From contig BBXU01000223.1 of NCBI GenBank assembly GCA_001598975.1, positions 1 to 64,000 of the forward strand: 64,000 nt of DNA, read 5' to 3'. Below are positions 1 to 64,000 of this stretch, in pieces. The notes below the pieces were generated by a model that was not told where the DNA came from, searched no databases, and saw only the letters and a program-made list of their open reading frames with translations. This DNA comes from Parachlorella kessleri (taxonomy: Eukaryota; Chlorophyta; Trebouxiophyceae; Chlorellales; Chlorellaceae). The translations under genes were made by a program, and so were the position numbers. Position 1 is the stretch's first letter, and the number at the start of each line of letters is the position of its first letter.

Positions 1-431
1 GGGGGCGCTTGGTTCCTAGTAGACGTGGTCGCCAGCTAGGGTTCCTTATATCTGCAAACTGTTGCAAGGATAGCTACATTGTATCAGTATTAGCTGCTGG
101 GAAGGGCCCTGAGAGGGGACCCTTGTGGTTAGGATAGCGCCTGGGCTTGGGTGCGGCACGTGTCTGCCATGCAAACTTTCACCTGCCTGGGGTGCACGCA
201 CACTCAGCAACTGCCTGTCTGGGAGCCGCTGCTGGTAGCTTTGCTGCTACCAACGTGGTGTGAATGACATCATGGTGTCCTACTTCAGCTGTTGCAATGG
301 CCGCTTTAAGCCCAGGGTGTCTAGCAGCGACTCAGCTTTTCCAGGTATCTCGGGCGTCAAGTGACTCCCATCTGGGGGTGTTGAGGATACCTCAGGTTTA
401 TAGGGACCCCCATGGGTACCCCCTTGCGCAG
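1..431. other. No resolved exon; probably intron of the OSCA-like gene
   Basis: No reading frame here matches the expected preceding part of the OSCA channel. The sequence ends in a good acceptor (GCGCAG, to 431), so it is most likely intron, possibly with a missed short exon. Confidence 0.4.
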
Positions 432-1721
432 GGGCGAAGACACCCAAGGATCAGGCGCTGGAGTGCCCGCCTCGCAACAAGCGCTACAGCCGGGACGTTG
501 GCATCACCGTGATGTCGGTTGTCATGGCCACCCTGGGCTATGCGGTGAGTGCCTTGCCGTCACCAGGACTAGCATGACACCAGGTTAACACAGGTATAGG
601 CTGTCCTAACTGACGCACACAAAAAAGTAATAGTAGAAGTAGTCATGCTTCGTGCGGTGGGGAGGAGCGCGGTCAGGCCTGATTTTTTTGGGATGAAGTT
701 GAAAAGTGCTGCCCCATGTAACAAGTGCTTCAGGCTGCGGTTTGGCTGCTTTCCTGGGGACTAGGGGCATGGTATGGTACCCGTCAGTGTACCTTTGTCC
801 CTCCGAGAGGTCCATTTAATCCATCTTGTGTGGTCTCTCCTCTTTACCTCCGACTGGTAGCAGGTTGGAACCTGCCTCCCAGGTCTCTCACCTGAGGGGG
901 CTTATGACAGGGCAGCAGTGAACGGGGAAGTGCCGCGGCTTGTCCTACGACATGGTGCACATGCCATGCACAGGAAGGGGGTTATGACACACCATGCTGT
1001 GCATGCCGTGTGCAGGTCATCTCTCCCATCATCCTCCCCTTCGGCCTCCTCTTCTTCCTGTTGGCGTGGGTGGTCTGGCGCTACCAGGCACTGTAAGTGG
1101 CTCGAGGAGGGGTGCCGGCAGCCAGAGGCATGCATTTGCAGGGAGTTGCCAGGAAAAAACCCGTCCGGAGCATGTGCTTGGGTGGCAGGCCCTGCTGTGC
1201 GCAGCCATGCCATACCCATGCCCTGGTGGAAAAGGTGTACCTCCGTTCTTTTCGAGGGTTTGGTATGTTCCATGCAAGTTGGGACCCTGGGTTGGGCTCC
1301 TGCATGCTTCCCGGGCTCCTCATGTGCCGAACCTCCGCCTGCTGCGTGCAGGTATGTGTACGAGCCAGCCTACGACTCATACGGTCAGATTTGGACCTAC
1401 GCCGCGCACCGCTACGTGGGCTGCCTGGTCATCATGGCTGTGTTCACGGCCGCCATGCTGGGTGTGAAGGGCTCATACACAGCAGCCCTCATCATGCTGT
1501 TCACCCTTGTCCCCTACCTGACCCTCTTCAACCGCTACCTCACCCAGCGCTATGACGCTGTGGTTGCGCAGCTGCCAGTCATCACCACGGTAGGTGCAGA
1601 GAGGATCTGCATCGACCCGACCACGTATGCGCCACCGCCGCTCCAGGAGCATGGCAAGGGCTGGCACCTGGACTGGGGCAAGGCCTGGCAGTACTGGGGC
1701 GTGCCGAGGTACGGCCTGTGA
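432..1721 (+). CDS. OSCA/CSC1-like cation channel, C-terminal part (5' end not resolved)
   Basis: Three exons are supported: 432-544, 1016-1092 and 1352-1721 (stop TGA). They join in phase across GTGAGT and GTAAGT donors. The encoded tail carries the last membrane segments of the CSC1/OSCA (DUF221, RSN1-type) family: a hydrophobic segment after a basic stretch, then VISPIILPFGLLFFLLAW, then YVYEPAYDSYGQIW, a near-standard family signature, followed by a helix ending in NRYLTQRY. Family members are plasma-membrane or endomembrane mechanosensitive and osmosensitive cation channels. Earlier exons must lie upstream, in bases 1-431 or outside the window; I could not find a convincing one in 1-431. 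An AATAAA-like string (about 2273) and TGTAA (2284-2288) lie about 560 nt past the stop. Family assignment is firm; substrate and gating are inferred from the family. Confidence 0.85.
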
Positions 1722-2695
1722 AGTTGTGAGAGGGGGGGCGCCCTCCGGACTGGCGCACAGCCTGGCGTAGTAGTGTGTACCTTGGATACGGCTTGTGAGC
1801 TTGGGGAGAGGGTTGCTGTCATGCTGGCCTGGGGCAAGGCTTGCCAAGGGTGGGGTGTGTCTACGGACCAGTTGGGAGGTTGGCAGGGGCGAAGATCCTT
1901 GGGAGCACACAGATGCTGCTGTGCAGGTTTCCGTTGACATGACTTTGATGCTGAGGCTTGGTTTATCCTTAGTGAGGTAGGAACCTTCAGCAAGTGCATT
2001 GGGCAGAGGCAGGATCCTGTTGCTTACAATGTATCGAGTCAATGAGTCGTACGCGGAGTCTGGCTGTACTAGCTGGGCAGCGCAAATATCAATGCAGTGT
2101 ATATCCATTTCGCACTGCTTGTCTTCGGAAATAGGAGAGCATGTATTGTGCTTATTGTGAGTACCACTTGAGTTGGGCCCCGATGGCAGCTATCATCTTT
2201 GGTGTCTCAATGTGCGCTTATCACTGTTGTCAGGCATACCTGAGATTGAGCGCTTGCATATGACTTGCAGGAATAAAGGTTATTGTAATTGTTTCCTCAG
2301 GCACAGTCGTTCACCGCTTTTGCTTTGGCCACTGTGAAGTCTGGAAAGTTGATTGCAGAGGCTGTACACCCAGCGTACTTAAAAGTTGCTTGGAGTGTAA
2401 CAACGGGCTTTATACATATGTGTGTGAAATGCTGTCATGGGGTTATGCACTCACCACCGGCAGGCAGGAATTGTTAAGCCTGCAGACTTGATATGTAGCG
2501 CTGACATCATGGTGCTGTTCATCTTCCCGTTATTCAGTGCCAACGTCATCGTGTCGTTTCCTAGAATATGCTGGCTGGCTGGCGGGAACAGTTGCAAATC
2601 ACACCACCAGACATGGACGCCTCGGACCACTTGCCTGCATGTGCCTCACTTGCTTACTAACCAAGGTTTCTTACACGTGTCCAGCGTCGTAAACA
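1722..2695. other. 3' UTR of OSCA-like gene and intergenic spacer
   Basis: No coding exon is recognised. The stretch holds the likely 3' UTR of the upstream gene (TGTAA at 2284-2288) and the promoter side of the next + strand gene. No repeats stand out. Confidence 0.4.
2284..2288 (+). terminator. Candidate TGTAA poly(A) signal, OSCA-like gene
   Basis: TGTAA is the usual chlorophyte poly(A) signal. It lies about 560 nt after the stop, with an AATAAA string just upstream. The distance is long, so the assignment is tentative. Confidence 0.3.
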
Positions 2696-3468
2696 ATGGC
2701 CAGATCGTCGGTTGATACTAGGCGTCCTTTCCGGCTGGTCCCCTTTGACCAAGAGGCAGCTGTAAAGGCAGACTGGCAGGGCTGCTTGAGCTCGATTGTG
2801 TTGCAATTCTTGGTGGTCGTGCTGAGGAAGCTTGAGGGCCAGGTGGGTTGTGGCCTCAAGCCGCTGTGTTTTCGTCCCCCACGACAGGTGATGCAGGTTG
2901 GATGAGGTGTGGCCCTTGCTTGCTATCAATTACACCACTACCAGCTGCATGCATGGGTCGCATGCTCAGGCAAACCAACATGCATCCTCTCCCTGCACCG
3001 CAGGTCTTCAGCCCAGTGTCCTATGTAAGCTGGATGGCTCACCTGACACCTCTTGTTGCTGGCTGGGCCATGGGCTCACAGTGGTACGCAGCCAATCGGA
3101 ACCTCCCCATCCTGGCCACTCGCATCCTTACTATGCACTACTTCGCAGCCTTTGGATTGATGCAAGGATTGTTCATGCCCCTGTCATGGCCAGCCTTTGC
3201 CTACTGGCTGGCAATGGCCACCCAGGCTGTTAGCCAGCTGTGGCTGGTCTTTGCCTACCCGCTTCCCCTCGGCCTGCATCTTACAGCAGTCCTGGTGACA
3301 GCTGTCGAATACCTGCTGCGGGTACCCAGCGTCTGCAGCAGCCCACTCCTCAGCCACTCATGTGCCATGGCAGCACCGTCAGCAGCGCCCGCCTCTGCTG
3401 CCGCTTGCGCTGCTGCTGGGGGCAAGTTTGAAGCTGTGGCGGACATATTGGACTGGCCTCTAGCTTAA
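2696..3468 (+). CDS. Orphan multi-pass membrane protein
   Basis: Two exons, 2696-2842 and 3004-3468, join in phase 0 (donor CAG/GTGGGT, acceptor CCGCAG) to give 203 residues. I do not recognise the family. A short basic/polar N terminus is followed by about five hydrophobic segments, near residues 32-46, 53-73, 88-108, 111-133 and 137-151. An alanine/serine-rich tail then ends ILDWPLA. The ATG at 2696 was chosen because it follows in-frame stops and an AAACA context. The gene lies between two membrane-channel genes on the same strand, but nothing links them functionally. It could instead be the 3' part of a longer gene whose upstream exons I missed. Confidence 0.5.
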
Positions 3469-3972
3469 TTCGTGCCTGTCCCGTTGTCTGACCACTACCC
3501 CATAAGCGATATCGCACTCTGTTCAGCGGTGCTAGCCTGGTCGCACATAGCGTTGGCCGTGGTTGGTTCCACAGCGCTAGTTGTATTCTTGCAAAGTTGG
3601 CAGGGGCGGGCCATCGCTGAGGGGCCGCAGGGTGAAGGGGACCTTGCAAGCAGGAGGGCTGCCAGCCGACTGAGCCAGCCATGGCAGCCTTGCAGCATAA
3701 GGGATGGGGTTATGTACACGATTTGTGGGCTGCAGTGTCTTTGGTGCGTCATTCGCGTTGCGTGCATCAAATTTTACTGACAGCTAGAGCGTGAAACGGG
3801 ACACGGTGTTGACCAATGACATCAAGCAGTTTTGTCATCACATTTAGCAGGCTTTCAACTTACACACCCGACTTTTGCAGGTCCTTTATCCGAGACTGGC
3901 ACAGACTGGGCATGCAACTATCAAAGGTTTATACGAGAAAAACCTTGTGCCCTGACTTTTGACCTATATATT

Positions 3973-4031
3973 TGTCCCACGGCAGCACTTTGTCCCACGG
4001 CAGCATGGTGGCGGTGCGCTGTTGGACTAGA
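3973..4031 (+). repeat. Dispersed repeat copy 1 (GGCAGCATGG..GGCGGTGCGCTGTTGGACTAGA type)
   Basis: A partial unit GTCCCACGGCAGCA is followed by a fuller unit ending GCGGTGCGCTGTTGGACTAGA. Related sequence occurs at 5989-6023 (inverted), 45800-45962 (inverted, tandem) and 61291-61342. Confidence 0.6.
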
Positions 4032-4258
4032 TAAGTTTAACCCCTTTGATTTCCTTGTGGTAGCAGGCCATGCAAACAGAAATATATATAGGGGTGAACT
4101 GGAAAGACAGGGGTGGATGCATATTGAATCTTCTGCCTGCCTGGGCTCACCTGCCCAACAGCTGTAGACACTGTAACTGCTGCTATATTGACTGGGCTGA
4201 CAGTCCCATGTACTGCTGCGGCATGACCTATGAAGGTGTTGAACTCAGGGGCACCAGC

Positions 4259-4672
4259 CTGGCCGCTAGCGCACTGGGCTTTACAAGCCTGTCACCGTCC
4301 CCACTGTTGTGTGACTGCTGCTTCAGCGTTGCAGCATTTGCTGACCGCCTGCAGAGAAGTCAGCCAGCCAGGGCAACTCTTGCTGGCGTGCCGTTGCTGG
4401 AGAGCCTGGCGCAGCCCCGCCTCACTGGTCCCAAGCTTGAAAGAAGATGCAGCACCTCATGGGAGGTATGGAGAGCAGGGCATCAAGCTGGCCGCTAGTG
4501 CAACAGGGTAAGAAGCTCGTCACCGCTCCCCTGTTGCCTGACTGTTCCCTTTAGCGTTGCAGCACTAGCTCATTGCCTGCAGAGAAGTCGGTGCCAGCCA
4601 GGGCAACAGTTGCTGCAGTTGCCTGGCGCCGCCACGCCTCACTGGGCCCCAGAGGTGCAGCACCTGAGCAGG
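4259..4672. repeat. Imperfect tandem duplication, two units of about 200 bp
   Basis: Unit A (from 4259) and unit B (from 4488) both begin CTGGCCGCTAG. They share further blocks in the same order: GTCACCG..CCC..CTGTTG, AGCGTTGCAGCA, CCTGCAGAGAAGTC, GCCAGCCAGGGCAAC, CGCCTCACTGG and TGCAGCACCT. Divergence with small indels suggests an old local duplication. Neither unit has a clear coding frame. Confidence 0.75.
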
Positions 4673-5175
4673 TGCAGTGTTGGCTGCCTGTTGAGGAATA
4701 GCAGGAGGCCGGCTCAGTCCCCATGCAGCAGGACTACCACGCCCTATGTTCCAGTGAGCTCTGCCTGGCTAGCGGCAGGTCATGTCTTGACACCGTTACG
4801 CATCCCGTCAGTTGTGTGCGCCATTTGAGCAGCAGAAGGTTACTTGACACGTACATCCTTGCAACTTCCGCGCTCTTTTGAAGGAAGCCATGGGTTTACC
4901 GCAGCATCCCCTTCTTCTGTACAGTTCACTGAAAGATAAATTCAAACGATTACCTACCATGGCACCTTATTAATCCTTAGTATGGGGCGCTAAGTGCTGA
5001 CGTGGAAGGCTGACGCGAACTCTCTGCACATGCCATGCGACTGTTCTACACCCTCCAGCAAGTAACGGCATGCACTATAGGCGTTGAATGCTGGTGCTTA
5101 CGTTGTCTCAGGGTTCAAACTCGCTCAGTTACACTCAGCGACCGATCTCGACCCTCACTGAGTTGCCGGGGCGGC

Positions 5176-8100
5176 ATGGACGAGACTACTGCTCCCCCCG
5201 TGAAGCTTACAATAGAACAAACAGCATCCGAGGTGTTTGACGCGCTGTCTGGATCGACTACAGCAGAGAAACTGCGCACTGCTGTAGCGTCTAGCAGGTG
5301 CGGTGGTGCTCCAACCTGGGGGGTCTGCTGTTGCTGTGGTGCCGTTGAGCTGCATCACACACTGCCTGACCAAAGAAGATTCTCCTGCTGCGTTTGCAGG
5401 GTGGTCGTCTTCGGGAGGAGCACCTGCCCGTAAGCGGCGGAGTCGACTTCCAACCGAGCCGTGCATGCACAATATAAGTCTCTGCCCCGGCAGCTTTTGC
5501 AGCCTGCAAACATATATGCATGCATTGCAGGTTTTGCATCGAGGTATGTCGCACCTTTGTGGAGCTGGCAGTTCCCTTCACCTACTTCATGCTGGACAAG
5601 ATGGAGCAGGGAGCACAGGTGAGCGGGAGGAGCTTCGCACGCATACGCACACTGGGCCCCTGCCACTGCTGGATTAACACGCACCAGCGAACAGATAAGA
5701 CACCGCATTCTCCTGGCGCTCACAACCCCTCCCCCGGACTCAACCTGCTGGGTTGAAGGCTTGCCACATAGCCCTTTGAGCCCTTCTTACATCTGCTGCC
5801 CTTCAAGGGAAGTTCTGGGGAACAGCCATGCTGCTAAGCTGGACTTTTGGACTAGAGTCGCCCTTTTGGTGCCACAGATACATGAGGAACTGAAGAAGCT
5901 GACCGGCCAGCGAACAGTGCCATACGTTTACATCCACGGCCAACTGGTAAGAGTCACGTAGCTTGCCACCTCTTATTGCACAGACGGTCTAGTCCAGTCT
6001 AGACTAACAGCGTACCGCCACTGTCCATTGTTTTCACCTCTTGACTCACAGAGGTGGCAGGTTTGCACCATGAAAGACTCCGCAAGGCAGAAAGCCGTGC
6101 ACACGCGCCGTCTGATAGCTGGCTCTTTAAAAGAGCTGCTCCTGCAAGTGACTAGTGCTGTGTGTCAGTACTGTGCTGATGTTGAAAAGAGTGTTTCAGC
6201 AAGTGAGTGCAGGTGGGTGGCTGTGACGCCACAAAGGATCTGATTGCCTCTGGGGAGTTTGACAAGAAGCTCGGCAGCTGGGGTGAGCATCCCCCCATGT
6301 GGATTCGGCCCTTGGTGCTTGACTGACTTTTTTGCCTCAGGCTGCCGACTGCCACGCCACATGCACAGTCAGTCTGCGCCCCAGCAGAGCACTGATGCTT
6401 GGCCGGGATGCCAGCACACCTGGCAGACAGCTGCTGGCTGCAGTGGGCCAGCTGCCCTGAAAGATGCCTGCGCCTGAAGCAGGTGCTCAGCTTCCTCTGT
6501 CTTGTGTGCTCCACACTGCAGAGAACGGCAGCAGCAGGGCCACCAGCGGTGGGGACCCGACCCTCATTAAGCTAGCGGGGGTGGACGAGGATGCACCACG
6601 TGTCATAGGGGCCCTGCTTGAGTTCCCCAACACTGTGGACAACCGCATCATACGGCTGGTGGCTGTCCAGGTCGGTCCCATTGATGCTGCTTCAAAAACA
6701 AAGGGATATTGTTTTCCTAATTGTCGTCTAGGCATGCATAGGGGATCTGCTGTTTGCAGTGGGCAGGGTGTCACACCATCCAACCCATGCCGTGGGTTTG
6801 TGCCTGATTGTGATCCACCTGAGCTTACCTGTGTTCCACCTGAGCTACACGACACACACCATCCACGATTTGCCATGCTGAACTTGGCAGTGGACCCCTG
6901 TCATCCTCCACGCAATTCATCCCCTGCTGCCAGGCCAACACCACTCACATGCAGATTCCACACAGAGGAGCTCACAGGTTTAGCGCAGCGATCGTAGGTC
7001 ACCTGCTGGGAGCTGCCTGCCCACTGCCGCAGGTCTTCTTCATCTCACTCTTCCTGGCGATCTTCGCATACAAGAAGCACCAGTCGTGGCACTGGGTGGC
7101 CGTTGGTCTACTGGTGGACTTTTGCCTACGCTTCTATGTAAGTGTGTGTGCATACTGCCCGGAGCCACATGCAAAAATCACAACAGCCAGTAGGCCGCAG
7201 GGTTGCTTACCTCCTGTCCACCACTGGATGGAGGTGGGCATAGGTGGGGTGGAGTGAGCCATCAGCTGCATCAGGTTGTGTATATATCATCAACGGTGTG
7301 CTCTCCAGTAGTAGCCTCCCTGCCCGGACAAGGACATATCAAGCACGTGCCAGGGTGTGCCGCATCACTAGTAGACTAGGCTGGGCAGTTCCGTTGCAGA
7401 CTGTCCCCGCCCTGCTGCAGGGTGGCGCCAGCACCTCACCCCTGGGCTCCCTGGCTCAACTGGTGGCAGCCGTTGCCGACCTCCTGCTTCCCCTGTGTGG
7501 CATCAAGTCAGGCCCGATCTGGGGTGCAGGTGGGTGCTGCACGAGCTTCCCAGCCTTGCACGACTCCATATAAATACACCCATAGCCATAGCCATGGTCC
7601 ATGCACTGGGCTCTCCATGCTGTGTACCCGGCAGGCCAGCCTCGACTCACTGGTGAGGTACCTGGCATGCGGCCCGCAGGTCCCCCCAAGCAGTTTGCCG
7701 TCAGCGTGGGCATCCTGTTCTCCACCATCATCGTGGTCCTCCAGTTCACCCACCAGTGGCAGGCAGCCACGGCCTTTGCCGCCACGCTGTGCTTCTTTGC
7801 TGGGCTGGAGGCCTTCCTCAACTTCTGTGCCGGCTGCTGGGTCTTCGGCTACGCAATCAAGTAAGCTGGCTTGGACAGGGCGGCATCCCCCACCCAACTC
7901 TGGCCTGCCTTGCCACCTGGAGTACCGATGCTACTCCTGCTGTGCTTCTGCTGTGCTGCGCTGTGCTGCGCCGTGTCGTGCCGTGCCGCGCTGTGCTGTG
8001 CTGTGCCGTGCTAGCACAGCGCTGTGCCGATTGCTGGTGCGGGTTGTGGAGATGCAGGAGAGGGACCTGCCTGCCTGGACCCCATGCATCCCCATCTACT

Positions 8101-11100
8101 GCTACTGTCCCACACACCAACACACGTGGCTCTCCAGTGCGCTCAGACTCTGCTGCATTGGCCTGGCAGGTTTGGCATCATCCCTGACACTGTGTATATG
8201 GTTCACATAAACACGCTCCCCGAGACCAAGTACACCTGGCACGACTGGGTCACACGGGTGCACCCCCCTGCCCCCGTGAGGGTGGTCCAGCACTTCCCCA
8301 CCTCCCTGCGCCCAGGCAGCAAGCCCACCAAAGTAGACCTTCACTACAAGGCGAGTGACTTGGCTCGGCTTGCTGGGTCGCTGACGCCCAACACAGTTAC
8401 TGATATCACCACTGCCTGGAGGTCAGAGTTAACCTCCAGACTGGCCTAGGCGCTGCATGCACCCTGCAAGGTACAGCTCCCCTGCAAGGGGGTGAGCCCA
8501 GCTTCTTGTTTTGCCGAATTGCTCACATTCTCAAGGTATGGTAGTCAGCTGCTTACCAGGCACTTGAAGCACGTGCTGGCCAGTGGCTGTTCGAAGTGCT
8601 GCCGTGCAGACAGGGAAAACTGACGACTGGGAGCAGGAGGACTTTGATATCATCAAGCACGTCAAGATTGGCTTCTTCTCTCCAGCCATGGGCGTGGCTG
8701 CAATCCCGGCCATGTTCAAGTGAGACTGGGTGGTTGCCTGGCCTTGCGCTCGTCAGGATGATTTATGGCTTACCCAGGGCAGACCGGATCACGCACCCTT
8801 GGCTTCTGCAGTGATGGCAGCTGGCAAGCCTGCTGGACCGCGTTCTTCACCACTGTACAATGGAAATGAAGTTCAGGCGACTGCCTAGACCCCAGCACCC
8901 TCGTGTATAGTGCATGGCGAACCACACAGCGTGGGTACACTGATTTTGCAACTGTTACTGATTGTTGCAGGTTCATGGCAATGACTCCCTCGTTCGGCAC
9001 CCCAACCTTGGTGTGGCAGATCCTGACAGTGTTGTCCCTGTGCTTCACATCCATCTTCCTGTTCCCCTACCTGCTGAAAATTGTGCTCTACCCACATAAG
9101 GTGCGGTGCATGAGGGGGCTAGCATTGTCCTCCTTGGATGAGTATGCGTACCAGAGCCAGACCCCTGCTCGGCACTTGAAGCTCGTTGCTCCATGGGTCA
9201 GCTCTTATGCTGCAAATCGTGTGTTGGTTGGCGAGAGCTGTTCAAAGAGGTCAAAATTAGTATAAAAGAAATAGTGGACCGAGCCAGCAGCAGAGGGGCT
9301 TCTGGCTGCAACAACAAGGTCGAGTTCTTGCTAGCTGCAGGTCTACAGGGAGTGGATGCACCCGGTGCAGAGTAACGCCTTCAGCGTCCCATTCATGACC
9401 CTGGTGGTGCGTGAGTCAATCCGTTAGTTAGTTTAATAGTCGGCTGGTTGTGAGGTTGCTCAGCTGGCTGGGTGGGTGGCTGCAGCTAGCCTTCACCCCA
9501 TGGGCTCCCTACAGGGGACTGCATAGCAGCGTAAGCTGCGTTACATGTATCACAAGCCGCATGAATGTCTCACAAGGTACCCACCGCTTTGCTGTGCTTG
9601 GTGCCACCGCGAATCTCAGCTATGTGACACTCAGCCAGCTGCCTGGGCTCCTGCGTGCCTGCAAGTTGACCTCTGACAAGTTCTAATGAGAACTTGGCAT
9701 TGCTGACCCCTCAGGTATATGCGTTCCTTGCGGAGCACTACAGCCGGCCCTTTGCGCGGGTGCTGTTCTGGGCTGGAGCCGGGCCCACCATGCTCGTATC
9801 GATCATGCTTGTGGGCAACTGGCTAGCCACAATCCGACATGAGGGCCACGTCAACGGCGCTTTCCAGGTGGGCTGTTCACTTGGTGCCACTTGGCTGGTG
9901 CATGCCTATCGAGACCTAGTTGGGTGTCTGTTTCGGGGAGACGTGCAAGCCTGCAAAAAACACATTTGTCCTGCATGGGACATGGCAGAAGTATTGAACC
10001 GGAACCCTAATGTTGGTCCCTGGGCTCAACTTGCTCGGCTGCCTGTGCAGATGGCGCCGATCGGCAACTTCATTGTCGCTGTGGTCGGCCCGATCGTGGA
10101 CTACCGCTACCGTGACGTGTGCTTCATGTGGTTTGGCTTTGCCGCCATCATGTACATCACCCTGTTCATCTTCACCTTCCAGCGGAACGTGAGTCTCTCT
10201 GTGTTTACCGACCCACTCTCTCGTGGCTGCCATGGCGATACCCAACTGGTTGGGGGTACATGAGGCCGTCTTGCCAGTGGTGCTGTGGGGGCGCGTTCCC
10301 GCCAAGAAGGAAGTTCGTTGGCAGGCTGCAATCCCTTGTTGCGCAAGCCGGGGGACGGTACGCCAGCTACCGCGTCTAGTCCTTATAGGCAAGTAGTGCA
10401 TGTTTCACAACACCAGCCAGAGTTCCCTGCAAACAGCTTTGGTAGGCTGGCAGCACCAATGTGCCAGGGCAGTGCCAGTTAGTGCCAGAGCAGCAGGGCA
10501 AGTTGCTGTCTACCGGCGGGCCCTGTGACAACTTGGCTATGCCTGGCAGGTCCTTTTGTTAAGGTCTACCAGCAGGTCGTGTTGGGTGATACTGCAGGTT
10601 GTAGGATACATTGCTGATCCCAGGCAGAGGATGTTTGCTGCCATCTGGTTTGCCGCACCAGCTGTGATGAGCATCGCCTGGACCGTGCTGACAGCCCCTG
10701 GTGGCGTGTGGCTGGTAAGGTGGTTGCATGGGTCCCCTATCACGCCTTGCTGTGCGTCCTTTTTTCCGAGTGGTGATCACCTCATGAGTGTGTCCCAAGC
10801 TTGCTAATATGCAGTTATGCCTTTAACAGACCTGCCTGCAACATGCTCACCAACTGCGCTGCCAGCTGTGGTTGATTGTGTTGCGCTGTAGGCATTTCGT
10901 GTTGCTGCCTGACTGTGGTCCCAGACACCAAAACGGGTCAGATGCTGTGCAGATGGACGGCTTTGCACAAACCATGTTCTATGTGGCCTTCACACTGGGC
11001 CTTGTGGTTGCCTGGATGGCCTGGAAGCGCTTCCTGTGGACTGACATGGTAAGCAGGGCAAGCTTGTATGTGCCCCTTAACGCTTAGCCATGTCACCATG

Positions 11101-14100
11101 TGTTGCAGTTCCCCAGCACAAAAGCGCAAAGGAAAGGCAGGTTGGGTCTGGGGGGTGCGCGAGAAGCAGCAGGCACACCAGAGCTCGTAATGTATCATTT
11201 GGATTGCTGCTTTGACCCAGTCTGCCTGGAGAACATGCAGTTCTTCATGCCCATGTGGGCGTTTGGTTTCCCCACCGCCGGTCTGGCTTGGAGCGCCATA
11301 CTGTACGACGCCACCATCAACACAGCGCTCAGGTGGGGTTTTTGAGCACCACTCTCACACCTGCCTTGCGAGAATCAACGTGCAGCCACCAGGCGCAGCG
11401 TTCCAATGCCTGTTTTGTGCGACGGCATTCTCAGCCCTTCCGTGGGCTGCAGGCATTATGTGAGTGATAGACACGCCTGGCGCGATGCGCTCTACATGCA
11501 TTTCACGGACTCAAATATAATGCCCACCAACCCTCATCTGCTTGCTTCCCTTGCCTGCTGCTGCAGCAAGGTACTGGCCATCTGCCTCATATCCCTAGCC
11601 TGCATCGTGGCGGCGGTGCTGACGTTCAGAACCCTAGCAGGCATAGCACGCCTCAAGGTAGGCTAGCTGTCCTACCAAGCTGCTGCTGGCCTCCATGGCA
11701 GCAGAGAGACAGGCTGCTGGAAGTGCTTGGCACAAGAGCCTGCCCCTGTGTGCTCATCCCTCAGCAGATGTAGCGTGTGGAAAGGGAAGCCTCTATACTG
11801 CTTGCCACCCCTTCACATCCATGAATACACATCCCTGGGACAAGTGGCAGCCAGCGATGCCATTTGCACGGTCCGTGGGCTGCTTGGAAGAGCGTCGATA
11901 TCGAGTGTGTTGCCCACTCACCACAGGCTGCTCCATATCAATGCTTCCTGCCTGACTACAGGTCTTCATCCCGGAGCACAGGTGGGGCCCCATGGCTCAC
12001 CTGCCACTCGCCCAGGACTCCATGCGCAGCATGCTGCACAACCTCACCTCGGCGGTAAGTGGGCTCCATGCTGCTTACGCTGCGGTACATGCCAGCTTTG
12101 GGTTTGGAGATGGACCTGTCAGGAAGCTGTCAGTGCCATGCAGGCCGGCGGCATGCATGCACCCCTCAGGGGTTTTGTCTTATATGGGGCTTGGGGCCTG
12201 AGGTGTACCTGCATCGCTGTGTAGCACCTCCTTCCACCTGGTCCTTCCGGCGGCATGAACAGCTTGCAGGCCCCAGGTTGCCTCCCGGCCGCTCCCAACC
12301 TCGTTGCCCTGGGCAGCTGTAGGTTCGGTGGTCAGCTACATCGTTTCACACACATGCGTGCTTGACGTTTTGGCTCACACCATGGGTGAGGGGAGGAGCC
12401 ACTCCCACATGGATGACCTTGCGTTGCAGACTGAAGCCTACGCTGCCAATCCATCCAACAGCCGCCTGGCAGAGAGAGTGATCATCCTCTGGCGCTCTTT
12501 TACCACTGTAAACACCTTCTACATTAAACTCAAGGTGGGTGATGGGGACGGCACAGTGCTTGCAGTGCAGGGGTGCCTTCATGGCAGCTCACTATATTAT
12601 CCGGGCCATCCGTTGGCCAGGCACTTAGCAAGCAATGCCTGCTGACTGACATGCAGCCACCTTGACGGGGGCCATTCCAAGCCCAATCACCCCGCACTTC
12701 ACTGCACGCTCTGAGTGCTCTGATGGCATGAACAAGCAGCAATCCAGATGGTCCCGCACCCTGGCGAGGCCTGGGCGTATTGATTTAGTCATTCCATTTG
12801 GTCCCACACCCTCGCTGGCTGCAGAATGAGATGTGCTTCCCCACCATCGGGTCCTGGTTCCCAGGCCACCAGCGGCCCTTCGTGGCACAGAACATGCAGA
12901 TGCTGGATATGCAGGCCAAAGTGGACACGCTCATGGCAGGTAAGGAGTTAAGCCTGGCAGCTGCCAGCAGCAATTGGGTGTGGAAAGACTCTCAACAGAT
13001 GCAGGAGGAACGCTTCCAGCATGTTGCGCACGGCTTGGGGACGCAGGCGACCCTGTCTTGCAGGCTAGGCTGCTGACAAGGGCTCCCCTTTCCTTCCGCC
13101 ATACAGGCCTAGGCGCGCAGAGCAAGGTGGCAGCCAGTGGTGTGCCGGTGGCTGCCATTATCCCTGACAGCATGGATGGCTATCCTGGCTCAACACCTGC
13201 GGAGAAGATCGCCAGCGCAGCTGCCAAGAATCAGTGAGTCAAGGCAGTCCGTGCAACCCTGCTCCACAGCCAGCACTGTCTGATGTAGTAACTGGCCGGC
13301 AATGGAGGCAAGCCAGATGCCCGCCCCGCAGCATGTTGGTGCCAAGGCCAACGGTATAATGACTATCAATGTGGTCCACATGTGGTGAACTCACCGCAGC
13401 AGCATCAGGTGGCGACACGCTGGGACTGGGCTGCCGCCATCTCTGTCCCTGCCGACAGCTGCAGGCCAATGCTGATTTCCAGTCTCTCCTGCGGGCTCTC
13501 AGCCAGGCTTGCTAAGAACTCTACTGCTGCGCCTTGCCAAGCAGGCTGGTGGTTGTTGGGCGGTCAACTTGCCCGTTCTGCATCGAGATCACCAGGACCT
13601 TTTCCCAGATGGGGCTGCCATACGTGTATTTTCAAGGTGACTGCCCACCTTGTGGTTGCCGTGTATACAAATTTGCCCATGCCCTTGCTTGCATGAGCCG
13701 TGGCAGCCAGACTGGCAGAGAGTGGTAGAGAGCTGGTGAGCATTAATAGCCCTGCAAGCAGACTCACTGCCCCAGAGCGCTCCTTTCCCCTCCTCATCAT
13801 TTAAAGACTAGTGCATGTGGCCAAAACTGGATGCAGTGGATCACCTCCCCAACGGGGCCGAGCTGCATCAGTCCCTCAAAGAAGCTACCGGCCAGCGCAC
13901 TGTGCCATACGTCTATGTTGACGGGCAGATGGTGGGTGGTGCTGCCGCCATGGGAGGCAGGCTGCGCTGCAGGTCATGCATTAATTTAGTCTGGCTGCCT
14001 GCAACCATGGCTTGCGGGTCTGCCCTCGATGTTCCTACATCTCCTTGCCAGTGCGACGGCTGTGTCTCCAGGATCCCAGCCAATGCTTGGGGGTCACAGC

Positions 14101-15444
14101 ATGGTCAACCATTTGTTCACCTTGCCCTCCTTCTCAGGTTGGCGGCTGCGATGCCACCAAGGCTCTCATCGCATCTGGCGAGTTGGACAAGCGTCTGGGA
14201 GGGACCGCGAATGGGGGCCACCACAGCGAGGGAGCGGATGTTGCCGCGCTGCAGGTGGGTTGACTTGACAGCTGCTGGGCTGCGGCGCACCCAGCTGTAG
14301 GGTTGTCAAGCCAGCACAGATGAGTGCTGGCGCAGGTGCACAGGTGCTTGCAGCATTTGGGCACTCCGACTTGGGGAACCCTGCATGCATTAGCTTTAGA
14401 TGCAAGCCTGTCAGCAAGCCTGGCATAGCTGCTGCTAGCCGAAGCGAGTATGAAGCTGGGAATCTAGTAAGCTCGTCAAGCTCACGCTGTCTGTGTCCCC
14501 CTTGTGCTGTTCTGGCCCCATCCTCGTCCCATCATCTAGAGTAATATCCCCCACCTTGCGGATGCTTTGCCAATTCCATATCCTTTGACTGCCAAGCGCT
14601 TACAGGCACTGGTGCATGCCCCAGCAGACCTGCTGCTGTGAGAGGCCTTGGAAGGGCACACCTAACACCCAACCCACGTCTGATCCCCTGCAGGCGCACA
14701 TGCACGCCTTCTCAGACTTCGCTGTCAAGGCATTCACTGACGTGGAGGATCATGTGAGGCCCGTCACCCGGCGCTACATCTCGGGGCCCGTCCAGAAGAA
14801 GCTCATGAACGACTGCTGGGACCTAGCGCAGCCGGAGGAGTGGTTCCAGGCAAGCCATTGCACCCTGTGGCCAGCCAGCCAGCACTTTTTGACCAATCAC
14901 GTCTTCACGGCATCGTGAACAGCCCCCCCTGTCCCCCTTCCTTCCGCCTCCCAGCCCTCCTATGCCTGTTGTATCACTTTGTTCTGTTGATGGCCAGTTC
15001 CAGACGGGGCTCTCACCTGCCATCCGCAGCTCTGCTTAGAGCGCGGTAGACTGTTGGCCATTCAAGGCTCCCTGGCCCCACTCTTCCCCACACCCGCTAC
15101 CTGTGATTGCCACGGAGAGCTGGGCTGCCTTCAACCCACAGTCAATCCTGCCTGCAATCTTCATGGTGCCTGCCACCGAGGGTCCATGCTAGCAATGCCA
15201 ACTGCTGGCTGACTCACCCTGACCAATGCTGCCCTTGCAGGCCATCCCACTGGTGCTGCAGCACCTGCCCATGTTTGGCCAGCGCCTGACCTACATCCGC
15301 GCTTTCCTGTGGGCCATGCCGGAGCGCTGCCAGCAGATAGGCCTCATGGTGGCGCTGGGATCCGATCCCGTGAGCTGGTATCGGCTGCGCAAGGCGCTGC
15401 CAGAAATCATACCCCGCGGGGAGGCAGGGTGGAAGCACTTCTGA
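5176..15444 (+). CDS. Fusion protein: glutaredoxin - DUF4395 - TehA/SLAC1-type channel - hemerythrin-like region enclosing a second glutaredoxin
   Basis: 28 exons give 1,069 residues: 5176-5297, 5400-5429, 5531-5618, 5878-5946, 6213-6282, 6522-6670, 7033-7137, 7421-7529, 7680-7860, 8170-8350, 8610-8719, 8971-9100, 9341-9406, 9715-9867, 10051-10188, 10598-10714, 10953-11048, 11232-11332, 11567-11657, 11962-12054, 12430-12534, 12825-12939, 13107-13233, 13545-13636, 13837-13931, 14138-14254, 14694-14849, 15241-15444. All phases agree. Grx1 has CPFC (50-53), RTVP (to 95) and GGCD (105-108). DUF4395 follows (about 145-308) with GPPKQFA and a CAGC pair (297/300). The TDT channel (about 385-705) shows HPVQS, NFIVAVVG and a PxxRxxxxxxxAPA helix. 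Grx2 has CPFC (858-861), RTVP (to 903) and GGCD (913-916). Residues 703-840 plus 951-1069 resemble the two halves of an HHE helical bundle. Inferred role: a membrane anion or organic-acid channel with attached thiol-redox domains. Weak points are the start (an in-frame ATG also at 5035), the exon at 11232 and the donors at 6671 and 9407. Confidence 0.8.
5400..6282 (+). other. Glutaredoxin domain 1 of the fusion gene (exons 2-5)
   Basis: The domain begins VVVFGRSTCPFCIEV, a dithiol CPFC active site whose Pro codon is split by an intron (5430-5530). The cis-proline TVP motif and the GGCDAT glutathione-binding motif are intact, so the fold and catalysis are probably preserved. Confidence 0.9.
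5989..6023 (-). repeat. Dispersed repeat copy 2, inverted, in intron 4 of the fusion gene
   Basis: Read on the minus strand it is CAGTGGCGGTACGCTGTTAG followed by TCTAGACTGGACTAG, matching the unit at 61291-61342. Confidence 0.6.
6522..7860 (+). other. DUF4395 membrane domain of the fusion gene (exons 6-9)
   Basis: The order of motifs matches the DUF4395 family: VDNRIIRL, a helix, LLVDFCLRF, SPLGSLAQLV, GPPKQFA, two helices and LEAFLNFCAGCW. DUF4395 is known mainly as a small bacterial integral membrane protein of unknown function, often encoded near thiol-redox or rhodanese genes. The conserved CxxC-type pair near its end is kept. Confidence 0.7.
7931..8030 (+). repeat. CTGTG/CTGCG minisatellite in intron 9 of the fusion gene
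   Basis: About 100 bp made of tandem variants of GCTGTGCTGCGCTGTGCCGTG-like pentamers lies inside the 7861-8169 intron. It does not code in the gene frame. Confidence 0.7.
8610..11657 (+). other. TehA/SLAC1 (voltage-dependent anion channel, PF03595-type) domain of the fusion gene
   Basis: Exons 11-19 encode about ten hydrophobic segments. Recognisable family positions are the SPAMG helix start, YREWMHPVQSNAFSVPF, APIGNFIVAVVG, ADPRQRMFAAIWFAAPAVMS and the MQFFMPMWAFGFPTAG segment. In TehA and SLAC1 the corresponding helices line an anion pore. The pore Phe of TehA/SLAC1 could not be placed with certainty by eye. Confidence 0.75.
13545..14254 (+). other. Glutaredoxin domain 2 of the fusion gene (exons 24-26)
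   Basis: LVVVGRSTCPFCIEI, RTVPYVYV and VGGCDATKALIASGE are all present. Introns fall at the same codons and phases as in domain 1 before the first beta strand and before VGGCDAT, so the two domains are internal duplicates. Confidence 0.9.
14694..15444 (+). other. C-terminal hemerythrin-like segment of the fusion gene (exons 27-28)
   Basis: The 119-residue tail has the pattern His-rich helix, FTDVEDHVRPV, Q-rich helix, W..P.EWF, R....AFLWAMPER, then PEIIPRG and a final GWKHF. This recalls the second half of plant/algal HHE hemerythrin-like domains. The assignment is by pattern only; several metal-ligand positions are uncertain. Confidence 0.4.
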
Positions 15445-16339
15445 GGGTGCTGACGCTCCTGAAGAGAGAAGAAATGTTGCTGGGAGTTGTGAGGACACGG
15501 CTGTCATGTCACCTGGTCCAGGCTTTGACAGGTGGTCCATCTTTCGGGGACAGGCTTGCTGCACCCTGCCGAAGGCCTGCATTGCTGGGTCCAAGTCCTG
15601 ACTGTACCCCAATGTAGACGACATAAAGGTTATGAGAGCCTGGTCGTGTCTGTAAGTGCAAAGAGGTGGTACTTATTCGCTCATGCGGCATTTTGTAGTG
15701 AGTTTGTCGCATCAGTAATGGTTGGCTGACTGCTGCTGGACATTATGAAGCCACAGCTTCACCGCATGTATAAGCATGGTCCCCGCATGCGCATGTGGTT
15801 ACATGCTGGCTGGTCTTTGTCTGCCATTGGCCACTTTATCAACAATGGTCCCCACCTTTGGTGCTGCACTTAAACAGTCAGGTTTCTAAGCTTGCTTCAC
15901 ATTTGCTGCGGCCATTGTTGCAGTTGCAAAGCTGCACAATCTTTATCTCATGGGCATGTTAGCAGTCTGCACTGACATCAGATCCACTATCCATAAGAAA
16001 CCATGCAGCATATCTAGGGTTCTACAAGCCTACAATGGTGTGCCACTGACCACCCACATGCACAGCCAAGCCTTCTTCTGCCTGAAGTGACTAGGAAATA
16101 TGAGTACGCTTCATTCTGAACACTAAACAACTTGCAACTCTGTACTACAGGCACTGGCACCCACACACTACAACAATGAGCGCCCCAGAGCTTCATATTG
16201 CAGAAGTCATGGGCACGCATGGAGAGAGGAAAAGAAAAGCAGTGTGCAAACAAGAGAGCACCTCGACTACTGGCTCAGCAGTTCAGAAGAACCCCGTGAG
16301 GTATTAAATATGTTGCCGCCAACAGAAGGGGATGACCGC
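15445..16339. other. 3' UTRs of two convergent genes
   Basis: The stretch separates the + strand fusion gene from the - strand secreted-protein gene. No exon, RNA gene or clear repeat was seen. Confidence 0.45.
15651..15655 (+). terminator. TGTAA poly(A) signal, fusion gene
   Basis: TGTAA lies about 207 nt downstream of the stop at 15444, an ordinary 3' UTR length for green algae. Confidence 0.45.
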
Positions 16340-17821
16340 CTAAGAGTAGATGGCGCCCAGGACCACAGCAGCCACAGCCTTGCCAGCAGTCACTGTGCCG
16401 TTCTGGATGTAGGCACCTACAGCAGCCAGAGGCATTGAGCGAGGTCAGACTGCGTTCCTGACTGCAGGGACCACACAGCCCTCCAGCAAGTGACAAGCTG
16501 CAGGCGCAGACCATCCTACCTGCAACAGTGCACCTGCCGCTGCCCACGTTGCTGCAAGTGGCAGGGGTCAGCATGGCAAATGGTGCGCTTGACACAAAAC
16601 GACTCACCGCTGAGGCCACAGTTAACGTAAAAGTCGGGGTGGCTGATCTTCCCCTTGCCGGCCTTGAGGAGGACAGGGGCGGTACAGGAGTAGGAGGTAT
16701 CATCCAGGGCCTGGGTGGTGTTACAGATCTGGGACACCTGGAGGATGTTGCAGACCTTGCAGGCAATGGCACTGTCGGTTTCGCCGTAGATGGCGTCACA
16801 GTCGCAGTTCTCTGTTCCAAGGGCGCCGGGGAGAGAAGCACCTGCAGGGTATGGGAGATGGCAGAGGTCTTAGGACTGGTGTTCCCCGACCTGAATGCTG
16901 ATACATGTGTACATGCATACATGCCCAACAGACCTCAGATTGCCTCCTGCCAAGCACTTGAACGTGAGCTGGCGGCCGCCTCCGTAACGCAGCCCTGAGG
17001 CGGCAAGGGATGGGATATTTGAGACTCACCGCCAGGTGTGGAGAAGGCATTATAGACGGCAGGGACGTAGGTGCCGTCAGGGGTGGAGATGTTGCCAAGC
17101 AGGCCGTCCCTGACGACCCACTTGCCGGAGGTGCCATTGAGGCACTCAATGTAGGAGGTGCTGCAGCAGGGGCAGGGGGATGAGGTTCGCAATATATTGT
17201 GGCTGACAATAACACGCTACAGGTGGATGTGCGTGGGGTTGGGCTGATCTACTGTGCACCATGCGGAGCCCTGTGTCTAGGTGCTGCAGAGTGGTCGTGT
17301 CCTTCCTCGGCCTGTCGTGGTGGCAGCCAGGGAGTGTAAGGCAGGGTAGGAACAGATTGACAGCACGAGTCCTGTGGCAGTCACCTGCAAAGTGGGTTGT
17401 CTGCCAGGGCGTTGGCGTATGTGCCGTTGCCGTAGGTCTGCAAACCAAGAAGTGGCAGATTGTTTAGTGTTCACCTGAGAAGCAGGGACCTAGACTTCAA
17501 GATGCAGTATACAAGGCCGACTTCGGGTTCGCAGCTACTCCCGTTAGCAGGGTTGTGTCCCACCGCTGGCATATTTGCACTGAATAACACCCTAGATGCA
17601 TCCTACCTTGCACATTTTGGTCACCTCGCTCTCCATATCCTGCACCATCATGTCATGAAAAGTTTGAGTTTCAAATTGGCAGCTGCCCGTCGGCCGACGC
17701 CCTGCCAATTCTGTTCGTTTGTTATGTACACAGCTTCCAGGTTGCTCACCCCCTGGAGGACGCGAGCATTGCAGGCAGCGACGCAGAGTGCCAGCACGAT
17801 AACGAAACGGAGGGCAGCCAT
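16340..17821 (-). CDS. Secreted cysteine-containing protein of unknown function
   Basis: Six exons, in transcript order 17821-17750, 17639-17607, 17437-17385, 17160-17030, 16841-16608 and 16416-16340, join in phase to give 199 residues. A classic signal peptide (MAALRFVIVLALCVAACNA) is followed by a mature chain with at least ten cysteines, for example CDCD, CKVC and CNTTQ. There are several N-x-S/T sites and a hydrophobic small-residue C terminus (GKAVAAVVLGAIYS), which might be a GPI-type or membrane-associating tail. I do not recognise the family. The second exon is only 33 nt; it is kept because phase and consensus sites fit. The product is likely extracellular or wall-associated. Confidence 0.75.
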
Positions 17822-17893
17822 TATGACGGAGGTGCAAGTGTTCCTGTTGTCTAATATGCTGTTTTGAGAATGTCTGGTGCAACGCACAGCGAG

Positions 17894-17904
17894 GTTTTAT
17901 GGTA
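17894..17904 (-). promoter_or_regulatory. Possible TATA-like element
   Basis: On the minus strand ACCATAAAACC sits about 75 nt upstream of the secreted-protein ATG. It is an AT-rich island in GC-richer sequence; the function is inferred. Confidence 0.3.
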
Positions 17905-18907
17905 TCAACAGGGGTTTGTCAACTACCCCACCCGCCATCTGCGCAGTACCCGACAGACCCACCAGCTTCTCGGTCTGCCAGCTGTCAGATGACAGCTTCC
18001 CCGGTCGTCCCAAACCAACCGTGCCATAGGGTACGAGTTTTCGGCGTTGTCTAGATGGCAAGGGACGGGGTCTGGAGCCAGACCAAGTCGCCAGGAGGCA
18101 GACGCACAGAGCCAGCCTGGAGCCTGCCAGTGAACCCAGCGCTCTGAAGCTTCATGAAGGTCGGTCCAACCAACCCCGCGGGAAGGCTTTCAAGTTCAGT
18201 GGGCTGCCACAAGACTCATCGCCTGGGAGGGACTAGCAGCACGCCTTGTCATGCATGTATGCCACTTGCGACCCCAGTGTCGCAGAAGCGCCAGGGCTGG
18301 GGAAAATTTGAACGAGGACGTGTGCGGAGTTGCTCTCTTCCTTCTCTACTTGGCACAGTAGCTCTACGGGGATCAAGGCACCCGCATTCATGCCATCACA
18401 ACTCAGTATTGAGTGGTCAAGCCGGACGCAACTTTGCTACACTGCATATTGGGCTGCAACCTAAATGGTCTTGAAGGAGGGAGCCACGCTGAGCGTTGTG
18501 TTGAACCTGCCGCAGGAGTCATTCTATCCTGGGATCCCCCACTGGCCGAATGTTGGCAAGCTGGGTCACCCAGCCGTCAGTGAAAGAGTTGAACCAGGCA
18601 CCTACAAGTTGCTGGCAAGCCTTATAGCTCCAGGCTGAGACCGTGTTGGTAGGTGACGCACTGCGCAAGTGTCCGCGGGACACACTGGCTCTATCAGACT
18701 CGAGGCAGTGCACCTTGGCCTGTCTAAGATCAGCATCTCCGTGGCGCTTGACTTCCCAATGTTATAGTGCACCGCTATCATAACACTGTCACCCACTCAC
18801 TCACAGGGCCCGGTAAGGCCCCTGACGACTGTAGGTTCCTGTCAGCGCATCATCGGGAAGCCCACAGAAGTACTGCCTATACTTGTACACCCGTGACGGC
18901 CAACTGA

Positions 18908-18966
18908 CCTATTGTGGCAGATGCCCTGGATAATCTTATCACACTGATACATAGGCTGGTCAGTGT
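18908..18966 (-). pseudogene. Degenerate fragment resembling the last exon of CSN4
   Basis: On the minus strand CTGACCAGCC..(T)CAGTG.GA.AAGA..ATCCAGGGCATCTGCCACAA aligns with 22499-22558, the CSN4 last exon. The peptide TDQPMYQCDKIIQGICHN parallels [20 protein letters not shown]. The frame breaks on both sides and no splice structure is visible. Confidence 0.5.
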
Positions 18967-19301
18967 ACCTCAAAGACTAAATGTTCGTGCTTGAGGTGAT
19001 CAGTTGCGCGTTTTTTGCTACGGTGCGGGGTTGCAAACAGGGCGACCAGGAATAGTCTCTATTGTAGGGTAATGAAGAAGAAACTCCAAATCAGTGACCT
19101 TGATGATCAGTGTATGATGAGATTCCTTCAGCTTAGCCTAGCCTAGCCTATCGCATCAAAGGGCGCATCTAAGGCGCGAAGATTCTATGTATTTGCCGGC
19201 ACATCTTTTGCCTGTCTTTGCGCCCCGTATTGATCCATCACACACGACCGGAAACGTGATAGGAGGTCGACCAGTCCTTTAGCAGTGCTCCCTGGGTTGG
19301 C

Positions 19302-21661
19302 GTGCTCTGTGCAGTCCATTCGTACATGTCTGTCTTGCCAGTTCGGACCCAAGCGGTCGCCTTGACTTTGCTGTCCATACTCCCTTTACTATCGTTATAT
19401 TTTTCCTACCTCGTGAGGCAGCAGGCACGTGCGCATCATCCAAGTACTCCAGCAGCAGAATGCAACTTTGAGCGGCCCAGCGCAGCTCGGCGCAAGTTGA
19501 AGGCTGTACGAGCGGTATCAGGAGAGACCCCCTGTATCAACCTACGGAACGTGGATATAGAGGCTGTCGTACACCTAGCCTCTCAGGCAGGGGCTGCGGT
19601 CATGGAGGTCTATAACTCTCCAGTGAGTGGCTCTTCCGCTTGTCTCCAGACCCAGGGGTGTCAGCTCTCTTAGCGGCGCTGAACTAGCCGTGCGGCGCAC
19701 CTCACATTGTTGCCAGTAACAAAATATTTACTAAACAACTAGTTCTCATGTCCCCACAGCGCTGATCTTACCTAAGGTAGCTTGCTTCCCCTGGGCGCTG
19801 AGCAGGATGAGGAGTGGAGAGTCAGGTTTAAGGAGGACTCGACAGTTGTCACACGAGCTGACAAGGAAGCTAACGACTTAATATCTAGAGGGCTTCAACA
19901 CATAGGTGCGGTGGGATGTTCATGCTGACAAACTTGGCTGACAACCGCCGGCCTGTCGTCAGTCATTTTCTCTAAAATATAAATTTCAAACTTTGCAGCT
20001 CCCAAGATACCGGTGATAAGCGAAGAAAGCCCTCCCATCAGCAGCGCCGCCAGGCAGGTGGGTGGCTGTGGAGCACAAGGGACGGGTCATGGCTGTGCAC
20101 GCGCGGCCTGGGCAATCTTAATTGATGACCAGGGACCCTTGCAGGCCTATTGCACCCCGGCAGTCGCTGGGTAGCCGCATAGACCGCTCTGCTGCCAACC
20201 AGCGTTTTCGTCGCCTGTCATTTGCAGCATTACAGCTACAGCTGGATCGTGGACCCACTGGACTCCACCACAAACTTCATATTGAAGTCCGGGCAGTTCA
20301 CAGTGAATATTGCGCTGCTGCACCGCTCCCGCCCGGTCTTTGGAGTGGTCCATGTGCCAGCGCAGGTGTGTCTGCGTCTGCTGATTTATCGGTTGGTAGC
20401 CTTGGCATCGGGGTGGTCCGGCTTGTATGGAGGGAAAGTTAGGCTTGAGCAACTTACATGCAGGATAAGTGGCGGGATGCAAAGGTGACCTGAAAAGCTG
20501 CACGCGCGTGAAGCTGGTTTCAAACTGTCTGCAGGGCAAGGTGTACTGGGCTATAAAAGGCAGGGGCGCTTGGGTTCGTGATAGCATAGGGCAGCAGCGG
20601 CGGTTGCAGTGTGCGGAGTTCAGCTTTGATGAGCCTGGCCTGGTGGTCGTGGGGCCGCACATGCACCCACAAAGGCAAATGCAGCGTGTTCTGCGACAGC
20701 TGCGGCAACCTAAGTACAGGGTGGCGGGAAGCTCACTCAAAATGCTGATGGTAAGCCCAGCCTAGCGCTGCTCTTGATTGGCCCCACTTGTGAAGGGCTC
20801 CCGGCAGTGCAACTGGGTAACGGTGTGCTGTCAGATTGGACTTGACTTGATTGAGGTGCTGCAGACCTGCACAGTGCCTGCCCATTGGGCCGGCCTGCTG
20901 ATGCCCAAGTGTTGATTCACGTGGCTGTGTGCGGTCATCGGTCTCCTGGCAGTATCACAGCAGCGCTTACGGTGATAAGGTGCGCCCAGCATATGCCAGC
21001 GCCCTGGCAGCCAAGGTTGTTCTGCTTTTAGGCCAGCATAAGAGCCCAGGGGCCTTGCAAGGCCAACATATGCCCCCGATGACGTAATGCCACCTGTGCA
21101 GGTGGCGGAGGGGGCAGCTCATGTGTATCCCCGCTTGGCGCCCTCCTACGAGTGGGACACTGCAGCAGCGCAACTCATTGTAGAGGAGGCTGGCGGAGCC
21201 GTGCTGGAGGGGCATGCTGGCTGGAACACTAGCACAGAATGGCTGCAGGTATGTTGACCTTCACTTGGTGCTGACGGCTGACCGGTAGCCAACACCAATA
21301 TATACATATCATTAAAAGGTCTTGAGCGCACCTGAGGTTGCCGGGTGTGGAGGGTATGCACTGAGTGTTGGCAAGGGTGGCAGGTTGTGCGAACAGGGAG
21401 GAACATGGTTGAACTTCACGGACTTGGCTGAATGCAAGGTTGCTCCTGGGTCTTGTGTGAGGTTGTCAAGGGTGTCGCTACCAGTTGTCTCGGTGGCGGA
21501 GGCTTGCGGTGGCCGTCGGAGTGCCAAGAGTAGCTAGAGGCACACCCATAAATCATTGGCTGCTTATGCAGGAGGCCGTACAGCGTCGTGTACCGCTGGT
21601 TTACAACAAGGAGAGCCAGCGCAATCCACATTTCTTGGTGCTTGGGAGACTGAGGACTTAG
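19302..21661 (+). CDS. CysQ-like 3'(2'),5'-bisphosphate nucleotidase (inositol monophosphatase superfamily)
   Basis: Seven exons (19302-19622, 19806-19905, 19999-20057, 20228-20365, 20535-20750, 21102-21248, 21572-21661) give 356 residues. The metal-site motifs are all present: the EES pair (149-151), DPLDST (169-174) and YEWDTAA (294-300). CysQ-type signatures FTVNIALL, VAEGAAHVYPR and PLVYNKES are also clear. The enzyme removes the 3'-phosphate from PAP/PAPS in sulfate assimilation and may act on inositol phosphates. The N-terminal 105 residues, with a hydrophobic stretch at about 24-45 and then a basic region, precede the catalytic core and could be an organelle-targeting sequence. The usual DPLDGT is DPLDST here. 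The start could be the Met eight codons downstream. TGTAA at 22076-22080 is a possible poly(A) signal. Confidence 0.88.
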
Positions 21662-22437
21662 CTAGGACGTTGGGAGGGTCTGCCAGGCATTGTTACCATC
21701 TGACTAAGAGCTCCAACTTACCTTGCATTACTACTAGCTCGTAATATCTTGCATCACTGTTTACCAGGACTGGTACCAGCACACCCTTTCTTATACAAGC
21801 AAGGTAGCCTGTCCTGCTTACCAATGCTCATCGACCTGGGACTGCAATTCTTTACTGTTCGGGTATTGACTTCTCGCATGTGTGACTAATCCACTCATCA
21901 CACCGAGTGTCGGTGGCATTTGGCAACACTGCCCACTTCATTTCCCCCCTGCCTTACCATCTCCCATGTCTTGCCTTTAGCTTATAACCTTTTACATGCC
22001 ATGCCTCCATGCCTCATCTATATTACCGAGCTGACACTACCTGAAACAACACATCACTTGGCTTCTAGCTAGTTCTGTAAGGCCATTCGCATTGCTATGG
22101 CTCGGCATGTCCCCAACCGCAGGTTGGCTGAAGGCAGGTTTGACTGGGCACCCCCAGCACTCTGCAGGTCTTTTCAGGCAAGATGACCCTGCAAGCAACT
22201 CACACACCCCGACAGACTTTCTGACTTCACACTGCACATAGCTGACTGTAGCCCTGGGCTAGACTGCTCATAGCTTACAGAAGACATGGCCTCAGTCGAA
22301 CGTCACATCTGCCACCAACAGCAAAGAGGTTCACACATCGGACAAGCACCCAGCTTCCAATATGGATATCGAAGCATATGCACTCATCTCAGCTTTCTGA
22401 GGACTTACACCGAGCCAGCTCCATGATCCAACGGCCG
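21662..22437. other. Convergent 3' UTR region (CysQ-like / CSN4)
   Basis: Two TGTAA signals face each other, at 22076-22080 on + and 22275-22279 on -. They suggest that the two 3' UTRs nearly meet or overlap by about 0.2 kb less than the gap. No other feature was seen. Confidence 0.45.
22275..22279 (-). terminator. TGTAA poly(A) signal, CSN4
   Basis: On the minus strand TGTAA occurs about 160 nt after the CSN4 stop codon. Confidence 0.45.
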
Positions 22438-25400
22438 CTATCCTACTGCCTCCAGTCTCACGCCCTTGGCTGCCATCTGATCAACTATGCTGTTGACCTT
22501 GTGGCAGATGCCCTGGATGTTCTTGTCCCACTGAGCCAAGGGCTGGTCAGCTGCAGTGAACCGAATCAAGCCCTCCACTTGGTCTATCGTTGCCTGCAGC
22601 ACATGCGCAGCGAGGAGCTAAGCATAAGATCCAGCATTCACACATGAAGCCCCCAACAGCTGTCGTGAAGCAAATCATCCCCCTCCGCTTGGCTTATGGC
22701 CTGATGAATGTCAGGCACTGAGCCAGGGCAATACCTGCTAAATAAGGCTCCTTAGCGCCCTGGGCCTCCTTGCAATGCATTTGAATTCCTGCGTAATTAG
22801 CCCAGGTATTGCAGCAGTCACCCAGCCAGCCATGCCCGGGCTGCCCAGCAAGGACCTGCCAAGCCCTTAGGTGAGAACATGGGGGCGGCGCTCGCGACTC
22901 CAGTCTTCCCCACTGGTTGCACTCAACGACGGTCCTGCTGTTGGGAGGTGCAGGGGAGCTCTCCGGCTGGACGCACCTGCAGTCGGCTCTCCAGGGCCAT
23001 CCGGGAGGCTATCTGCTCTGCCTTCTCCGGCTCGACATCCAACAGCGCCCCTAGCTCTGCATGCAGTGCAGCCATGAAAGCAGTGGGGAGTGCTCAGGTA
23101 GGGCCGGCCAACCAATGCCTGGGAGGGTTATACTCCGAGCTGCTCTGTGTCGTGCGCCAAGGCTCTGTACTAAAGCGCCGTCTCCGTGATCTGCAAGCGG
23201 GACCATCCTCCAGGGAGATAAAACCCAGGCAGCCAGCCACAACTGGCGTGCACCTCCCAGCAGGCTGCAGAGCGCATATTAGTGTGCATGTGCCCTATGC
23301 TGCTTGTCCACCAACACCCAGTATTCCAGGGCCTTGAGACGACTCGCAGGCGGGTGCACAAAGCCCCAGCGACCTCTCCAAGGCTGCCAAGCCCAGCACA
23401 CTGTCGTCCTCCGCACTTTCTGATATGGGCACGCAGCACCTCAGGCACACCTGCCACATATATGTTGTTGTACAGCTTGGACGCGGCCTCCAGGTTGTGC
23501 TCCATGACCGACCTCTCCAGCACCGTCGACCCATCAGGCAACGTTGCCAGCTGGTGACGCAGCAACCCCGCAGCAAAGGCATCCACCTGCGCTCAGAGGA
23601 GTTTATGACAGTGGCTTGAATGGTGTGCTCGGCAGCTATGGGGGTACACCAGCTGAGGAGGTGATGCACGGGAAGTGTTTGACGTTAGCATATGCACATG
23701 CATGGCACTGACTGACCTGCAACCAGATCCAACGCACCGGGAACCAAGGAGCTACGCTATTAACACCCAGTAATTTGACACCAAACAAGATCTCACCTCC
23801 GCCTTCTGCAGTATGCGCTCCAGGTACACCTTCTCCAGGAAAGGGTAGACAGACAGCTTGGCACAGCGCTCGTCCTTGTACAGCGTTGCCAGCAGGCGCG
23901 AGCGCTGGGGGCCGGCTGCTGCGAGGATGGCGCACGTGATGGCCGCGGCCAGCGAGTGCTGCAGGTCGTCGTCGTCTATCTGCAGTGCGCAAGGAGATGG
24001 GCAAGCACTTCACAGCAGGGTGGCAGGGCGATGGCCGCGGCCAGCGAGTGCTGCAGGTCGTGGTCACCCAAATGCAGTCACCAATAAGACCGGCAACCAT
24101 TTCACAGCAGGGTGGCAGGGGAACAGTGGGTGGCCAGCAGGAGCCCCACAGGAGGGTCCCCTTCAAGGGCGCAAGCAATGCCTGCACCCGGGAACTGCTC
24201 CAGGTCATTAACCACATGCTACAGGAGTCACACTGCAGCGCCCTAGGCCATGTATTGCACTCAGCAAGCAGGCGAGCCAGATGTGCCAAGGCGCCCCCCT
24301 GTCGCTGGGAGCAAACCATTCTGCATTTCCCCCCTCCTTTGTCCAGCCCTGCCTCAGCCTGTCAGCCCAGCAGGGCTGCAGTCGTGGGTGATCTCAGCAG
24401 CCACTTGGTAATTCCCCGCCGCCTACCAACCCTTGTGCCTCCCCTCTCAGCTTACCAGCCTTCCTCCAATGATTCGCTTGCCGATCTGGCTGAGCTCGTA
24501 GTAGCGTGTAGCCGCCTCGAGGAAGCGGCGCTTAGAGTCCAAGATGCGGGCGTAGCAGGACTTGTACTGCAGCTCAAGCTCCTCGTTCTAGAGCAAGCAG
24601 GGGAACGGCGGTGACCGTGAGCGCAGTGCAAAGAGTTCCCCGACCAGGCGTCTGAAGGTACAAGGCGCAATCCCTCCCGCAGCACCTACCAGCCAGCAAA
24701 ATGCACCCCACGACTGGCAACCTGTGTGTGCCTTCTGATACCAAGCACATGGGTGGGTGGGCAGCACAGTATCGCAAGCCCTGCAATCACTCCCTTGCAA
24801 CGCTTCTTCACCTCAACCACACCCTTGGACTCATACAGCAGATGAGGTGACGGCCAGCCGCTGACATAGCCCATGCGTCACTACCCCCCCCACCCCCCCC
24901 CCGCCCCCCCAGCTCAGTTGATCCCCATCATCACGTCAGCAGGCCCGCTGCCTGACCTTGCACTGTGAGAGCAGGGCCGAGGCCTTCTTGATATAAGTCT
25001 CAGCATTAACAGGGTCGTCGTCCTCCAGGAAGAGCATGGCTATCTTGATGTACTTGGCCAACTTGTACTCCGTGTCTACTACCCTCATGCCTGCACACAA
25101 CCGAGCGTGAGCGCCAAACACATGTGCATGCCCAGTGTCGATGTAAGCCGGCACCCTGTGCTTACCACCCTCCTGCCGGCAAGCAGCCCATTTGTGAACA
25201 TGACAACGTCAAAAATGATGCGCCAAGAACTCAAGTTTGGGTACATTGTGGGCCTTTACGTGGCAATTCGAGGCTCCTCTAAAATTCCCTCCACATCTCC
25301 CATGCACATGGATACACACTGCAGCACAGCAACAAACTGCATCAGTGAGCTATGGGTCTACAATAACTTAAACAGCTCACGCGCCCACCCCCTGCACCCC

Positions 25401-26154
25401 AGGCACCTGAGTCGAGGTCAATGCCGGCCAGGGCATGTGCCGCCTTAGACCACTCCTCCTGGGCCTCATACAGCTCTGACAGCTGTTCTCTGATCACAGT
25501 CACCTGCTCCTCATAGCTTACAGCTCGTGGCTGGATGCGCTCAAGGGCACTGCACGATCAAGCAGGCAGGCACCGTGGCAGAGAGAAAGTCAAAGCTCCT
25601 AGAGGACTAGTCCCAGGGATTGCCGTGGTCCTCTCCTTGGACGAAGAAGAACTTTCAGCAGGGTGCTAGCAGCACTTAGGCGAAGTGTACAGCATGCTTG
25701 GTGTCAACCAGAGGGCCACTCACTAGACGGCCACAGCTTGCTGCAGCTCGGGCACCATCTGCCGCAGGCTCTGAGCAAACGTCAGCAGCAACTGCCGGCT
25801 AAGAACCAGCGGCACCGCGTCTGACAATACTGCAGCGGGGCAGGTAAGGGACCAGGCTAACCGCCTATTGCAGGGCAAGTACTGTCCCTCAAGCCAACAT
25901 GTGCACTGGCAGCCTTCGCACATAGCAACCCAGTGCAGTAAAGGGCACGGCTTCCAGGGCAAGACTGGAAGCATAGCACAATTTGCCAAGCGGCTTCACT
26001 TAGTGCAAGAACTGAGCTTACCGTGGTCTACGAAGTGTCTGCAAGCCGATACATCTCCCTGGGACACGGCCCGATCCAAGGCCGCCTTGTACTGTTCACT
26101 CTTAGCCTTTTGGTCACTAATTGCAGCAACGGCAGCAAGCTCGTCTGCCGTCAT
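22438..26154 (-). CDS. CSN4: COP9 signalosome complex subunit 4
   Basis: Nine exons in transcript order (26154-26022, 25829-25724, 25549-25407, 25090-24957, 24587-24456, 23979-23797, 23586-23451, 23056-22977, 22593-22438) give 400 residues, close to the usual length of about 400. The N-terminal TPR-like helical repeats include [15 protein letters not shown] and [18 protein letters not shown]. The PCI/winged-helix part includes [36 protein letters not shown] and [12 protein letters not shown]; the C-terminal helix contains [19 protein letters not shown]4 is a scaffold subunit of the nuclear/cytosolic signalosome that removes NEDD8 from cullin-RING ligases. The gene shares a 236-bp divergent promoter region with the transporter gene to its right. 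Confidence 0.93.
23938..24120. repeat. Local tandem duplications at the exon 6 / intron 5 border of CSN4
   Basis: GATGGCCGCGGCCAGCGAGT and the following bases occur in exon 6 (from about 23938) and again in the intron (24031-24063). Next to them, TTCACAGCAGGGTGGCAGGG occurs at 24009 and 24100. The intron therefore contains a copy of the exon's first codons. Confidence 0.7.
24884..24910. repeat. Poly-C tract (poly-G in the CSN4 transcript)
   Basis: Twenty-seven bases are almost pure C with single A and G interruptions, inside the CSN4 intron 24588-24956. The pre-mRNA strand is G-rich and could form a quadruplex. Confidence 0.8.
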
Positions 26155-26390
26155 GGCTGCCCACAAATGTGATCACGTGTCCCGCACCTTTTTCAAGCCT
26201 TGGGTGCTCAACTCACAGTTTATTGAAAAGCCTCTGGCAATTAATAAAGATATGAGCAGGTGACTGCACTGTAGTCATCACTAGCGCGCGCCTTCTCCCC
26301 TTATGCCCCTGGCCTCCCTTTACAGGATTAGTATCCTCTGCATTATTCTAATGTTGTAATCGGAAACGTTGACACCGGGTCACGGACAGC
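26155..26390. promoter_or_regulatory. Divergent promoter region CSN4 / transporter
   Basis: The two start codons point away from each other and are 236 bp apart, so both core promoters must lie here unless 5' UTR introns exist. No clear TATA box was seen. Confidence 0.5.
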
Positions 26391-27893
26391 ATGAACTTGC
26401 AAAGCAACTGCTTTCTCCTTTCCACCGGCGTTCTTTTGAACGTTGTATCTCAGCTGCTGGTCTCTTCGTACGACTTTGCTGACAAGAGCACACACATATT
26501 TCCTTTCGTCAAGTCAGTGTGCTTCATCTCAGTGTACCAAGAGCTTCTTGCGTGCACTTCCACTGCAAGGGCTGGCACGCCGGCCCCTACGGTCTGCTGT
26601 AACACCCTCTGCATGTATGCAGGTACACAGCCACCATAGTGCCAGCTGCACTGAGCCGTTGGAGTGCCAGCCGGCCACAGCGTGGCACGACGCAAAGCTC
26701 TGGGAAGCCCCCAGCACAGGCAACAACCCGGCAACGGCAACAAAGCAGGCCCAGCACACAGCTCACTGCCCAGCAGCGGTCGTGGCTGACCATCATTGGC
26801 GTCCTGGATGTAGTGGCTTACAGCCTATTCAGCCTAGCCTACTTCAGCTGCGGCGCAGCACTCAGCACCCTGCTGCTGGCTGCATCAGCCCAGGTTCTCA
26901 CAGCTCTTTCCACTCGCTTTCTTCTCAAGCGCCGGTTAAACCGCGGTCAGTGGCTTGGCATAGAAACTATCATAGCAGGCTTGGCTTTAAGAGCGCTTCC
27001 TGCTGGTGGCACAAGTGTTGCTGCTGCCAAGGCTAGCAGCCCCAGCGCGGCCGCACTCCATGCGGACCAGTGGCGTGGTGTGGTGATGATTCTGGTGGCT
27101 GCCTGCCTGTATACGGGCGTGGGAAACTTGTATGAGAAGCTCACGAGTGGAACTGGTGTGCCGCCGCCGCACAGTGAAGTCATGTGGCACACGAGTAAAC
27201 TAGGTGGGTGATGGTTTTTGCCAGGCGGCCCTCTAATGTATTGTGTAGGTGTGAACATGGCAGAACCGCAGAACCCTGCTGTGCATGTGCAAGGTTGTTG
27301 GGTGCTCCTCATTTTGGAGTATCAACTACCGCCATGAATTCTCACAGCATACTGTGCATGAAAACACCATGCCCTGGCATGAGAGGACGTTGCTGACTAC
27401 ATGCATATTCTCTTGATGCAAAGCTCACGGGCGCTACCCCGTGAAATTATCTGCAGGCTTTGTTTTGAGCGCTGTATACCAACTCTTCTACACCCTGCCG
27501 CGCTTTGACACCGCGGTGCGGCAGCGCATGGCAGCCAACCAAGTGTCCCTGGGAGGGCTCCTGCCGCTGCTGCTAGCCTTTGCAGCCATGTTCAACCTGC
27601 ACATGTTTGCTCAGAGCCTGGTTTTCCGGTCGGGTGGCGCCATAGGGGTTGGGGTTGTGAACTCTGTTCGCGGCGCGGTCTTGACGGTGGTCACTTCGCT
27701 GCTGTTCTGCATCCCAGAGCGGCCCTGGCTGTGTATGGATGCACGGTCAGGGCTGAGTGCTGCTGTGACTACACTAGGCGGGCTGGTATGGGTGCTTAGC
27801 GATCCCAAGGCAAGAAAGCCGGCTGTGGCTGGGAAGAAGGAGGGGCGGCAACCCAATAGCAGTGGGGCGTCAGAGAAGGACAAGGAGTTGTGA
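26391..27893 (+). CDS. Drug/metabolite transporter-superfamily (SLC35/EamA-like) membrane protein
   Basis: Three exons (26391-26533, 26623-27203, 27457-27893) give 386 residues with about nine to ten hydrophobic segments. The layout is that of the drug/metabolite transporter fold: N-terminal helix SNCFLLSTGVLLNVVSQLLV, a basic low-complexity cytosolic loop (about residues 62-95), then paired helices including ALSTLLLAASAQVLTALSTR. Near the end comes GVVNSVRGAVLTVVTSLLFC, the usual conserved penultimate helix motif. The tail is lysine-rich (KKEGR..EKDKEL). The substrate cannot be told; nucleotide sugars, organic acids or small metabolites are all possible. The first intron (26534-26622, donor GTACCA) is the weakest part of the model. 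Shares a divergent promoter with CSN4. Confidence 0.7.
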
Positions 27894-28405
27894 GAACCAG
27901 GCTGGCCGTGTGTCCTCGGGTTTGTAGCCTAGCAACTCATGGCCCGCATTTGTGCCTCAGTCAATATCTGTTGCCTGTCAACAATGAACTACCATGCCTC
28001 CGTTTGTTTGCTGTATAGAGATGCTTCTTAATAACGTTGAACTGCTAATGCCTTCAAATAATGTTTTGTGTTGTCGCTGTTGGGACGTGGTGGCATTCTG
28101 CCTGGCTAGGACAACATATTATTGTGTGCCAGTTGTACTGCCAATGCTTGTGTATGTATGTCGATATATATATATATTAGTATGGGTGGCAGGTAGTGCG
28201 AACAGGGAGTAGAGCTGGGCTGGACTGGACTGGACGGAATGGACAGGGCTGAATGCAGAATGAACCTGAGTCTTATATATATATATATATATGTCTATAT
28301 GTGTATCATATAGACATGTACCTCAGTGGAGTGTTTGGAGCGTTTGAATCCCTTGGCACCACCTGGGGTACAATGCTAGCAGACGCCGTGTGACCCAAGC
28401 ATGTT
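27894..28405. other. Convergent intergenic region with TA repeats and a hairpin
   Basis: The region lies between the ends of the + strand transporter and - strand TMEM53-like genes. It contains ATATATATATA at 28165-28178, a longer TA run at 28274-28290 and a perfect inverted repeat at 28291-28317. Confidence 0.6.
28291..28317. repeat. Perfect inverted repeat after a (TA)n run
   Basis: ATGTCTATATG (28291-28301), loop TGTAT, CATATAGACAT (28307-28317): an 11-bp stem with a 5-nt loop. It directly follows the TA dinucleotide run. Confidence 0.85.
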
Positions 28406-30810
28406 TTACAGCTTGGAGCGAACTACTGAATCCTCTTGTAAGGACTGCAAGAACGGCACTAAAGCAGCTAGGTACTCCTGCCGGTGCAGCTTGAAGTGAG
28501 TCACATGCTCGGATTTCTCCCACTTGATGGAAGTCACTCTCTGGCCCCTGCAGCAGGTCTCAGCTTTACGACCACTCAGATGCAAAGCCGACACAAGCAA
28601 CATCTGTAATTAACGCAGCCTGCAACAAATGACCGCCTTTGCCCGCGTGCGATACAAATCTTGCTCTGCGGAGCGCCTGCCCACAGCGCCACCAGCCTTG
28701 CAAGCGCTGCCAACAGGGGGGGGTGCCTTGCAAAGAATGCAAGGGCGGGGCAATGCCAGGGTTAGGTGTCCCCTGGTGGACTCTTGCCAAAAGAGGGGCA
28801 GAGTCGTCTTACCATACCTCTGCTTTTTTGCCTCCAGCAGTTTTGTCAGCCTGTCTGCGTGGCACAGCGGGTCGTCCTGGCTGTAGAGGTACAGCTGAGG
28901 CTTGTCCTGCCCCAGCCGCAGCATGTTGTCCCTGCAACAGGGATTCGGCAGTTATTCTCAAACCACTGGCTTAGGCACTCAGGCATCCCCAGAGCATACC
29001 TTGCATCCTGCATTGACACTTCACAGCTATGATTCGTATTACACTTCTACCCCTGTGGGGCCATTCCAGTCAAAACCATGGCAGGTAGGTCAGTGCTTAC
29101 CAATACTCCTTCCCCCGTGCTCCATCTATGGGCTGGAAGAAGGACAGCACACTATGGGCAGCCAAAGCTGCAGTACGCTTCAGCCCCGGTGACATCGTGG
29201 TAGTCAGCACCAGCCTGGCCGCATTCACATCCATGAACCCCGGGGCGCTGTCAAATATGTACCCCAGTACCAAATGCCGATACTCGCTGTACCTGCACAG
29301 GGAGGCAATCACCCCCGGCTAATGTCAGTGTGTTGGGCTGAAGCGATGCAGTAGCTAGACGATAACAAAGCCGAGAGACTTCACGAGTAGCGATGAGTGA
29401 AGGGAGAGCCTGAACCCTTTCCAACCTCCATCTTCAAGATATGCATGCTGCATAGCGCCTTGCAGGGCTCGACGCCTTGGGGGCGCACTCCAGGCCTGTT
29501 CTCTCTTTCAGCAGCACGTCGAGTCGCTGTTAGCCCAAGACAAGCCGGGTGCAGATATTGCAGACCGCACCCTCACCTTGTGTCTGTCTCTATGAGGTTC
29601 TGCAGCTGCTCCACAACATATCCGCCTCCGTTGCTGAATGCGTAGAACACAAGCGGCCTGCAGAAGCAGTGCAAATGAGGTGCCCCTTGTTTGTCAAGCC
29701 TCTGCTCCGCTTTTGTCACGAAAAGCCTGCACAGCCGTCTGGGATGGCCCTGAGCAGCACATACATGAGCCATAGCAGTGCGGTGCTCCTACCCGGTATG
29801 CAGGCCAAAAGCTTGCCTCACGTCCTCTCCATCCCCGATTGCATCATGGGCATGATTACCCTCTTTCACCCTGCCCCTCTCACGTGGCGGACGCCCATAT
29901 GCATTGCAATGCGGAAGTCCACCTACATCAGCATTAATCCCCCGGCGTGCACCCCACCCCCCCTCCCTTCCCACCGCCGCCTCCCACTGCTACTCACCAC
30001 CATCTCACCTGGGAGGGGAGAGAGCTAGCTCTCTCAGCACATCAAGCAGGGCTTGCGCCCACCGCCGCCGGAAGTATGCGACCGGCGACATGATGTGGGT
30101 TGTGGGTAGGACGGAACGCACAGAGATGAGCCCTTGCTCGGCAAATAGCTCGGCAAACTTGGACAGTGGGCGGTCGTTGGCTCCTGCCCAGCCCATGATG
30201 ATCTGCAGGTGAAGCGTTCCAACGATAGCTATGAGATATTCGCCTGCATTAGTCTGGAGTAACAAAGCATGAGGACCCAACCAACTAACGCTTGGCATGG
30301 CGAGGCCGTAAATGGGAAGAGTTGCTCAGTTGGAGCATAATTTGCAGTGTTGAACGGTGACCCCCTCACGCAAGGTGTGGAGCAGGCTGTTTCTGACTGA
30401 GAGCAGCACAATGCTGGTAACACATACCGTGGGCACACAATTTGTTCAGGTGATAAGCTGAACATAGCTGCTGTTACTTCTGGCTGCCACAGCAACGCAG
30501 CCAAAGGATCACAACAGTGGGCTAGCTTGATGCTGCGCTTCCCTGACCCTACCGGCCACTACTGGACCTTATGTTTTTGTTTTTAGGCACAGGACTCCAG
30601 AGAGCTCACCACCGCTGGGGAGTTTGGTGTAACGTGATCAGGTGTAAAGGCCGTGAAGGTGCCCCGCACTGTGGTCATCGTTGCTTTCAGGCAGAGCCGT
30701 GTCAATCGTTTTGGCACAAGCAACTCAAACTGCCCTAATAGCAAGCAAAAAGGACTGGCAATGGCTGGAGTAGACAAACATGCAAGGGCCAGCTGCCTGA
30801 CGTTCTCCAA
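28406..30810 (-). CDS. TMEM53/DUF829-family predicted alpha/beta-hydrolase-like protein
   Basis: Six exons in transcript order (30810-30610, 30202-30009, 29657-29577, 29292-29101, 28931-28818, 28547-28406) give 307 residues. DUF829 landmarks are in order: IIMGWAGANDRPLSKFAELF; the SNGG elbow in VFYAFSNGGGYV; LGYIFDSAPGF; LYLYSQDDPLC; and KWEKSEHVTHF near the end. Ser of SNGG, Asp of SQDD and His of EHVTH fit a hydrolase-type catalytic triad, though activity is unproven for the family. Human TMEM53 acts at the nuclear envelope; the algal role is unknown. The exon 5 donor is GTATGG rather than the nearby GTAAGA, because only it keeps phase. The N-terminal 70 residues are unrelated to the family and may be a targeting sequence. 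Confidence 0.85.
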
Positions 30811-31068
30811 GTGATCACGGGGATAGGTTTAGGCAGTTGCGGTTGGTGCGACCAACTCTTCTGGTAAGGTTTCAGGAACCCAGGTCGTCATCGAAGCGCC
30901 AAACGGGTTATGTAATCGATCACCTTGGAGCCCAGTCTGACGTGTTCAACAACTTATATATCACGACTTCAACAACAAACACTTGTCCTCAGAGCCAACA
31001 CATACACCTTTACCCAGTCTGGCACAACCCAGGCGCAACACACCTGCCAGTGCAGCGCAGCCAATACT

Positions 31069-33225
31069 TCAGGCAACAACAGAAATTTTTATTGGCTCTT
31101 CCTGGCCTATTGAGTGTCCCTCCACCTTAAAGCCCTCAGTGAGGCACAGCAGCGGCAGGTAGAGCTCCACCCGGTACCGACACTGCCGAGGTTCCTGGAC
31201 ATACACCCTGGTCTCCAGGTCCGGAGAACACATGATGCGCAGCTCCGACGTCCGCTTAATCACCGGAAACCCCGCTCCGCTGCTGCCTGCTTTGCTGCTG
31301 CTGCTGCTGTCCCCGCTGCCACTCCGCTCCTTGCTGCTGCGGCTACGCTTGTCAGCTAATGAGCTTTCGTCAGGCTCTGACACCTCCCTTTTGCCAGATG
31401 GAATTGCTGCTGCCTGGGCTTGTTCATCCACCACCTCCGCTCCTTCCACCAACTCCGCATTGTACGTTGTGTCCTCTGTCAGCTCGCAGTCGTTGCCGCC
31501 AGTGTACATCTGGGAAATGTAGGGCACCTGCGTAGGTCGGTAGGTTTTTCCCTGCCTGTCTCTAAGTCCATGCTGATGCTGGCAGACCCAGCTTCCACGT
31601 GAAATGGTGTGAGTGCAAACTGTCCAACTCAACACAGCGGGGCAACAAAGTACAGCATGCTCCTGCCATTTGCACTACTTGCCTCGCCCTCACCCCCCGG
31701 TTTTCTCCAGTGCTCTTCCATGTCCACACCCACATCACCCTGAAATCCCAGAGCCTGCTGTCATGCGCTTCCCTCAAGCACCTCCTCTCCAACCACACCG
31801 ACCACCAGAGCAAGCCTGCACCACACCTGCGTCGCCCTGGGGAAGAGCGCCGCATCGGTCGTGTTCCGCACTGTCCAGTCCGCAGTGGCAAATTGCCCCA
31901 GGGAGATCACCCAGTCCACCTGCTGGTTCTCTGCCATGTGGAACTGGGTGATGCTGTCCAGGTAGCACAGCTCATACATCCACCAGCCCTGCGCAGTTGG
32001 GGTAAGCAGAGCTTTGGAGAGACTGTCATGATGGAAGTGTGGCGCGAGCCCTTGGGACCGAGAGAAATCAACGTCAGGGGCATCTTGTGGCTGGTGGTGC
32101 CAGAGGCTGGAGAAGCACCGGTCCCCGACAGACAGGTGATACCCTGCGGGTCGATAGACAGGCAGCAACATGGAGATGCATCTGGTCAAACCATAGAAGT
32201 TTGAAAGCCAAGCCAGAGAAGGCATACTTGAACATTCCATCGCTCAGCCTACAGAGACACTAGCAGCACCCCAGTGAGCTGCTTCTGCAGGGGCGGCGAC
32301 TACTTGCGGGACATAGAACGATTGCAGGGTTGTGATCCGGGAGAACAGCAGTGCCCAGTGCATATACATGCAAACATGCACTGTAGCCCGAGCTTACACG
32401 CAGGCCAGAAATAGCCCCTGCACGCACATGCAGCACACGCTCCCAGTCCGCTCCAGGCAGGAAAAGAGTGTCCAACTCTTGCCGACACAACAATCACTCA
32501 CAGTGGGGGTGTACATGCACTTGTTGCCCATCTGGGCCCACAGGGCATGCGCCACATCGTCAGCCAGCTTCGTGGGTGGCCTGCTGTAGGGCTTCTTGGG
32601 GGGCTTGTGGGCCACGAAGGTGTCGGAAATGTCCCGGGTGGCTGCGGTTTTTGAGATCTGGAACCTGCGGGGCGAGGCAGGGTTGCAGCCCGCAAGCTTG
32701 GACGCATGCCAGGCGGGCAGAAACTCTTGATGCCCTAGAGTCCTAGACCTAGATTCTGCAACCCTGCACATGCCAGTACTTAAGTCATAACCAGGCAGGA
32801 ACCAAGTCAAAGACGCGCTCAGCAGTAGCCGACCTCACACCGTTGGCTTGGTGGCTGCAGGCGGGCTGCAGACGGCAGGGTACCCCTCACAGGAAAGGAA
32901 CCCAGGGACAACAAATGGTGCGCACCTGTGAGGGTCCACCGCCGGCTTCTCCTTTTCCACAACTGGCCCAGACACAAAGCCGATGCCTTTCATGCTCGCA
33001 GTCCCACCAGCCTCTGCTCCCGACGCTCCCCCTCCCGACCCCTGCCCGCCTTTTCCACCGCCCCCTGCCAGCGCCAGCAGCTGCTCCATCCCCGAGCCAG
33101 TGGCGCCGGCGCAGGGCGGCCCGCTGACGCAGGCGCGGCTGTGGAGCACGGCCAGCAGGTCTTGCCTCACGATAGCCAGCTGCTCAGCAACAGCATCTGC
33201 AGGGGTTTGCAGTAGCGCCGCCGCT
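31069..33225 (-). CDS. OS-9/Yos9-like ER lectin with MRH domain (5' end uncertain)
   Basis: Confident exons in transcript order end at 32926, then 32664-32502, 31988-31827 and 31527-31069 (stop TGA). The mannose-6-phosphate-receptor-homology domain has its six cysteines in order: GNKC, GWWMYELC, GGNDC, LRIMC, QEPRQC and LPLLC. The WW motif, Gln of TQFH and the E-P-x-x-C-x-Y motif for sugar binding are present. OS-9 recognises trimmed N-glycans on misfolded glycoproteins and hands them to the HRD1 ubiquitin ligase for ERAD. A serine/acidic-rich insert of about 80 residues separates the third and fourth cysteines. The first coding exon was not settled: the open frame before 32926 runs to about 33225, is glycine-rich and lacks a signal peptide. 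MLLLSSWL at about 33210 is one possible start in another frame. Confidence 0.8.
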
Positions 33226-33493
33226 TCTTACGATCCATGGCATCAGGCCTTGTGGAAGAGAAAGGCTCCAGGAGAGAAGGGGGCACCCAAAACAATTTAT
33301 ACTCGGGGAGGTGCTTGCTATTTGATATCCGTAAAATCAAAGAGCCAAGCCGTGGTTGCCAGGTGCCGACCAGCACGCTGCTAGAACAACCCCCCAGGCG
33401 CCTTGAAAGTGTTATGGCCTGCTGCTGAAGGTTGTCATCCTGGCATGGCCAGTGTAGCACTTGGGCCTGCCTGCCAATGAAGATGCGCAAGCT

Positions 33494-36400
33494 TTACAAC
33501 AAGAGCGAGCAGATTGTATTGACTTGGTTACCAGTCCCCAACCCACCGCTCCACTCCGGTCGACGCTGGACGGGCGTGCGGCAGTCACCGCAGGCCTTAT
33601 TGCACTGCCCAATGTACTGCTTCTCGTCGCCAATCATGTAGGTGGGGTTGGCAGCGCACTCCCCCTGCAGGCGCAGCCTCAACCCATCACCACCGCTTCC
33701 AGTTGTCTCCCTGCTTGGAGCTTGCAGGGTCCATAGCTACCTGGGCTGGCATTGGGGACTGGGCACCAATGCCAGAGAGGGGGCAGGACATGCAAATAAA
33801 CATGCATCGCCGCATGGCATGTGCTGCTGACCAAGCAGGGGACACGCCGTGCCCCATGCCTAAGTACAACTAATGTTAGGTGGGCAGGGAAGGCGGGACG
33901 GTGTGGGGCCGCAAGGGTGACGTACCTTCTCGGCCCACATCTCACACTGGGGGTGCCTGTTGACGCAACCCAGGTCCATTTGCGGCCCATCATCCACGGC
34001 CTCCAATGCGGCTCCTGCAACACATGAGACCGGAAGCACGCTCAGTCTACCTATCTCGCGCACTTCTGTTACTCTTAGAGACAAGGGTTGACCTCGCGAT
34101 TACCACCCCACATAGTAATCTATGTGTCCAAGCTGGCCTGCCACTGGAAGCCCGAATACCGAGTTGCCTGCGCCCGGGTGGCTCTGCCACTAACACACAT
34201 CTGTACAAGTGAACACACTCCATGCCAGGTGCACATCCATTTACACAACCATGCATGCACGCAAACACACACACCCCTCACCCACGCCCACACACGCCCA
34301 CAAAGCGCATACACAAGCACAGAGAAGTGATGATCCAGCACACACCTGTGCTGCTGGCCTTCCCTAGCCTCCTCTCTAAGTGGTCAAAATACTTGTGGAC
34401 CAGCCCACTGGTCACTCTGACCAGGCCACCCTTAGCAGCCGCAACACTGTCATCCTGCTGCCAGAAACCCCACTTGGAGCATCATTTGTTGCAGCTTGGA
34501 CACGAAAACTTACACACCACTGGAAGCTAGGGTATGTGTGGTGAGCAAAATGGGAACTGCCACTTAGGGATGCTTGTACATGTCACAAATGCATCTCAGC
34601 ATCAGCAACGCCTGCTACATGGCGAGCAGCATACATTGGACGCTGGCCTGTCCGTTCAAACTAATGACAAAGCCCTCCCGTCAGTGCAGGAAGGCTGTGT
34701 TAGGTGATGAAGGAGGCTTTGTCGGCCCACACGCAGTGCCAAGGTCAAAGCACCTGCCAGCCCACAGAAATGCAAGGGCTTTTTTTGTCAGCTGGAGCAC
34801 ACCTGAAGGAGTGTCTTGCAAGCCCTGCGCACTGCCTCCATCTCAGAGGGGGTGGCGTGCTGCTTCTGCCGCTGACTCAGCATGTAGAACTCCTGCGGGA
34901 CAAGTGGCGGTGGGAGGATTATAGGACGAGCTTTGCCTCCCATCGTAGATGCAGGTGCACGCAGAGGGCCCCATCTGAAAGTGATCTTACCCTAAAGACC
35001 GCTTGCAGAGTTTCTGGCACGGCGTAAAAGGCATGGTGTGTTTAAACCGAGCCAGATGCCCCATTCTCAGCCTCTTGGGAGCCACGCCGTCTAGGGTGCA
35101 ACCGCGCCAAGTGTGAGCAATGAACGCTTTCTCCAAGCAGACTGACACAACCAACAGGGGTTGGACTTGGGTCAATCATCGCAGTGGCAGCAGCCAACGC
35201 CCCATGAGCCTTATCTCTTGGCGGGACCTCAAAACTGGTCCTAGCACTGAGGCTGCTAAGCTGTGCCCTCGTACATGTAGCCCCTAACACCACCATGAAA
35301 TACTTGGAACCCCCTCTGCCTGACCTGGTTTCCCTCCACTGAAAAAGGAGCCAGCTGGCTGGGCTGTACTTTTGCCCTCAGCAGCACCCACTCGCCCAGC
35401 ACTTCATTAGGCACCTGCAAAGTCATCACCCAGAACTGGACTTTGCACCTGCAAGCCCAACACCTAGCGCTCGACTTGACACATGCAAAATCATGGGGTT
35501 CTGTGTGAGAGGCCAGCCGGCCGGCAGGTAGGCCGGCTGTGGGCCTCCACCAAGGAACCCTTGACTGCCGGAAGGTATACTCAGCCACCCTGCGGTATGA
35601 CGCTGTACTGAGGGCCGCTAGGGGCAAGGCATGACGGATCTCTTTTGTCGCAAGCCCCAAATCAGCAGTCAAGCATGTGGACAAACAGCCACCTAGCCCA
35701 GGTACCCCAGGTGCCCTCATGCCCCGACCGCATGGCTGAGCCTGCAAGTCGATCGATGCCCTCCCCAGCCTGGGACAGTTGGGGTACCCCAGAGTGCCTT
35801 CGTAGGCATGCTTGCAAACTTTACTTCTCAAGGCCTTGCCGCCCTCCCCAGGGGACCTACTAGCACCCACCTCAAGCTCACACAGCTGCTCTGCATACTC
35901 TGCGATCCTCTTCCTGGAGGGCACCGCCTCATGCAGGCCGACCCAGTCAGTCAGGCCTCGCCAGAGCGCAGACGCCAGAGCCATGCAGACCTTGCACTGA
36001 GCCACGCCGGCGGCGGCAGCGATGGACGCTGAGTCATCCAGCAGCGAGACATCAAAACGGCTGGGCTGCAGGTCTTTGTGCCTGCACATTCCAGGAGCCA
36101 TTGCATTGACCTGGTGCCACAGGCTTGCAAGCAAAGCGGAAGCTGGTGGGAACAAGGGCTGGGCAGGCACGACAACTCTACCGTGTGGCAGCAGCTCACA
36201 CTTAGCTGCTGCGACGCAGAGCCTCAAGGCAAGGTCTGTGCTGACAAGCACGCACTCCAGCTCATGCCCGCTACCGGAATTGCCCCAACAACGCCTGGCT
36301 CACCGCTTGATGTCTCTGTCTATCTCGGCCTGAATGTTCCCCAGGGGGCCACTGAGGGATGTCTTCGTCCAAGGCACACTCTCAAGCAGCCTAGCCACCT

Positions 36401-36575
36401 GCGGCTCTTGCTTGGCAAAGTGCTGCCAGGGAAATGGGAGCTTGTATTCAGGGCTTTGGTTCCAGGGCTGCTTGGTCCATAGCAGCTCGTCGTTGATGTA
36501 GTTTACACTATCTGCAGGACGGAAGACGATGGAAACCGTCAGGAGGACCGCCAGGGGGTACCCTCGCCTGATCAT
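33494..36575 (-). CDS. Secretory-pathway protein with Canopy/saposin-like region and C-terminal ShKT domain
   Basis: Seven exons in transcript order (36575-36304, 36081-35871, 35414-35325, 34892-34803, 34454-34346, 34014-33926, 33664-33494) give 343 residues, all in phase. A signal peptide (about residues 1-23) precedes a linker. A helical region with QCKVCMALASALW, EQLCELE and RRACKTLLQ then resembles Canopy (DUF3456)/saposin-like cysteine spacing. The last 70 residues hold an ShKT domain with the spacing GCVNRHPQCEMW, GECAANPTYM, QCNKACGDC. ShKT domains are disulfide-rich modules found in algal and animal secreted enzymes, not only in toxins. The likely location is the ER or cell surface. 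Its neighbour OS-9 is also an ER protein, but co-function is only a guess. Start and signal peptide are well supported; the Canopy link is tentative. Confidence 0.75.
34238..34321. repeat. CA-rich simple sequence in an intron
   Basis: ACACACACCC and CACGCCCACA-type blocks run over about 80 bp in the intron between exons 5 and 6 of the ShKT gene. No coding frame. Confidence 0.65.
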
Positions 36576-36792
36576 GCCCTCCTGGACCTTGATCCACTAG
36601 ATATCATTGGTTTCTTTGTCCAATGCACACTGTGGTTGCTAGATGATTGGGACCTAGGAGTGTTCCCTCCACCACGTGGCGAGCCTCTGTATTCAACCCA
36701 CCATATCGTGCATACTCAATCAAATTTAGTATTGATGCTTCAGGATGTTTTGACACTTGATTCTATCAGTTGACAGGAAAGTGATAATCAAC
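36576..36792. promoter_or_regulatory. Divergent promoter region ShKT protein / LSM11
   Basis: The start codons are 217 bp apart and transcribed outward. The sequence is AT-richer than its flanks, with CACCATATCGTGC near the middle. No element can be named with confidence. Confidence 0.45.
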
Positions 36793-37698
36793 ATGCAGGG
36801 CACCGCTCCCGAACTAGACTTCCTCTCTGAGCACTTCAACCCGCTGCTAGCCCTCCAGGCAGACAACCTACAGCTTCCCGACTCTAAGGCCAAGCCCTTG
36901 GACAACGTGTACAAGTGTCGGCAACTGCTGCCCACCGGCCACCCCGAGGCGTTGACCTTCACACCTGTCCAGGCCAAGGTAAAGAGAAGCTTTCCCTTGC
37001 ATGCAGACGTGCTCAGGGTAGACTGGGCAAGGTTAAAAATACCAGGTTGACACTGACTACTGCTTCCAGATCTCCGCTTGGCTGCAGAGTGGGGCAGCTG
37101 AACTAGCCAAGGCTCGAACGTCATATGTGGCAATAAAGAAGCAGAGAGAAGAGTAAGTCCAGGCTGGCCTGGTGCACACAATGTGCACCCTTGGGCACCT
37201 GCCTTTCGGCATGTCGCCGCCAGTGCAAGGCACTGTACTTGTAAGCAACCCCAGGTTGCTGCTAATGCTGTATGTTGCTGCCCGGCCTCAAGGTATGCAA
37301 GGATGTCAGTGGGTCGCGGCTGAGTGTGGTAAATGCGCTGGTGCAGAAACAGGCGCAACCCCTTGCAAGAAATGGTGGATGCCATCACGTCAGGACCTCT
37401 ACTGATGCTCAAGCAGGCTTGCACAGAGCACAGCAAAGTTCGTGTGTTGACTCGGCACGCTCGTGGTGTCAGGGGCAGTAGTACTGGGACCCTGGTGGCT
37501 TTTGACAAGTATATGAACCTGGTACTGAGAGATGTCGAGGAGGATTATACCGTGTTGCTAAAGCTGGAGAGGCAGGACCTGGGCGGTGGTAAGCTTAGCC
37601 GGGGACGGCGTAAACAGGAGCGACGACATCGTAGCTTGAGGCAGGTTTTTGTGAGAGGTGACAGTGTCGTGTGTGTGCAGCGCCCAACCCTTCCATAA
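36793..37698 (+). CDS. LSM11-like U7 snRNP Sm-like protein
   Basis: Three exons (36793-36978, 37070-37152, 37347-37698) give 206 residues. The N-terminal LSM11 box LDFLSEHFNPLLALQAD matches the start of animal LSM11. GPLLMLKQAC precedes Sm1 (VRVLTRHARGVRG, then GTLVAFDKYMNLVLRDVEE). Sm2 is QVFVRGDSVVCVQ near the C terminus. The spacer between Sm1 and Sm2 is short and basic, where the human one is long. LSM11 with LSM10 replaces two Sm proteins in the U7 snRNP, which cleaves histone pre-mRNAs at the 3' stem-loop. The third-exon acceptor (GTGCAG at 37341-37346) was chosen by phase. A shared divergent promoter lies upstream; TGTAA at 38084-38088 is a possible poly(A) signal. Confidence 0.8.
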
Positions 37699-37755
37699 CA
37701 GTCGGACAGAGAATGTGCGCAGGTTCAGGTTCCTGCAATGGCTTTCTGTATGACT

Positions 37756-37805
37756 TGACAGTGAGATGCAAGGCTGTGTTTGTGACTTGACAGTGAGATG
37801 CAAGG
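37756..37805 (+). repeat. Short direct repeat in the LSM11 3' UTR
   Basis: TTGACAGTGAGATGCAAGGC occurs twice with 10 nt between, 60-110 nt after the LSM11 stop. Confidence 0.75.
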
Positions 37806-38083
37806 CTTGCTTTGAGGGCTGGGTATTTTGAGATAAGCTGGGTACTGCAGGGCAGCTTGCAAGCAGTGGTGTGGGTACTATGGGAATACCTAAGCCAGTA
37901 CTCTAACATGATATTTCACAATGCCATGACTTTTGTCCCATGCATGATTGCAGTACATGTTTGCTACAGCTGTCCTCTCAGCATTGGGGTTGCCTGTAGG
38001 TTGACAGGCTGGATATTTACAGTGTGTCTGCGCATTCTCACCAGAGCTGTCAGAGTTGTGGGAGTGACGAGGGAATGCATGCA

Positions 38084-38088
38084 TGTAA
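38084..38088 (+). terminator. Candidate TGTAA poly(A) signal, LSM11
   Basis: TGTAA sits 386 nt after the stop codon in otherwise featureless sequence. Confidence 0.35.
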
Positions 38089-39517
38089 CGAATCATTGGG
38101 AGTAGCTTAACATCCTTTCATGCTGGAAAGCTATGCATTACCAAGGATTACACGCCTTACTTTCAATCTCGTCCTGCGGCTGCGGGGTGACAGGTAGTTA
38201 CAAAAAGATATCAGATGGTATGTATAAGGCATCATATCATCACAGCATTCAGCATCAATCGACCAACCAATCATAGAGTATAATGGTAACCAATGTCACA
38301 GGGAATCCGCAACTTGCACCATTTGCCGGACCCCCGTAGCTAGCACAGCGATGTGGGCCTGATCAATGGAAAACGTGTCTTCTTTCCCACTCGCATCGAA
38401 GACATAAGCAACACTTTACACCACAACAGACACACCGTATATCACACGCATGCGAGGGAGTAGTAGGACTCTCTAACAACAACTCTCCAGGGCAGCCTTC
38501 AAGCAGCACGAGGGAGCCATGTGGTAAGAGAGAAGGTAGCCCACCAACAACACATGCAGCGCCCCCAGCCCACGCACCAAAGGCGCGCCTAACCCACCAT
38601 GTCCCGCTGCATGCAACCCTAAAAAGCTTTCTAGCCCCCGGCACGACAACTCTTGCAGCCCACTTGCTCTACCAGCCAAGTGCTACCATGCAGCACGCCC
38701 AGCAAAAGGGTCTCTCCCGTCTGCAGCCATACTTCGAGTCTCATTCGTTCGGGTGCGAGGTGACGGCTCAGCCGCGTCACCTAACAGGGGTAGGGGGTAC
38801 CCGCCTCGGGCTAAAGGCACTTACACTGCACATTCATCTAGCTATCCTGTGCAGCTTAGGCAGCCCCCTGCCCTAGGTCCAAGGATCGCTGCACTGCTGA
38901 CGGGGGGCAGCAAACGGGCAAGGCAAGAAAATGGGAAGCCTTTGGGCAGAAATACCGACACGCAGTCCTACCGGATCAATCTCACAGCAGGGGCGGAGGG
39001 GGCAGCACTATCAATCCCCCCTCGCAAACAGCACCTCAAGTCAACAGCACAGAGTGCGGCTAGCAGTGTATATCACATTTGAGGGGGCCAAGGGTGGTAC
39101 AACAGCCATGCATGGTCGTACACCCAAGTCAACCAGCCACCCTCAACAAATCAATCATAAGCCGCACTCGGACAACCCGGTCCCACAGACAAGAGCTGTG
39201 GTTACTAGTATACACTGGCACACCTGTGCCAGACACATCCCATGCCATACGCTGTTCCACAAAATGTGTCACAGGAGACGCAGCTCCAGCGCTAGGGCTG
39301 CCCCACACAGCAGCACTGCGGCGCTTCTAACCGCATGCGTCTTCCCTGTCTTGGCCTGAGTTCCACATGGAACCTAAATCAACCACTGGAAGACTGCAAT
39401 CAACTCCTGTCAAAAACACCTGGCGCTGCCTAGTCCACCTCCCTTTGCTCACCATTAGCTCACCATTAGCAACCAGCCAAACCTGGTTGCACTCCCAGCA
39501 CCCACCCCAGCAGGCAA

Positions 39518-42467
39518 CTACTCCTCATGCACAGCAGCCGCCGCAGCGTCAGCAGCCTCCCCCACAGCTCCCACCACCTTGTCCTTGGCAGCGCTGATGC
39601 TGGCACCAGTTCCCTCCAGGGACGTCACAGTCTCGGGTGTGGCCAGCCCAGCCATGGCGGCTACTAGGGAGGTGGCCCAGGAGGAGGTCAGCAGGGGCAG
39701 CAGGAAGCCACCATGACCACGGGCCAGGATGGGGCCTGCACGGTACGGATGAAGGGACGACAGGTTGTGGGAGGCTACCGTCGACTCGTCCCGACAGCAA
39801 CCCCAGGACTGCCGGCCCTTGGCGACACGGTCCGACAGAAGCAACGGTTGTTGGATCAACGCTGCAACTTGTCAGGGGCCTTCACCAAGACCATTCTAAC
39901 AGTAGCACACCAGCCCTAGAGAGCCCAACCCCAACTGGCAGCCAATGAGAGCGCATACGGAAGCACGATTCTACCGTGGAACTTGGAGTTGCAAAGTCGA
40001 CTGTCACCCGCTCACCAAAGACAAGCAGATGGCCGATGGAGGCCAGCATGAGGCCAAAGTTGAGGCTCCTGGGGATAGAGCGTCCCAGCAGGTCATTCTC
40101 AGCCTTGTCCTGCATCAAAAAAGATAAGCACTCCTCAATACCATCACCACCCAGCAGCAAGTCATTGCCAGCAGCTGTTAAGCCCTGGCCCTTGATAACC
40201 ACATGCACATCGGGGTGTTGATTCGCTATGCCGTCAGCAGGGTTCAAGCTGGTCACCGGCAGTGCATTAGGACAACAGCACAACATAAGCCAAGGTCCCA
40301 CACCCCCATAGATATGCTCTTTGTCACGCTCTGACGCCGTCATGACTTGGGGGCTGAACCCACCTTCAGTGTGTAGGTCATGGCGGGAACCACACTCATC
40401 AGCCCACCTCCAATCGCCTTCCACAGGAACTGGGTGCTCTTGCCATACACATAGCCAAAGGTGTGGTACAGTATGTACTGCAGGCAGGGCAGCACGTCTG
40501 TGTTAGAAGTGTATAACAGGCTGAGCTGTGGTACAGTGTGCTGATGCACAGCATCGTGGTAGGGCCGCTGATGGCATGTTGCAAGCTGCCCCATACAGCC
40601 ACCATGACCGTCATTGCCCGAGACCTCCAGGGATGCAAGGCACTGGAAACTCCACCCTAAGTAGCATGCAGCCCAAGTCTGTCAGAGGCATCATGCAGAC
40701 CACCGCCTAACACCCTACTGGCTGTAGCGCTAGCAAGATCCACCGGGGATCCCAGGATCTTACCTTGGGAGCCACAAAATACAGCAGGCCGGCCAGAGGG
40801 AACATCCAGGTCAGCAGCAGGTACAGCGCCCCCGCAAAGCTGAACTTTCGAAGCGTGGTCAGGTAGTACAGGTTATGCGGCAGCCGCTGCGCGCAGCACA
40901 GCAAGGGCAGCAGCAAGTGGGTAGATATGGCAAGCAACTGTACAAGCCACTGGTCAATGCTCCACCATAACCTGGCTGCAAGCATCAAAGCTCCACCAAC
41001 TTCCGCACCATCTCCTCTGGCCAGCAGTCATCTACACGTCTCAATGCGACCTGGAGTATACCCACCAAACCAACGCCTTCACCCTCCGCACCAACGCCTT
41101 CACTGCCCTTCGGTGTCCCATGTACAGCTCCTATACACGATGTAACCCAGCGAGTTACCACCGAGACGTTAACTTACCAACCCAAACACACTCCCCGCCC
41201 CTCTAGCCCCAAACAGTCCTGCCACACCCCATGTAACAATGTCTGCCTCCTCCCAACGCCCTACTGCCCCATTCTGCCCTAGACTCACCCTGAAGTCCCG
41301 CCACACCCTGTCCGCGTCCTCCCGCCCCAGCAGCTGCCCAGCAGGCAGCGCAAAAGTAGCAGCCATGGCCAGAGCCAGCGCCATGGCTGCCAGAGGTGTC
41401 AGAGTAGCTGGGTAGTACAGCTGGAGCAGGATGTTGCCCGCGGAGAAGGCCATGAGGGCGGCCTTCAAAGTGTCCGCGGTAAAAGTGCGCAGCATGTGCT
41501 TGCGCGCGGCTTCCTGCGCAGGCAGGGGTGCCCAATGTAGGTGCATACACGAAAAGCCGCAGTACCCACAGGCGTGCGGGGCGTGAGAAGGGAAATTTTA
41601 TACCCAGGGACGTGGCGGGGCCTTCAACAGTCATTGAGAACGTGCCGATCTAAAAGAACACATCCCCAACTGCCCTATCTGATCCCAGGCAGGTTGCACA
41701 CCAGCCCTGAAGGACTACAAGTAAGAAAGCTCTCAGCTGCGGAAAGCACGAGGAGCTCATGCCGCCCTGCCCTGAGCCGCCCCACCTCCAGGCAGAAGGC
41801 TACGGTTGCTGCGCTGAGCAGCCCACAGCACAGAAGGCCCAGCAGATGGGAGTGCTGGTCCTCGGGCGGGTCTGCAGCTGAGCCAAACAGCAGCCGGGCC
41901 ATCTGCACCAAAGTGCCAAACCGCCTGGATCAACACATTTCTGCCTGTATCCAATATGGGTGTTTGTAAAAATGAGGCTCGACTACAAACCACTAATTAC
42001 GGCCCACAGTACTTAGAATTTGGAATTTTTCGAGCTCAACAGGGTTGGCAGGCAATCCAAGGCTGCCTGCCGCCGGCTCTAACGTGATTTCTGAAAACTG
42101 CTCACCGCCTTCGGCGCAAAAATGCAGGGCAAGGTTAGCAGCGTGTGAGCCGCCGCCAGCAGTGTGTAAGCTGTGGAAGAGTTAAGGCCTCGACCACCAG
42201 CGGTTCCTGCGCATAGACCTCACACGTGAGCTCAGCCACACAGCTGCCTTGATGTGTGGACAGCCAGACTACGCCGTGTGTGCTGTCCTTTCTGCGAAGA
42301 GCAGTGTCTGGCTTGCTAGTACCATCGAAGGCAGCATCCAGACCTGTTCGGTGAGCCAGCCTCTTGAGAGGAGCTCCGGCTGGGCCAGTGGCCGCAGTGT
42401 CATGGACAGCGCCGGCGGCGACATCTCTGCGCTCCCCCGACCGGGCTCCACTTCGTGTCTCCACCAT
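39518..42467 (-). CDS. Orphan multi-pass membrane protein, possibly plastid-targeted
   Basis: Eight exons in transcript order (42467-42344, 42170-42106, 41902-41786, 41513-41289, 40886-40764, 40477-40364, 40109-40016, 39735-39518) give 359 residues; every junction is in phase with consensus GT-AG sites. The Arg/Ala-rich N terminus with few acidic residues resembles a transit peptide. About eight hydrophobic helices follow, including AYTLLAAAHTLLTL, LLGLLCCGLLSAATVAF, FAGALYLLLTWMFPLAGLLY and LNFGLMLASIGHLLVFG. Polar conserved-looking loops are GREDADRVWRDF and DKAENDLLGRSIPRS. The tail is alanine-rich. I cannot place it in a named family. The gene is intact and expressed-looking by splice structure, so a conserved algal membrane protein is likely. 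Confidence 0.75.
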
Positions 42468-43970
42468 GACTATCTACGCGCACCCAGCGTACAAGGGTCG
42501 AGGTGGCAGCTTCCTGGCGTCCGAGGCTTAGGGAACCCAAATGATCGACAGATGAAACGGTGTCGGCAACTTGTTACAGGCAGACTTGATGCTTTACGAG
42601 GGCAGTAGCTCGCAACAGAACACTCAAACATGCACGCCATGAAGACTTCATTCTGACGCTAGTATCCTTCCACCTGGCTTCGCGTTGGTGCCCGTCGTGG
42701 CAGGCTGCTTCCAGATGGGCTTTCCGCTGGATTTGTGGCCAGAATATGGAATATGAAGCTACTGTAAGGAGTTGCGGCAGGTACAGAGCCTGGTGCGCAG
42801 CTGCCACTCTCTTCCGGACTTGACACCGTCCATCTTGTCACTAAGTCACTTGGGTCTCTGCGATGTCGTTTGAGATAATACTTTTCGGTCGGCACAGTCT
42901 TGCTGGTGCAGCCTTTGCAACATAGCTAGGCAGGTTTGAGGAGCGCAGGCGCGATCAGTGCATCCTGGAACCAACCAAGTGGCTTCAATATCAATAGGGC
43001 AGTAGACACTGCACTGCGAGCACAGTGCACGTTGGGCTGGAGTTCTGAATTGGTTTTGATGTCAGTTGGGGTCGTTATAACAACGGTGCGGGCTATAAGT
43101 CATCAGCTGGGTATAGTCACGTTGTCATAACAGCAACCCTAGGGAGTACCTAGGGTCAACCCTAGGGAGTATATAACATGCACCTTGAAGAAACAGGTGC
43201 AGGAGCGTGAAGAATCGGCGCTCCTCTTGTTGTAACTACCTTTGTCACCTTGACAACGTTAATAATGAAATCATATATGGGAGGTCCTAGGCACAATGGT
43301 CACAAGGCATGCATGTGCACGATATCGCAGTGGTGGAAGGGATATACAAACGCTATGAATTAACAAGGAAGACCAGGTGATAAACTTACAAAATGACCGC
43401 ATATCTGTCTGACTAGCCGTTGACTGTAAACTGTATGCAAGCCTACCCTGACATAGAGTTGCATGGATACCCACAATTGGGAAAGCACTGCCCTTGCTAA
43501 GACCCGCCGCAATTCACTATGATAAACTGTTACCAACTACGACAACCACCTACTCGGAAGGACACAGTTGCGCTGTCTGTGGGGAAGCCTGTGGTCAGTG
43601 CTAACAGCTCTGTGTAGCTATACTGCCCCAAACCTACTGGCCACCTGTCAAAACCCTAAGCGGGCTGGACTGCCAGCACAATATGACAGACCGCCTGCTT
43701 CCAGGGGCAAAGGCAACTTAGTACCAAGAACACCAGGTTGAACCAAGGGTACACAGCAGGAAGGAGAAATCTGCGAAACCCCTGCCTACCTTGCCTGGTG
43801 AGAAAAGAATTTGTAAGCTTTTTGCCAACCCTGCGGTGAGCCTCCCATGCCATCCTGCCAGTTCTTCCCAGCCTCCTTTGCTGCCCAGCGTGCACACATA
43901 AGCTGAGGGGGGCACCTAGCTACCATTTGTTTGTTTGGCCAGGAGAAGCATTTCCTGGCCCTCCAGCTTC
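42468..43970. other. Intergenic region upstream of the orphan membrane gene
   Basis: Both flanking genes are on the minus strand, so this holds the promoter of the left gene and the 3' UTR of the subtilase. It contains a CCTAGG-rich palindromic cluster (43139-43172) and a 7-bp stem (AGGAGCG / CGCTCCT, about 43201-43225). No coding exon was recognised. Confidence 0.45.
43139..43172. repeat. Palindromic CCCTAGGG cluster next to a TATATAA string
   Basis: ACCCTAGGGAGTA, CCTAGGGT and ACCCTAGGGAGTA follow one another and end in TATATAAC. The core is self-complementary, and the 13-nt unit occurs twice in direct orientation. Confidence 0.75.
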
Positions 43971-44010
43971 CTAGGCCATGTGAAGCCACCGCTGCAGCTT
44001 GCGTGACCCC

Positions 44011-44043
<33 letters not shown>

Positions 44044-47000
44044 GGGTTGTAGTTGAGGGACGTGTCTGCTGGTGTGTCAGCCACGACATCAACCTCACAT
44101 AATGTCAGCTGCGTCTGAGACGCTGGCCGGTAGATGACCACATACCGTGCTAGCTGCCCCCGCCCCTGGTTGCAATAGACCGGCTGCCGTGTGTTCGGCC
44201 CAAACGCTGACTCCACGCTGCCACAGAGGCTGAAGCTGCCCACAGAGCCGCCATCCACCCAGGACTGGTTGCCCAGTAGTACTTGGGCCGAGCCCAGGGC
44301 CTCCCAGGATACGTCAGCGCGGGTAGTAATCATGACTGACCGCACAACCAGCTCCTTGCCCAGGTCCAAGTACCAGTAGGGGTCACGGTCATTTGGATCT
44401 GCAGGGCAGCAGCAACAGACCCTGTTGTCCGGCCGGGTGGCGATTATTGTTGGGCTGAGGTACGGGTGACCGGGTTTGAACTGCCCAACCCAAGCCCCAC
44501 AGGGGGCTGACGCCTTGAGGCTCGGCTTGCATTGCTATAGCTCTGCACCTGGCAAGCACGCATGCCCAGACACTCTTTGTCTATGAAGTCCATGTTGCCC
44601 TGTATCGCCAGGGCGCAGACACAAGGAGAGTGTGAGGGCTCAATGCGCGACTCTCCAGGGTGCTGCTGCCCGCCCTTGTCGCTGTGAGCTCACCTGTCTG
44701 TGCGCAGAAGGGAGCCGCTGCAGGGTTGGTGTTGCAGCTGCCATCCACCGCCAGCGAGGCCGGTCGGCCAGTGGCAGTACTGGACTGGAACGCAGGCCTC
44801 CCCTTGGCTACAGATGTGCCGCACTGGATGGTCTTGGGGTTAAGGGTGATGGACACATCAGGACTAGGAGGCGGCGGGGAGGCCACTGGACTGGGGGGCG
44901 GTGGTGAGGCCAGAGGGCTGGGTAGCAAGGGGCTGGGAGGTGGCGGCGGGCTTGGGCTGCAGAGGAGGGCGAGCGCGGATGCAAGGTCAGCCAAGCAGCC
45001 TTGACCATGCAATATCTTGAAACTTGGTTGATATGACAAAAGAAGAAAGCACCTCAAGGCACTGCATGAGAAAATCAAGTAATTATTATTCATGAAGACC
45101 ACCCTAAGGCTGGCGCTGGTGGGTAGCCAAACTTAGGAGCCCTCCGCATGCTCTGGCAGCTGCCGCCAGTGGGACGCATTGCCCATCTCTCACAGCCTCC
45201 CAGGCTGCCAGCCATGACAGTTGCTACACACTTGTGCCGCGGTTGTCCGTTTCCACATACCAAGCACCAGTAGATGGTAGGAGAAGTTTGCTCACCTGGG
45301 AGGGGGCGGGGAAGCCACAGGCGTCGGCGGGGAGGGAGGCGGTGGGCTAGGAGGAGGCGGTGACAGTACAGGTGGCAGTGGGGAAGGGAATGGTGGGCTG
45401 GGTGGCGGAGGTGATGCCACCGGAGGGGGCGGTGAGGGAGGGGGTGGGCTGGGCGGAGGCGGGGACGCCACGGGCGGAGGAGGAGATGGGGGTGGAGGGC
45501 TGGGTGGAGGAGGCGAGGGGCTCGGCGGCGGTGGGCTGCAGGCGCACAAAATAGTATGGGTGAGCAATTGCAAAACCTTACTGTTTGTATTTGAGTTGCC
45601 CGCTGTGCCCACCATGCATGTCTACAGCAGGATACACGCTCTGGCAGTGCTCCGTTAGACAGCCAGGACATGCAGCGCAAAACGGCCCTCACAGCACTCC
45701 TTCAGTCTACTCAGCCCCTTCAAAGTCCACTGAGTCCCTGGAGTCCCTGCCCATCCCCCAGCAAAACCTGACTGACCAGAACTCCCCAGAGCCCAACCCA
45801 GCCAGTTTAGTACAGGTTGACAGGGTACCTACACTGACCATGCTGCCCCAAGCCAGCCAGTCTAATACAGTCCGACAGCGTACCGCTACCTGACCATGCT
45901 GCCCCAAGCCAGCCAGTGTGGTCTAGCCCAACCGCGTACCGCCCGCCTGACCTTGTTGCACCAAACCAGCCAAGCGGAGCAACCAACCCAGTTAGTACAA
46001 GCCAGCTCTCACTCCCTGTTCGCACTACCTGCCACGCGTTCTAACAACTCCGGACCCCAGCCAGCCCCAGGCCCCAGAGACGACGTACCTTGGTGACAGT
46101 GCCAAGGGGAAGTCAGCCCTGACTGCCTGCAGGGCCTTGTAGATGTTCAGCCGCCCCCCAGTGATGACCTTGTTGGCACCGTCAGCCGTGGCGTCCACCC
46201 CCTTCAGTACATACTCCTTGACCTCGGTGTGAGTCAGCGTCCTCCCGGCTGCCATGGCCACTGACTGGACCAATGCTGCTGCCGCTGTCACAATGGGGGT
46301 GGCCATTGAGGTCCCCCACATCTGGCCATAGGCCCCGTCGTAGGTGGTTGACAGGATGGCTTCACCGGGGGCGGAGATGTGAATGGTATTCCTGCGCCAG
46401 CAGGCCTATATCATGAGCAGCTGCCAAAGGCCCCTACCCGCACTCAAGGTGACTTGTTGTCCCGCACACCGCCCAGCATTGCGTGAGGTGCTGCCCCATG
46501 TCGTGTAGCATGCAGCAGCCAACACGTAGTTCGCATGGCTGAAGTCCGTCCAGACGCCACGGCTGCCCCAAGAAGCTTGTGCTGAGCAGGAGGTGCGCCG
46601 CCCCTCTCCCTCCCAACAGAACCGCACCACCCATCACTCACTTTCCGTAGTTGGAGAACCCAGAGATGACGTCATTTACGTCGGTAGACGCCACTGACAG
46701 CACGTTGGGGATATCCACAAACGAGGCTGGGTACAGGGGCGTCGCATCCATGTCCTGGCCGTTGTTCCCCGCCGCCACCACAAACAGCTGGCCCGCCTGG
46801 TTGGCTGCTTGCAGCTCCGTGGCCAAGAAGTCTGACTTGGCAATGCCGCCCCAGGAGTTGGAGGAAATGAGGGCGCCCTCCCCCTGGCACAGCTTGAGGC
46901 AGTTCATGGCGTCTGAGATGTACCCCGAGCCGTCGTTCCAAATGAAACGGCAGACTACCAATCTCACCTGCAGGCAGGCAGGCAGGCAGGCGGGCCACCA

Positions 47001-48532
47001 GAGGAGATGAGCGTGCATGGCGGTGAAATATGGGGTATAGAGGTAGGGGTGGGATGTGCAGGGCAGGGCGGCAGGCACAGGGCGGCAGCAAGAACCCTTC
47101 ACGGAGAGTGTATCTTAAGAGATATATTATGTGCTGAAAGCACATCAGCTACGCCCTCACGCCGATTTGTGCTCTACCAAGGTCGCATGCATGCCATCCA
47201 TCAGTCTGATAAGTTATGAGGCACCCGATTCATGCGTAGCACTTATCGCCAGCTTACATTCCATGCTGTCCCCGCCACCCCGAGGTTGTTGTTGGTGAGG
47301 GCGGCAATGGTCCCCGCCACGTGGGTGCCATGCCCCAGAGTGTCATTGAAGTTCTTATACTGCGGGTCGGTAGCTGCAGGGGGCGGGTTGTTGGGGTTAG
47401 TCTCGTCAGCAGGGACGAGGTTGAACCCAGCCGCCACTTGGGAGGCGAGGTCGGGATGGTCTACCCGGACACCACTGTCCACCACGCACACCTTGACCTG
47501 CCGAGCACACGGGAAACATATCTCAATGGCAGCGTCAGGGCTTGACAACTCCATGTAGATCTGCACTTGCTGTATGCAATTGACAATGCCGTGCACAAGC
47601 ACTCCTTGCTGTCACATGGGCCTGTTGCAGGGCAGTAGGTAGTGAATTACATATATAGCAGAATGGTTGAACCTGGAACCCACCTCCTGCATTCCTGTGC
47701 TGATGTCCCACGCCGCAGGGGCAGAGACCTTTGCCAGGTGCCACTGGTCTTGGAATTTGGGGTCATTGGGAATGGTGCTGTTGACATAGACTTTGTAGTC
47801 CGGCTCAGCAGCTAGCACGCCTGCACAGTCGGTAGCTGATGCAAGGTGACGGCCGTGCCATTTGCAGGGTCCCTGCTGAGAAACCCTAGAAAGGGAGCCC
47901 CATTCTGTGAGTCCATGCTGTTATACAGCAGAGACCTCGCAAATTCTTTGTAAGCCCTCCCTGGAAGGGCTCACATGAATAAATATAAGTCACACTCATG
48001 TCACGCAAAAACTGCTGAAGAGACGAGAACTACCTTTTGCCTACAGCACCGCCCGCTTTGTGCGCCCTGGTGCATGTGCCTTGCAAAGCGCACCTGCCAT
48101 GGACTTGAGCTGCTCCACCTTGCGCTCCACCGTGGAGTTGTCAGTGATTTTATAAAGGAAGGCCCCCTGGGTTCCCACTGTGCCGGTCAGCTGGATGCCC
48201 ATGTCCTTCTCAGACATGGGGAACACCTTGTTGTTGTCCAGCAGGACAATGACTCTGCTGGGTGCATGCTCCTGCAAGGGCACAACTCAACTCGCTTGGC
48301 TCTCATAAGACACCGGAAAAGTTGGAAGGCAGTGCTATACATGTGGGGCCCCTGTGGCGGACATACGTGCGCAGAATTGAGGGCGCTACCTGCCACATGT
48401 TATGGTGTATGCAATGTGGCTCCAAACAGCGGCACTGCAGCCGTGTACGTCCAAGCTGCTTACCTGTGATAGAGCGCCATGCAGCAAGTGGAAGGTCAGC
48501 ACTGCCAGCAGCAGTGGTGGCTGTGCGCGCAT
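43971..48532 (-). CDS. Secreted subtilisin-like protease with proline-rich linker, F5/8-type domain and poly-Gln tail
   Basis: Nine exons in transcript order (48532-48464, 48271-48094, 47820-47684, 47497-47258, 46967-46642, 46391-46089, 45535-45296, 44956-44694, 44398-43971) give 727 residues. Signal peptide: residues 1-23 ([14 protein letters not shown]). An I9-like propeptide follows, then the S8 catalytic domain with Asp135 (VVDSG), His187 (GHGTHVAG), oxyanion Asn276 (AAGNNG) and Ser345 (GTSMATP). Residues about 417-520 are two [12 protein letters not shown] blocks, like hydroxyproline-rich wall proteins. A discoidin/fucolectin-like F5/8 domain follows ([33 protein letters not shown]). The tail has about 10 Gln. 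Likely acts in the extracellular matrix, in wall release or remodelling as for the Chlamydomonas subtilase VLE, but with an added sugar-binding-type module. All active-site residues are present. Confidence 0.9.
44008..44042. repeat. (CTG)n microsatellite encoding poly-Gln in the subtilase tail
   Basis: About eleven CTG triplets on the + strand read as CAG on the coding strand. The run lies in the last exon, near the C terminus. Confidence 0.9.
45800..45962 (-). repeat. Dispersed repeat copy 3, tandem array in a subtilase intron
   Basis: Nearly three units of about 60 bp, each with CCAAGCCAGCCAGT, CAGCGTACCGC and CTGACCATGCTGCCCC on the + strand. In reverse complement this is GGGGCAGCATGGTCAG..GCGGTACGCTG, the same core as the copy at 61291. 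Confidence 0.7.
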
Positions 48533-49546
48533 ATCAGCTTTGGAACGCCCGCTACACACGGCCTGTCCAGGTCATCCAAAACCCACAGGCACCTGCAGGC
48601 GCCACATATGGGGAGCTGCGTCTGCGTGAATCCAAGGAAGGCCGCCCCTTTAGGTTTCTAGGAATCTTCCTCCCTGTACTTTGAATTCGTTGAACTCCTT
48701 GCCCCTATAGCGACCGTGTGGTCCCAAGTAAGGGGACCCCACCCATCTTCCCTAGATCTTCTGCGGCTAGTAGTACGACGCCGATACTACCCACAGGAGC
48801 TCGAGCTAGGGCGCATGTAGCACAAATGCTTGTGCCAGACCGCCCAATGGCGGTGTTACCCTGGAACCTCGCTGATCGATGGGTGCCGCCCTCCGAGGAA
48901 CCGCCGGCTGTCGTGATCGAAAGAGGGCGAGGTTCCCCGGCCCGCTTACAATTGACTTGAATTCCAAGTGAGGTTTAAAGCTTTCCAGCACGCAGCCCTG
49001 GCAGCCACCCTTCTGCCCCCGAACGGCGCCCGCACCCTGGAAGTCCTGTAACTCCAAGGGAGTAGTTCTCTCACCTCAAACTGCCTCAATAAGACCTCCG
49101 TCCAGCTCCTGCAGCTGCTTTGTTTCGACGCCCCAGTGCCGCAGACCTGCTGAGTGGTAATAGCCAGGCGGACTCGCGTCGTCCTGGGAGCTGGCTCGGT
49201 GGAGAAGGCGCACAACCACTCCACACCGGCTAGTTGACAGCTAAGTGCCGCAAGGAGGCTGTACGCACCCCTGCGGAGTCAAAGGGGGAGGACTTCAGGG
49301 GCAGTAGGCCGGGCTGGAGGCGCTGGCGGGAAAATGCTTGCCTTGCACAGCCGTTACAGCTCCTATCAGGCTTGAGATGAAGCACACAGATACAACAAGT
49401 TGTTAAGGAAGTTTTTCGTTTGGTGCTGCTGACTTGCCGTAGCTCGACATCATACCAGTGCACAGGCGCCCTACTGGCTCTTGTCGTACTTGACTGCTAG
49501 ACCACTAGAAATAAGAAGGCTGTTTAGTGGGGGCGGTGTGGACAGC
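48533..49546. promoter_or_regulatory. Divergent region between subtilase and SLX9-like genes
   Basis: About 1 kb between outward-facing starts. Open stretches exist on both strands (48718-48960 +; 48946-49224 -) but carry no recognised domain and are not needed by either flanking model. Confidence 0.4.
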
Positions 49547-50727
49547 ATGGTCAAATCGAGAGCCAAGACCGTGCAGCGCAAGCTGAAAAAGTTACAACAG
49601 GCAAGCCCGGGGTGGTGCTTTCACAAGGAGCAGCGTGAAGCTTTCAGCTGTCGTTGCTGCAGTGCATCATGCTGAGGCCACTTACCCTGGCCTAACCATG
49701 CCTGCAGCCAGAGGACGAACAGCATGCAGGCCCTGTCAGCGAAGGTCCGGCACCGCCCAAACGCATACAGCAGAAGCTCACCAAGAAAGTGAAGTTCCTC
49801 CAGAGGGTGGCAGCAAGCACAATTCCAAAGCTGGCAGTGAAGGCAGGCGTGGCTAAGGTGGGAAATGCAGGTAACTCACTGTTGCTGGCTGGTCCACCAT
49901 GGTGGTTGTTGGGTGGCAAGCATGAAAGCAGTGGCTTGTTGAGACCAGCTTCTTTAGTTATGGTAGGCCAGCTCCCATACACTGTCAGTTTGGCTGCTGC
50001 GAATCACATGGCACAGTGCCGTCCTGTCTAGGTTATGGCTAGCCTTTTGGCCGCAAGGTAATCGAAAGGATCGGTTTTCTACGCAGAAGAAGAAAAAGAA
50101 GGACATGCCCTCGACCCTGGCAGACTTGTCCACTCTAGTGGAGGGGCTCAAGCAGGCTAGTGAAGAGATTGACGCGCGGCAGGCTGATGGCGAACGGCAA
50201 CATAAACCAGGACAGAGCGTTGGCACTCTCCGAGCACGCGCCAGAGTGCTGTGAGTCTAGGTTGGAGGTGCATGACATCGCCTGTGTTTCCAGCAGAGGG
50301 TAACCCCTCAGCGCGGGCAGCATGGCAGGGCTGGGGAGGCATACAGTAAGGAGGGCGTGTGCCTGCCAGTGCTGCCTGGATTGCAAGGCAGTGTTGCGCA
50401 TCCAAAGCTAGCCCGCCTTAGCCTCATGTGCCCCCTCCCCCTCCCCCCCGTCTTCTTTCGCATGGCTCACTGTCCATGCACGCCGAGTGTTGTCCGGCGT
50501 CTTGCTGCAGGGAGCAGGAGGCCTCCCGGCTTCACCAAGTGCTCCATCACCCACAGTTTCAAGCAGACCCACTGGCAGCCGTCAAGGCCCACCTCACGGC
50601 CACACTACCCCAGGCGCCGCCCCGGCCCCGGGACAAGGGCCCGCACGCCAAGCTGCCCAGAGCGGAAAAGAAGCGGCGGCAGAAAGAGCGGCGGGCGGCA
50701 GCGGGGGCCATGGATGAAGGAGAGTGA
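49547..50727 (+). CDS. SLX9/FAM207-like ribosome biogenesis factor
   Basis: Four exons (49547-49600, 49708-49857, 50087-50250, 50511-50727) give 194 residues, basic and helical. Family blocks are in order: KRIQQKLTKKVKFLQRV; KKKKKDMPSTLADLSTLVEG; RARARVLEQEASRLHQVL followed by HPQFQADPLAAVKAHL; and a lysine/arginine-rich C terminus (EKKRRQKERR). SLX9 takes part in 40S pre-ribosome processing and export. Intron 1 has a GC donor (CAG/GCAAGC) with acceptor CCTGCAG; no GT donor keeps the frame. ATG 49547 was chosen over the in-frame ATG at 49481 because it begins the conserved basic MVKSRAK start. Converges with the RabGGTA gene. Confidence 0.8.
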
Positions 50728-51172
50728 TGCCTGGGACATTGCTGACTTGCTGTGCTGCTCAGTTTTGGTCGTCTGACTTTTTTGTGTGCCCTGGTATGAG
50801 TTTGGTGCTGTGGGCTGGGCCAACGTAGGCAAAGGTGGGTATGGGACTGGAAGTATAGCGCCAGGTTCCATTGGCTGGGATGTATCTTTGTGGAGCACTT
50901 CAGGTTGTAGCACTTCAATAATGGCGCTTATCCCGCTGGTGCTATTCCAAGCTTATATGCTAGTCTGGTTAGAACCTCTTAGCAGCAGCAGCTGCTGTTG
51001 CTGCTGTGTTTACAACTGAATAAGGGAACCTTCGTCGTCCTTTGACAAGTGATTAATGAGCGGCAGCGGGGGAGGCATCCACACTGTGGATATTGACACT
51101 GCTTCAATCCCTTACATGCTCACCTTCCCTTGTGCGGGGTGCAGTGAGCTGCGCCAGGCCCTATACAACTGG
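50728..51172. other. Convergent 3' UTR region (SLX9-like / RabGGTA)
   Basis: Contains a CAG/CTG near-palindrome (AGCAGCAGCAGCTGCTGTTGCTGCT, about 50981-51005, written here only as a region) and a minus-strand TGTAA at 51010-51014. No exon. Confidence 0.45.
51010..51014 (-). terminator. TGTAA poly(A) signal, RabGGTA gene
   Basis: Minus-strand TGTAA about 160 nt past the stop codon at 51173. Confidence 0.45.
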
Positions 51173-54100
51173 CTAGCTGCCCACCGCTGCTGGCGCCATC
51201 ACCACAGACGCCCTGCCCTCCACCGCATCCCTGTAGTACCCCGCCCGCATCGGATCCACTTCCGCCAGCCGCGCATACAGATCCCCTACCTCAGCCGCCA
51301 GCGCACCCTCTTGCTGCTCCCCAACATCCCGCCCTGCTGCTGCTGTGCCGCATGCTGTTGCTTTTATTGACTCGGTACTTCGTGCTGCTTCTCCTCCTCC
51401 TGCTGCTGCTGCTGCTGAAGCTGCATGCCCTGTTGACGATGCCGGCAGAAATCCTGCAACGCTGGCTGCCCCACTTCGCAACAGCTGCAGCTGCATCTCT
51501 TTCAGGCGCGCCATGGTCAGCAGCGGCCACTTGGCTTCTGGCTCCAAGTCCAGCAAGTCCTGAAACATCAGATGAGTGGCGTTGGCTCATGCACTGGCAC
51601 CATCCCCAGCTGATACAAGCTGTCCTGAGAGCATTAGCAAGAGTACTCCCACAAAACGCACTATGCCACGCCCACCAAGCATGGGAGCCAAACATGGACG
51701 GTATTAGCACACACTATAGCTAGATATGGGTTGCACAACCTCCCCTTTCAACATATCAGCATGTGGCTCAGCAATGTTGCTAATTGTCAGCATAGCGCAA
51801 GACCCTGGACAAACCACTAAAGCACTCTGGCTCGTGGCCCCTTCAGGCTGGAGGCCAGCTGCCACTAAATGCCAAGCTCGAACTCTCAAGAAAGGCTCAA
51901 GGTGCACACGTGCACTTGAGGACACCTGTAAAGGGGAGGCAAGGAGGCCGCCCCAGCAGCATACCTGGCACATGGCCTGCTCTCGCAGCACGACAGCAGA
52001 CAGCGCCGCGCTCTCCGCAGCCTCTTGCTCTCCTCCCTGAGCCCTCTCCCAGTGTGCCCAGGAGCTGCCTGCACAGTAACGCGAGGCTCGCCGAGACTTT
52101 CAGACACTCTCATGCCTCACACGTGCCTGCCTGCTGCATGCTGGGTGGAGGAGCCACTGCAAGCAGTGCGCCACCATGACCAGGTTGCTTGAAGGAGACA
52201 GGCTCAGCAGTGCTCAAGGCTTGAAAGTGCGGCGGGGGGTTGGCACTATGTGCCTACCTTAGAGCCACCTTTGCACACTGATTGCATGCAGAATGGGTGT
52301 GTACAGTCTCAAACTGCGCTCGGCGACTTTGCAACTTGACGCCCATCAATTTCCCGCAACTGAACACTACCTCCAGGAAGATGTGAACGAACTCAGCCAC
52401 ACCTTCCATGGAGGAATGGTAGAACAGCCACCCTACTGCCTGAGTCAAGCCCCAACCTCATTCACAAGGCTCAGAGAGAGCTGCGCACGACAACCCAGCC
52501 CAACGCATGGAGTTGTTGCCAATGCTGTCCACAACAGCTGCACTCCCACCTTGTCCTGCCAGCCAACCCAGCTGGCCTCCTGCCATGCCGCTGCCCAGCC
52601 ACCTTCTAATAGGTGCTTCCAATGACAGAAGGCCAACAACACCAGCATCCCATCAAGCTTTGTCTCACCTAGCAGCCACCGGTGGTAGAACCAGCCGCTC
52701 TGGTCCTCTGGCTCGGTGTAGAATGCCTGCTTGACCAGCTCGTACTCTTCGTCGAGAACTTCCTTTGGTACCAAGGGGGCAGGGCGGCCTGCGGCTGGAG
52801 AAGCAGTTACTGGCTTGCTCGCCATCCATACTGCGCAACCCTTGCAGACCACCCCCGCCAACCCAGCTCAGCTAACCCGCAGGTTGCGCTATCTGCCACC
52901 ATGACTACATAGACAGAGGTTAGTAGGACCGGAATGGTGCTCCACCTCTGTACCGTTCCTTAAGAAACAGTTTTGTCCACATTTGTACAGCCAGAGCACA
53001 CCAGCAGGCGCCAGGAGGGGGTTTCAACCTTCGGGGAGGCTGCTGCTCACACTGCTGCCACAGCCAAACAACTTTCCCCTGCCGCCCTGGCAAACCCAGG
53101 TTGCTGTCTTTTGCAGGTGCACATCAGCCACCATCTCCCAGTGCAGCACCCAAAGCCCACCTGCCGAGCTGCTGCTGCTGCCCTCCTGCCCCGCAGCGCC
53201 CCCAGCTTTTTGGCTCTCTCTCACAGACGGCTCAGCCTGCTGCCTCTCTGCCGAAACCTGCTCAGGGTCCACTCCCGCTGGTGCCCCTGCTGCTGCTGCC
53301 GCTATTGCACCACTGGCCAGGCCCCCGGCAAGCAGTCCCGCTATCTCGGAGCCAGTGCCCTGCTGCTGGGGCTCCCCATGTGCCACAGGCAGCAGCACGG
53401 TTCGGGAGTGCCAGGCTGAGTAGTTGCTGAAGTTGTGGTCGATCTTTTTGTGTGCATACTCCAATGCGCTTCCCGCAGGCGTGCCCATGAGCTGCAAACA
53501 AGTCGGCCATCAGGCCTCTGTGCTCAGCTAAAAATGTTGTGCCAAAAAGGCAAGGCACTACCCTGTTCATGGGCTTTGCGAAGCGTTGGTTTGACCCCCC
53601 CCCCCAGCCGCCACAGGCTACGGACCATGCAGCCAACCCTCCCAACCACAGTGCAACAACTTGTGGAGATCAAAGCAAGGTGGCATTGTTTGATCTAGTG
53701 GCCCACCTACACTTCCTTAGCAGCGGGGGCTCAATTTCCCATCAAGCCCACCAGGGAGTTGATGGTGCACCTCTGTGATGTAAGCCCAAACCAACACACC
53801 TCAACTATGAACCGGCGGTAGCTCCAGCCGTGGAAGTTGCGGTCGTCAGCATCGAGCAACCTGCCACCAGGTTACAACAAGGTGCCATCTACGTCAGCGC
53901 GGCGAGTGCAGGGGGGCTTTCACGGCAGGTAAGCAGGTAGAAGTAGTCCAGTGGTGCAGTGCAGAACAAAACCGAGAAGACCTAGCATGGCCAAATAGCT
54001 GCTTAGGTGCACTGCAACCATGGCAAGCATGAGGCAGCAATAGAGTCACAGGCACAAATGACTCAACTTGTACAGCATGCCATCGTCTTCCGCTTGTGGA

Positions 54101-54880
54101 AGCCACCAACAGGCCGAACACCATCATGCCCAGTCACCTGACTCACATGCCCACCAGCTTGAGCTCATGCTCCAGCGACGTGAACCGCCGGACCACCACC
54201 CACTTGCGGTGGTGCCAGGTGGAGTAGGACTTGGGGTTGCGGTACAGCGCTTTCTGTGTGAGAGCCATCTCTCCCTCGGCTGCGGCGACAGCTGCAGTGC
54301 CTGTAGGCAGCCAGGAATATGGCATGGTACCAACCCGAAGCTAAAAGAGTAAAATATGTAGATATACATGAAAGCTTAGTCATCAACATCCGGCGGTCTT
54401 ATTGCCTGCTTGTGACATCGGGGCCGTCGTCCTAGCAGTTTGGCCTGGCCAGCCTCGCCAAGCCTCTGGGGACAGGAGCTAGCCGTAAGTGCGTGCTGAC
54501 AAAAGCATTTGGCTTCGTCCAGTGCAGCTTACCCCCGGCATCCAGAACCGGCTGCAGCGCTTCCCGCCTGTAATTCCACACAGTGTAGACTTCCGGGTTC
54601 AGCTCGAGCAGCTTGGCAGCCAGCGCTAGCGACTCCTCATCGTAGCGCTGCTCCTGCCGCCTGGAAAGTACCTCCTTGGCTAGCTGTCCGAAGAGCAGTG
54701 CCTGGACGAGCAATCGAAAGGTGCATGGGAGGTATCAAGCTAGACAGCTAGCTCGCCAGAAAAACAAGCCTCTTCACTAAGGTGCAAGTGGGAAATGGTG
54801 GGTGTGTCTCGTGCCTTCTGTTTTGCAGCCTTGGTGCGTTCTGGGTCCTCGGAGCCCTTGAGCCTGGGTCTGCCGTGCAT
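51173..54880 (-). CDS. Rab geranylgeranyltransferase (GGTase-II) alpha subunit
   Basis: Eight exons in transcript order (54880-54815, 54701-54533, 54291-54147, 53860-53800, 53491-53161, 52788-52669, 52068-51965, 51559-51173) give 460 residues. It starts MHGRPRLKG, the family's usual first motif. Prenyltransferase-alpha repeats follow: ELNPEVYTVWNYRREAL, RNPKSYSTWHHRKWVV, DADDRNFHGWSYRRF, NFSNYSAWHSR and EDQSGWFYHRWLLG, then LEPEAKWPLLT and VDPMRAGYYRD near the end. With the beta subunit and REP it adds geranylgeranyl groups to Rab GTPases. An Ala/Gly/Ser/Gln-rich insert of about 75 residues follows the fifth repeat, and another low-complexity insert is near the C terminus. No leucine-rich repeats. 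The first intron has a GC donor (AAG/GCACGA). The exon 6 acceptor could be one of three in-phase sites. Confidence 0.9.
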
Positions 54881-55204
54881 GTTGATCACTCCTCTCGAGC
54901 TAAGCAGTAGCTGATTAAGTAGAGATGGGTCACGTGCTGCCAAGTGATATTGCTGTAGGATGGATGTTTGAGAAGAGAGTTGCGGGGTTACAAGTTTTTG
55001 GGAAGGCGCAACGGAGGCGGGAGCTCCTCAAAGTCATTGCACTCCTCCCACGAATACACGATTAAGTACTGTCATCCGCACTTGCATGCGCCGATACCTG
55101 TTCTTCGACCGCTAATGGGCCAGCCCTGTCAATGACCATCTAGCTCTTGCCTTGGAAGGCTTAGGCTTCGTTCTTCCTGGCTTACGTACTGATCTAGAGC
55201 TGCA
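54881..55204. promoter_or_regulatory. Divergent promoter region RabGGTA / ARP4
   Basis: Outward-facing starts 324 bp apart. No TATA box or other named element was identified. Confidence 0.45.
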
Positions 55205-58200
55205 ATGTCTAATAACGCAGTGTATGGAGGAGGTGCGGCAGCAGGCTGGAAGCACGTGGAGCAGGAGGCGGAGGCCATCTGTATTTGCAGTATGGCTGAT
55301 GCCGTGTCCTCTGCCTTGCAGATGAGGTCAACGCGGTGGTCATTGATATTGGCACTCACAGCGTGAAGGCTGGCTATGCTGGGGAGGATACACCCAAGCT
55401 CCTCTTCCCTTCGGTGAGTCCCTGCCCAAGACTGCCTTGGAGGCCTATTGGGTAGAGGAGTTCAATCTAGGCTTGCTGGATACTTATCACTGTGCAAGGG
55501 GGCCTACTGTTGCTTGCAGGCAGTCGGGTGCACCAGCCGGGATGGGGGCGCAGCCCCAGCAGCGGACAGCATGGAAGTGGATGGCCAACTACAGCCAGGC
55601 CGCCAGTTCTATGTCGGAACACATGCCTTGAGCTTCAGAAGAGACCATATGGAGGTGTGTAACAGAAAGATCACATGATAGCCATTTAGCTTAGGTGTGC
55701 AACTTCAACATTACGATGGCTGGATATGAAGTATGGGTAGTGCGCGCTGAACGGCCTGAATCAGCAGTCCTCTGCCTAATACAAAGCAGAGGGCTTCATT
55801 TAAGTGCAAAAGCAAATGTGGTGTGCGTGCATTATCTCTTCAGTGTCAGGCGAAAGACTCTGGCTTGCTAGCAGATCATGCCAACGATGTGCATGGGTTG
55901 CTGGGCTGCAGGTGGTCTCTCCTTTCAAAGATGGCAGCTACCACGACTGGGATGCAGTGGAAGCCATATACGACCACACACTACGGTGAGCTTCAGGAGG
56001 CACATCGCCTGGCTTCTGGGTTCGCATTTAAGTCCGAAGAGCGGGCCAGATACTCTCACCCTCTTAAGGCAGCAGAACAGCAAGGCAACAGCTTATGACG
56101 ACTGACGTTGCAGGGACCAGATGCGACTCAGAACTCAGGAGCATCCTGTGATGTTGGCGGAGCCCTCGTACAATAGCCGAGAAGCGAGGGAAAAGATGGT
56201 GCAGCTCATGTTTGAGAAATATGATGTGCCAGGTGCGTGGGCAGGCGTGCGTGCAAGTAGCACAGGCGGTGTTGACGGTCCCCCGCCTAGAAAGGCTTTC
56301 GCCAACGATCTGCAAAAGCTGGATTTCTCTGCTGTTGGCTTGCCCGACTGGGCCGTCGTTGCTCGGGCCTAAGTGCATCTGAATGAAGGTTATCCACTGC
56401 ATTCCGAAGGTGCCAATGTAGTCTCGCAAGGAAGGTTGCATTGTGGCTGTTCTGTGGCTGTCCTCTGCTACCCTTTTTTCCCGTCCCAGCGGCATCAAAT
56501 TGCGGTCTGTAAGAAGGAATAGCTTGCCTGACGGGGTGGCGTGCAGGGGCGCTGTGGGACGTAAGCCAGTAACTCACGCCGTGCAAGAGGTGGGGCTTTT
56601 CTGATTGACGTCTTTTACTGCAGCCGTCTTCCTTGCGCGCAACGCTGTGCTGAGCTCCTTCGCTGTCGGGCGCCAGACCTCCCTAGTGGTGGATTCCGGC
56701 CACGGCAGCACAGTAGGTAAGCGGGCGGGGACTGCATCTGTGTGCTATATATACATATGAACATCTCAATGTTCAGGCTTCAAGGGGAGACATCGTCCAC
56801 CCCTTGCTAGTACAACTAGGTAGCCGACTCCGTCAGGAAAATTCCATCTTCCCGCGCTCGCTTTACACCGGCTCACTCATCATGAGAGCAGCAAAAGAAG
56901 GGCAGGATAGGTGCTAGCAGCTGTAGGCTGGACCCTAGGCTAGAAAAGCTGCTTAGGGCTGCCATGCAGCCTGGCCATCACCTAGTTTGCGCTCAGATCA
57001 AGAGCTTCTCAATAGCCAGCTTCAGCTGCTGGATCTGGGACTTGAGCTGGCTGCCCTCGTTTGTGGTGACGCTGCACGCTATGACCGGGCGTGACACGCC
57101 ACATGCGCGGCCCAGGGCGGCCTTTGAGGGCACGAAAACATAGGGCACGTTCTGCAAGGGCAGAATAGCAGGCTGGGTGTTGGGCTTCCTCATGTTTGCA
57201 AGCGCAAAAGTATTTGCAAAAGGTGGAGCAGGGACCTTGGAACAGGTCTGAGCCATGGCTAGGCAGGGGGGAGACCAAGCACAGGGATGTGGTCCACCCT
57301 CACCTTGTCCTCAGCCAGGAGGGGCAGGTGCAGCAGAATCTCAATGGGCTCGGTGTCGGCAGCCATGATAACCACCTCGCTGATACCACGGTTAAGAGTC
57401 TTGGTGGCTGCAGTGAGGGGCATGCATGACTTGGTGTTAGCCTCTGTGACCCGAAGGCGTTATCGGCGTCCGAAGCACACAATCAAACATGTTGTAGGAC
57501 TGAAACTTACCCTCGTTAGCACCCTTCTTAAGCTGCTTATAGTTGGTGGCCTGCTGGACGATGTCCATGATGGTGTTCGTCAGCTGCAAAAGCCAGCAGA
57601 CTATAATGATGTCATGAATCTCGAATATTGCGAGAACCAGATGCAAGTGCCGGACCTGGGTCTCACCTGCGCATCGGCCAGGGGGTAGGCCTTGGGGTTC
57701 ACAGCCTCACTCGCCATGGATCCTCGGCTGATCACGACCCGAGTTGGGGAGTTAACGGGAGAGAGAAGGGAGGGAGCTGGGAAGCAAATTGAGTGTCAGG
57801 CACTCCGGCCGGCCGCCTTGGCCGCTGGCGTCGCCCGTACAAGCAGGACAGCCGCCCATGCACCCCTGGCGGCGATCCCCTCATCAATTCACAACCCACT
57901 GCGCTGCAACCTCTTGATGCCCCCCCTCGGATATCTCGAGGCTGTTATCATCATTGCAAGGCCCGCCTGCTGCCCTGTGTCCCTCGCTGTGCAGTCGCGG
58001 CAGTGCACGACGGCTACCTACTGCAGAAGTCCCTCGTCCGGTCACCGCTGGCCGGCCGCACACTGACTCAGTGCATGCTGCAATCGGTGCAAGCACGGGG
58101 GGCGCAGATACGACCGCGCTATGAGTTCAAGCGGGTGGACAGAGGCGGGGGCAAGCTGGAGGTAAGCCTGGCTGGGTTGTTTGAAAGGCTGGAGACTCGC

Positions 58201-60594
58201 GCGGGCTGCTTAGTCCTGCTCAATGGTCCAGATTGCGTGCTTCACTGCTGAAACTGTCTAAGCATGTAGGCCAGCATGGTGTTTCGTGTATGCTTCACTG
58301 GCGCGGTGCTGCAGCAGTCAATGCGCGCGAATGATATCTTTAGAATGTGTACAACTCCTTGACAGTGCAGGTTTTCTAGTCTCTTCCGCTGACCTGACAG
58401 ATGGAGGAGGTATAGTCGCCTGCTCGCTCGCTCCAAGCTTTGTGGCACCACCATCATAGATATGTTTATAGAGCAACAGGTGGTGCTGCTGATGTGCACA
58501 TGCAGGCGCAGGAGGTGCCCTGTCCAAACACCACTGGCAGCTACCGGCAATACTGGGTGGAGGCGATCGCCCAAGACATTAAGGACACAATATGCAGGTG
58601 GGTGATGCGTACGACTTTGTCAAATTGCGCCAACAACCCCTGCTTCGCTCTTTTGAACAACCCATTCGACCAGAGTCTGCCAGGAATTTCAGCGCTGCTG
58701 ATGCAGCATTGTATACCTGCATGGACACTGAATTCTGCCGCTTGGCGTTCTGCTCCGGGTCTGCAGGGTGTCCGACAGCCCATTTGACCCCGAGGAAAAT
58801 GCCAACATCCCCACGGTGGCGTACGAGCTCCCAGATGGACAGGTAGGCTTCTGTTGTGTTATGTCCTGTTCACAAGATACAATGGCCTCTCATAGAACTG
58901 GTAACTGGGGTAATGACACCAATCAAAGTGCTCACTTGCCTCAGCTGCGACTTTGCATTATACACTTCTTCCCCTGGCTTGTCTGAGCTGAGTCGGCTCA
59001 CGTACACTGGAGCAAGCCTGTCGCTGCCTCTGGAACCTACTCCACTGTGTCTGTGCTCCCTTACAAGCTCCTCTGGCCTGCCACTTACAGGAGATCCAAG
59101 TCGGTCCCGCTCGCTTTGCCGTGCCCGAGGTGCTGTTCAACCACCACCTGCTGGACACGTTTGGTGACGTGGCGGGGCAGGTCCGGGCAGAGGCCGCCGC
59201 CATGAACGGCCCCAGCGGCGCCGCGGAGGCACTACAGGGGCTGCAGCTGGTGGCCAACACCTGCATTAACAAGTGAGTGACACAACGGCATCCAGCCATG
59301 TCTGTACATTAGAGTTCAACTCTGTCTCCTTCTCTGTTTGCACCTGCCTGCCACCATCAATAGTTGAGTGGTGGGGCCAGGTGTCTCATCCTGTCCTGTC
59401 TTCTCGGGGCCAGTGCGGCATGAGCGAGCCCAGCGTTGCGCAGACTTTATGAGGGCTGTGGTGATGCTGGGCTGCTAACACCTGCAACATTGTAAGGGTG
59501 GTCAATTTGTGAGTGTATACGGGCCTCGCGGCAGTGCCTGCTGGCCTGCATTACGGGGTAGGTGTTCAGCGAGTGCATGTGCGCGCATCAACATGTGGGT
59601 GCTGTGTGTTGGGGTCCCATGATTGGTGTATTGCTTTAGTGGAGGTATGAGCCAGTGCTGTCAGCTGAAGGCCGTTACTGGGGTTAGGGGCTCAGGATGT
59701 TGGCCTGACCTTGGCACAGGTGCGGTGAGTTCATGATATGAGCCGTGCAATCGTGGATTTCTGTAGCCTCGGACAAGATGTGTATGTCCCTCGACAACTC
59801 GCCGGGGAAAGGTGCTCTGCGGTGGTGCATGGCTCTCACCTGCTCAGTTTTCCCTGGCACATTGCAGGTGCGATGTGGATGTGCGGCGTGAGCTCTACAG
59901 CGGTGTGGTGCTCACAGGCGGCACTTCCATGTTCTCCTCTATGCGGGATAGGCTGGAGCGGGAGCTGGCAGAAGTGGCGCCCCAGATGGCCAAGGTCAAG
60001 GTAAGGCGACGGGGATGGGATCAGGTGCTACCTTCATGTCACTGTCATTAAGGAGTAGGCTGGAGTGGCAGCTGGCAAAGGCAGCGCTGCAGACTGGTGA
60101 GTTATAGGCGATCTGATTGAATGAGGTAAGCGTGCGGGCCAGGGGTAGAGGGGCGTCCATCCGGCTGTGGCTGACTACGAAATGTCGGACTTTGTGGCAG
60201 GGCAGTGTAAGCTGCGGTTTAGTCCAACCAAGTTCAACCGGGAAGCATGCAAGGAGATGCCATGTCGGGTAGCTATTGTTGCATCAACCGTGACGCATCG
60301 CGCAGCCGACAGTCCACATCGTTGCGTGGCCGAAGCGTTTTTTACCCACATGCCTGCGTCCACTGCCACTCTTCTCCATTGACAGGATCTCATACAAGGG
60401 CTTCTCATGCATTGACTGCATGTGCCTCCCCTTACTCCCAGGTGCTGAGCCCTGCCAACACAGTCGAGCGGCGGCACAGCGTGTGGATCGGCGGCTCCAT
60501 CCTGGCATCCCTGGGCACCTTCCAGCAGATGTGGATGAGCAAGGCCGAGTACCGGGAGCATGGGCCAGGGCTGATACACAAGAAGGCGCCCTAG
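55205..60594 (+). CDS. ARP4: Actin-related protein 4 (BAF53-type chromatin remodeller subunit)
   Basis: Twelve exons (55205-55232, 55322-55413, 55520-55654, 55912-55985, 56114-56232, 56624-56716, 57995-58161, 58506-58597, 58767-58842, 59091-59272, 59868-60000, 60442-60594) give 447 residues, near the plant length of about 441. The start [12 protein letters not shown] continues [18 protein letters not shown] as in plant ARP4. Actin-fold landmarks are [49 protein letters not shown] and [20 protein letters not shown]4 is a nuclear subunit of SWI/SNF, INO80 and NuA4/SWR1 complexes. The 28-nt first exon is supported by phase and by homology of the joined sequence. Exons 6 and 7 flank a 1.28-kb intron that holds the antisense SNU13 gene. 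Confidence 0.95.
56863..56867 (-). terminator. TGTAA poly(A) signal, SNU13
   Basis: Minus-strand TGTAA about 126 nt after the SNU13 stop, still inside the ARP4 intron, so the whole SNU13 transcript fits within that intron. Confidence 0.45.
56993..57717 (-). CDS. SNU13: SNU13/NHP2L1 (15.5K, L7Ae family) RNA-binding protein, nested in an ARP4 intron
   Basis: Four exons in transcript order (57717-57667, 57583-57511, 57407-57304, 57151-56993) give 128 residues, the exact length of the human protein. [73 protein letters not shown] and [15 protein letters not shown] match the family almost throughout. SNU13 binds K-turns in U4 snRNA (tri-snRNP) and in box C/D snoRNAs. It lies on the strand opposite ARP4 and entirely within the ARP4 intron 56717-57994; promoter and terminator must also be there. 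Confidence 0.97.
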
Positions 60595-61453
60595 CACAGC
60601 GTTCGGTATACGTGTAGGGTTCTCGTGTGAGGGGCCAGCAGGCAGTGTGTGCATGGCGGGAGGTGCCACAAATGCTTGCGAGGAGCTGGGAATGTCTGAG
60701 CTGTGCAGCAGGAGGCATGCGCTGCTACCCCTATCTTGGCAGAGCCCCCGAAGGCCCATTTGGGGGGTGCTGCTTCTGTGCTAGGGGGATGTGCATGTGC
60801 AGCATCCTACCCAAAGCGGCGCTGCAGAGGCAGCATGGTGTGTCTGCAGCCGTGCCAGTGTTGGCTGTTGCAGGGTTGTGCCCTCATGTGTGCCAGGCAT
60901 GGCCCTTTCTGCGCCCGGTAAATTGCAAATAGCACTGCAGGCAGCCTTGGAAGAAAGCATCCAACATATATTGGATCAGCACATGTGGCCCACAACGCTG
61001 ATGCTCGTGAGGTGTCGGCACCGTTCTGCTTACTGAGAAGCTGTACTGCAGCTCCACACAATGGCGGACTGCAGTATTACAGTGGCAAATGCTAGCAATG
61101 ACGTGGCCAGCCGACTGCCCTAACTAGGGGGCCAAGCACATGCGAATCCTGGTCCTCTTCCGCGAAACCCCCATCAACAAGATTTCCCCGTCCGGACGGG
61201 GTGGTGCATGCCATTAAGAATTGGTACTTGGATCTTGTGCTTTGTGGGCATAGTACATCCTGGCTTTTTGTTGGCCCCATTTGGGGGACTCACGGCAGCA
61301 TGGTCAGGTGGCGGTACGCTGTTAGACTAGACTAGACTAGACCATCAACAAGATAATTCACGTATGCCAAACTCCTTTCACGGGCCTTTTGTTTTTTTGT
61401 TGCATGCTGGCTCAGGGCCTAGCTTAGTCATGTGCGCCTCAAGAGCACATCAC
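60595..61453. other. Convergent intergenic region (ARP4 / TPR protein)
   Basis: Contains the ARP4 3' UTR and a dispersed repeat copy (61291-61342). No exon or RNA gene was recognised. Confidence 0.45.
61291..61342 (+). repeat. Dispersed repeat copy 4 with ACTAG tandem
   Basis: CACGGCAGCATGGTCAGGTG, then GCGGTACGCTGTTAG, then four ACTAG pentamers. The core is shared with copies at 3973-4031, 5989-6023 and 45800-45962. Confidence 0.65.
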
Positions 61454-64000
61454 CTAAGGCCGCAGTGCGTCCTTCACTTGCTCTCGAAGCCTCTCCACGG
61501 CCGCATCGCTCGACTCTGCATCGCATCGAGTTGGGAACCCTTTCTGTCAGCCCTGTCAGTACAGTGTACCGCTAACTCTCCACTGTTCACACTGCCTGCC
61601 ACAGTCAACAAATAAACGTAGTGACCATCAAAGCCCATCCTATCGTATCCCCGGCATGGCTCCATGCTTACCAGGGAGCTTCTGAAGGTCTGCAAGTGCA
61701 AGCTGAGGCTTCCTCAGCCGAAGCCTTGCCTGCACACATAGCAAGCCCAAGTCAATCTGGAAGGCACCTCACAGCAAGCCCATGTGCACCCCACACTAGA
61801 CGGCGACCACAAATTGAGGCTGTCGTGGCCGTAGCATTGCCTCTTTGTGCATGCATGTGCAAGCCAGGGCGCTGCCAGCGCGGTGAAGGCGGCGTTCTGG
61901 GTCACCCATAAAATGCTATGGCAGGCAGCGAAGTATACCCTTGGACGCGGAGCAGCAAACCCAATAGTAGCAAGCAGTTAGGAAGCACGGGGACTAACCT
62001 GCGCCCTGCGGTAGAGGGCCTTGGGGTTGGCTGGGTCTACCTCCAGGGCAGAGCTGCACGCTGTTTCAGCCTGCTGGAGCGCCGCCTTGGCTTCTCCTGC
62101 AGGCATCGCATGGGAAACAAACAGATAGCTTCAAGGCAGGCATTGCGAACACTGCATGCATGGCTCTGTGTCGGCCGTCCTAAGCCTTCCTAGACGGCAG
62201 GGCAAGAGGCACTCCAAGCACCAAGGGCACAAGCCCAGAGGGGTGAGGACGGTCACTCTATAGCCATGCCGCATGCACGGCTTGCGGCAGGGTCCTCTAG
62301 CAAGGTTCCTTGGGCAAGACCACAGGCTGGCGGCTGCGCTCGACCCTAACTCATTGCCTCATTCAAGAAGCGTGGGCTTTCCTCGGAGACTGAAAGGTAC
62401 AAACAAGCAGGGCATGGGGAAAGTCAAGGTCAGAGATTGGGCCATGCACTCCAAACCAGTACCATCTACATGGCCTCGTGCAGATGGACAGCCAACCCCA
62501 AAGCATCAACTGTCTATCGACTCCTGCTGCACATGGCCTGCTAGCATCAACACCGCAGCCTGACGGCACGTAGCGTCACCTCTGCTGGTCCCGGGGGCCT
62601 CCGCAACCTTGAGCAGCGCCATGGCCAAATTGTTGCTGAAGTCCAGCGCCAGCCCGCCCCACTCCACAGCACCAGCGGTAGTCCTCTCACCCTGGGCTTG
62701 CTCAAAGCAGAACGCCCCGCCTGCAAGGTACTGATCCGCCGCTGCTCGGTACTGCCCCTGCTTGAAGAATGCGTTGCCCCGCTCCTTCATGTTTCGCGCC
62801 AGGGCAAGGAGCTGCTGCTGCTCCTCCTGCTGCTGAAGGGGCGGCATGTGCCTCGGCTGCTGCGATGCCCGACGCCGTGGCTGCTGCTGCTGCTGCTGAG
62901 CTGTGTTTCTGCCTTGCCTTGTACGGGCACTTCTGCTGCTGCCTGCGACAGCGGGTGACGCCTCGCGGGCTCGCGGCTCGCTTGCAGTAGCAGGCATTGA
63001 CCGCAGTTGCCTGCAGGGATGACACCCAGATGCCCTGGTTCAACACTGCAAGCATCCGGGCCGCTAGCAAGCAGTTGCACTCAAGCCCACTTCCCAAGGT
63101 TGTATGGGAACGCGGGACTGCCGAGAAGACGTGGGCCCTTGCCACGCATTACCTGACCATCCTCACTGCCATAGGAACAAAAGGGCAACGACCGGGTGTT
63201 CGTAACACACGGCGGAGCACACCGCAAGCTGCCAACACATGCGGAGGTCACCTTCGCCATGACCCATTACCGCCCGCTTTGCTGGCTCGCAGGGTTGTAG
63301 CATCTAGCACTGAATCAACGACCGGCTGTCCTGACCTGGGGGGGGTGCTGTTGTTCCCCATGCGGAGCTCCCCCATCAGGCCCACGAAGTCATCTGCCTC
63401 CTGCTTCTCAGCAATGTAGTCAGAGTAGAGGGGCAGCAGGAAGGAGGCATTCCACTCCGAAGGTAGGTCTAGCAGGATCCGCTGCCAGCTGCAGGCATGC
63501 AAGCATCACCGTCAGTAAAGTAATACCATCCGCCATTGTCTCTGTCGTTGCTCTACCGAGCGCTCCCCTACGCCACTTCCCTGAGACATACGAGACATTC
63601 GCAAGCAGCAGGTTGGCAGCCAGTGTACAGCTTGCATGAAGCTATGAGAACAACCACGCAGTACCATTCAGAGAAGCAAGTTCCGCCGCCACTATCCAGC
63701 GGCACACTTAGCTCAGCATGGTTTGCACCTGGGGACTTGCAGCTGGAGGGAGTTGCGGGCTAGCAAGACCCGAATTGCGTCAATCTCCTGGGGTGTGCAG
63801 CTCACTGTGTTGCTGTGCCCAGACTTGCCGGCATGGCTGAGCACCCTCATAAACCTGCACGGCACTCCATGCAGTGAGTGCGCCTACCGAGCACCCACAT
63901 ACCATATATGGTGCATTAAGCCTTCCTGGCACAGCCCCCAGCAGCCACCCCCGCATGGCCCTGCCTCTATGATTACAAGACTGCTGCGGCTCACCTCTTG
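61454..64000 (-). CDS. TPR-domain protein, 5' end beyond the window
   Basis: Exons in transcript order: one ending at 63995 (begins outside), 63854-63729, 63488-63336, 63010-62580, 62096-61999, 61729-61672 and 61515-61454 (stop TAG). All junctions keep phase. The C-terminal half has TPR helices: NMKERGNAFFKQGQYRAAAD, LALDFSNNLAMALLKV, AETACSSALEVDPANPKALY and LALADLQKLP. This is the pattern of TPR co-chaperone-type proteins. Before it lies a Gln-rich basic linker, and before that a helical segment (TPQEIDAIRVLLARN; WQRILLDLPSEWNASFLLPL) that I do not recognise. Full identity needs the missing 5' exons. Confidence 0.75.
62809..62896. repeat. CTG runs encoding Gln-rich linker of the TPR protein
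   Basis: Two (CTG)n runs, near 62812-62834 and 62880-62899, read as CAG in the coding strand and give QQQ-rich blocks before the first TPR. Confidence 0.7.

Follow-up and report, generated by a model that had tools for sequence, protein, structure and literature searches.

A green-algal gene that joins glutaredoxins, DUF4395 and a SLAC1-type channel domain in one predicted membrane protein

A single gene for the joined domains

A gene on the forward strand of contig BBXU01000223.1 of Parachlorella kessleri (positions 5176-15444 of the window, i.e., of the whole stretch of 64,000 nucleotides analyzed here) raises the question whether thiol enzymes and a channel domain can be parts of one protein and, if so, what the former might do for the latter. 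Splice reconstruction by hand yielded 28 exons (Table 1), which read in one frame into 1,066 residues and a stop codon. An earlier note on this DNA had given the same number of exons and a single stop, its total of 1,069 codons differing slightly from that of this model. The introns are of the GT-AG type in 25 of 27 cases and of the GC-AG type in the two that follow exons 10 and 27. Downstream of the stop codon lies a TGTAA, the motif used as poly(A) signal by chlorophytes and here a candidate for it. Between 5000 and 16200 the + strand has just two more copies, one at the edge of exon 7 (start 7137), the other within exon 21 (start 12507).

Pfam matches above the cut-offs were obtained for PF00462 in two stretches (98.2 bits), for PF14340, i.e., DUF4395 (71.3 bits, cut-off 24.5), and for PF03595 (82.7 bits, cut-off 27.9), and the domain order is Grx1 - DUF4395 - SLAC1, followed by the first three helices of a helical bundle, Grx2, the fourth helix and the tail. 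The CPxC, TVP and GGC motifs of glutaredoxin are found at residues 50/93 (Grx1) and 855/898 (Grx2), and judged by profile and motifs both domains are members of the glutaredoxin family, with Grx2 being a copy of Grx1. The FCxGC motif of DUF4395 is present as well. The gene thus codes for a single membrane protein composed of Grx1, DUF4395, a SLAC1/TDT domain and a ligand-less hemerythrin-like bundle with Grx2 inside it. A single chain with these parts had already been proposed in the earlier note, and its reading of the Grx motifs (CPFC, TVP and GGCD, in both domains) and of a TehA/SLAC1-type channel agrees with the Pfam matches and the end-to-end homologs described below; its hemerythrin-like region, in turn, proved to be degenerate and to enclose Grx2. 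The literature searched contained no description of a Grx-DUF4395-SLAC1 architecture, in line with the earlier note, which was aware of none.

Table 1. Features of the fusion gene (positions in the window).
Feature	Position	Strand	Evidence
Full coding gene, 28 exons, 1,066 residues and stop	5176..15444	+	Splice reconstruction, per-exon conservation
Grx1, spanning exons 2-5, with CPFC, TVP and GGCD; residues 42-104 matched by Pfam	5400..6282	+	Exon model, Pfam
DUF4395, exons 6-9, residues 165-305	6522..7860	+	Exon model, Pfam
CxxC (C297, C300), 3′ of the final long hydrophobic helix of DUF4395	7826..7837	+	Alignment, C at both sites in 40/40 rows; bacterial rows
Exon 10, DUF4395-channel linker, followed by GC-AG intron	8170..8350	+	Exon model; P0002 model residues 321-384 of low confidence
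Channel domain of SLAC1/TDT type, spanning exons 11-19; residues 385-692 matched by Pfam	8610..11657	+	Pfam
F648, aligned with AtSLAC1 F450	11268..11270	+	Alignment
Exons 20-22, channel end and first helices of degenerate hemerythrin-like bundle, ligand-type residues substituted	11962..12939	+	
Exon 23, linker upstream of Grx2; full-length match only in two-Grx forms	13107..13233	+	
Grx2, exons 24-26, nested in hemerythrin-like bundle, copy of Grx1	13545..14254	+	
Exons 27-28, separated by a GC-AG intron; final helix of the bundle plus conserved C-terminal tail (WAMPER...IIPRG)	14694..15444	+	
Putative polyadenylation signal (TGTAA), 207 bases beyond stop	15651..15655	+	

Conservation and spread of the fusion

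With a span of 10.3 kb and 27 introns, the gene might be suspected to be an artefact in which two or three adjoining genes were merged into one model. However, three independently predicted database proteins, P0001, P0002 (from Micractinium conductrix) and P0003, align over the whole chain (61-62% identity, 98-100% of the query), and since they match end to end, the fusion is not a chance join. P0003 has 1,096 residues and lies on a contig of 3,568 bases, scarcely longer than its open reading frame, and P0036, a related fused protein, carries the label of an MMETSP transcript. Each of the 28 exons can be aligned with P0001, P0002 and P0003, exon 1 weakly (7-12 identities), and at 25 of the 27 splice junctions no indel occurs within three residues in any of the three; the others are junctions 5/6 (P0002, P0003) and 16/17 (P0001, P0002). 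Merged genes are scarcely credible against this background.

The arrangement Grx-DUF4395-SLAC1 is common to many green algae. The earlier note had suggested looking for it in related algae, where DUF4395 and SLAC1 were found together in at least 39 relatives, 27 of which carry an annotated Grx, so that absence from all related algae is excluded. The order of the three domains is retained at deep divergence (33-35% identity), and members of the fused family also occur in Chlamydomonas species. Two proteins of this architecture had been deposited previously under names that do not reveal their domains, namely P0002 as a Micractinium “C4-dicarboxylate ABC transporter” and P0026 as Raphidocelis Rsub_08088; the latter differs from the protein of the window in having two N-terminal Grx domains and lacking both Grx2 and the conserved tail. 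Grx has been duplicated twice within the family, in the lineage of the window and in Raphidocelis. In the P. kessleri genome itself, all 20 listed matches of P0002 fall on the contig of the window, and one DUF4395 match was found.

The channel domain and its relatives

The channel domain has the SLAC1/TehA fold, and among solved proteins, a sample without Ssu1, it is closest to the plant S-type anion channels SLAC1/SLAH (PDB 9m7r, 9m7s, 7wnq). Bacterial TehA and SLAC1-family TDT proteins share Pfam family and fold with it, but the bacterial examples are stand-alone channels, and TehA reached a profile score of 63 bits at best, compared to 130 for SLAH3. F648 aligns with F450, the gate residue of AtSLAC1, and phenylalanine stands at this site in all 39 rows that have a letter there (a further row has none). 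From the family to which it belongs, the domain is assumed to conduct anions.

In a tree, in which Mae1 and Ssu1 were not part of the sample, the channel domain and plant SLAC/SLAH are set apart from other TDT proteins with support of 97/95. Removal of five rows lowered this to 79/64, and the AU test failed to reject three alternatives (p 0.163, 0.166, and 0.054). With three Arabidopsis channels added, support was 99/96 and 91/88, and of four alternatives two were not rejected (0.165, 0.171) and two were rejected (0.022, 0.017). Grouping of the channel domain with land-plant SLAC/SLAH is suggested, with moderate support only. Plant SLAC/SLAH channels are controlled via their phosphorylated termini; in the algal protein the places of these termini are occupied by Grx, DUF4395 and the hemerythrin-like bundle. 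The fused algal channel bears on the origin of plant S-type channels. Dreyer et al. (2012; PMC3509319), having found algal TDTs with a yeast Mae1 query, described chlorophyte relatives of SLAC channels as yet to be identified.

DUF4395 and a possible thiol control of the channel

The bacterial relatives of DUF4395 likewise have PF14340, the FCxGC motif and a thiol-enzyme partner: a thioredoxin-like gene adjoins in 79 of 80 loci. In contrast to the alga, the partners are separate genes, the enzyme is a thioredoxin instead of a glutaredoxin, and a TDT channel gene was found in 0/80 loci within the flanks examined, so that in this material the link of DUF4395 to a channel is eukaryotic only. A same-strand rhodanese gene is present in 46 and a DUF1416 gene in 43 of the 80 loci, both identities having been checked with Pfam on one example each.

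The protein of the window may tentatively be regarded as an S-type anion channel under thiol or glutathione control, a reading that we consider quite possible, if short of probable. That thiol state could gate the channel had been put forward in the earlier note; the idea is strengthened, though not proved, by the linkage to thioredoxins and by the CxxC of DUF4395, which is invariant in 40 of 40 rows. Grx1 is taken to be cytosolic because the chain has no hydrophobic segment upstream of residue 167. Provided that DUF4395 spans the membrane four times and the channel ten times, as is typical of the family, the two Grx domains would lie on the cytosolic side together with the CxxC pair; a hydropathy scan detected four segments in DUF4395 and only seven in the channel, so that the even crossing count comes from the family background and this topology is weak. 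The CxxC after the final DUF4395 membrane helix would then be the site at which Grx1 attaches or removes glutathione or reduces a disulfide, and DUF4395 would relay the thiol change to the adjoining channel, in which the phenylalanine gate is kept. A dithiol mechanism cannot be general, as the second Grx1 cysteine is Ser or Thr in 5 of 30 rows with a letter. Among possible cargoes, inorganic anions, namely chloride, nitrate or a sulfur oxyanion, would be the most likely. For another suggestion of the earlier note, a coupling of metalloid handling to export, the analysis yielded no evidence in either direction.

The variable Grx1 cysteine, together with the fact that contact between Grx and channel is not demonstrated, would also fit a fusion that merely keeps Grx at the membrane for other proteins, leaving the channel without redox control. 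Such tethering appears unlikely, given that the domain order is retained at deep divergence, that Grx was duplicated twice and that the CxxC never varies. Somewhat less doubtful, yet still rather improbable, is a transporter of sulfite, thiosulfate or a related oxyanion, in which the sulfur is handled by the Grx domains and CxxC on the inner side, as persulfide or glutathione adducts, so that the redox parts serve transport chemistry and not gating. The yeast sulfite exporter Ssu1 is a TDT protein, one bacterial TDT gene is flanked by DsbA-family and TauE/SafE genes, and the thioredoxin-like, rhodanese and DUF1416 neighbors of bacterial DUF4395 point in the same direction; no rhodanese was found, however, in 34 of the 80 loci, some with short flanks, and the similarity to plant S-type channels, with Ssu1 outside the sample, speaks against it.

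In a bolder reading, the family might be the first recognised class of anion channels with its own glutaredoxin, i.e., glutathione-gated S-type channels distributed across core chlorophytes, with DUF4395 acting as a CxxC thiol switch in the membrane that couples thioredoxin or glutaredoxin to a partner protein. It could also be the green-algal sister group that land-plant SLAC/SLAH has so far lacked, so that redox control of S-type channels would have preceded the kinase control of land plants; this wider proposal is a speculative one, with the chances clearly against it. The fusion turns glutathione gating of an anion channel into a direct question for mutagenesis (CPFC, CxxC), which the Chlamydomonas members make feasible in a model genus, and DUF4395, named once in each of two papers of the literature searched, gains a testable role as thiol-switch partner of thioredoxin or glutaredoxin.

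A third input was considered in the earlier note, which had suggested a metal- or oxygen-binding bundle. Even with E values as high as 1 allowed, PF01814 did not match the protein of the window, and all six columns that hold ligand-type residues (His/Glu) in relatives are substituted in it, which leaves metal or oxygen binding unsupported there. Across this protein and 25 other members of its lineage, four of the six columns are kept in 0/26, H796 in 2/26 and H837 in 1/26. By its sequence, the region is a degenerate hemerythrin. The predicted full-length structure of P0002 has helices 743-764, 769-802, 808-836 and 976-1008 surrounding Grx2, as seen in the whole model; since the quality of this model is intermediate (pLDDT 71, pTM 0.54), nothing is claimed on domain contacts. 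A plant hemerythrin-GST (GSTH; PMC4138524) likewise combines a thioredoxin-fold enzyme with hemerythrin, followed by about 100 unannotated residues, but the part of that paper considered here describes no channel and no DUF4395.

Gating of the channel by a hemerythrin part that senses oxygen, NO or iron is consequently very improbable for a lineage that has lost the ligand site, even though a Pfam hemerythrin match occurs in 11 of 39 relatives and the six columns are intact in 12 of 12 rows, which had been chosen for having the motif. The Chlorella-type lineage would have lost this site and kept only the scaffold, which in some species carries Grx2. The intact motif was found in Chlorophyceae and one diatom, where it might provide an additional iron/oxygen or NO input.

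Gene structure and relatives of the fused protein

Rebuilding the gene from the raw sequence of the genome holding the window (50.9 Mb, 1,642 contigs) gave a model of 28 exons, spanning 5176 to 15444, whose phases are consistent and which encode 1,066 residues followed by one stop; this bears out the exon count, phase agreement and single stop described in the earlier note. Of the 27 introns, 25 are of the GT-AG and two of the GC-AG type. Pfam matched two glutaredoxins (Grx; PF00462, 98.2 bits together), DUF4395 (PF14340, 71.3 bits) and SLAC1 (PF03595, 82.7 bits), all above cut-off, thereby confirming these domains, but returned no hemerythrin match in the window's protein. The reading frame is open 5′ of the ATG at 5176, with a further ATG near 5035; the start at 5176 was kept because P0001, P0002 and P0003, the closest relatives, start near that position. 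The upstream in-frame stretch is Ser- and Arg-rich, absent from the predicted starts of these three proteins and possibly a targeting peptide.

In a full-length protein search, P0001, P0002 (Micractinium conductrix, deposited as 'C4-dicarboxylate ABC transporter') and P0003 showed 61–62% identity across 98–100% of the window's protein, with the same domains, and 25 of the 27 splice junctions had no indel within three residues in any of them. By these alignments, the coding sequence is one gene, as had been claimed. The contig encoding the 1,096 residues of P0003 is 3,568 bases long and is read as spliced RNA. The alga's own genome contains one DUF4395 match, and the 20 listed matches to P0002 lie on the window's contig. 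The alga has a second TDT/SLAC1-family gene (L114), which is very divergent from the fused gene.

Protein searches for the same joined architecture, as suggested earlier, retrieved at least 39 relatives (27 from the full-length search above and 12 new from a second, each scoring the best approximately 8,000 word-sharing candidates). According to precomputed Pfam annotation, all 39 contain DUF4395 and SLAC1, and 27 of them Grx as well. Of 40 aligned rows, one of them the model, 38 hold the second half of Grx or more, with GGC in all 38 rows that have letters there; the other two, P0025 and P0044, begin later. Named sources include Micractinium, Nannochloris, Raphidocelis, Chlamydomonas schloesseri, C. 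incerta, Chlamydomonas sp. UWO 241, Gonium, Edaphochlamys and Tetrabaena, together with one diatom, Stauroneis constricta (P0046, taxid 265584). The latter could be contamination, a recent event being disfavored since P0046 is divergent (34% identity to the relative P0027). P0036 is entered as a complete ORF from an MMETSP transcript. P0064 from the diatom Seminavis robusta, deposited as mitochondrial glutaredoxin-2, comprises Grx and DUF4395 only and represents a shorter relative or else a truncated gene model.

Searches of the open-licence literature found neither DUF4395 together with glutaredoxin, nor Chlamydomonas and SLAC1 with hemerythrin or TehA, nor SLAC1 with 'glutaredoxin domain', and by title none of the matches listed was about such a fused protein, in agreement with the earlier note, whose author knew of no description. 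DUF4395 by itself occurs in two papers. Sequences with this architecture are already public, although their database names are uninformative. Each part belongs to a known family, and their combination is new to us.

The C-terminal bundle and the second glutaredoxin

PF01814 (hemerythrin) matches 11 of the 39 relatives (P0027 and P0036–P0045). Six columns, taken to be the metal ligands of the hemerythrin family, hold the named residue in 12/12 rows of a set picked for carrying the hemerythrin motif (P0027, P0036–P0046). They were compared with the window's lineage, which comprises 26 rows (model and P0001–P0025); P0026, with ligands partly lost, and P0047, which is cut short, belong to neither set.

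Residues of the window's lineage (26 rows) at the six ligand-type columns, numbered after P0036
Column	Residues
H769	Y 26
H772	L 16, I 9, M 1
E773	K 26
H796	N 22, H 2, D 2
H837	T 14, N 4, A 2, V 2, Y 2, S 1, H 1
E841	V 19, L 4, F 2, M 1

Since the window's protein retains none of the six residues, its bundle is not expected to form the usual di-iron site, and the metal- or oxygen-binding function previously considered for it is not upheld.

Grx2, present in four of 40 rows (model, P0001–P0003), arose by insertion of a Grx1 copy into this bundle. In the structure model of P0002, helices 743–764, 769–802 and 808–836 are followed by Grx2 (862–955) and a further helix (976–1008). Both copies of the same protein are 47–69% identical, and the four Grx2 form one clade (support 97/96) inside the lineage's Grx clade (96/93). 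The two copies in the window's gene share a phase-2 intron in the codon directly before (V/L)VV(F/V)GRST and a phase-0 intron directly before VGGCD. Because of these two common positions, copying from genomic DNA rather than mRNA would fit; however, Grx1 has two more introns, one within CPFC and one after residue 80, that are missing from Grx2, which has one of its own. As the two-Grx rows are paraphyletic on the DUF4395-SLAC1 tree, with weak support (90/43), single-Grx rows possibly lost Grx2. P0026 from Raphidocelis carries its own tandem N-terminal Grx pair (sites CPYS and CPYT), sisters of each other (99/96) and an independent duplication in the same protein family; most ligand-type residues of its C-terminal bundle and the tail are gone.

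Conserved cysteines of DUF4395 and its bacterial neighbors

The FCxxC motif lies after the last long hydrophobic helix of DUF4395, with both cysteines in 40/40 rows and in 11/11 chosen bacterial-type rows; across a mixed-origin set of 48 DUF4395 sequences, the first never varies and conservation of the second is at least 90%. The confident structure model of a bacterial DUF4395 (pLDDT 93.4) had no clear solved relative among the Foldseek candidates. A genome contig scan provided the best 80 of at least 579 confirmed bacterial loci, nearly all titled Actinobacteria, i.e., the nearest 80 from essentially one phylum rather than a survey of bacteria. Of these 80, 79 (exception L068) have a thioredoxin-like gene between −2.0 and +1.5 kb (by best match, 57 on the same and 22 on the opposite strand), with no such matches elsewhere in the flanks examined. 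Rhodanese (found in 46/80) and DUF1416 (43/80) are always on the same strand, and a TDT-like gene was found at none of the 80 loci. Pfam confirmed one example each of rhodanese and DUF1416. One thioredoxin starts with a hydrophobic helix followed by Arg residues, a feature expected if its domain faces the cytosol.

Composition, domain order and conserved residues of the fused protein are established, as is the bacterial gene linkage. Grx and CxxC would both be located on the cytosolic side, where thiol exchange may take place between them and affect the pore of the predicted channel. The main alternative is that the fused protein transports sulfur compounds, and it builds on the same bacterial thioredoxin-rhodanese linkage as thiol control of the channel. 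A bacterial SLAC1-family gene on a Thioclava plasmid (L111) is flanked by DsbA-family and TauE/SafE sulfite-exporter genes. Three tandem repeats were also recorded in the window.

Coordinates of minor features
Feature	Location	Strand	Detail
GC-AG intron starts	window 8351–8352 and 14850–14851		splice reconstruction
Upstream in-frame stretch	window 5035–5175		
Tandem repeat	window 23938–24120		unit 92 bases
Tandem repeat	window 45296–45513		unit 51/102 bases
Tandem repeat	window 45792–45972		unit 56 bases
Second TDT/SLAC1-family gene (L114)	own genome (G000), contig C366, about 7168–10732	minus	
Bacterial SLAC1-family locus (L111)	Thioclava plasmid, 1–1631
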